The notes under the pieces were generated by a model. That model worked only from the letters and a program-made list of their open reading frames with translations. It did no database searches and was not told where the DNA came from. The translations under genes and the position numbers were made by a program. A DNA stretch of 64,000 nt from Canna indica (taxonomy: Eukaryota > Streptophyta > Magnoliopsida > Zingiberales > Cannaceae), in NCBI GenBank assembly GCA_034359265.1, contig CP136898.1, positions 50,767,501 to 50,831,500 on the forward strand, given 5' to 3'. Of the stretch, positions 1-64,000 are shown piece after piece. Each line of letters begins with the position of its first letter. Position 1 is the first letter of the stretch.

Positions 1-30
1 ACGGAGGCTACCCCTCCTCTCCATGTCGAC

Positions 31-1140
31 TTGGGACCCTTTACCGAGCACATCATGGTGATATGCCTTTCACCCAGATTCAAGCTGCCGACCACACTAA
101 AGCCCTACGAAGGCATGGGCGACCCGATCACACACCTAATAATGTTCATGTCCATGATGCTTCTCAACGGAGCAACCGACCCTATCCTATGTCGAGCCTC
201 TCCAACCTTTTTGGAAAAGGTCATGGTACTATGGTTCTCATCGCTTCCACTAGGGTCTATACACACTTTCGAGGAGCTATGCCATGCTTTCACCAACTAG
301 TTCTCCTCGTCCCCGATCTACTCCAAAACCAAAGACGTCCTCCATTACATCAAGCAAGGGCAACAAGAGTCTTTGAGGGAGTACATAAAGAGATTCCAAA
401 CCATGGCCATGGAGATCCCAAATCTTGACCCACGCGTCGAGCTATTCTCTATCAAGCACGGTCTAAAACCCGGACACTTCGCATATCAGATTGCCCTAGC
501 AAAGCCAAATGACATGGCCGAGTTCTGGGAGAAGATTGCAAATCACATAGAGATGGAAGAACTCTGAGAAGCCAGAACGGCCAACAGGCAGAATGTTAAG
601 GATACTGTTGAAGATAAAAAATCCAAGAAAACTAACAAGAAGGACGAAGATCAAGATCGCCGTGAGCGGGGTAACAACAAAAGAGCAATGTCGCCACCTC
701 GCCCGAATGCCCGGTATGAGAAGTACACTCTGTTCAATACGAAGAAGGAAACTATCCTCCGTAAGATCTACGACTTGAAATGCCTTAGACATCCTATCAA
801 TACTGGGAAGTAGAAACTGCCACCCAACACCGAAGACTATGTGGTGCTCGGAGACCAGCTTGAGGACCTAGTTCGTGCAGGATGCCTCGACCGGTACATC
901 AACCGCGGAAGGCAAAATGGTCGAAGCAAGCCGAGACCACCGAAGTCAGAGTTGAAGACAAACACCTCTGAACCCCCATGGAATTCAAAAGGACAATGAC
1001 AGAGCCAACCGCCTAGAAAATGAAGTTCGAGGAATCATCGACTACATAGCCGAAGGATTCGCAGGAGGAGGTGAATCAAGCTCGGCTAGAAAGAGATCCC
1101 TCCGAGCAATTATGGCGGTTGATGACACCGCTCACCCGCA
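31..1140 (+). mobile_element. Ty3/Gypsy gag remnant
   Basis: This is a decayed retrotransposon capsid (gag) region read in one frame. The conserved part runs from about 31 to 567 and includes YEGMGDP near the start, FEELCHAF, and then ESLREYIKRF and SIKHGLKPG, which are typical of plant Gypsy gag. In-frame stops lie at 298-300, 565-567 and 811-813, after which a lysine/arginine-rich tail continues to about 1000. A later piece (about 1010-1130) reads like the gag-protease linker of Tat/Athila-type elements (EVRGIIDYIAEGFAGGGESS) in another frame. No protease, RT or integrase follows, so this is a truncated fragment whose left part lies outside the window. Gypsy assignment is good; clade is uncertain. 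Confidence 0.7.
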
Positions 1141-2730
1141 AGGGCCTATTGTACGGTCGGCGAGGACCGGACAAGCAACAAAAATTTGTGTAGTAGAAAA
1201 ACTAATACCAATCCTCTACCCAAGCGGATCCATGCATCTCGGTTAAATCAATATTAGTTTAGTGATTATACCTTTGAAGACCGAACTCTGTTTTTTGCTT
1301 AATAAATCCAAGATCACGATCTTGCTTCCGATCCAAGGTGCTGCCAAAGATGAACACTCTTTACTATTAGCACACGAACGAACGTGTCGAACTACACAGT
1401 TTACAAGTGTTAGCTTGGTTATCTTGAAACTCCTTCCGATCTGGACGAGCACGGAACTCCTTCCGAGCTCTTCTCTCTCTCTGTTTGGGTAGAGGTCGGC
1501 TGCCACAAAGGGAACTCGACTTCCTTCAAAAGGAGGTTGGCAGCCACTAGGAGTTGATCATCTACCTATCTAATCCATATGTGGGTATTTATAGACTCGT
1601 CAAGAAAATTGATCTTCTCATCTCATCCGTTGATCATTTTAGGCCATATTCAGAATATTAAAACACCCTTTAATACTTGAATATTACATATCCTTAATAA
1701 TAATTATCAAGGTCGAATTACCTTAATTCGAGATACCAATTTTAATGTATCATTTAATAACGATTATTAAAGATACATTGCCTAAATTAGGATCAACATT
1801 GTTCCAATTTTAAATCTCATTTAAAATTCAGAATAATTAATTCTGATTTGAAAACTTCGTTTCAAATTTGAAATTAATTTCCAAAATTACCAACAGTGAT
1901 TTAGTCTATTAATATCATGCGGATCCAATTCGATGAGTCATAATCTTAAGCCCAATTCGGTTCGCCCTATGTGTGCGACCCTGTAGTTTCACTTAACGTT
2001 AGCAGTAGATCCAAATCTCATTTGCAACCCATAAGTCATAAGCGGCCTCTAGCAAGATATTATGACTACCCAATTTAAGTGAGGTCGGTGCTCTGAGTAA
2101 CCTAACTCACAGTATGACACTTAGTCCTTTTGTCACGCGATATCTGGATCGAGTATAAGATATGGATTACATCAGCCTTATATTGCTCAATCTGGTTTCT
2201 TGATTCCCGAGTAGACTGACTTGACAAATGACATTGATACTCCTATCAATTTATTTGAGTATGACCATGCATTTCCTCAATCTCATTCATCAATGGGCCC
2301 AGAGATATCTCTCTCAGATATGAGAGGGACAAATTCCTTCACGACTACACATATTCCACTACATGATTTATTCCATGTCCAACTGTAGTCTTTATTACCA
2401 TCCGGTTAAATATGATATTAGACTAGGTCAAAACATAGAACTCCTCATGTAGGAATCCATGGTGACATTAGGTTAGAGGACTGACATATAACTACCGCTA
2501 TGAAGATATACTAATGATATTAACCCACGTAGTATTCTCACGGTGGGTTTGTCCAACACCGTGTTCTCTAACATGTGTTTGTGATCTAACTTTAATATCA
2601 CATATTCATTTTTCTTTTACATTAATAAATATCGTATCTTTCACATTTCTATGTGTGTACCAAGGAATTTCATGATCATCTCATTGTTCGAGCGAATGTC
2701 CCACAATCTGAAACAAGAATATCGTCGTCC
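1141..2730. other. LTR-like or other repeat-derived sequence, no gene seen
   Basis: No open frame here looks protein-coding; the overlapping short ORFs on both strands at about 1243-1506 are non-conserved. The stretch is moderately AT-rich and follows the Gypsy gag remnant. It may be LTR or untranslated sequence of that or another retrotransposon, but I found no matching second copy in the window, so the assignment is a guess. Confidence 0.35.
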
Positions 2731-3707
2731 TACCTTACGCTCCTCGGCGAGCTCAGGTTGACCCCCAGAGCGCGGTCCTAGGCCTCACCGACGCTATTTC
2801 TAGCCTCAAAGCCCTTACTAAACCTTTGCGTGGTCTTGCCTTACACTCCTCGGCAAGCTCGGCTTGACCCCCCAAGCGTGGTCCTCGACCTCATCGCCGC
2901 TACTTCCAGCCTCAGAGCCCTTACTGACCCCTTGTGTGGTCCTGCCTTACGCTCCTTGGTGAACTCGGCTTGACACCCCCCCCCTCCCCAAGCGTGGTCC
3001 TTGGCCTCAACACCACTCCTTCCGGCCTCAGAGCCTTATCAAAAACTTTAAAACATAAATGTAAATAAGAAAATATTCCCCCATTTGGATTCAACAAAAA
3101 TATCAAAAAAATCAAAATCCTCAATGATCAAAATCCTGGGCCAAATATGGATAGGTTAAAGTTTTCCAAAAATTTCTTTAAAATCGATCTTAAACATGTT
3201 TCTACCCAAGAAACAATTACCAAGACTTTTGGTGTCAAGAAAATATCTAAATCATGTAGCCCACCAAGGAGCTCCCTAGACTATGAAAATTATTGCGGCG
3301 TTTTCTGATTTTTTTGGTTTTCAAGTTTTCGGTGTTCATATTTGAGTTTTTGGGTTCTTATGCATCAAATAAGGATATACATATAATGTAGACACTCTAG
3401 ACTTAGACTCAAACTTTCCGATGAATCCCGAGTGTCGACGAGTGGGTGCGTCACTTGCAAACCAATATGAAACTTGAAAATATTTGTTCATGAAATCATT
3501 AGTTCCATTTTTGTTATCATCAAAACCGAGATTAAGTCCAAGGTTGAAAATCTTAGGCCAACAATGCTCCTCGGTGAGCTCGACTTGACCCCCCAAGTGC
3601 GGTACTCGGCCTCAGCGCCGCTACTTCCATCCTCATAGCCCTTAAAGACCCCTTGCATGGTCTTGCCTTACGCTGCTCAGTGAGCTTGGCTTGACCCCCC
3701 AAGCGCG
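2731..3707. repeat. 106-bp tandem repeat in two blocks
   Basis: A unit containing CCTTACGCTCCTCGGCGAGC, then GGCTTGACCCCCCAAGCG and a CCTCA...GCCGCTACTTCC segment, starts at 2733, 2839 and 2945, an exact spacing of 106 bp. After an unrelated interval (about 3060-3558) it returns with two further units (about 3560-3707). The last unit is cut off inside AAGCGCG by the Copia LTR that begins near 3711. Units differ by scattered substitutions and one C-run expansion. Minus-strand frames through it are not genes. Confidence 0.85.
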
Positions 3708-3710
3708 TTC

Positions 3711-4869
3711 AAATATCCACACTACAAGGGGGGGGGGTTGAATAGTGTGTAGCTAAAACTAAGTACAATTAACACTTTTCGATTCAGACTCGTTTGATAA
3801 CCAAATTTCTATTCTTTTAAGATGGATGCTTAGACAAGTAAATATGGCAATCAAATGCAAGTAAAGAAGCAATGTAGACACAATCGTTTATAGTGGTTCA
3901 GACAAACCGCCTACTCCACTACCTTGGCTCCATGCCAAGAATTTCTAACCCGAATTCTTTATAGATCAAGTGTTTCCCTAAGAATACAATGAGGACTCAC
4001 TTCTCAACCCTTTGAGAAAGTCTCAACACCTATTCTTCTAGGCAAAACACAATTCTACAAAGACCCTAAGATGTTTACCTAGCAAACCTTAAAAGCTACA
4101 ATGAGAAATACACTTAAACAACTATAGAAAACAAGAACAAGGGAACAAGAGGGTAAACCAAACTTGTGTGCTCCCTTCTTTGCCTTCCAAGCCTTCAACT
4201 CCTCAAATCGTATGGTGAAATTTGAAGCCGGAGTCGAGTTACGAAGAATGCTTTGAATGGATGATGAAACTATGAAGCTCGGATGTGGAAATCAACTCTA
4301 GAAGGCTTTAGAACTCCCTTTGTAGGCTTAATGAAACAGTGAGAGGAGTTAGGTGAAGGGTTATGAGGGGTATTTATAACCCCTCACCAAATAGGTCACT
4401 CAACGAGCATTTTTCTGCCCATTGACGCCGCCCGATCGGTGGCTGACTGATGGCCGAGCGATCAGAGCTCACTGTCCATTTTCGAGCTCTGTCGGTAGGT
4501 GTCCGGCTGATGGCCAGTTGATCGGCCATGGACCGCCCATCGATCAGAACTCAAAAACTATAGTTTTTTGCTGATTTTTTGCGCGACTTTCATTTTCGGG
4601 TTTTGTCTTCAAGTTTTCACTTGGGATTTATTACAATTAGATTTGGGTTGATATCCTAGAGGAATATTATATTAATTTCTATTTCTAATCCTAGGAATCT
4701 ACGCGATCGTAGTCAGAGCCATTTTTGACGTTTCTTGATATTTTTCGGGACAAAGTTCACACGTGTTTCGTTCCATCAACCTGAACTCAAAACTCCACAA
4801 ATGAGTTAGTTTCATGTTTGTTATCATCAAAATAGAGAATGAGGCCTAGGGGCAACCCTTGGGCCAACA
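3711..4869 (-). repeat. 3' LTR of the truncated SIRE-type Copia
   Basis: On the minus strand it starts TGTTGGCCCAAGGGTTGCCC directly after the polypurine tract and ends near a C-run (plus strand 3721-3737) and the 106-bp tandem repeat. The first ~150 bp match the LTR at 31089-32536, with TTTTGATGATAACAAACA shared in both. The outer boundary is accurate to about 5 bp. No second LTR of this copy is in the window. Confidence 0.75.
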
Positions 4870-5722
4870 ATCTCCCCCTTTTTGTTGATGACAAACACAC
4901 CATGAAAAATAAGCAATCTGTGAGACTTGATAAGTGCTCATTTGTGAGTTTCATGATAAAACCAATAAGAGACTAACTTAGGCTCCCCCTATCAACATGC
5001 ATATCTAACTTATGACTCCCCCTATCTATACGCATCATAAAACAAATGTGACCAAGTCTTTTTCTCTCCCTATTGACATCAATCAAAAAGGGTAAGAACA
5101 CATGGTACGTACTATTAATGAGTTTACCGCAAAAACTACGAAATCCACAAAACCAAGTATCATATACCACTATAGTCCTCCCTACCAATGTGAGCCTATG
5201 TAAGGTAAACACCGATAAGTTGCAAAGCCCCATTACAAGGCATTACATGAGTGTGATGATACTACACAAAAATTGATTTCTCAAAAAGGCATGCAAATTT
5301 TTGAAAACTCAAACAAGTGGAAGATTGCAAATTCCTAATTGCATCCTTAAGTTGGTAAAGCTTTCTTCATTTAAGGGTTTTGTAAATATGTCCGCAAATT
5401 CCTAATCGGCTTTTCCAACGCTAAAACCTTGTTCAATCAAAAAGTTGGAAATCCTTTCAAACCAAGCCCTAAGGGGCTTGTTTTAAACCATATAAAGCCT
5501 TTTTAAGTTTGTAAATATGATTTGGAAATTCAAAGTTTTCGAAAGCAGAGTATTGTTCAGCATAAACTTCTTCCATTATAAAACCATTCAAAAATGCACT
5601 TTTAACATTCATTTGAAAAAGTTTAAAGCATTTGAAACTTGCATAAGCTAAAAGCACGTAAATTACTTCTAATCTAGCTACGGGAGCATAAGTTTCATTA
5701 TAGTCTATTCATTCTTCTTCTG
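3711..5722 (-). mobile_element. SIRE-type Copia retrotransposon, 3' part only (minus strand)
   Basis: Reading the minus strand, a fragment of internal sequence ends in a polypurine tract (AAAAAGGGGGAGAT, plus-strand 4870-4883) followed by a 3' LTR beginning TGTTGG at 4869. The internal part (4870-5722) holds a short reverse-transcriptase piece at 5469-5657 with FQMNVKSAFLNG and KKALYGLKQAP. It matches the larger minus-strand Copia at 26.1-32.5 kb; relative to that copy about 0.9 kb between the RNase H end and RT is missing, with the junction near 5410-5420. The fragment stops abruptly near 5722, so the rest of pol, gag and the 5' LTR are absent. Confidence 0.8.
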
Positions 5723-6064
5723 GTGAGGGGTTGGTTGGTGCCGGAGCGTCACTCCTCATTGTCTCAACGTCACCAAATAGCGGGGGAACAGCATCGCCAA
5801 GGCGTTGTTGATGTGCGACGGTGGTTGTCTGGCTTCGGGTACCAACCATTGCAGGCATGTAAGATTTACTCGGGCCCACGGTGGGCATCATATATTCCTG
5901 CCTGAAGTCGGAGCGATGTGGTTCTGTCAAGTGTGTCTCCTGGTCAGGTGCAACTCCGTCGAGGGGGGGAGGAGAGGGGGGAGAGACCTTCAAAAGACAC
6001 TCTGACGCTTAAGTCAGAATATGTTCGAGGTGGAGGTAATAGAAATTGAAATCTCCCTACTTAA
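5723..6064. other. Unassigned sequence between Copia fragment and CACTA-1
   Basis: A minus-strand open frame of 94 codons (5709-5993) crosses this stretch but resembles no family I recognise. It runs over the Copia junction and is proline/serine-rich. It is probably debris of another element; I see no regulatory or RNA feature. Confidence 0.3.
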
Positions 6065-7310
6065 CACTACTAGAATATACTACATCAGCCACGGGCATCA
6101 CCGACGGCCGCCTCGGCCCTCAGAATTAGTCACGGCTCTTCGATGGCTGTAGCGACCGTGGCTGATGTAACCAAATAAGCCGCAGCTCACATACGACCAC
6201 TTACAGCTATCGCTCATAGTTGATGGCGCGCACGGGGCGCGAAACAAAATAAGTTATTAGCCATGACTTAGCGAGGGCGCGAGAGCCATTGGTGATATGG
6301 ATAAGTCATTAGCCACGGCTAGAAGCAGCCGTCGCTTATTAATTAATGGCGCGAACGCAGCACGAAAACTAAAACACTATGAACCAACAGCTTAGAGAGG
6401 GTCAGCCGTCGGAGATATTAAAATTACGAATCCACAGTTTTTCGACGGCTAGCGAGCCATGGGTGAAAATAGTTTTTATTTGCGTTCGCGCCCGACCCTT
6501 CCTCTTTCCCCTGCTCTCTTCTCTCTCCATCGTTGACGATGATTTGTCACCGCCGATCGTCACCGCGCCGCACCCTCGCCGTGTCGCCTGCTCCCTCGCC
6601 CTCACCGCATCGCCTCCCCGACCCTCTCCCCCTCTCTCTCGCCCAGACCGCCGCCCCTCTCCCGGCCCCCTCGATCTCCGTCGCCCACGCGCGCCACCAC
6701 CGACCTGCTCCCTCGCCCTCGCCGCCAATCCCTCTCCCCTCTCCGCCACCACCAAGTGAGTTCATCCCCCTCCCCTCTCCGGTCCAGCACCGATCGAAAC
6801 CCTAGGGTTCCGGCTGACGCCGACCAATATTATATATATATATAATTAGTGTTAATTACTGTTATTAGTGATTAATTAGATTTATTTACTATTAATTAGT
6901 TTTCAATTAGATTTAATTATTGTTAAGTAGTTGTTAATTAGATTTAATTAGGGTAGAATAAATGTTAGGATTAATTGTAGTTGGGTGTAATTATAATTAT
7001 GAAATCATCCACTTTGGAGTCGCGCGCTCTGAAATCGTCCACTTTGGACTTGCGCTGAAATCGTCAATAAAGGATGGACTCGCGCACGCCGGAATCGTCC
7101 ACTTTAGATTCGCGGCCAAATCGTCCATGGTGGACTCGCGCCGGAATCAAGACAAGTTGATACGTTTCACGTACGATCGACGAGTCAAGTTTTAATTTTG
7201 CAAAATGTTAGATCCGTTCGGGGGTTGTATGTTCGTGTAAACGAAGTTAATGATCTTTTATACGACGTACAACCCTTGAATTGTCCCTAATTGGATAATT
7301 TGGGAGCATA

Positions 7311-7498
7311 GTTATTTATATTGCACTTAGTTTATTTTTTTTAGTCATTAACTTCATTTTTAAATTTTGGCTTGTATCTCCCTCGTTCTTCGATACGCGC
7401 CCAGATGATATGCGTATTAGGAGAACTATAGGGAGATGCTGCCGAAATTTAAAATGAAGTTAATGACTAAAAAAAATACTAAGTTCAATATGAATAAC
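7311..7498 (+). other. Long hairpin in the ORF1 leader of CACTA-1
   Basis: The left arm (7311-7398) and right arm (about 7412-7498) are near-perfect complements with a 13-nt loop around GCCCAGATGATAT. The hairpin ends about 75 nt before the ORF1 ATG, upstream of a TTTGACAG that looks like a splice acceptor, so it may lie in a leader intron. An equivalent hairpin occurs at the same place in CACTA-2 (60005-60194). Its role is unknown; a structured intron, a small-RNA precursor or a binding site are all possible. Confidence 0.8.
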
Positions 7499-7572
7499 AT
7501 GAATCCCGAATGGAATAGGACCATCCCACCTAAAGACATTACCTAAAGATATTGCAAACTTTTTGACAGAAC

Positions 7573-9208
7573 ATGTCGGGCGATCAAAGTTGGATGTACC
7601 GACGAATTCATCGTGGAGCTATAATGGACGAATTTCGAGTAGGCGTAACTTACTTCTTAAATTTCACCTACTCGAATGAAAAATTCCTTAGTGGTGATAA
7701 AATCCGATATCCATGCCGGAAATGTTCAAACATAAGATTTTTGGACCAAGAAACTGTCAGACTGCATCCGTATACAAAAGGATTCACACCAAGATATTTT
7801 GTATGGAATTGTCACGGGGAGTCACGTCAAGTTGGGACGTCGAGCAATCCTATTGTCCAAACTCATGGTGAATCTTCTTCTGCTGGTGTTTCTTCTTCCA
7901 ATCCACCTAATCCTTATAGAACAATGATTCTGGATAGTCTTGGAGGACAATTCCATTCAAATGATAATATTGAGTCAGTTACTGAGACGGTAGTGCCACC
8001 AGATACTATGGCAGTTGAAGTCATTGAAGAACAACCTGAGATACAGATTGAATTGCCGAATAAGGAGGCTGCAAAATTTTAGGAGATGTTAAAAGCCGCC
8101 GATGAACCTTTGTACGAGAATTGTCCTAATTATACAAGATTTTCGACAATGACACAACTCCTGAACATCAAGTCCGATTGTAATATCAGTGGGGTTGCAT
8201 TTGATCGGATTCCAGGCTCTATCAGTGGTATGCTACCTCCAAATAACAAGTTTGAGCCAACCTTTATAAGACAAAAAATTTGATGAGAAAATTAGGGCTT
8301 GGGTACGAAAAGATACACGTGTGCCCAAATAACTGCATTTTATATTATAAAGAAAATGCACAGTTAGAACAATGCTCGGTATGTGAACATCCTCGTTACA
8401 AGGAGAAGAAATCAGTCCGACAAAAAAATAACCAAATCGTGAGTTCCTTTATTGGTTTCAAGCTTACAACACAGAACATAGAGGCGAAATAGATAACCAA
8501 ATCTTTGAGTTTGCTAGCGGATCAGCACGACTTGTACAATGTTATAATGGTTATTTTGTCAATGGATATAAATTTCACACACTTGAATATTCATCTACAA
8601 AAAAGACTATGATTGCCGGGGTCTGCGTCAAAGAGACAACGTATGCTGAATGTGATGTTGACTTTTACGGACTATTGGAAGAAGTCATTGAATTATAATT
8701 TTTCGGATGTAAATCAGTTGCCCTTTTTAAATGTCATTGGTTCGATACAAGCGATAGGGGCATGAGAGTTCATCCAAAGTATAAATAGCTGGTCGAGGTC
8801 AATTACAAATCAAAATTGGCTTCAAATGAGCCATTTATATTGGCATCTCAAGCTGAACAAGTATATTATATGCAGTATTCATCTCGAAAGAAAGACAGGG
8901 CAGATTGGCGTGTAGTCTATAAGACTAAAGCCAGAGGAAAAATTGGCCCAATAGTTGGAGATAATGAGCCAGCATATGACTTCTATCAAGAAGAGGATCC
9001 TTCCAAAGTGGAACGAGTTAGTCCAATACTCGAGGATGATGACACAGAGTTAGTTCAATTGGAAATAGAATACGTTGATGAAGACGATAATAAAGTTGAG
9101 GAAGGACAGAATGAAGATGAGGGAGACGAAGAAGAATTTCAAGATTCAGATACAGAAGAACAAGAAGAAGAGTATTACACGGATGGTGATAATGACGATG
9201 ATGAATAA
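7573..9208 (+). pseudogene. CACTA ORF1 (TNP2-type transposase), internally deleted remnant
   Basis: The N-terminal Transposase-associated domain is present (7573-7840): MSGDQSWMYRR, DKIRYPCRKCSN, and a WNCHGES motif that ends it. A stop at 8080-8082 replaces the tyrosine codon TAC of CACTA-2 with TAG, and a frameshift follows near 8275. At about 8425-8440 the sequence jumps from RYKEKKSVRQ directly to the region before DUF4216, removing the TNP2 catalytic core and DUF4218. DUF4216 follows (about 8510-8960, with VCVKETTYAECD and HPKYK visible across frameshifts), then an acidic tail rich in Glu/Asp that ends at 9208. It cannot make an active transposase. Family assignment is firm from comparison with the CACTA-2 copy. 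Confidence 0.9.
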
Positions 9209-9296
9209 TTGTAAATATGAAGTATATATTCAATTATTAAATATATCTATTATATATAATCTAATTATATTAAATTTTCTCAACTATGGTTCGATA

Positions 9297-10918
9297 TATT
9301 TGTTCTTGAGGAGGCATTTCTCGTAAGACCCCCCGACGATTACCACCCGCCCCACCTGTACCCACTGACCCTTCGTCTTCCACCACCATCCCCCCACCTT
9401 GTTCGGCCACCATTCCCCCACCTGATCCATCCACTATTCCCCCAGTTGATATGGTCACCATCCCCCCAACTCCAGCCACCATCCTTTCAGCCGATCCAGG
9501 CCCGTCGACATCGAGACGTAGGCCACAAGGGCCTAACAGAATTCTTCCTCCGCCACCCGAGGGACAACTGCGTAGAGCAGTTACTGTGCGCGGAAGAAGG
9601 TAAGTATGTGCATTAATTATTTCTTATAATTTATTTATAATTTAAAATATCATAATATGAATTTATATATGGTGCAGATTTGAGCAGGAAGACATCCCCC
9701 CGCACGATAGCGGGGATGATCCGGAAGTTTATGCACGGGGCGTGGCCTACATGGTCTCACGTTCCCCGTGAGCATATAGATTTATTGTGGCGAGAGTTCA
9801 CGGTAAGTATATTTATTAAATTAATGTTAATGTTAAATATTGATCGGTAACAATAATTTATTTTTTGCAGGGTCATTATATATGGCCGGAGGATCAGACC
9901 ACTTTTGTGGAGGCTGCATGGGAGTGTGTTGCCCGTGTTCGCTATAACGCCCCCGAGTGGATTCCTAGCCCTGTATGGGACCATCTCGTTGAGCGGTGGG
10001 ATACCTTGAGTGGCAGGAGGTCTCCCGGACTGCGTCAAGAAACCGCATGTCCGGGGGGGACGGCACGGGGGCGCGCCACACTGGTGGCTCCATATCTTTT
10101 ACGGTGCATGAGCGTCGTATGGTATGTATAATTTCCTTACTTTTAATTAAATTATATATTGTGTATAATTATACTAATGTATTTATTTTCTAATGTAAGA
10201 CATGCGTGATGGAGGACGACACCGTCCAACGCCCGTCGATGATGGAGTTGTTTGAGCGCACCCATCGTCGTCGATGAGGAGCGAGGGACTACGTTGATAG
10301 CAGAGCCTCGACCATAATGGTAAGTATTTATATATGCTTATTTGATTTACACAATTTTTATTTATAGTTTATATATATTTAAAATATAAACACGTGTAGG
10401 AAACTTATTCGATGACTGTGATCGAGCGTGGAGGGACACCGGAGGAGTTCGACACAGGAGCTTGGGTGAAGGCCGCAGGTAGATGGGAGCACGGCCGTGT
10501 TTATGGTTTTGCAGACAGTGGCCATGCACGTGCCGTGCTCGGGCCACTTGGGGCACCGACCCCTCCGACTGTGGGTGAGCGGCCCTCATCATCCCGAGCG
10601 CAGGACCAGAGCCGGATAGCGTCCATGGAGTTGGAGCTCACCCAATAGAGACAGACGATGGAGGAGCAGAGGAACGCGATGGAGGAGAGCATGCAAGAGC
10701 AGAGGCTGACGATGAAGGAGCAGATGGAGGAGCAGAGACGGTCGAATGATGAGTTGAGACAGACGATCCAGAACATGCAGACACTCCTCACTCAGATTGC
10801 GTCTCAGTCCGACCTTCTACCTATGATGTCGCAGTCGTCGTCCTCCTCGACCCAATCGACACTCCCGACCCAGTCGTTGTCGACTCCACCACCTCCACCG
10901 CCGCCACAGTCGTCGTGA
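9297..10918 (+). pseudogene. CACTA ORF2 (Transposase_24 / Ptta-En-Spm type), degenerate
   Basis: The second gene of the element, in five exons that I place by splice sites and family motifs: about 9297-9599 (ending GRR before GTAAGT), 9678-9802 (HGAWPTWSHVPREHIDLLW), 9871-10121, 10200-10319 (MMELFERTHRRR, YVDSRAS) and 10400-10918 (YSMTVIERGG, then a Met/Gln/Glu coiled coil and a Pro/Ser C-terminus). These match the DNA-binding second protein of plant CACTA elements. Exon 3 has a frameshift between WDHLVERWDTL and EVSRTASRNRMSGGDGTGA, exon 4 has a TGA after THRRR, and exon 5 has an in-frame TAG near 10646. The start codon seen in CACTA-2 is lost. Confidence 0.8.
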
Positions 10919-11576
10919 GATTTTGATTAATTGTATTTTGTTTATATTTTGATACTTGATATAGATGATATTTTGATACTTAGATATATTTTGAAACTTG
11001 GATATATAGATGATATTTTAATAATTGTTTGCCTCCGGTTTGAGGCTGAGATTGATGATATTTATGTAAAACTTGTATGTTTGGTTTCAAATGCATGTGT
11101 ATGATATTTTCTGATTGTAATATGTGATTAAAAATAGGTTGTAGTCGATATATCATTGTATACAGGAATTTATAAATTTTTTAGTTTTTTCAGTTACAGG
11201 ATAACATCTTTAGCCACGGTTTACCTACGGTTAACCGTCACTAAGCCGTGGCTGAAAGCCTATCGTAAATGGCTGATGGCCTCGGCAGGACCAAGTATCA
11301 CAGTTGCTAATAGTATCATCGACGGCTATGAGCCGAGGCTGATGTGTTGGTATCAGTGACAGCGCCCAGAGCCGTCACTGATGATTTTAAATTAGCGACA
11401 GACCACTAGGCTGTCGCTGATGATTATGTGTGACGGTCGTGCGCGGCTGTCACAAAACATCTGAGACGCACACATAAGAGATGGTTGTTTGCCACGGTTG
11501 ACGCCGTCCGTGATATTCATCACCGACGGTTCAGCCACGGTATCAGTTGTCGCTGATGACCACAATTCTAGTAGTG

Positions 11577-12285
11577 TGAGGCGTGTCATGTCTGTATATA
11601 TTGCAGGATAAGGGGTGATTGGCGATGATGTTGCCCGATAATCTCGTAGGGATGTTGCTCAGAATGGGTTGAGGCTCATCCCGAAGATGTCGGGCTTGTA
11701 ATAACTAATCTCATATAATTAATGAGGATGTAAATGTCCTTGTATTGCTGGGTGGAGCTCCCATGCTTAGCTGTCTGGCTTGACTCGAGTTTGGTTCATA
11801 AGTGTGGGCATTTTTGGGCCTAATCCGGCCGAGCTCAAAAGTAAATATTACAAGACTTTTTATGTGCTAACGTGGAAGAGTTTTTAATCCATTTTATTAA
11901 TGTTAATTTGTATTAGTATTATGACATAAGGATAAATTTGATTATTATAAAGTGATGATGTGACAATAAAGAATTTTTTAATTCATTTTCATGTGCTGAG
12001 TGGAGTGTTGTTGATACACGTGAGCAATGCCACGTCAGCTCTCTAACAGTAAAACTAGCTGCTGGTTGATATTGGGATATAATTAATACAAAATAAAGGT
12101 TGGAATATACTATTGATACAAATAAAAAATTAGGGTATAAGTGGAATTTTTTTTAAACAAAATATTGAGATATACCATGTAATTTGTACGACATATTGAT
12201 CTTGTTGGAATATATATTTTCATCATAGAAATATGTAAAAAGTTTGTGCTATAGTTGGCAACTCTCCAATTCTGTTGGCATATAC
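11577..12285. other. Intergenic sequence, no gene seen
   Basis: About 0.7 kb between CACTA-1 and the outer Copia LTR. AT-rich, no conserved open frame, no second copy in the window. The segment around 11600-11700 could once have continued the sequence left of 6064, since CACTA-1 divides them. Confidence 0.5.
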
Positions 12286-12718
12286 TGTTAAATTATTTAT
12301 TTAATAATTTGATATGGGCGTGTATCTGTCGCTATCGAAATTATCGGTCCAAATATAAAGTGATCTGATTATTTTATTTATAGGCTCGCGACATCTCAAA
12401 AAATATGGGATTCATTGCGCAAATACCATTAGGGGTAATGTTTAGTTTTATAATGGGCGAAATTGGAAATTACCACTACATCGGGTTTTTGCTATAAATA
12501 GAGGGGTTATGGTCCCTATGTCATACACTGATTCTCTACCTTTAAACCCTCTTTATTCAGAGACAATGTTAAAGTACTGAGCATTGACATGGAAGGCCGC
12601 ACTAGTCTCCCAAACTCCGGCGATGGATTTAGGTACACTTCCGCTTCTAGTTTTTCTTGATGATTTGACATGTCGATTCTTGACTTAGGGGCTAAATTCT
12701 TGTTTAGTTTTTCCATCA
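12286..12718 (+). repeat. 5' LTR of outer Copia
   Basis: 433 bp, starting TGTTAAATTATTTATTTAAT and ending TTTTCCATCA. A TATA-like TATAAATAG lies at about 12494. It lacks about 18 bp present in the partner LTR near its start, the loss lying between two GGGC repeats. Confidence 0.88.
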
Positions 12719-12858
12719 ATTGGTATTAGAGCCATTGTTTGTTGAATCATTGAGGAAATTAGATTTTCTTTTGTTCTTAATTCATCCTCCATGCATAACT
12801 CATAGTTTGTTACGAGACATCCAATCATGGAATATGACTGCAAAACTTTGTCATTAGG

Positions 12859-13140
12859 TTGTGCATTGTTGATGATATTGAAAGACCACTAAAGTTATTC
12901 TATGACAACAAGTCAGCCATGCTGTATTCCAATAACAACAAAAGCTCTTCGAAATCTAAGCATATCGACATCAAGTTCCTAGTTGTTAAAAAAAGAATTC
13001 AGAGTGGTCATATATATATAGCACATACGTACAGCTTCCAAGAGGGTGGATCCACTTACTAAATGCTTACCACCCACGGTCTTTCATCAGCATGTTGCTC
13101 ATTTGGGTGTTACATCATGTATTAATAGATGATTTAGTGG
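12859..13140 (+). pseudogene. Copia RNase H C-terminal remnant
   Basis: The frame from 12859 reads LKLFYDNKSAM and SKHIDIKFLVV, the conserved C-terminal RNase H motifs of Copia pol (D-N-K-S-A and K-H-I-D). A frame break near 13050 separates it from the VDPLTKCL-like end that follows. It lies only 140 bp after the 5' LTR, so gag, protease, integrase and RT have been deleted from this element. Confidence 0.75.
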
Positions 13141-14231
13141 GAGTCTGTAACTTGTTACTGTGCTTTATGGACAATTTTTTCTACATAATAAAGTTTTACT
13201 ATTTTCCACTCTAGATGTTTTGTTTTGATCTTAATAAAGAATACAGTAGGATCAATTGAAAATAGGCATGTTTAGATCATATTGCATGTAATTTTCATTA
13301 TGTGCACCCATGTTTGATCTATGTCGTCAAAAGTATTAACATTGTGATCATCGATGAATTTATTCAAGATACTTGGTTAGGGGTGAGCATGTACTGGTTA
13401 ACCGGTCCATTAATAAAATTTTAAATTGGTTCATTAATATCGGTTTTTCAATATAATTAATCATAAACTAGTCCATTAACTTCAGTTAATCGATACTTCG
13501 GTTTCGGTTTTTTCGATTCGATTAACCAATAAAAAAAAATAACATACACTACAGGAAACTTTTTTTTTAAATTCCGGCACCTATTAGATTAAAATCGGTG
13601 TTTTTTTAAGCATAAATGCTTGTTTGGGTGTAATTGATTATGCTAATTTTTCCGTAGAAAGCAAAGGATGAAAGAAAAATATAAATCGACGGTATGAAAA
13701 ATGCCGGGTAATTAATACCGAATGCCCTTTTATTAAGGGTGCCGGGGTAATTAATAAATGGCGCCCTTATTAAAGGGCGCCGGATAATTAATACTTGTTG
13801 CCCTTTATTAAGGGCACCAGATATTAATACCCAGCGGTTAGGGGTGGGGTATTTTTATATTTTTTGTATTTAATATATTTAATTTAATTAAATATTAATT
13901 ATAATTAATTACATATTTTATTAGAAATATATTAAATTATAATAATAATTTATACTGTAATTAGCAATATAAATTATTTCAGATCAAATATAATTTATGA
14001 GACAAATAATTAAATATGTGAAACACACATGTTCCTAGAACGATAATTTTATTTTATAAGCAATCATACAAATCAATTACTCCTCATACAAATCATACAT
14101 GATTAATCATGTGCTCCTTATGATTAATCAATTACTCATCATACAAATCATACATGATTAATCACAGTCATTAGAATGTTCTAGCTTGAGATAATCATGC
14201 CTCCCGGAAGGACAAAGGTTTAGAATGGAAT

Positions 14232-14468
14232 TGTTAGGGATAGGCGTCAAGAAATCGAATAAAAAAAATCACACAAAACATAAGATTTACGTGGTTCGGC
14301 GAAGATGCCTACGTCCACGGCCGCACTAGAGTTTCTCACTTCCTTTTATTCAATCTAGCCGTCACAAATTATAACATATGCTATTTATACATATGAGATC
14401 TAGGGTTACCAAAAGAATGAGATATTACTAAAATATCTCTTTTAATAATCAGACTCCATATTCCAACA
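14232..14468 (-). repeat. 3' LTR of the Tork-type Copia
   Basis: 237 bp. On the minus strand it starts TGTTGGAATATGGAGTCTGA and ends TATCCCTAACA. The outer flanking 5-mer is ggaat; its partner cannot be checked because the other LTR is gone. Confidence 0.85.
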
Positions 14469-14725
14469 ATCTCCCACTTGGAGACCGATCTTGGTGAAAT
14501 TGGCATACTCTTACAATTGTGCTTCCTTCTTTGTGATCTTGCAAAATTTTCTAGTGCGGCGTCTCCTCATCACTAACCATGGAGACCAACTGAGGCAGTG
14601 CACAGCCTCAGTTTCTCAGTTGTGACCACCTTTGTTAACATATCCGCGGGATTCTCTTCTCCAGATATTTTCTTCAGAGATAATGTTTCATCCTCAATTA
14701 ATCCGCGAATGTGGTGATACCTCAA

Positions 14726-17700
14726 CTATATATGTTTCGTTCTGGAGTGAAAAACAAGATTCTTCGCTAGATGAATAGCACTCTGACTGTCACTGAAAAG
14801 TGTACTACTATTCTGCTCTTTCCCCAATTCTGACAGAAAATGCTTCAACCAAATCATCTCTTTCTCGGCTTTGGAAACTACCATATACTCGGCTTCTGTA
14901 GTAGATAAAGCAACACTCTTCTGAAGCTTAGACATCCAACTAATAGCGGTGCCTCCCAAAGTGAATATATACCCTGATGTACTTTTCCGACTATCCAAGT
15001 CTCCACCCAAATCTGAGTCTGAAAATCCTTGAAGAATCACATTACTCTTCTTGAACTGAAGTGCCAAACTCGAAGTCTCTTTGAGATAACGAAGTAGCCA
15101 CTTGACCGCTTCCCAATGAGTCTTCCATGGATTTGACATATACCTACTTACTACTCCCACTGCATGGGCGATATCCGGTCTCGTGCATACCATTGCATAC
15201 ATCAAACTGCCAACTGCAGACGCATATGGAACCTTGGCCATGTACTCTCGCTCTTCATTAGTTTCTGGTGACTGCTTCTTACTGAGTTTGAAGTGACCTC
15301 CTAACGGGCTGCTCCGGAGCTTTGCATCATGAATTGCAAATCGGCTTAGAACTTTTTCGATATACTTTTCCTACGATAATTTTAAAATATCTTTTTCTCT
15401 ATCTCGAGTGATCCTCATCCCAAGTATTTGCTTCGACGATCCTAAGTCCTTCATTTCAAATTTCTTTGACAATTCTTGCTTTAGCTTGTTAATCTGCGAC
15501 AAATCTGATCCTGCAACAAGCATGTCATCCACATACAAAAGCAAAATAATATAACTGTCAGAGAATTTCTTAAAATAACAACAATGGTCCATCTCACATC
15601 TCGTGTAACCATTATCATTCATGAAACTGTCAAACTTTTTTTACCATTGCCGAGGAGCCTATTTCAAGCCGTTTAAGCTCTTTTCCAACTTGCACACAAG
15701 ATCTTCCTTACCGGTAACTTGAAAGCCTTCTGGTTGAACCATGTAAATGTCTTCTTCTAAATCCCCATGAAGAAACGATGTTTTCACATCTAACTGCTCT
15801 AAGTACAAATCCTCGACTGCAACGATGCTTAGTACAATTTTGATAGTAGTTAACTTCACAACATGAGAGAAAATTTTTGTGTAATCAATACCTTTCTTCT
15901 GTTGAAATCCCTTCACTACTAATCGTGCCTTGTATCTCTTACTATCGTCATGCTCTTCTTTGACTCGATACACCCACTTATTTTGCAACGCTTTCTTTCC
16001 GTTAGGTAAATGAGTTAGAACCCATGTTTTGGTCTTATGCAAAGACCTCATCTCGTCTTCCATGGCAAGCTCCCACTTGACAGAGTCTTTCATCTGCATA
16101 GCCTCATCAAAACATTCTAGTTCACCAGCGTCAATTAAAAGCAAATAATTCAAATAAGGAGAAAATTGCTTCGTAGGTCTTCTAATCCTAATAGATTTTC
16201 TTACTGTTCTTAGAAGAATTGGTTTTGATCTTGCTAGATCATGTTGTGCTTCAGTTGTAATGTCCTCCTGACCTTCATCTTGTCTCTCAATTACGTCTTC
16301 ATCTGATATTTCTTCCAACTCAACACTTTCTTCTTGCTGTTTTCTTGGCTCAACTGATCCGGTTGTCATTCTATCCTTGTACAACACCTGTTCATTAAAT
16401 GTAACGTTTCTATGCCAAATGATTTTCCTGTTCTGTTCATCCCAAAAACGATAACCAAAATCATTAGAACCATAACCAATAAAATAGCATTTTATGGCCT
16501 TGGGATCATGTTTGTCTGTCTTCTCCGTATCTATGAGCACATATGAAACACAACCAAAAACTTTTAGATGAGAAAATGTTACCTCCTTCCCAGTCCATAC
16601 CTCTTATGGTATCCTGAACTCGAGTGGAACTGACGGTCCTCGATTTATTAGGTAGGCTACTGTGTTTACTGCATCTGCCCAAAAAGTCTTCGGTAGCCCG
16701 GAGTGTATCCTCATGCTTCTGGCACGTTCGTTCAGAGTTCTATTCATTCGCTCGGCGATGCCATTCAGCTCTGGTGTACCTGGAATTGTTTTTATCATCC
16801 GAATACCATTTTCTGCACAAAACTCCTTGAACTCAATACGGTCATACTCTCCGCCGTTATCTGAACACAGACTTTTGATCTTTAAACCAGTCTGATTCTC
16901 GACCTCAGCTTTCCACCTTTTAAAAGTAACAAACACATTAGATTTATTTTTCAAAAAATAAACTCATACCTTTCTAGTCGAGTCGTCGATGAAAGTCACA
17001 TAATATCGTGAGCCGCCAAGGGATGGGACCGGTGCTGGCCCCCAAACATCCGTGTGTATAAGCTCCAATTTTTCGCTCTTTGGTAATCTTCCCCCTTTCG
17101 AAAAATTGACCTTCTTTTGCTTTTCGTACACACAATCTTCACATAGCCTGATGTCAACATATTTCAACTGAGGTAGCTTTCCCTTTGACGCTAGAAGCTT
17201 CATCCCCTTCTCATTCATGTGTCTGAGTCTTCGATGCCATGAATGTGAATCATCTCTGCAATTAGCTACTAATATTCTATTCTTGTCATCCGAAGTCATG
17301 TATAAAGTCCCCATCTTGTTACCTCGAGATACGATCATAGAACCTTTTAGAACCTTCCAAGAACTATTCCCAAACACCGATGTGTATCCAAGACTATCCA
17401 ACTGACTCATAGAAATCAAATTTCTCTTGAGTCCAGGAACATATCTGACATCATGTAGCTTCCACTGCGTGCCGTATAGAGTGCTGATATGAACTTCGCC
17501 CTTCCCCTCAATATTAAGAGGCTCGTCATCTGCTAAATAGACCTTTTCGAACTTCCCGGGAATAAAATTGTGCAACGATTCTTTGCAGGAAATCGAGTGA
17601 AAAGATGCCCCCGAGTCTAGAATCCAAGATTCCATAGGACTGTCAACACTGCAAACTAGAGCATCGCTTATGTCTTCGCTTGTTGTATTTGCTGACTCCT

Positions 17701-18337
17701 CATCTTGTTTCTTGTTCTTCGAAAATTGCATCTTGTTCTTCACTTTTGGTTTTCTGCAATCACTCTGAAAATGACCCGTCGTACTGCAATTCCAGCATGT
17801 GATATCATTGCGAACCTTTGACTGCCCTCTCGTTCTGGATTTGGATCTGGCATAACTTGGCTTTTGTCCTCGTCTATTGCTTCTTCCTCTACCTTCAGTA
17901 CTCAAAGCGGAACCTGAAGATTCGCCCGTCTCTCTTCTGCGTACATCCTCGCTGAGAATCAAATCTCGAACATTCACAAGTTCCAATTTCTTACTCCCGG
18001 AGGAACTTTCTGGTAAGGATGATAATAAGATTAACGCTTTCACCTCATCGTCGAAATTTATATCAACCGAACTCAGTTGTGTCGTAATGACATTGAATTC
18101 GTTGATGTGCTCCGCAACCGCGACACCTTCTCCCATCTTCAGATCGAATAATCGGCGCATCAAATACACCTTGTTAGATGCATACGGTTTCTCGTACATG
18201 TTTGATTGCGCCTTCATTAGATCTGTCGTCCTTTTCTCGTTGACGATGTTGAACGCGACGTTCTTCGACAACGTGAGACGGATCACCCCCAAAGCTTGAT
18301 GATCTAGTAGATCCTTTTCTTCGACATCGAATAACAT
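14726..18337 (-). pseudogene. Tork-type Copia gag-pol polyprotein, broken
   Basis: From right to left: gag (18337 to about 17790) with zinc knuckle CWNCSTTGHFQSDC; protease with WILDSGASFHS; GAG-pre-integrase (SHSWHRRLRHMNEKGM); integrase core with HTDVWGPAPVPSLGG and, after a stop and frame change near 16960, SDNGGEYD and TPELNGIAERMNRTL; reverse transcriptase (16150 to about 15370) with NKWVYRVKEE, QLDVKTSFLHGDL and an intact LLLYVDDMLVAG; and RNase H (15241-14726) with FSDSDLGGDLDSRKSTSGY and STTEAEY. Gag lacks a dozen or so residues between LPES and SSGSKKLE. Stops or frameshifts lie near 16960, 16541-16603, 15659, 15623 and 15370. The RT active site is retained, so decay is moderate. Confidence 0.9.
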
Positions 18338-18345
18338 AACAATGG

Positions 18346-18954
18346 CGTCAACAAAATCTCAACAAGCTATTTAATGAGACCACTTGAGATATTTACAAAA
18401 ATTAGATCCTCAAGTTTTAAATGCTCAGCCACTAGTTACAAAAGTAGCATCCAAACCAACCATATTAGATTACTGAGCAAAGAGTCCAGTACAAGACTAA
18501 TTAGATAAGCTTGATTAATTAGTTCACCCTTTCTCAATGAATTGAAGAAAAACTAAACAACAATTTCACTAAATAACAATACCAATGTTATGATAATTGG
18601 AAAGCTTAACAGACTCCATATAGTTAACTGGTTGAACTGATATAAATATTGATAAGAGATAGCTACCATAGAGAACATAGAATCCACAATAGAAACATGG
18701 AATCCACAAAAGAAAACAACAACTTAATTAGAGTTGTTAAGCAAGAGAATGGAGCATAGGATCAAAAAGGGGAGGAAGAGGTCTTCAGAGCAACATCAAG
18801 GAAATGCAAATCACAAAAAATACAAATCGAAAGGGTTTATCTTTCAACACAGATTGGGATCGGGAGCAACGTAGATGGAGATCGAGATCGGGTTTACCTT
18901 TCACAGAAGGGGGAGCAGCGAGAGCAGCGAATCGAGAGAAGCTCTTCGGAGTAG
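18346..18954. other. CACTA-3 interior without recognisable gene
   Basis: AT-rich sequence right of the truncated Copia. No gag N-terminus or LTR is found here. It is most simply interior CACTA-3 sequence exposed by the deletion that removed the Copia 5' end. Confidence 0.4.
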
Positions 18955-19090
18955 CAGATTGGGAGCAGTAGGGGAAGGGTTTTTGTGTGTGAAGTGAAGG
19001 GAGCAACAGGGAGAAGGGTTTTCGTGCATGAAGTGAAGGGAGCAGTAGGGAGAAGGGTTTTCGTGCAGGGAGAAGGGTTTTCGTGCAAGG
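18955..19090. repeat. Short tandem repeats of ~40 and ~20 bp
   Basis: Units containing GAAGGGTTTTCGTGCATGAA and GTGAAGGGAGCAGTAGG repeat with a ~40-bp period (about two and a half units) and then as two shortened ~20-bp units. The repeats create serine/proline/leucine-rich frames on the minus strand that are not genes. Confidence 0.7.
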
Positions 19091-20027
19091 AGAAAGATCG
19101 GAGCAAAGAGATGCGTGAAGGGTTGTCGGAGCATAGAGATGGTGTGCAAGTGAGAAGATGATGGTGTGCAAGGAAAAGGATCGGCTGATGAGCGGGAAAC
19201 AAAAAATTAAGTTGCGAGAAAAATAAAAAAAGAACTGGCACCTTTCACCGACGTCTGTTATTAATCTAATTAATCATGATTAATTAAGTTAATAACCGGC
19301 GCTAGTGAAGGACGTCGATTATATTTCACCATTATTCACTACTTTTCTTGTAGTGATATAAAAATAATAAAATTTTACATATTACAAAGTGAATTTCAAT
19401 TGTTGAAAGTACTTCAAAATAAAAAATACAAATTAAACATAATATTTATAAATAAAAAGTCAAAAGAAAGATAACATCCTCACAAACAATTGCAAGAATT
19501 GGATATGTTCAACATGAAATTTAAATAATTATTTAGTAAAAATATGTATTATAATAATTTAGAGACTTGTATAATATAATATCTATTCATATTTAAAAAT
19601 ATACGATTTGTCAAATTTTGGAGTGAAATATAAATTAAATATACTTCATTATATTATTTTATAAAAGTTTTAGAGAGAAAAATATATTTAAAAAATTGGG
19701 GTGTAAAAATTAAAATTGTATATATGAACTGGTTAACCACTAGTCAACGATTAATTGGTACTCAAAAATCGAAAATTAAAAATTTTAAAAATAAAAATTG
19801 AAACTGTCGGATCGGTTAACCAAAAAATTCGGTTCGATTTCAGATCGATTTTCCTGTTAACCAAATTTTTGGTTTTTTTTTCTCACCCCTAGCTTTGGTT
19901 CTATGTTGGTATAATCGATGTACCAAACTAGTGGAGATAGTTGATAATGATAGCGATGTCGAGCTCATTAAGTTATTTTATCATGCATAGCAATACGGTG
20001 ATACATTTGTTTGCCCAAGCGGGAGAT

Positions 20028-20477
20028 TGTTAAATTATTTATTTAATAATTAGATGTGGGCCAACGTTTATCAATGGGCGTGCATCTATCGCTACTGAAA
20101 TTAACGGTCCAGATATGAAGTGATCTAATTATTTTATTTATGGGTCCGCGACATCTCAAAAATATGTGATTTATTGTGCATATACAATTAGAGGTAATTT
20201 TTAGTTTTATGATGGGCGAAATTGGAAATTATCATTACCTTAGGTTTTTGCTATAAATAAAAGGGTTATGATTCCTAGGTCATACATCGATTTTCTGCCT
20301 CTGAAACCCCATTATCCAGAGACAACATTAAGGTTATGGGCATTGACTTGGAAGGTCATACCCGTCTCTCAAACTTCGGCGATGAGTTCAAGTACGCTTC
20401 CATTTCTAATTTTTCTTGATGATTTGACATATAGATTCTTGGCTTAGGGGCTAAATTCCTGTTTAGTTTTTCCATCA
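20028..20477 (+). repeat. 3' LTR of outer Copia
   Basis: 450 bp, starting TGTTAAATTATTTATTTAAT after the purine tract and ending TTTTCCATCA. It is clearly diverged from the 5' LTR by many substitutions and the 18-bp length difference, so this is an old insertion. TATAAATAAAAGGG-type TATA sequence lies near 20255. Confidence 0.88.
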
Positions 20478-21015
20478 TATAAAATTCATTCGGTGATTTG
20501 AGATTTTTATTGGATGAGTTATCTTTTTACCTCCTTGCTGAATGGTGCCTTGAACTCCTCCAATGTTTTTCTTCGTTGTTAGAATTTGCCTTAGGTTCTT
20601 TTTAGAATTTGTCATTGAAGGGGCTAATTTAGAAAGTTTGTGTTCTGTTTAGGTTTTTTCTTTTCTTTTTCTTCTTTTTCCCTTCTTTATCTTCTACTTG
20701 TAACATTCAAATCTTTTGATTAATACAAGTATTTTTTATTAAAAAAATAAAATTATCCCCAGTTAATCCTCAGTCTTGGTAATCTAAATTATCCTAAGTT
20801 ACCTAGTGAGCAGACCTTCAAATACTTTTGTGCCTTTGACTAATTTGTTAGATTATCATACTTTAATTTCTCCGATTACTTTATCGGACACTGAACTGTC
20901 AGCATACCTACATCGGTCGAGTTGACTTTACCCTTCCTTTGCCCATCACACCATCAAGCTGAGCGCCAGAGATCAAGATCTGCTAAGAAAGGAATCAAGA
21001 AAACCAACCAAAGGA
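20478..21015 (+). other. Upstream region of the TMEM220-like gene
   Basis: 538 bp between the Copia 3' LTR and the ATG at 21016. It includes pyrimidine-rich sequence (20650-20700) and, close to the gene, a leader (about 20920-21015) with AAGGA-type purines before the ATG. I could not identify a convincing TATA box. The insertion of the outer Copia puts its 3' LTR about 0.54 kb from the start codon, so the LTR could influence expression. Confidence 0.4.
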
Positions 21016-21730
21016 ATGGCAGCCATCAAAGTCCACTCCCGCATCTTCTCTGCATGTTGTGTTCTCATGAGCCTCCTCTTTGCTTACTCTGCATCAGTTC
21101 AGCTAAATGATCCAGGCAAGCAATTAAACTCCTCCTCTTTCTTTCTTTCTTTCTTTAAAACTAATTTTGTTTCTTTTTCCCCCTTCAGATTGGTATTTCT
21201 GGTTCCCAATTTATGGCCTTGCATGTGGAGTCAATCTCCTCCTAATTGGGTTCACCAGCAAAGGCTTCAGCAATCAACTGGCCTTGGTGGTGTTATGGGG
21301 AGGGACTGCACTGCTGGTGAAGGTGATGGTGGAGGATTATGTCCAGGGAATTGCAGGACTTTTGTCCTTGGACATGCATGAGAGGGTGGTGAGAGAGAAA
21401 CTTGGGAGTGGGTTGGTGATCATGTCCATGCTTCTGCATCTCAAAGCTTCTCATGCTTCAGAGGAAGCGAAGAAAGGAGAGAGAGAAGTGGTGTCAAGAC
21501 TTGCTGAATCAGGTGAGGCCATGATTATTTTCAATAGAATAGTGAAGTTTGATGAATTAGCAGCAATTTTTGTTAACAATAGAATAGTAATAGATTTACT
21601 GATTTTGGCATAGAAAAATGGGAATAAATGCTATGTGAAATTATATGCAGGGATGGCAACTCTTGTGGCAGTCAGTATTGGACTCTCCTTGTATTTCTTC
21701 AATTTGGTTCAGAAGGACATGAAGTTGTAA
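21016..21730 (+). CDS. TMEM220-family transmembrane protein, three exons
   Basis: Exons 21016-21115, 21189-21512 and 21651-21730 join to 504 nt encoding 167 residues. The N-terminus MAAIKVHSRIFSACCVLMS leads into a first hydrophobic helix (about 8-28). The joined codon across intron 1 restores QLNDPDWYFWFPIYG, the family's conserved NDPD-W motif. Further helices are at about 40-57, 62-80 and 143-160. Intron 1 (73 bp) uses a GC donor (CCAG|GCAAGC) with CTTCAG acceptor; no GT in that interval keeps the frame and motif. Intron 2 uses TCAG|GTGAGG and ATGCAG. The family is a small, little-studied integral-membrane family; role unknown. This is the only intact ordinary host gene here. A CACTA element begins 17 bp after the stop. 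Confidence 0.88.
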
Positions 21731-22014
21731 ATGTTACTAATTGTTGTCACTACAACAAATGGTTTAAATTTTGACGGCAAATTATATATAAATTTTGACG
21801 TCGGAGGAAGTAAAAATTTGCATACTGACGGCAGTAAATCCGTCAAAAATGCGTGTCGAATAATCACCGCTTAATTTTAAATATTGACGTCTATACAGAC
21901 GTCAATATTTAAAATTCGATGCCTCCAACTGTCGAAAAAAAGGCGTCAGTATTTACATTTCGACGACGTGTACGGTCGAAACGAGACGTCAATATTTAAA
22001 ATTTCGACGCCAAC

Positions 22015-22210
22015 ATATTGACGCCTTTGACGTCAATACGTCGGCGTCAATATGCTAAACATATTGACGCCTTTGACGTCAATACGTCGGCGTCAATATG
22101 TTTACATATTGACGCCTTTGACGTCAATACGTCGGCGTCAATATGCTAAACATATTGACGCCTTCACTGGCGTCAATATGTTTAGCATATTAAGCATATT
22201 GACGCCGGTT
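22015..22210 (+). repeat. Subterminal direct repeats of CACTA-4
   Basis: Roughly 50-bp units of the form CATATTGACGCCTTTGACGT followed by CAATACGTCGGCGTCAATATG repeat three times and a partial fourth. Each contains TGACGTCA, which would be a candidate site for the element's DNA-binding protein. Confidence 0.8.
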
Positions 22211-22380
22211 AATTATATGTTAATTCGAGGGTTAATTATATGTTAATTCGAGCCTCTACGCCGCTTAATTAATTAAGCATATTAATTATAGTTTTTAATA
22301 AAACCTTCAATTAAAATCTTTGTAAATTTACGGAAACACCCTCTACGAGAAGGGTGCACCAGTCCACGTGAGATAGGTTC

Positions 22381-22760
22381 TGCCGATGGAGGCGGCAACC
22401 GGAGTGGGAGAAGAGGAATGAATAGGTTCTCGTCTTGGCTCCTCCCTCTACACGTGAACCAGTCCAGCTTCACGAGCAGCAGCTACAGCAAAGGGGGATT
22501 GAGAAATCGGTTCGGATCGCACAAGATCAGGAGCATCGTCGGAGGCGTCTTCGCCTCCGGCACCATTGGCGTCGGCAGATCTTCACTTTAGTCGAGATAA
22601 GGGAGGCGACAAAGAACTTCGACGAGAAGGCCGTGATTGGGGTCGGCGGATTCGGGAAGGTATACCTCGGAATGCAAGACGACGGAACCAAGTTGGCGAT
22701 CAAGCGAGGGAATCCATCGTCGGAGGCGGGATTGGCGATCAAGAGCTCTCGTCGTCGGAG
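22381..22760 (+). pseudogene. Captured fragment of a CrRLK1L (malectin-like) receptor kinase gene
   Basis: Two frames together match the juxtamembrane region and start of the kinase domain of the CrRLK1L (FERONIA/THESEUS1) family. The first frame gives RWRRQPEWEKRN and RFSSWLLPLHVN followed by a Ser-rich stretch and LRNRFGSHKIRS. After about 60 bp and a frame change, the second gives FTLVEIREATKNFDEKAVIG and then VGGFGKVYLGMQDDGTKLAI with KRGNPSSEAGL. The glycine loop (GVGGFG) and the ATP-binding lysine (AIK) are visible, but sequence stops before the catalytic loop. GC content and codon use differ sharply from the AT-rich flanks. It is a transduplicated piece, not a working kinase. Confidence 0.85.
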
Positions 22761-22869
22761 AAGAAGGAGAAAAGGTGTAGAAGAATATATAAAAAAAACT
22801 ATGTTAAAAAACATTAAAAATTAAAAATTTATTAAAAAAATATACAGGAGGCGGGAAATCTCCCGCCTC

Positions 22870-23095
22870 CTGCGCTCGTCCGCCCATTACCCGCCGCGTG
22901 GCGGAAATCGCGCGGCAGCCAATTCGCTGCCGCGCGATTTCCGCCACGCGTCGGAAATCGAGCGGCAGCCAATCTGCTGCCGCTCGATTTACGCAGCGTG
23001 GCGGACATCGCGCGACAGCCAATCTGCTGCCGCTCGATTTACGCAGCGTGGCGGACATCGAGCGGGCATGAATCCCGCTCGATTTCCGCCGCACA
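22870..23095. repeat. GC-rich inverted and tandem repeats in CACTA-4
   Basis: Alternating GGAAATCG[C/A]G[C]GGCAGCC and GCTGCCGC[G/T]CGATTT motifs form at least three consecutive hairpins with 15-20-bp arms, repeated as about 60-bp units (CAGCGTGGCGGACATCG occurs twice exactly). No gene. They would make stable stems in any read-through transcript of the upstream gene. Confidence 0.8.
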
Positions 23096-23442
23096 TTTTT
23101 TTTTATATAAAAAATTAAAAAAAAATATACCGACGCCTCTCAGAGGCGTCGATATGTTAAAAATATTTTTTTTTAAATATTTTTTTTTACGGCTGAACTG
23201 TCGGTACGATAAATATTTTGACGTCTGAGAAGACGTCGAAACATTTCGACCCCTGTCAGGCGTCGAAATGTTTCGACGCCTGTTCTCAGGCGTCGAAATA
23301 TTTGTCAGACGTCGAAAAAATTTCGACGTCTGCGAAAGACGTCGAAATTTATTGTATTATTATTTTTAAATAATTTTACATTTCGACGTCTTTGGTAGAC
23401 GTCAAAATTATGATGTCGATATATAACAAATTTGTTGTAGTG

Positions 23443-23840
23443 TGTGCTACTTGGCATTGTCATGCATGTGTAATTGATTTACCCCACCCCCCCTATCTTT
23501 CTCTTTTTAACCTATATAGAAGCATATTAATATTATAGAAATGATATGTACATTAAAAAAGTGTCGACCTTATGGGAGGATCAATGGCCTTGAGACCTAT
23601 ATCATTGTTTCAGATGACCTTTGTTAAACTCTCTTTTAATAATTAATAGTAATTGATCTTTTCTGTTAAAACAATAAGTCTTAACCTTTAATCAATTTTT
23701 TGTTTTTACCCATCATTTAAAAAATAACAAGAAGGCTTGTGGTAACACATATGGGATTCCGGCAAGCTAAATCGGTCAAAACGATAATGTGACTTGCTAA
23801 GCTGGCATTTTGCATACTTGTTAAAAAATTATTTTTCTTT
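23443..23840. other. Downstream flank of the TMEM220-like gene
   Basis: About 0.4 kb between CACTA-4 and the Ale-type Copia. No conserved frame. Before CACTA-4 inserted this directly followed the gene's stop codon, so it probably holds the original 3' UTR and polyadenylation region. Confidence 0.4.
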
Positions 23841-23857
23841 ATACCGTTCCTTAACAT

Positions 23858-24053
23858 TGTAACATATTTTACTTATTAAATCTTCTGCTATCATCTTCAT
23901 TTGTATGCTTATAGTCCCACATCGGTTCACTGTTACACGTGGCATTCATTCAGAAGCTTGGACATGTATAAATACTGCTTTAACACTTTAATGAAGTATC
24001 GCCTTTTGAGCGCCTCATCCTAGTTTGAGTTCAGATCTCTGATAGCTTCTGCA
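23858..24053 (+). repeat. 5' LTR of the Ale-like Copia
   Basis: About 196 bp, from TGTAACATATTTTACTTATT to TTCTGCA. TATA-like TGTATAAATACTGC is at about 23965-23978. The true left end may lie 15-20 bp further left, because the matching 3' copy has extra sequence between the purine tract and TGTAACA. Confidence 0.75.
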
Positions 24054-24133
24054 TGATATCAGAGCTTTAATTGCACCACTGAGCCCCGATACCCTTTTCT
24101 TTCCCCTGTCTTCTTCCTTGGTTGAGCGTGATC

Positions 24134-25730
24134 ATGGAGACCAATGAGGCGACATCGAGCCATGGTGTGATCAATCCATTCACACAGGGCAATCAGATTA
24201 TCTCTATAAATCCAGCATCGCTGCCGATTAAGCTGAATGGAGCCTTCAACTATTTGATCTGGCGGAAACAGCATGAGCTTCTACTTCGAGGGTATGATCT
24301 AACCTCCTTTATTGATGGCTCCCGATCGACGCAACTGGATCAGGCAAGATGGCCTGATATTACATGCCATCATGCCATCATGGCGTCTGTTGAGTCAGCC
24401 ATAGCTCCTATAGGCGCATCTACTACCTCTACTTGTGCCGCCTGGAACAAATTGGCGCTTTAGTATACCAACAAATCCCAATCCCGGATCTATGCACTGC
24501 AAGAGAACCTGTCACAGATCAAAAAGGAAGTAAATCAATATTTGATTACTTCACTGAGATCTGCTCCATAGCTGATGAATTAACAATGGTTGATTCTCCT
24601 GTTAATGAATCGGCTCTAGTCATCAAGATACTTGGTGGACTGAATTTTGAATTTAGTGACATCAGCGCCTCGATCAGATCGCGTGACACTACCATCACCT
24701 TAGAAGAGTTGTATGACAAGCTCTATGCTCACGAAGCCTTTCTTCAGCGCAAATCAGAGAAGCCAGTGATCACAGTGCAGTTTTCACAAAAATAGGATTC
24801 CAATCAAAATCAATTTTGCCGCCCCTTCAATCAAAAATAGTACTGGAATCAACAATCTAATTGGCGATGGCCACCGCAGCAACGAACAGCTCCCGGCCAC
24901 CTTATTGGCGGCCTCCTATGTCAGCTGAAGGCAATAGAGCTAGTCTTCAGTATCAATTGTGTGAGAATTTTGGCCTCCTATTCTGGTGATGATGGCGTTA
25001 CCTTAGGGGATGGTAAGATAATAACTATCTCCCACACTGGTAGCTCGACTATTTCTAACTCAGGGAACAAGTTTGTTCTACATGACATCATTTGTGCTCT
25101 AAACATGCATAAGAACTTGATATTAGTTTCAAAGTTTTGCATTCAAAATAATGTGTCAATTGAATTTTTCCCCAACTGCTTTGTTGTGAAAGACCTTCAA
25201 ACAAGACTGATACTTGCTCGCGGCCAGAATAAAGCCGACTTATATGAATGGACTGGTGGCACATCTTCTCTCATGCATCCGATCCTTCTGCTCACTTGAC
25301 ATCTGCTACCAGTCGAGCTTCCATTGAACTCTGGCATCATAGACTTGGGCATCCTAATTTTAGAACTCTTAAGTACATGCTTTCCACTTTTCATTTACCT
25401 GTTGTCAATTTACACAAAGAGCCATGTAATGCTTGTTCATGCAATAAGAGCCATAAGCTTCTCTTTCTTGAGTCTACATTGCGCAATAGCAAACCCTTAG
25501 AACTTTTGTACTCTGATGTGTGGGGTCCTTCTCCTATCACATTTGTCAATGGTTTCCGATATTATATGTTGATTATTGATCATTATACCAAGTATATGGG
25601 GTTGTTTCCAATGAAGGTTAAATCAGAAGTTTCAGCAATTTTTATCTCATTTAAAGCTCTTGTTGAAAAACACTTCAATACTTCTATTCTAATTTTTTTT
25701 TCTGATGGTGGAGGTGAATTCATTAGCCTC
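24134..25730 (+). pseudogene. Ale-like Copia gag, protease and integrase (first half)
   Basis: Gag begins METNEATSSHGV and contains LPIKLNGAFNYLIWRKQHEL (UBN2-type capsid); a frame change at about 24460 leads to KSIFDYFTEICSIADEL. A stop at 24793-24795 falls after TVQFSQK. Zinc knuckle and protease active site are not readable. GAG-pre-integrase (IELWHHRLGHPNF) and the integrase N-terminus (LLYSDVWGPSPITFVNGFRY, FSDGGGEFI) follow in another frame from about 25300. The frame ends at the Gypsy insertion at 25731. The continuing half is at 35846. Confidence 0.88.
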
Positions 25731-26589
25731 TGTAATATCTTAGGTATTTGATTTATTATTTTGTTGCATGTGTTTGCCAGCCTAGCGGATTAGTTCGTGG
25801 TCGAGCCGAGTCCACTCATGGTCCAGAGCAAGCTTGCGAGCTTGGGTAAGAAAAATATAAATTCATGAAATTAGGTTTAAGTTATTGGAATTATTTTTAA
25901 TTATTGTGGTCTTTGGATAAGTATGAATTATGTTTATGTGGGTGCATTTAATTAGATACTTATGATTTAATTGTGTGTTTAATCAAGCCTAAAATAATTT
26001 AATTAAGTTATCGGGTTAGCGGGTTGGTCTTAGCTTAAGTGGATGCGGGTTGGGCTAGGGTTAGAAGGAATTTTAAAAATTTCTCTCTTTTTGATGATGA
26101 CAAATACTTATAACTCGACTTATGCTCCCCCTATCAATGTGCATATCATTTTTAACTCCCCTTAACTATATAACTCACCCTAACTATATGCATCGTAAAA
26201 ACCAAGTGTGACCTTACTTTTTCTCCCCCTTTTGACATCAATCAAAAAGGGTAAAAATTAAGGTACAACTAATGAGTTTCATCATAAAAGCCAAGAAAGC
26301 CATAAAACCAAGTATCATCTATCACTATAGTCCTTCCTATTAATATAAGCCTATAGAAGGCAAACATCAATAAGTCGCAAAGCCCCAATACATAAGTGTA
26401 ATGATACTTTCTAGAATGCAAGTTTTGAAACACATATACATTTTGAAGAAAAACATTTTAATTACTAGGTAAAGCACAAATTCCTAATTGCATCCTTAAA
26501 TTTGTAAAGCTTTCTTCAACCAAGGATTTTGTAAATATATCAGCAAGTTGCTTATCGATGGATACAAATTCTACCGATATATTTCCCTT

Positions 26590-29500
26590 AGTTATATTAT
26601 CCCTAAGAAAATGATGCCTTAAGTCAATATGCTTGGTTCTAGAGTGTAAAATAGGGTTCTTTGTTAAGTTTATTGCACTAGTGTTATCACAATGAATAGG
26701 TATGCAAGACTACTCAAGTCCATAGTCTAGAAGGGTTTGTTTCATCCAAAGGACTTGTGTACAACAACTAGCCACAGCGATGTATTCCGCTTCGGTAATT
26801 GAAAGTGCAAGTGAGTTTTATTTCTTTGAGAACTAAGAAACAAGACTCGCTCCTAAGAATTGACAACACCCACTAGTGCTTTTTCTATCTACTTTACACC
26901 CGACGAAATCCGCATTCGAAAAACTAATTAATCAAATGATGTATGACATGGATACCATAGTCCTAAGTCAACCGTGCACTTTAAATATCTCAATATGCGT
27001 TTTACCGCACTTAAATGAGACATTTTAGGGCAAGATTGAAACCTAGCACATACACATACACTAAGTATGATATCGGGTTTACTTGTGGTTAAGTAAAGAA
27101 GAGTACCAATCATACCTCGATATTGTTTTTCGTCAACTTTACTGCCCTCTTCATCTTTGTCAATCTTGATGGATGCGCTCAAAGGTGTAGAAGCTATATT
27201 GGCTTCATTCATCCCAAACCTTTTGTTGAGCCCTTTTGTGAACTTGGCTTGATTGATGAAGATTCCTTTGTTGGTTTGCTTGATTTGGAGACCAAGCATG
27301 AAGGAGAGCTCTCCCATCATACTCATCTCAAACTCATCTTGCATACATTTAGCAAACCACTTACAAAGCATTTCATTAGTAACACCAAAGATTATGTCAT
27401 CAACATAAATTTGAACTAATAACATATCATTTTCATGATGCTTAATGAAAAGTGACACATCAACTTTTCCAACATTGAAACCTTGTTCAATTAAAAATAT
27501 TGAAAGTCTTTCATACCAAGCCCTAGGGGCGTGTTTTAAACCATATAATGCCTTTTTAAGTTTGAAAACATGGTTTGGAAACTCAAAACTTTCAAAACCG
27601 GAGGGTTGTTCAACATAGACTTCTTCATTAATGAAACCATTCAAAAATGCACTTTTTACATCCATTTGAAAAAGTTTAAAACCCTTAAAGCTAGAATATG
27701 CCAAAAACATTTTAATTGCTTCTAATCTAGCTACGGGAGCATACGTTTCATTATAATCTATCCATTCTTGTTGATTATACCTTTGTGCCACTAACCTAGT
27801 TTTGTTTCTAATAACTAATCCTTCTACATCTAGCTTATTTCTAAATACCCATTTAGTTCCAATTATAGTTTGTTCACTAGGTCTAGGCACTAAGTCACAT
27901 ACATCATTTCTACCAAATTGGTTGAGTTCTTCTTGCATAGCTAGTACCCAAAACTCATCTTCTATTGCTTCCTTAATGTTTTTAGGCTATACTTGAGATA
28001 CAAAAGCTACATATTGACAAACATTCTTGAGTTTAGAACGCGTTACCACTCCCGTTGAAGGTTCTCTAATGACTTGGACCATTGGATGATCCTTTACCAA
28101 CCGATATCCTTTAGGGAGAGGTGGTAGAGCTTCTTCTTCATCATCTTCAACTTGAGGTAGATTTGAGGATGACAGTTCTTCATGTTGGGTTTCCTCATTT
28201 TCTTCATCCTCCACCTCTTTGTCATGAAGTGTGAGATCCTCAAGTTCTTCACCTACATTTACAATCTTCACATTTCTAGAAGAATCATTAGTTTCATTAA
28301 ACATAACATGCATAGATTCTTCAACAATCATGGTTCTACGATTGTAAACTCTATATGCCTTAGAATTCATGGAACCTAGGAAAATCCCTTTATCGGATTT
28401 AGAATCAAATTTTTCTAAATTCTCCTTAGTATTCAATATGAAACATTTGCATCAAAAAACATGAAAATATCTCACATTTTGGATTTTACCATTCCAAAGC
28501 TCAAAAGGTGTATTCTTAATTTTGGGTCTTAATAAAACTCGGTTAAAAACATAGCAAAAGGTATTTATGGCTTCAGCCCAAAAATACTTAGGCAAATTGT
28601 TTTCATATAACATGGTCCTAGCCATCTCTTGTAAGGTTCTATTCTTCCTCTTAACCACCCCATTTTGTTAAGGGGTCCTAGGGGAAGAAAAGGTATGTTC
28701 AATACCCAAATCATCACACAACTCGGAAAATTTTTCATTTTTAAACTCCCCTCCATTATCATTTTTAATTTTTAGAATTGAAACTCCTTTTTCATTTGTA
28801 ACTTTCTTTGAAAATCTCAAAGATTTCATTTTTCTTAGCTAAAAAGAAAACTCATGTAAATCTAGAAAAATCATCAACTAATACATAACAATATAGCTTT
28901 CCACCTAGACTAGTTACATCACATGGATCAAAGAGATCCATGTGCATAAGCTCAAGAATTCTAGATGTACTAACTTGATTAATGCTATGAAATGATGATT
29001 TGACTTGCTTACCTAGTTGACATGCATCACAAAGTTTGTCTTTTTCAAATTTGATCTTGGGTAAGCCTTTAACTAATTCTTTCATAGAAATCTCTTGGAT
29101 GAGGCTCATGCTAGCATGTCCTAGCCTTCTATGCCACAACCAAGAGTCATTCTCCATGGCAACTGAGCATCTAACATGGGGATTTTGGCAAGACATTTAA
29201 TTCTAAGGTATAGACATTTTCTTGCCTATTTCCAATAAACATGATATCATTTGAAAGTGCATTTCTAATAATACATTTAGATGCTTCAAAAACTATTATG
29301 TATCCATCATCACATAATTGTGATATGCTAATCAAATTATGTTTTAACCCATCAACTAATAAAACATTCTTAATGCATGGGTAAGGGAGTATACCTATGT
29401 CACCAATGTCAACAATCTTACCTTTGGCATTGTCTCCAAATGTGACATGTCCACAATCTTTACTTGATAGGGTTGCAAATAAATTAATGTCACCCGTCAT

Positions 29501-31028
29501 GTGCTTTGAGCAACCGCTATCTAATATCCAAGTGCTCCTACTTGCTTGAGGATGCTTCTCCATCTACAAAAGGAGAAGAAACCACTTTAGGTACCCAAAT
29601 TTTCTTGGGTTCTTGAGTGTTAGTCATTTTGGAAACCTATGTAAATCTTGCATGTGGGTTCCTTCTTAATGCACAATCCTTGGTCATATGGCCAAATATG
29701 CCATAGGAAAAGTAATTTTCATTAAATTTTCTTCTAGTGTGTGTGTGAGCATGGAAGTGTGATGATTTCTTTTTATGGATAACCTTTGGCATGACATTTT
29801 GGATGGTTGTCATTTTTTCATTAAACATGCAAAGTTCCTTTTTTAATGTTAGCATGCTATCATTCAAATGCTCTACTTTCTCTAATTTTTGGTTGTCTAT
29901 CTCTAAGTCCTTTTTGAGATCTTTAAATTCTCCTAATTGCATTGAATTCATCATGCATTTGCTCAAATTCATTTTCTAGCTCTTCTTGAGTAAATGAAAC
30001 TTCACCAAAAATAAATCTTACCTCATCATCCTTTGCCATCAAGCAAAGGTTTGTCTTTTCACTCTTTGCTTTTTCTTCACTCGATGAGGCCTCGCTTTCA
30101 TCCCACGTGGCCATCATTGCCTTCATCTTCTTCTTGTACTTTTCCTTTTTGTGAGGGTTGGAGGTGGAGGACATCTTGAGAAGTGGGCAATCTTTCCTTA
30201 GATGTCGGTCTTGTTGCAATTGTAGCATGTATAGCCTCCTCTTCCCTTCCTCATGCCTCCCCTCATGAAACTCATGAATCTTCTTGCTACCATCGCTATT
30301 TCTTCAAGATCATCCGTCTCTTCCTCGGATGATGACGACTCTTCTACTCGATGTGATGCTTTTAAAGCAATGGTCTTGCCTTTGGGCGCATCTTCCTCTT
30401 GGTATTGCTTCATGTGGGTCTCATGTGTCATGAGAGACTCAATGAGTTCGGTAATCTTCAAGGTTCTCAAGTCCTTGGCTTCCATGATGGTTGTGACTTT
30501 AGGCTCCCAAGATTTTGGAAGGGAACGGAGGAGCTTTCTTACCTTCTCCTCTTCCCTTATTTCTCTGCCAAGGTTAGCTAAGTTATTTGTAATATTTTGG
30601 AATCTAGCATGCATGACATCAATGGACTCATGTGATAGCATCTTAAATATTTCATAATCATGCATGAGTAAGTTTATTTTGGATTCCTTTACTTGTGAAG
30701 TCCCTTAATGGGTGGTCTCTAGGACCTTTCATACTTCATATGCGGACTTACATGTAGAAATCCTATTGAATTCATTTATTGATAGACCGCAATATAAAGC
30801 ATTGACGGCCTTTGCATTTGCATTGAAGAGTCTAATCTCTTCTTGGTCTCATTTATCCATATCCTTATCGGGTTGCTTATACTCTACTAAAATCATCCTC
30901 CATACATCCATGCCTAGAGATTGTAGGAAGCCATTCATGCGGATCTTCTAGTAGGCATAGTTGTTTCCATCGAATAGTGGTGGAGTATGAGTAGAGGACC
31001 CTTGAGCTAATTGGATTTCACTAGACAT
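26590..31028 (-). pseudogene. SIRE-type Copia gag-pol, multiply frameshifted
   Basis: Gag starts at 31028 (MSSEIQLAQGSS) and continues with PLFDGNNYAYWKIRM, a break near 30700, then HARFQNITNNLANLG and RSLPKSWEPKVTTI. A frameshift splits the zinc knuckle (CYNC ... HLRKDC) near 30215. Protease: STWILDSGCSKHMTG (29563 on). GAG-pre-integrase: SWLWHRRLGHASMSLI. Integrase is in several pieces from 28950 to 28450, then a connection domain (NTKENLEKFDSKSDKGIFLG). RT (27938-26928): GTKWVFRNKLD, FQMDVKSAFLNGFINEEVY, YGLKHAPRAWYERLS, VQIYVDDIIFG. RNase H follows in broken frames to about 26590. Long LTRs and these RT motifs fit the SIRE/Maximus clade. At least five frame breaks make it non-functional. 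Confidence 0.88.
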
Positions 31029-31088
31029 CTTAATTTGTAGGGAAGATGGTTAAATCTTGACCTACGACCTTGCTCTGATACCAATTAT

Positions 31089-32536
31089 TGTGTGAAACCC
31101 GACACTAGAAGGGGGGTTGAATATTATCTGTCCCCTTATTTCTTATATTTTTCTTTTTTTACTCAATTTTAACTTCACTTAGGTGCAAGTGTTTCTTGAC
31201 AATAGATGTGATCAAATATTAATAACAATGAAAGGCAATCAAGATAGCAATGTAGACAAGATTAATTATAGTCGTTCGGCCAACTGCCTACTCCACTACC
31301 TTTGCTCCCCACCAAGGATTTCTAACCACTACTTTATAGAGTTTGTGTTTTCCTTTGAATATAATGAGGATACTCTTCTCACCACTCTGAGAACCCCTTA
31401 ATTCTATTCACCTAGGCAAAATACAATCCTATAAAGTTTTCCCTAAGTGTTTCCCTAGCACACCTAGCAGCTATTACAAACGGAAAACAAATTTGAAATA
31501 AAACTTCAAATACAGTGGAAAGAGCTTAAGAATTTAAGGATGAACCAAAGCTCCTTTCCCAAGCCTTCAGGCCTCCAACTTGCAGGCAGATGGACTCTTT
31601 GAGTTGCAGCAGAGTTGAGGGAAGCAGGGAGGCAGGCGCTCGAGGAATGTTGTCAACGGAGGCAAAAGGCGCGCAACAAATCAATTCTTATGAAGGCTTA
31701 AATGACTTCTTTAATGCTCAATAAAATTTCTAAGAAGTATTAAAGAATTTAGGTGAGGGTATTTATAACCCCTCAGCCGAACGAAATGTTTAACGGGCGA
31801 AAAAATAGCCGTTAACGCCATTCGATCGCTTTGCCGGTAAATCGTCGGTCGAGCGACTGATCGACCGCCAATGTGACCGCTGGCTTATGTGCGTGCTCGG
31901 TCGATCGACGGGTCGACCGACAGTTGTAAATCCATCGATTCCACATTTAGTCGACCAGTCGATCGATCGAATTAGTGGAGCCAGGGTCGCGCGACTTGTG
32001 ATCTCCAATCCGGTTGACCGATCGGTCGATCGAGGAGCATTCTGCCCATTTTTAGCTTCGGTCGGTCGATCGACCGGTCGACCGACGTAGCCATTTTCCG
32101 ATTGCTTCACCAACTTCGGTCGACCAACAGGTCGATCGAATGGCTACTGCCTCTTTGTGCATCATTCAGTCGACCGAATTGGCTGCTGCCAACGATACTA
32201 CCTTGTTCGGTCAATTGACCGGTCGACCGAATGCAGGCTGAGGCTGATTTCTACTTGAAATTTTTACATGCCCTTTTTATGGATTTAGTTACCAAGTTTT
32301 AACTTGGATAACAATACAATTAGGCTTGGGATAAGATCGTCCTAGGGGTATATTACAAGATATCTATTTTAGTTATGCCCGAGCTGTTCTTTGACATTTT
32401 CTTCTGATTCATTTGAACGAACTTTGCATGCTTTTGGCAACCTCATCCTGAACTCAAAACTTCACATATGGATTAAATACTTGTTTGTTATCATCAAAAT
32501 AAAGATCGAGGCTTAAGAGAAACCCTTAAGCCAACA
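31089..32536 (-). repeat. 5' LTR of the nested SIRE-type Copia
   Basis: 1,448 bp. On the minus strand it begins TGTTGGCTTAAGGGTTTCTC and ends GTGTCGGGTTTCACACA, five bases before the primer-binding site. A 450-bp internal part (about 31800-32240) is crowded with GTCGAC/GATCGA-type palindromes. The LTR at 3711-4869 is a shorter relative. Confidence 0.85.
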
Positions 32537-32537
32537 T

Positions 32538-33251
32538 GCTTGTAATAACAGCTAGCATAGTAGCATTGGGATGACCCCCTTTGAGGCATTGTACGAACGG
32601 AGGTAAAGGTCGCCTATAGGCTGGTTTGAGGCAGGAGATTCTCTTATGATGGGACCTAATCTGGTGGAGGAGGCTGTGGAAAAAGTGAAGCAAATCAGGG
32701 AGAGACTATTGGCAGCTTAGAGTCGCCAAAAGATGTATGCAAATGGAAAGGTCAGGGAGGTAGAGTTTGCTGAGGGGGACATGGTGTTCCTCAAGGTGTC
32801 CCCTATGAAAGGGGTAATGAGGTTTGGTAAGAAAGGAAAGCTGAGTCCTAGGTTCATTGGGTTATTTTCTATTCTCAGGCGCTAGGGAGTCGTGGCCTAT
32901 GAGTTGGCCCTACCTCCTAGTATGGACCGAGTACATCCAGTATTCCATGTATATATACTGAAGAGGTATATTCGGGATGAGTCCCATGTGATCGAGCCTA
33001 CCGCAGTGGAGGTGGACTCAGTAGTCTCCTATGAGGAGCGGCTAGTTGAGGTGCTAGACCGGCAGATCCGAAAGTTGAGGTCCAAGGAGATTCCCTTGGT
33101 TAAAGTCAAATGGGAGCACCATTCTGGCCAGGAGGCAACCTGGGAGGTGGAGCAGGATATGAGGGAGCGTTATCCTTCATTATTTGATGATGCGGTGAGT
33201 TCTTATTCTTTTCTAAAATTCGAGGACGGATTTTCTTTAAGGAGAGAGGAT
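32538..33251 (+). pseudogene. Gypsy integrase C-terminus and chromodomain-like region
   Basis: Reading resumes immediately after the Copia LTR at NNS*HSSIGMTPFEALYERR, the conserved YNNSYH-IGM-PFEALYGRR motif of Del/Tekay integrase with a stop in place of tyrosine (TAG, 32550s). Next come RSPIGWFEAGDS, VKQIRERLLAA, a stop, and the GDMVFLKVSPMKGVMRFG box. A further stop lies near 32884. From 32892 the frame is open to 33272: ELALPPSMDRVHPVFHVYIL, KRYIRDESHV, then a chromodomain-like segment with VKWEHHSGQEATWEVEQDM. Three or four stops make it dead. Confidence 0.88.
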
Positions 33252-35845
33252 TGTAATATCCAAGGTATTTAATTTATTATTCTATTGTGTGTGTTTGCCA
33301 GCCTAGCGGTTTAGTTCGTGGTCGAGCCGAGTTGACTCATGGTCTGGAGCAAGCTTACGAGCTTGGGTAAGAAAAATATAAATTTATGAAATTACGTTAG
33401 AGTGATTGGAATTATTTTTAATTATTGTGGTGTTTGGATAAGTATGAATTATGCCTATGTGGGTGCATTTAATTAGATACTTATGATTTAATTATGTGTT
33501 TAATCAAACCTAAAATAATTTAATTAAGTTATCGGGTTAGCGGGTTGGTCTTGGCTTAAGTGGATGCGGGTTGGGCTAGTGTTAGAAGGATTAGGGTTGA
33601 GGAGGAATTATAAAAACCCCTCCCCTAGGTTGTGGCTCCAAATTTTGGAGCCACACAATTGTGAGAGGAGGAGCCAGCCGCCAGCCCAAGCCGCCAGCCG
33701 CCCCTCCTCTTCTTCATTGGAGCCGCCACCACCTGTAGTCGAGCCGCCCTCTTTCCATCTCTCTCTCTCTCTTTCTCCAAGCCGACAGCTTGGAGTGAGC
33801 CGCTGCCTCATCTTCTCCTTTCTTTGGGTCGAGCAGCCGGGGTTTGGAGCCGGAATCGGAGGCCGTTGATTAGAAATCCTTCTTGGATCTTGTTCTCTTT
33901 TCATGTGAGTGGTTTACCCAATCCCTTCGGGATTTTAATTGGATTTTTTGAAGCCATTCGTGACGGCTCGGTATTTATGCCTTGTTCTTGGATTTTCTTC
34001 GAGTTTTTACTATGTTTTCTTGATGTGCAAATCATGATTTATTCTCCCAATTTGGTTTCTTGATTTGTGGATTGCATGCTAAAGATTAAATATGTGATTT
34101 TGGGTAGAAATCATGTTATAGGATTAAGATCTTGATAATGACTAATTAAGAGTTCTAGAGAAGAGGTTCTTGATCTTAATGTTTGATTCTTAATTAATGG
34201 ATTCTTGTTATATATGCTAGTTTTATTTAGTAAAAATTATGAGATTGTATGCATGATTGGCATTATGACTTGAATTTGTGATGTTAGAAATTTGGTGATT
34301 TAATTCTATAAAATTCAAATTTTATTCCTTGATGTGCTGGAAATTTCAGCTTTCTAAAATTTATATGATGTTTGTTGAATCTGAGTTGATTTTTGATTTC
34401 TCTGTTATTAAGTGCTTAGATCTCTGAACATAGTCATGTAACCTATCGTTTCGACCAGAAAATATAGTTTGGAAACATAGGTCACACTTTGAAGAGTAGA
34501 TTCAGGGTATACACAGCACTTCTGGGCAAAACAAAATCCTAAAACAAAACCCTAATTGAGATGATTTAGATTTTAATTCTATAATTAAAATTGGATCTAA
34601 GGGTGAGCATAATCTGTTATGAACCAACTTAAATATATGCATGAAATAAAACCACAAGGGTTCATGATGTTGCGGGTCTAAGGGGCAAGGGTCGGGTTTG
34701 AAGTGTTGAGATGCTTCATAGTGAGGACACCATTAGGACACCGTAGGAGAATCATGACTTAGGTCTTGATGCGCCACATCCTTAGGAATTGTGGAGCGGC
34801 TCATTTAGGAGCCGGGTTACGGGCTATGCCCATGTGGTTGGATGTAAATTCCCAACCTGCAGGATAAGTTCGGAGGGTCTTTCCCAATTATCCTAATATG
34901 TGCGCGGTTACCTTTAGGCATGGTAGGGATTCGACCCGATGCACCTCTTGATTGTGATGTTGCCTTTTGGCATGGTAGGGATTCGACCCGATGCACCTCT
35001 TGATGGTGATGTTGCCTTTGGATATGGTAAGGATTCGACCCGATGCACCTCTTGATGGTGACATTGCCTTTAGGTATGGTAAGGATTCGACCCGATGCAC
35101 CTCATTGATGGTGATGTTGCCTTCGGGCATGGTCGAGCTTCGGCCTGATGCACCTCTTTGATGGTGATGTTGCCTTTGGTCATGGTAGGGCTTCGACCTG
35201 ATGCACATTTTTAGGTGACGTTGCCTTCGAGCATGATAGGGCTTCGGCCTGATGCACCTCTTTGAGAGTTAGATGCCGTGGGCATGGGTGGCCTGTTGGC
35301 CTGGTAGCTAGTCACACCTTGTGACATTGCCTTTGTAGAGATAGATATATTCTTGTTATCTCTGTGATGTTGATTTGTGAGGGTTGGTAAAACTGCTCAC
35401 TGAGTTCTTTGAACTCACCCGTTGTCGTTGTTTTATTTTATTTTGCAGAGCTTGACCGGTGAGGTAAGCTGGAGTACTTGGCGCAGTTGGAGGACAAAGG
35501 AGCCACATGATCTCATAGCAGTTCTAGTTAGGGGTCGTAGTCGAGTCTGTAGTAGGTTGTCATGCACTTTTGTTTTGGTATTTGGAGTTGTAGTCCCGTG
35601 GGGACATTCACATTTTATTCAGTTTTATTTATTAAAAGAACTGTTGCTCTTCGATTTATTTTCGTACTTGAGATATGTATTTAAAACCTTGTTGTTTTAA
35701 AATGAAAATCTGTTTTGGTTCTTTTATTATTAAAAGATGTTATTTACTTTGTTGTTTATGATGGTTGCATGTGCATGAGTAAGGCTGCGGGGTATAGGTG
35801 CGTATACCCTAGCCGGTCACGTGACCCTGCTTTTGGGGCGTGATA
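33252..35845 (+). repeat. 3' LTR of the Gypsy element
   Basis: 2,594 bp starting TGTAATATCCAAGGTATTTA and ending GGGGCGTGATA; the family normally ends TGACA, so the last bases have changed. Its first ~340 bp match 25731-26085. It includes a GC-rich leader-like part (33600-33860) and a 52-bp tandem repeat block (34905-35265). Several open frames in it are not genes. Confidence 0.88.
34905..35265 (+). repeat. 52-bp tandem repeat inside the Gypsy LTR
   Basis: Seven units, each carrying GGCATGGTAGGG[A/C]TTCG[A/G]C followed by C[C/T]GATGCACCTCTTGATG and GTGATGTTGCCTTTG. The first four share ATTCGACCCGATGCACC; the last three have CTTCGGCCTGATGCACC-type sequence. Period is about 52 bp. Minus-strand frame 34888-35208 is a by-product. 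Confidence 0.85.
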
Positions 35846-35985
35846 GCCTCTCTGATACATTTGCTCAATCTGGCATTCAACATCTTATCCCCCCCTACTT
35901 CTATTCTGATGGTGGAGGTGAATTCATTGGCCTCTCTGATACATTTGCTCAATCTGGCATTCAACATTTTATCCCCCCCCCCTTA
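35846..35985 (+). repeat. 84-bp tandem duplication in Copia integrase
   Basis: The unit 35846-35929 begins GCCTCTCTGATACATTTGCT and is followed at 35930 by a second, nearly identical start that continues into normal integrase. The unit length (28 codons) keeps the frame. The first unit ends with the same GGTGAATTCATTG that precedes the insertion on the left flank. Confidence 0.85.
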
Positions 35986-38318
35986 CACTCCACAAAGGGT
36001 AAGCACGACTGAGAGACGCCATCGCCACATTCTTGAAACTGCTACTACCTTACTTCATTATGCTTCCCTTCCTTTAAAATTCGGGTCTTATGAATGTATT
36101 GCAGTTGTTTTTCTAATCAATAGGATGCCCACCCATGTTTTACATGACACTTCACCTTACAGTAAATTATTCGAACTCACTCCTAACTACACCTCCTTCA
36201 AGAGTTTTGGGTGCTTGTGTTGTCCATGGCTTAAGCCCTACTCTACAAACAAACTGGAACCCAAGTCTAGACCTTATGTTTATCTTGGGTTTAACATCAA
36301 ATATCATTCATATCAATGTCTGAATTTAGCCACTTTCAAAGTTTTCACTTCCAAACATGTTATCTTTCATGAAGATATCTTTCCCTTTCAACACAATCAC
36401 CTTCAACTTTCCAGACCCATTTCTCTTGCTGATAACTGGTTTGATACCAGTACTCAATCATCAATACCACCTTCAACTCAAATCTATGACCATCATGACA
36501 TAGCTCAGCCACCACCTCCAATTTTAGTTCCATTTTATTCTGCTCCTGATACACCTCAATCTTCATCTAACTCAACTCATTCTTCAACTCATCAGTTCTG
36601 GCCAAGGTTCAACCATGAGCAATGATCAGCCTTTTGAAGTTCCTCAACCTATTCAATTGACACAACAAAGATTGGTTACAAGGTCTCAGCATAAAATATT
36701 TAAACCTCGTAAGCCACTAGATTACAATGCTATTTCAGCTTCTCTAGATACTCCGATAACATTCAAGTAGGCACTGAAACATGCTGAGTGGAGGCAAGCT
36801 ATGACATATGAGATAGAGGCTTTACACAAAAATGGAATTTGGACATTAGTTCCTCCGTCCCCTACCCAAAATGTCATTTGATGCAAATGGGTTTTCAAAT
36901 TGAAGAAGCTTGCAGATGGCAGTATTGAGAGGTTTAAAGGCAGATTGGTAGCCACGGGATTTCATCAACGGCCGGGTATTAAATTTCACTCTATTGGCAG
37001 CCTAGTTGTAAAGCCTACTACTATCAGAATTCTTTTAACTTTAGCAACTGTACATCAGTGGCCTCTTCAACAATTAGATGTCAATAATACCTTTCTACAA
37101 GGGCATCTTGAGGATGACATCTATATGATTCAACCTCCTGGCTTTATCAGCAAAGACCATCTGTCCTATGTGTGTAAACTTCACAAAGCAATCTATGGTC
37201 TAAAACAAGCTCCGAGAGCTTGGTTCAATGAATTTAAGAGCTATATCAGTTCAATTGGCTTTTAGGAATTCAAATCTGACAGTTCCCTTTTTATTCTTAA
37301 AACATCTCAGTTCAAAGTTTACTTGTTATTATATGTGGACGGCATTATTTTGACAGGCAGCTCCGCAAGCAAGCTTCAAGAAGTTTACAAACTGCTGACT
37401 CACAAGTTTTCTCTCAAGAACATGAAACCTTTGACTTATTTTCTCGGAATAGAAGTCAATAGAACATCAAGTGGATTACTTCTATCTCAGAAGAAATACA
37501 TTACTGATATTTTACACAGATTTCATATAGCAAATGCAAAAGGTGTTAAAACACCTATGACTTCTAAAAATCTACTTCAATTGGATGATGGCACTCCTCT
37601 GACGGATCCACATCAATACAGGAGTGCCATTGGTGCACTACAGTACTTAAGCTTTAGAAGGCCTGATTTGTGCTTTGCAGTCAACCACCTCTCTCAGTTC
37701 ATGCACTGCCCAAGCTACTTTCATTGGTAGGCATGTAAACGAGTCTTGAGATACCTCAAAGAAACTCAGTGGCTTAGCCTTAACATTGAACCAAAGCTTC
37801 CACTATCTTTTGATGTATTTTCTGACGCGGATTGGGGAGCAAATGTTGATGACAAGTGCTCAACTAGTGGTTACATTTACTTCCTTGGTAGTACTCCTAT
37901 TAGCTGGTCATCTCAGAAACAAAGAATCGTTGCCCGTTCTTCCACAGAAGCAGAGTATCAGGCTCTTGCGAATGCTGCTACAGAAACCAATTGGATTCAG
38001 AATCTGTTGAAAGAGTTAGATGTTTTTCCTCCTACCACTCCGAGTGTCTTCTGTGATAACTTGGGTGCTACATTTCTATCCACTAATCTTGCTTTCGACG
38101 GTCGTATTAAACACCTTGCAATTGATTACCATTTCATTCGAGAACAGGTTCGGGATAAGCTTCTCAACATCGGTTACATTCCTTCTGAGAAACAACTTGC
38201 AAATTCATTGGCTAAGCCTGTTCAATCCAAACTTTTCCTTGCTCACAGAACCAAAATAGGTATTGTTAACACATTACCTATCTTGAGGGGGCGTATAGAA
38301 ACACGAGGTCAATTGTAA
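35846..38318 (+). pseudogene. Ale-like Copia integrase (second half), RT and RNase H
   Basis: Continues the Copia interrupted at 25730. An 84-bp tandem duplication (35846-35929) repeats the SDGGGEFI segment. Integrase continues with TERRHRHILETATTLLHYAS, FLINRMPTHVL and YVYLGFNIKYHSYQCLN. After a Ser/Pro-rich linker and a stop at 36622-36624, RT runs 36760-37730: RFKGRLVATGFHQRPGI, LQQLDVNNTFLQGHL, YGLKQAPRAW, and LLYVDGIIL where the family has YVDD. Stops: 36879, 37263-37265, 37728-37730. RNase H (37746-38318) has FSDADWGANVDDKCSTSGY, RSSTEAEYQAL, FCDNLGA and IKHLAIDYHFIREQV. The lost second aspartate would abolish RT activity even without the stops. Confidence 0.9.
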
Positions 38319-38466
38319 CATATTTTACTTATTAAGTCTTCTGCTATCATCTTCATTTGTATGCTTATAGTCCCGTATCGGTTCACGTACTGTTACACGT
38401 GACATTCATCCAAAAGCTTGTACATGTATAAATACTGCCTAAAGCCTTAAGCCAAATGAAGCTGTG
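38314..38466 (+). repeat. 3' LTR of the Ale-like Copia, partial
   Basis: Matches the 5' LTR from TGTAACATATTTTACTTATT through ATGTATAAATACTGC and AATGAAG, then diverges; the last ~45 bp of the LTR are missing. A short insertion (ACGTAC, about 38386) marks it off from the 5' copy. Confidence 0.75.
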
Positions 38467-39265
38467 AGTCTAAATTATGATATTTGATCATAGAGGAGAA
38501 TGATGGGATTGGGGAAATATGATAATGCAATATTGAGAGGATGTTGAGAAGATACAAGGCTCAAGCATAATTAGTTAAGCTTGTGGCAAAATTTAGGAGT
38601 GGCCAACATCAATTGGCCACAAAAGGTGCAATCTGCGATGAAATTTATTGCAAAATTACTTTTGTGGTTAAAAGTATAAGTTCGAACAATTTGCGATAAA
38701 TTTTTAATTTTGCCATTTTGTTTGCCACTAATAATTGAGTCAACGATCAAAATTTATAATTTTTTTTTTAATTTATGACAACAGGTTTTGCCACTGATTC
38801 AAAATATTCTATCGTGGCAAGCGTTTGCGATAATTTTTTTGCCACAAGTTTGTCACGATATTCTATGGCAAATATTTGCGACATCATTTTTGCCACAATT
38901 TTATCATGATATTATGTGGCAATTGTCTGCGATAATATATTTTTCATATACATGAAACTATTTATTGTGGCAAATTACGTGTGTCATAAATAGTAAAATA
39001 ATAAATAAATAAATAAAAAGATTGTCAAAAAATTTCCCTCTTCTTTTTCGACCAATAAAAATAATTCCCTCATTTTTACCTATCTCCCGACCAAAAAAAT
39101 CCTCGACTTATAATACCCCTCACCCTTTTTACCTGAATTCGCTCAACCCCAAACCCCTCCTGCTCGCTTTCCACAGTCCTGCGACCTCAAGTCCTCGATG
39201 AGTCGGCGCGGCCTCTGCCCTCCTTCCTCACCGACGCCAAATGTCGTCACTACTTCGGTACTCTC
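38467..39265. other. Unclassified DNA-transposon debris
   Basis: About 38590-39000 is packed with alternating direct and inverted copies of a motif around TTTGCGATAA and TTGCCACAA/GTGGCAA. That resembles transposon subterminal repeats, but I found no paired ends. 39040-39260 is a C-rich leader-like segment. No gene is visible. Confidence 0.5.
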
Positions 39266-39530
39266 ACTACAACAAAAGCATCAATTAGAGATAATTATTT
39301 AAAAACATATAATTATTTATCTCTAAATATAAAATTTGGAAACAATCAAAAGAATTTACCTTTAATTCTAATTTTATAAGTAACACTAGCCTCTAAATCT
39401 ATCACCATCATTAAAACTTAATCATATCAAAATTAAATAAAAATAAAATTTATTAGTTAATCAATCCTCCCAATAATAATTGCAGCCGGTTCTTCTCTCC
39501 CAAATATTTCCCCTCTCCCTCATTTTTTTC
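39266..39530 (+). other. CACTA-like terminus without a partner
   Basis: CACTACAACAAAA at 39266 resembles the end of CACTA-4. No matching TTTTGTTGTAGTG is found to the right before 43.3 kb. It could mark a truncated element that carried the RNase H and helicase fragments that follow. Confidence 0.4.
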
Positions 39531-39559
39531 AGATGCACGCCTTCTCCTTTAACTTCTCG

Positions 39560-39990
39560 TTAACAAATTCTTCCTCTATTAAATGGACCCCTCCACCACT
39601 TGGCATTCTTAATGTAAATTGTGATGCGTCTTTTTTGGGTATGACAGGTGGAATCGAGTTTGTTATTAGATCTTCTGAAGGAATTTGCTCCTCGATTGTC
39701 AATTCCTATCTACATGGTTGGTAGCTCAGCACTTATTCTAGAAGCTTTGGCAATAAAACATTGCCTCATTTTTGCCTTAGAAAATTCGCTCCCGTGTTTT
39801 CAAGTAGAGTCAGATTCCAAAATTTGGTTGATACATTGACCAACAAGATCGATTTGCCGTGGGAAATCAGCTCTCTGATGGCGGACATTTTTTATCTTGT
39901 TTCTCAATGTAATTTTGTCAATTTTCTCTTTTGTTATCGTAAGGCGAACAAAGCTGCCCATTAGGCAGCAAATAGGGCACACATGCACTA
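39560..39990 (+). pseudogene. RNase H-like (RVT_3) domain fragment, frameshifted
   Basis: The first frame reads IKWTPPPLGILNVNCDASF and VIRSSEGIC, the standard opening of plant RVT_3 RNase H-like domains found in LINE-derived and related proteins. A single-base shift near 39718 moves to SSALILEALAIKHCLIFALE and VESDSK, and another near 39835 to TNKIDLPWEISSLM and CNFVNFLFCYRKANKAAH, which ends the domain (the KAN-AAH motif). A stop follows. The acidic residues D (VNCDAS), E (ILEAL) and D (VESDS) are readable. Whether it came from a LINE or a host gene cannot be told. No intact frame covers it. Confidence 0.75.
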
Positions 39991-40307
39991 TGATATTATG
40001 GTTTAGTCTCTATTCAACCCTTCGAACTAGAGAATTTTGTACTATAATCTTTTTGGCCCCGTTTCTGACCGTGATTTAATAAAATACCAACCATCCCCTC
40101 ATCTCCGCACTTGTCTCCGGCCCGCGACTACGCGCTACCTCCAATCGTCGTCCATCGCCGCAATCACAGTACCTGACCATCCCTGATCTCGCCGCAACCG
40201 GAGTCTCTTCTCCATTTTCGAATTGCTCTCCGCCATCTTCTTTTCCTATACCATCCAATGCTTCTTCATCCTCCACTTCACCATCAAACACTTCTCAGTT
40301 TAAATCA

Positions 40308-40695
40308 GGTAGAGAACATAAAGAAACACCCAGATCCAAGCAAAAGCTGACCAATGACGATGAGATTTTTAAAATTCCTGAGGATAAGCAGGAGTAGATA
40401 AAGGACAATGAAGTGCCGGTGGTGGTGACAACTTCCTTGTCTCCGCAAAACTATGCTGATTACTTTGGAACATTGCTTATGCAGAGGACTACGAGATCGA
40501 GGTAAATAGGAATTGCAAAGTAAATTAAGAATTTCTTGCAAGAAGGATAGTGATCTTTCCTACAATTCTAGGTTTCATGTATCTATTGCCTTATCATTTT
40601 GCTGAAAACATTTCAATAATAATTATAAAAAAAATCCTTTTTGCAGAAATGGAGCAACTATTTACTTTCTGGAGTCATTCTCCAGTTGTGAGCAA
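40308..40695 (+). pseudogene. Probable SDE3-like RNA helicase N-terminal fragment
   Basis: Two exon-like pieces. The first (40308 to about 40502) reads VPVVVTTSLSPQNYADYFGT and, after a one-base shift, YAEDYEIE before GTAAAT. This resembles the region upstream of the helicase domain in SDE3/MOV10-like proteins (YADYF-LLYAEDYELE). The second, after a TTTTTGCAG acceptor near 40646, reads KWSNYLLSGVILQL and ends in a stop at about 40690, fitting the next step of the same alignment. A stop also lies at 40395. The pieces keep an intron between them, so they came from genomic DNA. Assignment is moderate; there is no helicase core. Confidence 0.5.
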
Positions 40696-40790
40696 GGAAA
40701 GAATTCAATAATAGACTTAATTGCTACTTAGATTTATTTTTGATAATGTATGTTACCAACAATATACTAATTTTAATTTCATTAAATAGT

Positions 40791-41132
40791 ATGACAACTT
40801 CTTCATCCCGAATAAGCGAAACGTATTTGAGATATCAAAACAAAGAATGTTTTTGCGGTTTGCGAGCCGCGGTAAGAATAAATGAAAGTGAGAAAAATCC
40901 CGACCGATTATATGCGGCTTGCATAAATAGAGACAAAATTGGCATTCCCAGTTGTCAATACTACCGATGGATCACTCCTATTGCAACAACAATACGCGAT
41001 GAGGAAGAAGAAGTGAACCAAAGAAGTAGGGACCTCTTTTCACTTGAGGCAAAAATGGACAAGCTCCTTGACATGGGTTGCAAGGGGTTGATAGTACTTG
41101 TTATCATTGCAATTATTTTTTTGTTTAAGTAG
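40791..41132 (+). CDS. Small GRF-type zinc-finger protein with C-terminal membrane helix
   Basis: 113 codons from MTTSSSRISETYLRYQN (an upstream in-frame ATG at 40740 would add 17 hydrophobic residues). A GRF zinc finger spans about residues 17-62: CFCGLRAAVRINESEKNPDR, LYAAC and C-QYYRWI supply the Cys/Tyr/Trp pattern. An acidic, helical linker (EEEEVNQRSRDLFSLEAKMD) leads to a C-terminal hydrophobic helix (GLIVLVIIAIIFLF). Plants have many such short GRF-TM proteins, often multicopy and near transposons; function unknown. The frame is intact and the order of parts is typical, but it lies among debris, so it may be a repeat-associated copy with no expression. Confidence 0.6.
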   Translation: MTTSSSRISETYLRYQNKECFCGLRAAVRINESEKNPDRLYAACINRDKIGIPSCQYYRWITPIATTIRDEEEEVNQRSRDLFSLEAKMDKLLDMGCKGLIVLVIIAIIFLFK

Positions 41133-43282
41133 GTTAGATAACAATAATGATGTAAACCTAAATACTTTATTGGACTACTAACGTAATTTGACTACTTTAT
41201 CTTATTATTTGATTAACTTTAGTTTTATATCGGCGGGGAATTGGAGGCGATAACCAATCAATGGTTATGTGCACTTTCCTCCTAAGGTCGTAATGTAATA
41301 TTGCCCTTTATATAAATGCGTGGTTGTGCTTATATTTCATTGTTTGGTTGTGCTTATATAAATGCGTGATTGTGCTTATATATTTCATTGTTTGATTGTG
41401 CTTATATAAATGTGTGATTGTGCTTTATACTTTGTTTTTTTAAGATAATAGACAAACTTTATTTTGGTGGACTATGAATTGGAGGCGATCACCAATTAAT
41501 GGTGATACACATTTTCCTTCATTATCCTACATTTTTACCGTACCGTCAAAATTAATGTCGTGAGGATTATTGATGGACAAGGAAAAAAATCAAACATAGT
41601 TTATTTTTTCATCCTATTCTATCAACGATTCTCACTGACAACAGTATTGTTGATGGTGCTTGACTGCTGGGTTGTAACTATTATGCAATGCTTATCAGTG
41701 AGTGTATGAAAAAAAAAGAAACGTAGCAATGCTTGATCCCGGCCGACGTTTTCCGATTGACAACTTCCATTGGCTCATCAACCTCAGGCGGATGCAGTAA
41801 CTTGCTTAGGATATAGTTAATAAAAATATGTTATTGTATTTGATACTTAAAAAACCTTGTATTCTCTGCCTCTATCTCGACAACAATAGCATCGATCTTA
41901 GCTTCATCAAGTTGACGGAGACCATGATCTTTGGTCATTACAATAATTTCTATGTTCTTTCCTCCACTCTCAACAACCTAAAGAAAATAATTGCATCATT
42001 GCCAACATGCATCTTTTCATTTTTAGTTACAGTTATTGCAGCTATAAGCATCACGGCAACTACTATTTCATGGAAACTACTACATCTTTAAAAATTGCAA
42101 TTATTTTTAGACTCAAATTTCTAAAGGGTGTTCAAGTCTCCAAGGACATAAAAAATTAGAATAGATAACAGTATAGCCAAAAATGAAGTATTCACATACA
42201 AAGTAAAAAGATACAAGAACACCAAAGGAGAAATTTATAACTTTATAACTTCATGGAAACTACTACATCAATAATTTCAATCATTATTAAGTTGAGTTAG
42301 TTAAAGAAGTAAAAAAATACGAGTTCATACTTAGTTGATACGTAGTTCATATTTAGTTGATATTTAATTGATAATTAATTCATAATAATATTAATACTTA
42401 GCTTATATTTTTATTAACTAATTAATATTATTTACAAATATTTTTTTTGAATTATTTATAAATTAAAAAATATAATAAAATATATTTTAATGATTTTTAT
42501 ACACTAAATAAATAATATTCACAATATATTTATCAACTAATTAATATTATTCATATATTTTTTAATTTTGAGTTAATGATATCAAATTAAATAAATTATA
42601 ATAAAATAGTATAACTTAATAAACTGAAACTAAAACTATGTTTGATAAACAAACACAATCCTGAAAATTATCAATGAAATCAACACAAAACAAACAAGTT
42701 TTCGCTGGTTTCATTTCGCGAAACATGAAATTTGGACATGTCAAACAAACACGTTTTCGCCAAACAAAAAAATCGAAACCAAAATTCCAAAATTTGAAAA
42801 TCTATTTCGGTTTTCACGAAACGAAAAGTCAAAAAATATTTTCGCAAACAAACGCGCCCTAAGATATTATTGTTCTTGGGTTTATAAATTACATGTGCTT
42901 AAAGTATGCCCAAAAAACATGACACACTTCTTTGTTGCATTAAGACACATTTTGTGTTATTGTTGAGTAGTTTTAACAATATATGGTTTGTGTGAACTTA
43001 CATTTTAATTTCAGTAGAAATAAAAGACTGTCTAAACTGTCACTCCTAGTTTCATTGTCTTATTGCTAACCTGGATTTAATAGTAGCTCCTGCTGAACTA
43101 TTGACATGATAGGGGAAAGAAAATAAGCTTAGTACATTCATGCTCACTTGCCAGCATATTAATTTGTACTAACTAGTAGAAAAAGACATGATTTAGCAAA
43201 GACCCTGTCCAATTAAGGTGCAAAACATGAATGCTATCTTGCTTATGGGCGTAGCGTTGAAATAAAAGAATGAGGCTTAGTT
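41133..43282. other. AT-rich intergenic DNA with transposon traces
   Basis: No conserved frame. 41221-41520 has two related segments beginning near GGCGGGGAATTGGAGGCGAT and GGTGGACTATGAATTGGAGGC, i.e. a diverged local duplication. 42630-42870 holds repeated CAAACAAAC/ACGAAACG motifs ending AACGCGCCCTAAG, resembling the end of a non-autonomous DNA transposon. Nothing else can be supported. Confidence 0.45.
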
Positions 43283-43554
43283 TGATAGATGAGTTAAGTT
43301 GTGTATATTTCATCCCCCTACAATGGTTTATAAGAAGAGTATAAATAACTATACAAATTCCTATTCAAGGAAGGAGAATGATAGGGATAATTATACAATC
43401 CCTATTCTAGGAAAGAGAATTAGTAGAGATAATTATACAATCCCTATTCTAGGAATGAGAATAATAGGGACAATTATACAATCGTTGATTAGTAGTGTTG
43501 CCTAATATATTGCCTAATAATTATACAATTCCCGATTAGTAGTATTGTCTAATA
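43283..43554 (-). repeat. 3' LTR of the full-length Copia
   Basis: 272 bp. Internally it contains three ~42-bp units, each with AATTATACAATCCCTATTCT followed by AGGAA[T/A/G]GAGAAT. The minus-strand start is TATTAGACAATAC, not the usual TGT, in both LTRs. Confidence 0.9.
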
Positions 43555-43561
43555 CCCCCCC

Positions 43562-46500
43562 TCAAATAGATACTGGGGATCACACAGTAGCAATTTGGAC
43601 ATAAGGTAGTGATGTCAGCTCGTGTCATCACTTTTGTGAACAAGTCAGCGAGTTGATCATGAGAGGATATGTGCTTCAAAGTGATAATACGATCAGTAAC
43701 TAATTCCCGAATGTAATGACAATCCACCTCAATGTGCTTCGTGTTTTCATGTTGTATCGGATTTGTTGCTATCTGGATGACACTAGTATTATCTGCATGT
43801 AACACCGTGGGATCCGTAAGAACAATTCCGAGCTCAAACAAAAGACGTCGTAGCCATACTATCTCAAAACTAGCTGCTCACATAGCATGATACTCTGCTT
43901 CCGTAGACGACTTTGATGTGTGTGACTGTTTCTTACATTTCCAGGAGACCAAGGAGGATCCTAGGAACATGCATCAACTAGTAATAGAACGGCGAGAATC
44001 AGGGCAACCAGCCCAATTTGCATCAGCATAACTTTCTAACCGTAGAGAAGAATTAGAAGGAAAAGTGATACCTCGAGTGAGAGAGCTACGAACATATCAA
44101 ATAACACGAAGCAAAGTAGTGTAATGTATACCATAAGGGTTGGAGACAAATTGGCTTAAGACCTGTACTACATAAGAAATGTCCCGCCTCGTCATAGTCA
44201 AGTAAACTAAAGATCCCACTAGTTTCCGATACAACGTTTGGTCATTGAATGGTTCTCCATCAGCACCCTTGTACTTTGTATTTATTTCCATTGGAGTGTA
44301 GGTGATCTTGTCATTAGTAAGACTAGCCATTGTGACTAGATCACTAGCATACTTTTGTTGTGTAAGCATGATTCCAGTAGGCAAATATAGAACTTCGAGT
44401 CCAAGAAAGTATGTTAGCCGACCAAGATCCTTCATTTAAAGGATGTATGAAGAAAATCCTTTAACTCAGTAATGCCAGCCTGATCACTCCCTGTGATAAT
44501 GATATCATCAACTTAAATGAGGAGAATAGTAATACCTGTTGGAGAATTCCGGAGAAACAAAGAGTGATCCGATGAACTCTGGGAAAAGCTCGCATTCTGA
44601 ATTGTGGATTTGAATTTGTCAAACCAAGCACAGGGAGCCTATTTCAAACCATAGAGAGATTTTCGAAGTCGACAAACAACATTTGGTCTTGGTAAGATAC
44701 AACCAGGTGGTGGTTTCATAAACACAACTTCTTCCAAATCACCATGAAGGAAAGCATTCCTTACGTCCATTTGGTGTAAGGTCCAGTTTTTGATCGAAGC
44801 AACTGCCAACAAAGTACGCACTGTTGTCATTTTTGCAACCGATGCAAATGTCTCTTCATAGTCCACCCCATATTCTTGTTTATAACCTTGGGCGACTAAC
44901 CTTGCTTTATACCTAACAATTGTACCATCAGCCTTGAGTTTAATGGAGTACACCAACTTGCTCCCAATTAGAACTCCATCTGATGGTTTATCGACGAACT
45001 CCCAAGTGGCATTGTCATCAAGGGCTCGGAGTTCATCTGACATTGCTTCTTGCCAGCATGGTTGGTGAGCAGTGCATAGAACTTGTCGTATCTCCCCGGA
45101 GAGTAGCCATAACGCTCAGGAGCATGTCTCCCGGGTCTTTTTGATCGTCGAGGAATGGCTGAGTGAGAAGTATCATCATCAGAATGAGAAGACGATGAAG
45201 AAGAAGCAATGTCGGAATTAGATGATGGCTGAATATTATCGTCATCATAGTCATTCGGTTGTTGTGGAGGATCAAACGGAGGATCTGCAGGTAGTATATT
45301 GCTAGGAGAAGAGTCATCATTAAAATTGTACGAGAATGAAATAGACTCAGAATCATCATTAGAGTGCTTTGAGTAAGAAAATTGTCCCTCAAAGAAGATG
45401 ACATGTCTCGATATCCTTAATTGACGTCGAGATGGATCATAACAAAGATACCCCTTTTGTATGTCGCTATAGCCAACAAAAACACACTGGGCTGCTTTAG
45501 CCGAAAGTTTATGACGTTCGTGTGCTGGGAGATGTACAAAACAGACACAACCGAAGACTCGTATATGAGAGTAATCCGGCTGAATATGAAATAACTTGAA
45601 ATATGGAGTCTCATTACCGATGACCGGTGAAGGTTGACGATTGATCAAATAAACAGAGGTATGCACAGCTTCTGGTCAAAAACTCTTTAGCATCTTTGAC
45701 GTACCCATAAGAGCTAGTGTAGTTTCCAAAACATGTCGATTCTTCCTCTCCACTACATCGTTTTGTTCAGGGGTATGAGGATATGTGCGTTGAGCTATAA
45801 TACCTTTGTTTTTGAAAAATTCAATAACATTTGCCTAAATATACTCTCCCCCAGAATTAGAACGAAATACTTTTATGGTTTTATGAAATTGTGTATGAAC
45901 AAATGCAACAAAATTCATAATAATTGCTAGAACCTCACTTTTTTTTCGAATAAAAAAATACCCAAGTGTATTTAGTAACATGATCAATAAATAAAACAAA
46001 GTACTTATAGCCCAATCTTGACAAAACGGGTGAGGGCCCCCAGACGTCATTGTGCACTAAATCAAAGGGAGCATCATAGGTAGATGAGCTTGTCGGAAAA
46101 GGTAGCTTGTGACTTTTAGAATTAGCACAACTAGTACATAACAGTGGAAGACTAGTATGGAGACGTTCTTTTGGAAGACATGATTTAAGCAATAGTTCAA
46201 GCCGAGATGTATGAGGATGACCCGTACGATTATGCCAAAGTTTGAGTAGATTATTCGAGCGTGTGATATCCGCATCAGAAACTGAAATTAAACAATGATG
46301 CAAGTGACGATGGCCTGACTGTAAATGAAACATCCTTCCAACCTTACGCCCCCTGGCCATGATCATCCTTGTTTTCAGACTCTGTACGACACAACCATTA
46401 GGTGAGAATTGCACAATACAATTTTGATTTACTAACTGTCCAACAGAAACCAAATTAGCCTTCAAATTCGGTACATAAAGAACATCAGAAAGAGTATCAA

Positions 46501-47601
46501 CGGTACCAATGCCAGACGTAGGTAGTTTATGACCATTAGCAGTATGAATAATGTGCTTCGAATCAACATTAGATAATGTAGAGAAATATGATGTAAATGC
46601 CATACAGATGTAAGCGAAGGATCCTTCTTACCTGTAGATGTGGCCGATAAAGCATTTGAGATGGCTGAAGGGAGGGCAGTAGCAATAGAGTCCATGATCA
46701 GCCGTTGGAGATCAAGACCATCAGACGACAAAGATGGCGGTGTTGGTAGGGCAGTGTGGTATGCTTGTTGAGTCGAGCAAGGACGATTTGGTCGTTTTCG
46801 ACATTCGGATAAAAGATGACCAGCATTCTTACAATAGTTGCAAAATTTTTGCTTCCGGGGACAGCGTGCTGCAATATGACCAAACTCATGACATTCAAAA
46901 CATCGTATACTTCGTGAATTACCCGTAGGGACACCAGGGGCATGCTGTTGCAGCAATCATCGCAACATCTCCCATGGGCGAGACATCCATAGATGTTTGA
47001 GTGCCCAACCTCGTTTCTTCACGTAGCACGGTTGCCAAAACCACATCCAGAGCTGGAGCAATTTCTCTGTTGAGAAGACTAGATCGGATTGATTCGAACT
47101 CGGGGCGAAGCTTCATAAGGAATTGAACAATCCTTGTTTTCTGTCGTTCTCCCAAAACCTCCTTGAGGCCCTCCATAGACAATGTGGAGCGTCCTGTTCC
47201 GACCAAAGGGACTGTAGGCCAGAATAGAAAATGCGAACATTCCTTTCTCCATGAGTATACTAAGCAATACTCTGTTCAACCTCGAATTCCCTTGCTAGAT
47301 TGCTTTGCATGTAGATTGTTCGAAGATGACACCACATCTCGGAAGTAAGAGTGAATTGCCTGAGCCCCATAGCTATGTTGGCGTGGACAGAATTTAACAT
47401 CGAAGAAATCACCTTTGCGTTGTTTGATTTCCGGACATCACATTCGTGTGCATCAGTCGGTTGAGGAACAGAGCCATCCAACATTCCAAAGAGACTTTTA
47501 CCTTCAACAAAGATACAGAAGTGGAATTCCCAAAGAGCGAAATTGGATCCATCCAATTTTGTGGACAACAGATCATACGATGAAGACGATTCGAAATCCA
47601 T
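43562..47601 (-). pseudogene. Copia gag-pol of the full-length element, broken
   Basis: Gag begins MDFESSSSYDLLSTKLDGSN at 47601 and changes frame near 47230. Two zinc knuckles are readable: CFECHEFGHIAARC and CNYCKNAGHLLSEC. Protease remnants lie near 46600. GAG-pre-integrase (LKLWHNRTGHPHTSRLE) and integrase (HNDVWGPSPVLSRLGYKY) follow in 46603-45935, and integrase C-part from 45666 (YLINRQPSPVIGNETPY, FVHLPAHERHKLSAKAAQC). [48 protein letters not shown] then a stop. The tyrosine of YVDD is replaced by a stop (LLI*VDDIIITGSD, near 44515). RNase H: ESYADANWAGCPDSRRS, SSTEAEYHAM, LHADNTSVIQIA, KHIEVDCHYIRELV. At least six stops or shifts. Confidence 0.88.
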
Positions 47602-47701
47602 TAGAGACGAAAACCAAGAGAAGAAGACGACACACGAAGGTATTAGGATACCAGTAGAACAAACAGAGGGCAAAAAAAAAAAACTTAGGCTCTAGATACC
47701 A

Positions 47702-47974
47702 TGATAGATGAGTTAAGCTGTGTATATTTCATCCCCCTACAATGGTTTACAAGAAGAGTATAAATAGCTATACAAATTCGTATTCTAGGAAGGAGAATAA
47801 TAGGGATAATTATACAATCCCTATTCTAGGAAGGAGAATTAATAGAGATAATTATACAATCCCTATTCTAGGAATGAGAATAATAGGGATAATTATACAA
47901 TCGCTCATTAGTAGTGTTGCCTAATATATTGCATAATAAATTATACAATTCCCGATTAGTAGTATTGTCTAATA
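47702..47974 (-). repeat. 5' LTR of the full-length Copia
   Basis: 273 bp, matching the left LTR end to end. Plus-strand limits are TGATAGATGAG and GTCTAATA. Same three internal ~42-bp units. Confidence 0.9.
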
Positions 47975-50924
47975 TAGTTTAATTAAACTAGATTGATCCA
48001 GCTTAAATCAGATTCATATTGGTTGTAGTACGATTCAGTATAAAAGAATAGTGTTGCTAGTAATAATTGCAAGGAGCTAACATAAGTAGTGCATCCTCAA
48101 CGGTTGCTGCTAATATTCCTAGCATTCCTACAGTCCAATTCAATGCAATTACCCTGCAATACACAGTTAATACAAAGATCCAAATTAAAAGGTTCTTTCT
48201 CAAGATTGGTTGTTTACCACATAGAGCAGCAGGAATTCTTACAGATCCTGTCCACGTTTGAGCCAAATAGAAAGTGAAAACATATGACCAATTTCATTTT
48301 TATACTTATAATGAGGAAAGTCCAACTAAGATAGAGACATGAGATACCTACTATTAGGTTATAAAAATGAAATATCAAGATATTTTCCAATAATCTATGT
48401 TTTTAGATATGGTAGTTAACAACAGTCTTCTTCTCTATGCGTACTTTTGACATCATTTTCATATTAATGCGACACTTCATTCTTCATACTTCACATTCAT
48501 CGTTTCCACATTATATCTTGGTGACTATACGTACACCTTTTATATCTGTATATCTATCAAACCTAGTAGTTGAACGTAAGCTAGATTGGGTTGTAAGAAT
48601 TCTCTAGAGTTAGTCTGATTCCTTATTCCAGGGCATAACATATATGGTTTATTATAAGGCCATGACAACATTTTCTGTAATTACTTCAGATCTGTATTTT
48701 GGAGTATTTAACAGAAAAGATAAAAATTATTTGAACCAACATGAATGTATAATTTATGTTGCTTCGCACTAGAGTTAATCATCATGCAACCAGGACTTGG
48801 CATGTGTCATTTGTCTGCAACCAAGACTTATTCGAAGTCATCATCAGAAAATTTGGCAGATATCAGTTTTGAGTTATTTTATTTTATTTTGAAGGCTCTT
48901 GTGTGTGGGCGTCTATTTTTTAGCTTTATGGAAAGTTCCTAATAAACTCTCTGGTTCTTTTTGTTTCCTTGAAAAAAATACTCGAGTTAATAATGTTTGT
49001 AACTTGAAAACAGAAACTCAATGCTCCTCTGCACTTGTGAATCTGATTGTTTAATAATTTATGACTTAATGTGTTTTCAGAAATGTACTGCATCATGGAC
49101 TAAGGTTGATCTCTTGTGTTAATTGTAGAATTGATATTTGCAATTTGCCACTTTGCCACTGAAAGATGACCAACTATCCATGTATCTCTTGTACTAGTTA
49201 GATTGTAGTGCAAATTTCTTTCTGTTATTTAAAATAGCTGAAAAACGTGGCCATTATTTATTGTGAAGCAGATTAATTGCTCACCTCCTCCATCAACACC
49301 AAGTGCAACTGGACATAAACCAGCACATGCTACTGCAGAAAATCCACTCGATGAACCTCCAGAAATCTTAGTGACATCACAAGGGTTTCTTGTATCACTG
49401 TACAGCAGGTAAGTAGCTTTTAGTTAACTGTTATTAGGGTAGTTTATTGTGCCTGAGTATTATGCAATGTGCATAAGCGAATAGACAATCTGAACTGTTT
49501 ATTCCCTTTTAAAAATAGGTCAATTAAGTAATTAGTAGTCAGAATACCTAGTTTTGTACAATATATTATGGAATTTGTCATTCAGGTATTTTCCAAAACG
49601 GAAGCCTCTGGGTAAGAATAGTTCTAGTAACTAGACACTATCAGTCTTTGGTGGATTGGACAACATTCTGATCTAGAGGTCAAAACTCTCATATATGTGC
49701 ATCATCTATGGGGTTAATATGTATACCCAAACCATATGATAATCAAATATGTGAAGAAAAATAAATAGAATATTGTCATACACATAATGTTTGGGATTTT
49801 GAACTAAAGTCCCTAACTCCTTAAATATAACATTAATGGAACAATATGCATTACTAAATCGTAACACCAAAATTTCTAACTTGAGAAGATAATATTTTGG
49901 GTTGGTTCATGAGTTTTCTAGTCTGATTGGCTGGTCTAGTTCAGTTTTGATTAGAATGTTTCTTGTGATAGTTATGTTAGTCAGGTGGTTTTAAGGGAAT
50001 TATTTTTTTTACCAAAATCGAGTAAGGTTTGGGTTGTGATATATTTGTTTGAATTGTATATTTTTAATTAAATAAGTATATGTTGCGTATGGGAGATATT
50101 GAAAGAAAAAGAAAAATAGAAACCTGGTTTGATAATTAGATTTTTCTTTTCAACCCGAAAAACTTAAGAATCAATTTGAGTTAAAAGTACCCAAGTTTTA
50201 GATGGAGTTTGGACCGCCACTTGTCAATGCGGCTCAGGTCAACAGGTTTTCCGAGACACCACTAGTCATTTATGCTTTTTCTTGTTTCTTTACAAAATTG
50301 AAAAAAACATGTTATGTACCCATATGTGAGGATTGATGCCACTAACCCCAGCACCCATCTCTTGCATGTTGGTCTTCATCACAAGTATTGCACCACACGA
50401 CCTCAGTTTCTTCACACAGCTTGCATCTTCAGTACATGGTCTCACCTTGTGCAACCACGTTGTTCAGGAGGAACAACGCTCACTTAGAGATGAAGAACGA
50501 CTCCGTACGTAGTATTATCTTATTTTCTTTTATTGAAGAAAAGAAGATAAGCACTGTTCAAATATTCCAAAATCATATGTAGATTCATCATCTTACCAGT
50601 AGTAGGATAAGACATGCAGTCCATCTCATCTTCGATTGCAACTAGTAACCCATCAATAGCTGAAATTGGAGTTCCTAAGAAAGACCGAGGAGGTATAAGA
50701 TTAAGGTACAGAGGTGCCATAAGTTGAAGTGATTCCCAAATCAGAAAAATAGTTGTGGGCAGTGTGGTGCTAGATTTTATCAACAAATGATTAATAGAAA
50801 ATAGTTGTGAGTGAATAAAGGACACCACAATATGTTAATTTGATCGTTTTGTCAAATTTAATTGCTTTGGTATTCTTTTTTTGCACGACTAAGATTTAGG
50901 AGCCATTCTAAACTTATTCATCAG

Positions 50925-50987
50925 GTAAAACTGAAGGAGTTAATTGCCAAGGGAGCTGCTGTTTTGCAGGATTTGGGAAATATTAAG
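50925..50987 (+). other. Exon-like plus-strand fragment of unknown origin
   Basis: 63 bp open in frame (VKLKELIAKGAAVLQDLGNI), preceded by TTCATCAG and followed by GTATGC, so it looks like an exon. It lies within an intron of the FAAH pseudogene on the other strand. I do not recognise the protein; it may be a captured exon or chance. Confidence 0.25.
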
Positions 50988-51083
50988 GTATGCAATTTTC
51001 ACTAATCAAAACTTTGATGATTTATTTAGATCTCTTCATTAGGTCTGACATGGCTCAATTGCTGTTGTCAAAACCTGTGGTCC

Positions 51084-51517
51084 TAGGGGTGGGCACAAAA
51101 TCTGCCCAACCTGACCCAATCCTGATCCATAAATATGTTTTGGGTTCGGGTTTAGGTATTTTTTTGAAAACTTTTTGTTTTCGAGTTTGGATTCAGATTT
51201 TAGTATATATGACCTAACCCGACCAGATGCACATAACCTCTAGCATACAATTTGACCTGCTCCAAAAACTGAATTAAAAAATTAAAAACTCTTAAGTATA
51301 TGACCCAACCCGAAATAATTCAACCTGAACAAAACCTGATTGACTCGACCAGACAAAATCCAATTAGAACTCTCATGTTTAAAATAAGTTAGGATCAAAC
51401 CCCCAAACCCAAAATTAGGGCTCAGGTTCAAGTTCAGGTTCTAAAATGTTTGACCCAGAATATATGGTTAGTGTTGGATTTTGGGTTGAAACCCGAACCG
51501 ACCAAATTCCACCCCTA
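51084..51517. mobile_element. hAT-like MITE
   Basis: 434 bp with ends TAGGGGTGGGCA and (complement) TAGGGGTGGAAT. The interior is rich in GGGTTCGGGTT/AACCCGA motifs, as in many plant hAT MITEs. Flanking 8-mers do not match convincingly. A second stretch (about 51530-51870) contains a related CCCACCCCTATCTGAACC block and may be a remnant of another copy. Confidence 0.6.
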
Positions 51518-52536
51518 TCAGGACCACTGGACTAGCAAATTGAACTGATTTGATTCAACCGAATCCCACCCCTATCTGAACCACTGAACCAGTGAACCGG
51601 CTGATTCAACTGATTGAATACAGAATAAGTCAAAAGCTTGTAGTTTCTTGTAAAAACTATATATGGTTGTCCAATGTTTTTGTATATTTTAAATTTAGCT
51701 TTTCTATTTTCATTTAAAAGTTTAAAAATAATTATGATGTAATGACACGATGTTAGCACTGAGTCTGACTGGTTGAACCATTTAGGAACAATAGACTCAA
51801 TTAGTAATTCAACCTCTAGTCCGAGTTTAGGAATAATAGGTACGACCAAAAGCTTGATCACAATCTTGGAAGGAGATCAATGGATGTTGCAATTAGATAG
51901 TGAATTGATAATGATTAATGGCGTATGAAAGAACAAAGGAAGACTCAAGAAAAATTTACTTGAAACTAAAAAGTGATTTAAATGCCGTAGGTATACTTAA
52001 GGTATGACCTTGTAGAGAGCTCAGTGGTAGGTTAGGAGGTGGAAAGAGTAACCAATCAAAGGCAAAAAATCAATGACTACCTGTTTCATATCTCGTTGTT
52101 GATTCTTCTGCCTGCCTCAGGATATATGTCTTCAGGACTGTAGCTTATGAAGAAACCCATTTTGATTTTGTGGTCCTCTGACTCCTTCACAGCAGCTAAA
52201 AATCTGTTTGCTACCTGTGTATATGTTTATACATCTGGTGATACACTAATTGATCATCTAAGCAAAGTACAAGAATCATAATAGTTAAAATGTAAAAATA
52301 TAATGACAATAAGAACGTACTGCAAATGGAGTTGTTTCCCCCGATTTGTAAGCATTAGAGAAGTCCCTTATTGTCCAAATTTGGATTTATTTGTCTAATG
52401 TTTTGTTCTTGGATACAAGGTTTAAAATCTCGGTACCGGTACCGGTTTCGGTCACCGGCCGGTACCGGTACATACCGGTACTGTACCGTACCGACACACG
52501 GTACGGTCCGGTATGGATAATGCATACCGGCCGGTT

Positions 52537-52538
<2 letters not shown>

Positions 52539-52577
<39 letters not shown>
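52539..52577 (+). repeat. Poly(T) tract of 39 nt
   Basis: An uninterrupted T run in the hAT element, about 80 bp beyond the transposase stop codon (poly(A) in the gene's sense). Long open frames that cross it, on both strands, are artefacts. Confidence 0.95.
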
Positions 52578-52581
<4 letters not shown>

Positions 52582-52658
52582 ACTAACTCCAATAACACAT
52601 AACTGATGAAGAAATGCTTAAAATTAATATTCAAATGTCAAATACAAGAATACAATTT

Positions 52659-55600
52659 TTAAAATGCGGACGAATGACGTCCGTCGTACCCATACATATC
52701 TTCGGCTTCGGGACATACACGGCTAAGGTCAACACTATAGTTCTCTAATGCCCATATTTGGAAATTTTCCCACGGCATAATGCCTTGGTATCCATTATAC
52801 CACATTGACATTAGCGTTTCTTTGTTGAGTTTCCAAGAACTAGACCCTGTATCATCAGTTGAGTAGGTACTGGATACAGAGTAGGTGGATTCAGAAACCT
52901 CTTGCAAACTACTCATCATATCGTGATGGTAATCTTGCAAAGCTGTCGGTCCACCTCTTCGACGTGAGCCTCTCTTCTTGTACACCTGAGTTGTTTGTCC
53001 GGTACTAGCACCACGGTCATCATATTGGCTGGCGTGATCGAAGTATTGCTCATTTGTCCATGGATCATCATATGGCAATGTTGATGGCACGACGGTGTCT
53101 TCTCCACCAGCTCCATCATCATCATCATCTCCTCCGTCTTTTGCACTGCTACTGCTATGAATGGAGGGTTCGTCTTCTTCGTCCTCTTCTGCTTCTGCAA
53201 TCGCTTCCAAAGGATCAATTGGTCGTTTACCTTTGGCTTTGCCTTTTGCCGTTGAAGGTGTTGCCTTCTTTTTTCCCTTTGATCGAGAAGATGGAGAATC
53301 TGATTTGGATCGGCGTCTTGCTTGCCGAATTCGTTGAGAGTCCAAGGGAGTAATGCCTATGTCTTCTGGTTGGCTCTCAGACTCAAGTGCATCAGATATA
53401 ATTGGTGAAGGCTGAGGTGGTTCGCCTGGTTCATCAAGAAGAGGCTGGTCGCTCTCCATTGCACTCCACCAATCAATTATCGGGTCCGTATCGTCTTGGA
53501 CGAACTCAACATCGAACGGATCTACATGTCGAATATCTTCGTTTTGTAATGTCCGCATTCGAAGCCGCATGTTGTAATGAACATATACTAGCTTCTCTAA
53601 TCGGGCATATGAAAGCCGATTGCGCGGCTTGGTATGAATTAAGGAGAAGGTCGACCAATTTCTCTCGCATCCACTTGCTGATGTGGTTTGCGAGAGGATA
53701 CGTGTTGCAATCTTCCGAAGAGTTGGAGCTTCGATTCCAAATTGCAACCACCATTCAACTGCAATAGATTTAAAATTGATTTTAGTAACGAGATTACCAA
53801 TTTTATAATTAATAAATAAATTGAAAAAAATTATATCTACCTGGATCCATAGAATCTCGGCACGATATTGCAAATGGATCTCCGAAATTGCCACTTGAAT
53901 CTCGAAAATATTTTGATTCATTTAGAGCTTGCGCCGCTTCTCTGGTTGTTGCCGACATTCGTTGTATGACCTTGCGAAGCGGATATAACAAACTATCCAT
54001 CGTTCCAAGATCATATCGATACTGGTATGCGGGATTTAAATAATACGCTACAAAAAATTATCAATTTAATAAGTAATTTAGCATAATGAATTAAAATTAA
54101 ATAAATTTTAGAAAATTAAATAAAAAATTACCCGCGATGTGTATGTCACGACCCATTTGATCCTCCCACCTCTGGGAGATAATGTCGATGAAGGGTTTAT
54201 ACTTGGTCTCCGAAATCAACACCCTCTTGATTTCTTCTTGTGCTTGATGGATGTAGTAGTAGAGATGACCCATTTGAGGTGTCTTTTCCATCTCCACCTG
54301 TTGTAGAACCTTGTACAATGGTTCTACGGCGACGACTATCTCCGCAATGCGATCCCAGAACCGCGTGTTGAGGACGTTCTTCTCGGTTTGCTTTCCATCA
54401 TTAGTTCCGATATATCTTGATGTAGACCATTCATCACTTGTAAACATTGATCGAAGGCCCACCTTACGTTGTTGGAGCGACCTTAATGCGATGAAATTGG
54501 TTGCAAAACGAGTCGCTCCCGGTCGAAGAATTTCACCTAAAATATGAAATTATTATTAGTAATTATCACCTAAACTAATTAATAAATAAATACTATAAAT
54601 TATTTTTAAAAAATACCTTCTGTAAATTTTCTCATAAGGGCGTGTACCCATGTGTGGTTGTATATGAAGCGCGTAATTTGTTGCCCCATTTTTACCGTCT
54701 TATTGACCATCGATATATCACCGATATCTTTCATCATTAGGTCAAGACAATGCGCTGCACATGGAGTCCAATATATGTGAGAATAATCCAGTTCAATTAT
54801 CTCACCAGCCCTTTTGAAATTAGCTCCGTTGTCGGTTATAATTTGAACAAAGTTCTCGGGTCCATTCTCCTCGATCACCTCCTTCATCAGCTTCGAGATG
54901 TAGAGAGAACTATGGACTTCATCGGATGCGTTCACCGACTTGTGATAGATAACCCTTTTGTTGCAATAGATGAGGAAGTTGATGATGCTCATTCGGGTTG
55001 GACCGGTCCAACTATCGCACATCAAAGTGCATCTGTAATCCCCCCATTGCCGCTTGATTCTGTCGATCCATTGATTTAATTCCTTGACCTCTTCTTCAAG
55101 GAAAGGTCCTGAAATTTCATACGGAGTTGGAGGGGTAATACCTGGGCCTACCTTTTGGATGGTAGACACCATAGTTCGGTAGTACGGGTTGTTGGCTGCA
55201 TTTGCGGGAATCCGACTGAAGTGGAACCATTTGGAGATGGCTTTTCCCAACTCCCACTTCTTCGACTTGCTATACATATCGTCTATGCGTTGTTGCTTTG
55301 CCGATGAAGGAGGAAATGCCCTGGGATCAAGATCAGAAATATCAACATTAGTTCTCCTACCACTTGCTCCGAGGTTTGTGAAGAATCCACTAAGGCCTCC
55401 TCTGCTGCTTCCTCTGCTGCTTCCTCTGCTCTGAGTTTGAGGTGCTCTCATGCTAGAACTCCGACCAATATAAGGACCGGAGGGAATTGGACCGCTTCGG
55501 TCCATTGCTCCGGCAGCCGAAGTTGAGCCGACGCTGCTTATCCCACCGCTGCCACTGCCGCCGCCATATTCGAATTGAGATCCGGGATAATACATCCGTT

Positions 55601-55982
55601 CTCGTTCGAATTTTGCATGCTCCAATGAAGCTCGGATGCCGGCTTCAAGTTCCGGATCCTCGTCGTTATCGCCACCTCGAGCCTCATAATGGCCACCGCT
55701 GACATCTTGGGTAGCTCGTCGGTCGAACTCGGCTTGTTGAGCTGCAGTCTTAAGACGTTCCTCCTTCTTGTTGTTGAGTTGCGCTTTGAACATCTTCCGG
55801 ACTTCGGCCGGTACTTTGGCGCAATTGACGACGTCGGGATATCCTCCGGCCAAGTGTTGCTTCAATCGAGTGATGCCTCCACCACGTGAAATCATATTAC
55901 AGTGGTGGCATTGCTAGTGATGAGCCTTCTCCAACCGAGTACCGTGTTGCCATGCGGGGTCGGGTTGAGATTTCGGCGCCAT
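52659..55982 (-). pseudogene. hAT transposase (BED finger, DUF659, hAT dimerisation), one in-frame stop
   Basis: Four exons, 55982-54617, 54536-54132, 54047-53841 and 53758-52659, total 3,078 nt, exactly 1,026 codons, with GT/AG sites at each junction. The start is MAPKSQPDPAWQHGTRLEKA. A BED finger follows (about residues 13-45: QCHHC ... RLKQHL). Then come a Gly/Ser-rich linker, DUF659 (about 255-420: PPTPYEISGPFLEEEVKEL, CDSWTGPTRMSIINF, WTPCAAHCLDLMMKD), RPGATRFATNFIALRSL, the YYLNPAYQYRYD block and the hATC dimerisation motif (SASGCERNWSTFS, about 680). The last ~280 residues are acidic and Ser/Lys-rich. The single break is TAG at 55916-55914, where relatives have a tryptophan (HHWQC). 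A start after the stop would remove the BED finger's first cysteines. Otherwise all motifs are intact. Confidence 0.9.
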
Positions 55983-56193
55983 TTCGATAGAATTTCGACG
56001 TAGAAATTAATAAAGAGAGAGATTGAGAGAGATTGAGAGATTGAGAGTTTAGAGGGGTGAGTGAGGATGAAAGAAGGGTGTTTTGGGGGCTTTATATAGC
56101 CCCAAAACAACCCAAATGTATCCCAAACGGCTCTATAGCCGTTTGGGATCACTATTGATCATACCGGGCGGTATACCGCCCGGTATGTATGTA

Positions 56194-56277
56194 ATACCGC
56201 CCGGTTTGGGCGGTATATATCAAATACCGCCCGATATCGGGCGGTATTTGATATATACCGCCCAAACCGGGCGGTAT
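56194..56277. repeat. Perfect 84-bp palindrome in the hAT subterminal region
   Basis: The 42-bp left half is the exact reverse complement of the right half, centred on CGATATCG between 56235 and 56236. Each half contains ACCGCCCGGTTTGGGCGGTA and AAATACCGCCCGAT. It lies about 0.2 kb upstream of the transposase start and 0.28 kb from the element's end. It could extrude as a cruciform or bind transposase. Confidence 0.95.
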
Positions 56278-56286
56278 GATTCCCCA

Positions 56287-56343
56287 TGTGGCCGACAGCC
56301 CTGTCGGGCTGTCGGCCACAGAGCCGTTGGCAACGCCAACGGC
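56287..56343. repeat. Two GC-rich perfect hairpins
   Basis: 56287-56320 has a 15-bp stem (TGTGGCCGACAGCCC) with a 4-nt loop. 56323-56343 has a 9-bp stem (GCCGTTGGC) with a 3-nt loop. Both sit in the hAT subterminal zone between blocks of ACCGGGCGGTAT repeats. Confidence 0.9.
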
Positions 56344-57477
56344 TTTGCGGTGACATACCGCCCGGTATCGCCCATACCGGGCGGTATGAGCATATACCGC
56401 TCATACCGGGCGGTATATCGCATCATACCGCTATATACCGCCCGGTATACACAGTATACCCGGTTTTTTTCAAAACCAGGTATATCGAATACCGGGAAAC
56501 TCAAAAACCGGTATATACCGGCCGGTATATACCGTTTCGGTCGAGATTTTAAACCTTACTTGGATATCCGAATCATGATCAGGTGCAAAATTTTGCTAAA
56601 AAATAATAGTCAAGGCAAAAAAAAGTATTAAAACAACTTGGTTTATGAAGCTAATCAAACCTTGGAAATTGTGGTTTGGAGTAAAGAGAGGCCGCTCTTG
56701 GATCTCAGCAACTGAGACAAACTGCAAAAAGTTCAATAACTAATAACCGTACTACAAGTTCTTCACTTTTCCTTATTGTGGGAAAAAGCCATTTACTTAA
56801 TTGTATAGGCAATAAAGAACCATCAAATTTTCTATCATCAAACAAATAATATGACTTTAAAAAGCCACAAGGAAGATGATGAGGATATTTCCGTTAGCAT
56901 GTTGAAGGAAACACACTGTTGGGGAGATATCTTTTTCCGGAACTATTGAGTAGATTTGCCTATTTTAAAAGCTCATAATCTGAGTCAAAGCAACCACAGG
57001 ATACCAATTCAACATAAAATCTAAAGTTGTTTGGGTTGTGGGCCAAGTGCAATATATATTACTTTGCTTTTTTTCTGAAACAGAATATATGTTATTTTGC
57101 TTATTCAATATCTGTCCATGTGATTCTATTATGTAACCTAAGTTTAGTTTAACTTGAAGAAACATACTCAACAGGAACGATTTTCAAATACATACTTTCT
57201 ACTTCCATGGAGAAGAAAAAATAACCAAGAAAAAAGTATTTATTGATATAGCTATAAGCATACTGGTATCTACTTTCAAGAAAATTGAATTTCCATGTAC
57301 CTTTGACATAGAGAACTTGATCTCAATTAAATATGCTAATCCTCTTGTATGTGTTATTGTGACCAAGAACATAGCACCTTTGACATTGGCATGAAGGTTT
57401 GGTTCGTCGCTTTTGGGCCCAAGATCGACCTCAGGAGCAGGTTTGTAGATCTTCTGAGTATCTCGGAAGAGACCCAA

Positions 57478-58292
57478 TTCCTCAGTACTAATGTCAATGT
57501 GATGAAACTGATGAGAATATAACCTGTCCTTTTGTTCCTGTAGTGTTCGCTGAGGAGTCTGTAGAAGTTTTCTTTGAGGGGTGATCACGATAGAAGCTGG
57601 CAAGAGAAAGTAATAACCAGTGCAGTACTGCTGAGGGAGAAGATGAGGCTATTTGTAGATAGAGGTGAGAAGCAAATGAGAGGTAAGCAGGAGAAGAAAT
57701 CATCAAACGAAGCACGGGCATAAGAACTTGAACTGACAAAGATGCAAGGAAGGAGGTGGTCCTTTTATTTCTTCTTGTGAAAAAAATCTAAAGTCAAATC
57801 CCAATTTGAATTCAGTGGAAAAAATTCGTTTCCAACTTCCATAGTATTTTGAAGGTTGCATTGGGTTGAGTTTTTGGAAATTTCTTCGAATTTGTAAGGA
57901 TGGCAATTGCACCTTTGTTGGTCGGATAATAATTGTATGAATTGATTTTTTTTTTGAAAAAAATGAATAAGAGTGTGGATATGAATTTTGAAGTATGAAT
58001 ATGGAGTAAATAATGGTCATGTAAGTGTATTGATGTTTTAATCTATCTGGATTCTCATTTGCATTTACGTTCTTGTCTCTAATAAGTAATAACTTTTATA
58101 TAAGAAGTGGAGATTTGATCCTATAAGTTTTATTTTGGTAGGAAGAAGTGCAGGTTTGATCCTATAAGTTTCAATGGACTTTAGTCTTATAAAATTCAAT
58201 TTGATATTTTTAGTCTTATAAGTTTGCACTGTGGTGCAGATTTGGTCATATCCGTGATGATCCGTCAACTCTCCGTCAATATGAACTAACGC
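57478..58292. other. Upstream flank of the FAAH-like pseudogene
   Basis: Minus-strand frames to 57740 are open in frame with exon 1 of the pseudogene but show no conserved sequence before KIYKPAP, so they are probably former leader. Beyond about 57780 the sequence is AT-rich with no gene. 58065-58290 contains several TTTGGTCCTATAAGTTT-like words that anticipate the foldback that follows. Confidence 0.4.
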
Positions 58293-58857
58293 CGTTCATA
58301 CACGTTGATAGATTTGGTCCTATAAGTTTTATTTCAAAATTTTTAGTCCTACATGTTTGTCCTATAGCACAGATTTTGTCCTATATATTTGCCTCGTGGT
58401 ACAAATTTGGTCTAATATATTTGGCCCATAGCACAAATTTGATCATATCCGTGATGATTTGTTAACTCTCCGTACACGAAAAAATAAACGATGTTATGTC
58501 GATGTTGACGGAGTTAACCGTCATGAATAGGACTAAATCTATGTTACGAAGCAAACTTTTATATGTTACGAAGCAAATCTATGTTAAAGAGTTAATGTAC
58601 CAACTTATCTACATGCTAGTCCGTCATATAGATTTGGTCATATCCACGACGCTCTGTTAACTCCGCCAATATGGACATAACGTCATTTATTTTTTCATGG
58701 ACGGATGAGGGTTAAGGGACCGTCGTAGATAGGACCAAATCTCTGCTATGGGGTAAACATATAGGACCAAATTTGTGCTATATGACAAACATATAGGACT
58801 GAAAATTTTGAAATAAAACTTATATGATCAAATCTGTCAACGTGTATGAACGTCAAT
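58293..58857. repeat. Foldback (long inverted repeat) element
   Basis: About 80 bp at 58293-58375 (CGTTCATACACGTTGATAGA, then TTTGGTCCTATAAGTTTTAT) recurs inverted at about 58770-58856 (AAATAAAACTTATATGATCA ... CGTGTATGAACG). Between the arms are further shorter copies of GGTCCTATA and GTTAACTC/CCGTCAA words in both orientations. This looks like a non-autonomous foldback DNA element. CACTA-2 begins 8 bp after its right arm. Confidence 0.7.
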
Positions 58858-58879
58858 TGACGGACACTACTAGAAACTT

Positions 58880-59190
58880 GGTCTTCAGCAACGGCTATCA
58901 GCAACGACTATCAGCAACGGCCGCTCAAGCCGTTGCTATTTGCAACGGCATTCTTATGGCCGCTCGAGCCGTTGCAAATATGTTGTATCTGCAACGGCTT
59001 TCTAACGGACACGCGTGCCGTTGCTGATGATGTTAATTATCAGCAACGGCTTTCTAACGGACAAGTGAGCCGTTGCAGATGATAACTTATTAGCAACGGC
59101 TTGCTAACGGACAAGTGAGCCGTTGCTGATGATAACTTATCAGCAACGGCTTTCTAACGGGCGAGTGAGCCGTTGCTGATAAGTTTATAT
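58880..59190. repeat. Subterminal repeats of CACTA-2
   Basis: At least eight copies of AGCAACGGCTTTCTAACGG or shorter AGCAACGG, each followed within about 25 bp by GAGCCGTTGC in inverted orientation. Units of about 55 bp form serial hairpins. This is the expected location and form of binding sites for the CACTA DNA-binding protein. Confidence 0.85.
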
Positions 59191-59632
59191 AGGTCGCAGA
59201 TCGCGCCCGCCCCCCTTCTTCCTCCCGCTGTTGCCGCCGCCGCTCCTCTCCTCGCCTCTCGCCGCCGCTGCCGCTGCTGCCGACGCCGACGACTCCTCCC
59301 GCTGCTGCCGATACTGTCAGGTATGTGCCCTCCGGCTGCCGTCTCTTCCCGTTGCGGCTGGTAGAAAATCTAACCGAAACCCTAAAAATAGGGTTTCGGC
59401 CGGCGGCGGTTGGCCGATGGCCACCGCCGGACCTTGTACATTGGCCGGACAGTGTGTCCGGCCAGTGTACGCCGGCGCCGGAGTCCACCTGACTCCGGCG
59501 CCGGAATTTGTAGTTTAATAATATTTTATTATTGTTTTTTAATTGTTTTTTAATTGTTAATTAATTGTTAATTAATTATTTAGATTAGTTATTTAGTTTG
59601 TTAGAATAATTTTTAGGGTTTAGATTAATTTC

Positions 59633-59808
59633 GGAATTATCCACTTCGGACGCGCGCCGGAATCGTCCACTTCGGACGTGCGCCGGAATCGTCCACTTCG
59701 GACGTGCGCCGGAATCGTCCACTTCGGACGCGCGCCGGTATACACTTCGGACGCGCGCCGGAATTGTCCACTTCGGACGCGCGCCGGAATCGTCCAATAT
59801 GGACTCGA
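59633..59808 (+). repeat. 26-bp tandem repeat in the CACTA-2 leader
   Basis: Seven units of GGAATCGTCCACTTCGGACG followed by CGCGCC or TGCGCC, one of them shortened (GGTATACACTTCGG). The block lies in the presumed leader intron. CACTA-1 has about five degenerate units of the same repeat (7002-7150), so it is an old part of the family. Coding frames across it are artefacts. Confidence 0.88.
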
Positions 59809-60004
59809 ACGGTCTCGAAACATTTAGAAAATAATCATGCATCCGACGAGTTCATATGTTTCACGTACGCATCGACGAGTCGGATATGATTTAGCAAAAC
59901 CTTAGATCCGTTCGGGGATTGTATGTTCGTGTAAAAGAAGTAGATGATCTTTTATACGATGTACAATTCTTGAATTGTCCCTGATTGGACAATTTGGAAA
60001 TATA

Positions 60005-60194
60005 GTTATTTGTACTGCACTTGCGTTTTTATTTTAACTATTATCTAATTATTCTAAATTTCGGCAACATCTCTCTTGTTCTCCGATACGCGCCCAGATG
60101 ATATGCGTATTCGGAGAACTATAGGGAGATGCTGCCGAAATTTAGAATAATTAGTTAACAGTTAAAATAAAAATGTAAGTGCAGTTCAAATAAC
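60005..60194 (+). other. Long hairpin in the ORF1 leader of CACTA-2
   Basis: Arms 60005-60090 and 60104-60194 pair over about 87 bp with few mismatches around a loop of GCCCAGATGATAT. The lower stem ends in GTTATTTG/CAAATAAC. It stops 75 nt before the ORF1 ATG and before a GATTGACAG acceptor. The apical stem and loop are almost the same as in CACTA-1; the middle stem differs in sequence but pairs equally well. Confidence 0.85.
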
Positions 60195-60268
60195 ATAAAT
60201 CCCGAATGGAATAGGACAATCTCACCTAAAGACATTAACCAAATAAATTGTCATTGATTGACAGAATT

Positions 60269-63200
60269 ATGTCGGCTGATCGAAGTTGGATGTACCAACG
60301 TCTTGATCGTGGAGCTTTAACGAATGAGTTTCGATTAGGCGTAACGTACTTCCTAAATTTCGCCTATTCGAATCGGAATTTCGTTAGTATGGGTGATCAA
60401 ATCCGATGTCCGTGCCGCATTTGTTCAAATGGACGATTTTTGGATCGGGAGACTGTCATTCTGCATCTATATAGCAAAGGATTTGCACCAAGATATTTTT
60501 TATGGACTTGTCACGGGGAGTCACGCGAAGTCGGGACGTCGAGCAATCCTGTCGTTCAGACATATGGTGAATCTTCCTCTGCTGGTGCTTCTTCATCCAG
60601 TCAATGTAATCCCTATAGAACTATGATACTTGATAGTCTTGGGGGTCAATTCCACCTGAATGATAATGTTGATCGGCCAGTTCTTCAGACATCAGTCCCA
60701 CCAGATACTACAGCGGTTGATATCACAGAAGTAGGGGCTGCGGTAGAGATTGAATTACCGAATAAAGAAACCGCAGAATTTTACGAGATGTTGAAAGCTG
60801 CCGATGAACCTTTGTATGAGAATTGTCCTAAATACACTAGGTTTTCAGCAATGATACAGCTCTTAAACATCAAGGCCGATTGTAATATCAGCGGAGTTGC
60901 GTATGATCGGATTGCTGGATTGATTAATGGAATGCTGCCTACTAATAACAAGTTTGAGCCTACTTTTTATAAGACTAAAAAGCTAATGAGAAAATTGGGG
61001 CTTGGGTACGAAAAAATACACGCGTGCCAAAATAACTGCATTTTATATTATAAGGAAAATGTGCAATTGGATAAATGCCCTGTATGTCAACACCCTCGTT
61101 ACAAGGAGAAGAAATCGGTCCGATAGAAAAATATCCCGTTTAAGGTGCTTCGGTATTTTCCACTAACACCGAGGCTTCAAAGATTATTCATGTCGGAAAA
61201 GACAGCCCCCTACATGAGTTGGCATGCAAGAAGTCGTGATGATACAGTAATGACTCATCCATCTGACAGTGAAGCATGGAAACATTTGGATACATGTTAT
61301 CCTTCATTTGCTAGGGATACTAGAAATATCAGATTGGGATTGTTCACAGATGGTTTTAATCCGTTTGGACATTCTGCAACTCCTTATTCAGTTTGGCCAG
61401 TGCTGCTGACAGTTTATAATTTGCCACCGTCAATGTGCATGAAAGATGAATTTATTTATCTTTCGATGATTATTCCGGGTCCTAAGGGTCCGCGAAAAGA
61501 AATTGACATATTTCTCAGACCCTTGATAGATGAATTGAAAACATTGTGGACTGAGGGAGCTGTCACTTATGATTGTCATCGGAAGCAAAACTTCAATTTA
61601 AAGGCCGCGGTCTTGTGGACAATCAATGATTTCCCCGCGTACGGCATGTTGTCGGGTTGGAGCACTCACGGCCGACTCTCTTGTCCGTATTGTATGGAAC
61701 ACTCTAAATCAATCAGTCTTCAGAACGGACGAAAAATCTCATTCTTTGATTGTCATCGTCGATTCCTACCGGTTAATCATCAGTATCGAAGGAATCGTAA
61801 TAAATTTACTAAGGGCAGAGTCGAAAGAGATGGGCCACCACCGATGTTGTCTGGTGAACAAATGTTAGCACGTGTTTCAGCACTTCCAGATATAGTATTT
61901 GGTCGCAATGAAAGAGTGTCAGGTTTTGGCCAAACACACAACTGGGTGAAAAAAAGTATCTTTTGGGAATTGCCCTATTGGAGTTCATTATTGATTCAAC
62001 ATAATTTAGATGTCATGCACATTGAAAAAAATGTGTTTGATAATATTTTCAACACTTTGATGGATATTTCTGGAAAAACTAAAGATAATGTCAAAGCCCA
62101 ACATGATCTGAAAATACTTTGTAAAAGACCAGAGTTGGAGTTACAAGAGGTCAACGGACGATATCTGAAATCGAAGGCCCTATATGTGTTAAATAAACAA
62201 CAGATCAAAGATGTTTGTCAATGGGTAAAAGAACTCAAATTACCCGATGGATATGCTTCAAACTTATCTCGATGTGTGAACGTCGATGATTGCAAAATAT
62301 CAGGGATGAAGATCCATGATTGTCATGTATTCATGCAGAGATTACTTCCGATCGCATTTCGAGATCTTCTACCTGATAATATTTGGGGTCCGTTGACTGA
62401 ATTAAGTATGTTTTTTAAAAGCATCTGTGCAAATGTCCTTCGAGTCGAAGATATGTCTACACTTGAAAATAATATTGTTGAAATCATATGCAAGCTGGAG
62501 CAGTTTTTCCCTCCTGCATTTTTTGACTCGATGGAGCATCTACCGATACACTTGGCATACGAGGCACGAGTTGGTGGCCCCGTTCAATATCGTTGGATGT
62601 ACTTATTTGAAAGATACATGAATCGTCTGATGAAAAAAGTAAAGAACACCGCAGCTGTTGAAGGATCAATATCTGAATCGTATATCATCCAAGAAATTTC
62701 AACATTCTGCTCATTTTACTTTGAATCGACGGTACAGACAAGATTTGATCGTCTTCCACGTAACGACGACGGGGGTGTTCGACATTCAGATGAACGTTTA
62801 AATATATTTTGTCACTCTGGTCGTGCTTTTGGTTCTCGTCCATCTTGACACTTAAGCGATGAAGAGTATCATTTGGCACACTTGTATGTATTACTCAATT
62901 GTCCAGAGATTGAACAATTCATTGAAATATTTGACATTGAGATGGTGCAAAAATACTCTATTCACAACGATCAAGAATTGGAGAGATTACGGAATCGTGA
63001 TTTCCCTACTTGGATTCAGACTTACAGCAAAGATCACAGAGCTGAAATAGATGAAAGAATATTTGAGTTTGTTAGTGGACCGTCGCGACTTGTGTCGTGC
63101 TATAGCGGATATTTTGTTAACGGGTATAAATTTCACACGGTTGAATATTCATTTACAAAGAAGACGATGAATGCTGGGGTCTGCGTGAAAGGGACAACCT

Positions 63201-63739
63201 ATGTTGAATGTGATATGGATTTTTATGGACTGGTGGAAGAAGTGATAGAGTTGCACTACTTCGGCTTGAAATCAGTGATCCTATTTAGATGTCATTGGTT
63301 CGATACAACAGAAAGGGGCATGAAAGTTCATCCAAAATACAAACTTGTTGAGGTTAATTACAAATCGAAATTGGCAGCAAATGAGCCTTTTATATTGGCA
63401 TCACAAGCCGAACAAGTATATTACGTGAAGTATCCGGCTCGAAATAAAGATAGAGCAGATTGGCATGTAGTCTGTAAGACAAAAGGTAGAGGAAAAATTG
63501 ATCCGATAGTAGGAGAAAATGATCCTCCTGGTTTCTATCAAGAAGATGATCTTCCTGCTGTGGATCGTATTATTCCAATACTCGAGGATGCAGACACAAC
63601 GTCAATTCAATTAGAAGTTGAATATGCTGATGATGACGATCATGAAATTGAGGAAGCTGGAGATGAAGAAGATGAAGAAGAGGAAGAAGAGGAAGAAGAA
63701 GAAGAATTCGAAGACTATTATTCAGATGATGAGGAATAA
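60269..63739 (+). pseudogene. CACTA TNP2-type transposase, full length with two stop codons
   Basis: One reading frame of 1,157 codons starts MSADRSWMYQRLDRGAL, four bases after a GACAG acceptor. Domains in order: Transposase-associated (about 1-85; CPCRICSNGRFLDRETV, WTCHGESREVG); TNP2 core (about 330-560; LGLFTDGFNPFG, KAAVLWTINDFPAYGMLSGW, HNLDVMHIEKNVFDNI at about 590); DUF4218 (about 715-830; MEHLPIHLAYEARVGGPVQY, SYIIQEISTFC); DUF4216 (about 965-1080; HWFDTTERGMKVHPKYKLVE); and a Glu/Asp-rich tail. Stops are TAG at 61124-61126 (CACTA-1 keeps a CAA-like Q codon there) and TGA at 62846-62848 (fits CGA). Both fit C-to-T change. It would cut and move CACTA ends if intact; two read-through or reverted codons separate it from a full protein. 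Confidence 0.92.
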
Positions 63740-63816
63740 TTGTAAAGTATATATATTTTATTAAATATATCTCTACTATTTATACAATAATCTGATTATA
63801 TGTCTGTTCGACAGAT

Positions 63817-64000
63817 ATGTCTGGTCGTGGTTATCGACACAGGAGAGCTTCGGAGTCTCCGATCGGTGAGACTCCAGCACTTACTCATGCTGCAGATCCT
63901 CCTGTTGCTAATCCTCATGAGGATGATACTGCCGAGGCTAGTACATCCAAACGCAGGCGGCCACGCGGGCCGAACAGGTGGCAGCCTCCACCAGCCACAG
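63817..64000 (+). CDS. CACTA-2 ORF2 (Transposase_24 type), N-terminus, cut by window end
   Basis: Starts MSGRGYRHRRASESPIGETP two bases after an acceptor-like CGACAG. It continues through an acidic/proline-rich stretch to STSKRRRPRGPNRWQPPP, which matches STSRRRPQGPNRILPPPP in exon 1 of the CACTA-1 copy. It is open to the end of the window. By family it is the DNA-binding partner of the TNP2 protein. Confidence 0.75.
   Translation, partial: MSGRGYRHRRASESPIGETPALTHAADPPVANPHEDDTAEASTSKRRRPRGPNRWQPPPAT

Follow-up and report, generated by a model that had tools for sequence, protein, structure and literature searches.

Two CACTA elements lie within the 64-kb stretch of Canna indica DNA analysed here (the window), both read on the forward strand, as are all features given below. 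CACTA-1 spans positions 6065-11576, from CACTACTAGAAT to ATTCTAGTAGTG, as established from its termini and by blastn. Both of its ends are present, it is flanked by TAA and TGA at the places where a 2-3 bp target-site duplication was looked for, and the bulk of tnp2 is absent. CACTA-2 begins with the 5' terminus CACTACTAGAAACTTGG (58865-58881, read from the sequence) and extends beyond the end of the window, with its 3' end outside. Its ORF1 (60269-61126, the ATG being placed from the reading frame) encodes a Transpos_assoc domain (Pfam PF13963, E 4.7e-19, in a scan started at 60248). It is followed by the tnp2/DUF4218 part of the transposase at 61145-62848 (PF02992, E 9.8e-86; PF13960, E 1.1e-42) and by the DUF4216 part at 62873-63739 (PF13952, E 5.4e-26). 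All four domains by which a CACTA (En/Spm) transposase is recognised (Transpos_assoc, Transposase_21, DUF4218 and DUF4216) are therefore found in CACTA-2, and a scan confined to ORF1 of CACTA-1 finds Transpos_assoc there. In blastn, 59845-61136 of CACTA-2 corresponds to 7151-8433 of CACTA-1 (81%), and 62993-63801 to 8435-9270 (76%). An ORF1 protein query returns 30 relatives at E ≤ 0.001, several of them from flowering plants. Elsewhere in the window, a dense palindromic array of TACCGCCCGG-type repeats at 56083-56480 contains the strongest 190-nt fold (-155.9 kcal/mol), and GC-rich tandem inverted repeats of GGAAATCGCGCGGCAGC-type units occupy 22841-23090 in AT-rich surroundings.

Upstream of ORF1, each element has a probable leader intron. 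In CACTA-2 this would extend from 59321 to 60264 (CTGTCAG^GTATGT ... TTGACAG^AATTATG, read directly), and in CACTA-1 from 6756 to 7569 (CCAA^GTGAGT ... TTTTTGACAG^AACATG). A leader intron had already been suspected in the preliminary description, and that reading fits the good splice-site sequences of both elements, the 3' site lying just before the ATG in each. Among 27 CACTA-2-type copies that were located, the 3' splice motif TGACAG is kept in 26 and lost in one (L012), while the 5' splice string is found in six of the eight such copies that have enough upstream sequence. The leader of a second CACTA-1-type copy, L041, has an insertion-like, GAGCTCGAGC-rich stretch at its positions 7290-7560, upstream of the fold described below.

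Between these splice sites lies a long hairpin, here called P4. In CACTA-2 it occupies 60005-60194, with its 5' arm at 60005-60092, its loop at 60093-60103 and its 3' arm at 60104-60194, and it folds at -111.2 kcal/mol (RNAfold; z -21.1). Its counterpart in CACTA-1, at 7311-7498, folds at -98.1 kcal/mol (z -17.6), both z scores being taken from 200 dinucleotide shuffles per hairpin. The end of P4 is 75 nt from the ORF1 ATG in both elements (ATG at 7573 and 60269). The preliminary description had reported a hairpin of about 190 nt at about 75 nt from this ATG in both copies; its coordinates and spacing are confirmed, and the middle-stem sequences that it gave for the two copies are correct. Stability by itself is not special to P4, since stretches of the window at 56161 and 22901 fold equally strongly or more so. 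The window's copy also carries variants within its close family: of 29 rows, 5 have A at 60040, which weakens P4 in the window's copy, and 24 have G, whereas at 60174 14 have T and 15 have C (the window's copy being counted twice in both tallies). A reading frame across the CACTA-1 hairpin, used as a protein query, found no homologue, and an exact search of viral_contigs and genome_contigs with a 21-mer of the upper 3' arm gave 0 matches.

The leaders of CACTA-1, CACTA-2 and L041 fold into four helices, P1 closing a junction around P2, P3 and P4. On this folding model, P4 is a component helix of a larger structure, P1-P4, that is present in both copies in the window and probably sits inside the leader intron of each. 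In CACTA-2, the two strands of P1 lie at 59907-59916 and 60201-60210, each without a difference from CACTA-1 over its 10 nt, and they enclose the hairpins P2 (59917-59968, 7/52 differences) and P3 (59969-59997, 2/29). In CACTA-1, the 5' strand of P1 with P2 and P3 occupies 7213-7304, and the 3' strand of P1 7505-7514. Without P4, the leader fold still has z scores of -6.4 (CACTA-2) and -6.3 (CACTA-1). Folding is better on the sense than on the antisense strand in 43/43 copies for the segment from the P1 5' strand to P3, and in 40/43 for P4, the copies being related and not independent. This strand bias is moderate evidence, both because of that relatedness and because an absolute strand difference of at least 12.6, the value of P1-P3 in CACTA-2, is reached by 17.8% of 169 other structured windows of 128 nt. 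Of 43 copies, only 27 have an exact sequence in both strands of P1. In CACTA-1, a segment of P2, AAACGAAGTTAATGA (7239-7253), resembles part of the P4 3' arm, AATGAAGTTAATGA (7453-7466), which may reflect a possible template or chance.

The position of P4 within this fold bears on its origin. P4 might be an old MITE-like insertion in the leader that has no function: the CACTA-2 hairpin ends in a terminal inverted repeat, GTTATTT...AAATAAC, with ATA on either side. However, this flank repeat is not kept in CACTA-1 (ATA/ATG), and for this reason the insertion reading was set aside. The hairpin also lies at the same place, within P1, in CACTA-1, CACTA-2 and L041, and P1 and the loop are nearly frozen. 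We regard a functionless insertion as very improbable.

Comparison of the two elements indicates which parts of the fold are held. Their synonymous p-distance is 0.39 in ORF1 and 0.45 in the 3' ORF, and 15% of non-synonymous sites differ in both. In a MAFFT alignment, differences number 0/20 in P1, 0/11 in the loop, 1/40 in the upper 3' arm and 9/81 in P2 and P3 together, as against 8/30 in the upper 5' arm, 18/58 in the outer arms and 14/48 in the middle arms. Thus the earlier statement that loop and upper stem are nearly the same holds for the loop and for the 3' side of the upper stem, but not for its 5' side. P1, the loop and the upper 3' arm together differ at 1/71 sites, against 39-45% at synonymous sites, so part of the leader fold looks functional as judged from this contrast. 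The loop and upper 3' arm form a frozen block at 60093-60143, in which 1 of 51 aligned sites differs. In the outer and middle stem, the sequence changes far more and the pairing is still kept.

In MIR genes, the miRNA and miRNA* are usually conserved and the loop is free to vary. The two copies compared here depart from that pattern, with an unchanged loop, a 40-nt stretch of 3' arm that is almost invariant and a 5' arm that is not. This bears on the possibility that the hairpin is a microRNA or siRNA precursor directed against host silencing, and is kept for that reason, which would be compatible with the arm copying discussed below. The long and nearly perfect stem speaks for such a precursor, as does the contrast between a frozen 3' arm (1/40) and a 5' arm that varies more freely (8/30). 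The CACTA-borne miR820 of rice targets OsDRM2 (PMC3459959), and maize CACTA elements map more small RNAs in regions of low folding energy (PMC10760457). The rice case shares with ours a fold-back within a CACTA element, but its fold-back resembles parts of OsDRM2 and its small RNAs and target were measured, whereas our hairpin is known from sequence alone. The maize hairpins are likewise CACTA hairpins that may feed small RNAs, but they are biased to the terminal inverted repeats, whereas P4 is internal and precedes ORF1. A precursor of this kind would not, however, need P1-P3, nor does it account for a loop as frozen as the arm. No match in the 64-kb window attains the gathering score of an Rfam family; the matches below that threshold lie on both strands and involve unrelated families, almost all of them miRNA families, and were judged to be driven by structure. 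A search of the window for complements of the arm gave, as the best 40 listed, the hairpins themselves. We consider a small-RNA precursor rather unlikely, though worth keeping in mind.

The preliminary description had also noted that each copy keeps its own pairing, and the numbers bear this out. In a hand alignment, in which CACTA-1 and CACTA-2 differ at 21/85 positions of the 5' arm and 16/86 of the 3' arm, 11 of 83 gap-free pair columns have changed on both sides and are still Watson-Crick. When an equal number of changes is placed independently (20,000 trials), such double changes average 1.6 and never exceed 9. Likewise, 79 of the 83 pairs survive in CACTA-1, where the simulation leaves 57 on average and 69 at most. 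A tally over the CACTA-2 consensus, CACTA-1 and L041 gives G-U against A-C columns at about 17 to 1, a ratio that is kept out of the main argument, as folding by MFE has a preference for G-U. Covariation in a stem is commonly read as selection on RNA structure and, taken alone, the paired changes seen here would suggest selection on pairing. On this reading, the two arms changed stepwise by compensatory substitution, passing through G-U or mismatched intermediates, and no arm was ever copied. The 11 pairing-preserving double changes fit it, as do the frozen P1, loop and upper 3' arm, and P2, which shows one double change together with one-sided changes to or from G-U pairs. On the other hand, about 4 of the 11 double changes, as read from the alignment, are transversions with no G-U route, and none of the 33 paired middle-stem columns of CACTA-1 is a G-U pair. 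The signal computed under independent change had been taken as a sign of selection; it is reinterpreted here, since the wider family suggests that the changes are not independent events.

The family was surveyed in the window's own genome (752.9 Mb). The 26-nt loop core occurs, with up to 3 mismatches, at 8096 places, and a reversed control at none. A first look yielded 1383 candidates, from which 40 scored places are 98-100% identical to the CACTA-2 hairpin; in an alignment of 28 close copies, the window's included, private changes are mostly C-to-T and G-to-A. Twenty 10-kb stretches sampled blindly yielded one further copy of the hairpin, L041. The copies compared come from 59 of 100 places listed out of the 8096, all of which have the exact core and lie in the first 15.3 Mb of contig C1. 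With the two elements of the window and L041 this makes 62 copies, and since the sample is conditional on an exact loop core, conservation of the loop across them is no evidence. Typed by arm motifs, the copies fall into four groups: 2/2, the group of CACTA-2 (35 copies), 2/3 (10), 3/3 (9) and 1/1 (8). One of these, L096, was wrongly typed as 2/3, as its 3' arm breaks off after TTTAGAATAAT, a 2/2-like start, and then is unlike other copies. Without it there are 61 copies, with nine of type 2/3, and the groups were compared as consensus sequences.

The preliminary description had proposed that more copies be collected, folded and tested for covariation. The hairpins do fold, with an MFE for their region that spans -60.5 to -127.7 among the first 43 copies and -67.7 to -128.3 among the 19 added to these, and the arms co-vary across the family, but in the case of CACTA-2 this covariation is best read as copying. 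Across the first 43 copies, own arms pair at -106.7 against a mean of -97.0 when arms are exchanged, and none of 10,000 permutations is as low; this advantage is partly explained by the relatedness of the copies. When the comparison is restricted to 2/2, the advantage of own over swapped arms is slight (P 0.06).

What separates 2/2 from 2/3 is confined to one arm. Among the first 43 copies, the 2/2 (24) and 2/3 (6) consensus sequences do not differ in the upstream flank (0/98), the 5' arm (0/87) or the downstream flank (0/81), the flanks compared being short, about 180 nt. The 3' arm, by contrast, differs in 9/81 columns and 3 gap columns. With 61 copies (35 and 9), the three identical segments remain at 0/98, 0/87 and 0/81, and the 3' arm differs in 10/81 plus 3 gap columns. 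In the first-43 consensus, 2/2 has as its 3' arm the reverse complement of its own 5' arm, and copying accounts for 10 of the 12 differing columns; the remaining two fall outside the copied tract. In the 2/2 consensus, perfect complementarity between the two arms extends over 52 consecutive nucleotides of the 5' arm. Mapped by eye onto CACTA-2, the minimal tract that distinguishes 2/2 from 2/3 as a reverse complement of the 5' arm lies at 60149-60187, and the pair register, in which paired positions sum to 120199, places its probable source at 60012-60050. In stability the two groups are fully separate, with a hairpin MFE of -104.4 to -128.3 (mean -119.8) for 2/2 and of -75.4 to -98.7 (mean -89.8) for 2/3.

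These features are those expected of a template switch: a tract that is the reverse complement of a nearby source, inside flanks and opposite a 5' arm that are unchanged. Our best reading is that the paired change in CACTA-2 represents one arm-to-arm copying event of the template-switch type rather than many compensatory substitutions. The preliminary description had left the choice between selected pairing and the copying of one arm onto the other. For CACTA-2, copying is favoured by copies whose 3' arm is different although their consensus agrees with that of 2/2 in both flanks and in the 5' arm. Constraint is also indicated for parts of the fold. Stepwise substitution would have to alter at least 10 columns of the 3' tract at once, with consensus 5' arm and flanks remaining the same. 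In its favour, individual 2/3 copies differ among themselves at single positions in the 3' middle stem. On balance, we judge a purely stepwise history quite improbable.

The direction of the copying is suggested by parsimony. The 2/3 form of the 3' arm is likely the older state, because this form is common to 2/3, 3/3 and 1/1: the 2/3 arm differs from 3/3 in 3/81 columns (4/81 in the first 43 copies) and from 1/1 in 10/81, both with 61 copies. Age gives no support for the direction, since divergence is equal in the two groups (3.9% each over flanks and 5' arm, 3.7% in 2/2 and 4.2% in 2/3 overall) and is 4.0% between them. An earlier argument from age (7.4% in 2/3 against 3.5% in 2/2) was an artefact of the mistyped broken copy L096, without which the values are equal. 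Among the non-2/2 copies, the 3'-arm sequence inspected shows no tract that is copied only in part.

The same proximity of the 2/3 and 3/3 arms allows another history, in which 2/3 copies arose by recombination or gene conversion between 2/2 and 3/3 and so are derived rather than relics of the state before copying. That the 2/3 arm is near 3/3 and far from 2/2 suits this history, as does a divergence of 2/3 no higher than that of 2/2. Yet the downstream flank of 2/3 is that of 2/2 and not of 3/3, from which it differs in 2/84 columns (4/84 in the first 43 copies), so that the conversion would have been confined to the 3' arm. Moreover, the 2/2 arm departs from the form of 3/3 and 1/1 and complements its own 5' arm. 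The 2/3 copies seen today might be survivors of the earlier state or else 2/2 elements that 3/3 has since converted, the latter being unlikely in our view. Even if 2/3 copies are converted 2/2 elements, the copying event is still required, because the 2/2 arm has to arise.

An opposite event, in which the 5' arm was rewritten, is possible in the CACTA-1 lineage. Between 3/3 and 1/1, the 5' arm differs in 20/81 columns and the 3' arm in 8/81 in the first 43 copies (Fisher P 0.02, one of several looks), and in 19/81 and 8/81 with 61 copies. These counts support it weakly, given that the lineage offers no before-state, that several looks were taken and that alignment in this T-rich sequence is uncertain.

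Taken together, the data make it probable that the family has a structured leader RNA, P1-P4, in which P4 was re-perfected by arm-to-arm copying and constraint keeps the fold. In the CACTA-2 lineage, parsimony suggests that, in one event, a stretch of 39 nt or more in the 3' arm of this helix of the probable leader intron was replaced by the complement of the 5' arm. The mechanism would most simply be a replication template switch across the inverted repeat. As a result, the differing positions of the 3' arm would have changed together with pairing intact. In its simplest form, the history would lead from an imperfect hairpin, through one template switch or an equivalent copying event, to a near-perfect stem. 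Copying would then be how the arms change together, and the persistence of the fold is probably owed to constraint, which is stronger on P1, loop and upper 3' arm than on P2 and P3. As to its role, we tentatively prefer a cis-acting element in the processing of the transposase pre-mRNA, the most likely of the functions considered though one on which we would not insist.

Template-switch mutations are known to create and to mend RNA hairpins (Monttinen and Loytynoja, 2022; PMC8794818). In that work, as here, one arm of a stem is rewritten as the reverse complement of the other, with many paired changes at once. There, however, the evidence for the events came from microRNA loci and, in rRNA genes, from ancestral sequences that had been reconstructed, whereas in the present case a DNA transposon preserves both states of the arm as copies within a single genome, and the tract measures at least 39 nt. 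Foldable CACTA sequence is also described in the subterminal stem-loops of soybean TgmR (PMC4219821), which are subterminal repeats rather than a single leader structure. Among the matches listed, the titles and abstract beginnings name no comparable CACTA leader hairpin, the search lying mostly outside the subscription literature. What seems new is the combination of two arm states, each present as many copies in one genome, inside the structured leader of a transposon.

That copies in one and the same genome can be alike except for one arm suggests that a single copying event can yield the whole of a covariation signal. The 8096 loop-core sites would permit copying events to be counted and their direction and tract length to be established, and the family would permit a test of whether a perfected hairpin affects the spread of a transposon. 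Of the 61 typed copies, 35 are 2/2 and 9 belong to the otherwise identical sister type 2/3, at equal divergence. By turning a leaky hairpin into near-perfect double-stranded RNA, the arm copy may have brought a gain, either in intron processing or as a Dicer-type substrate through which silencing is escaped or tuned, and this gain could be why 2/2 outnumbers 2/3; we hold this to be distinctly unlikely. If true, it would mean that a structural mutation made by template switching rendered a transposon lineage more successful.
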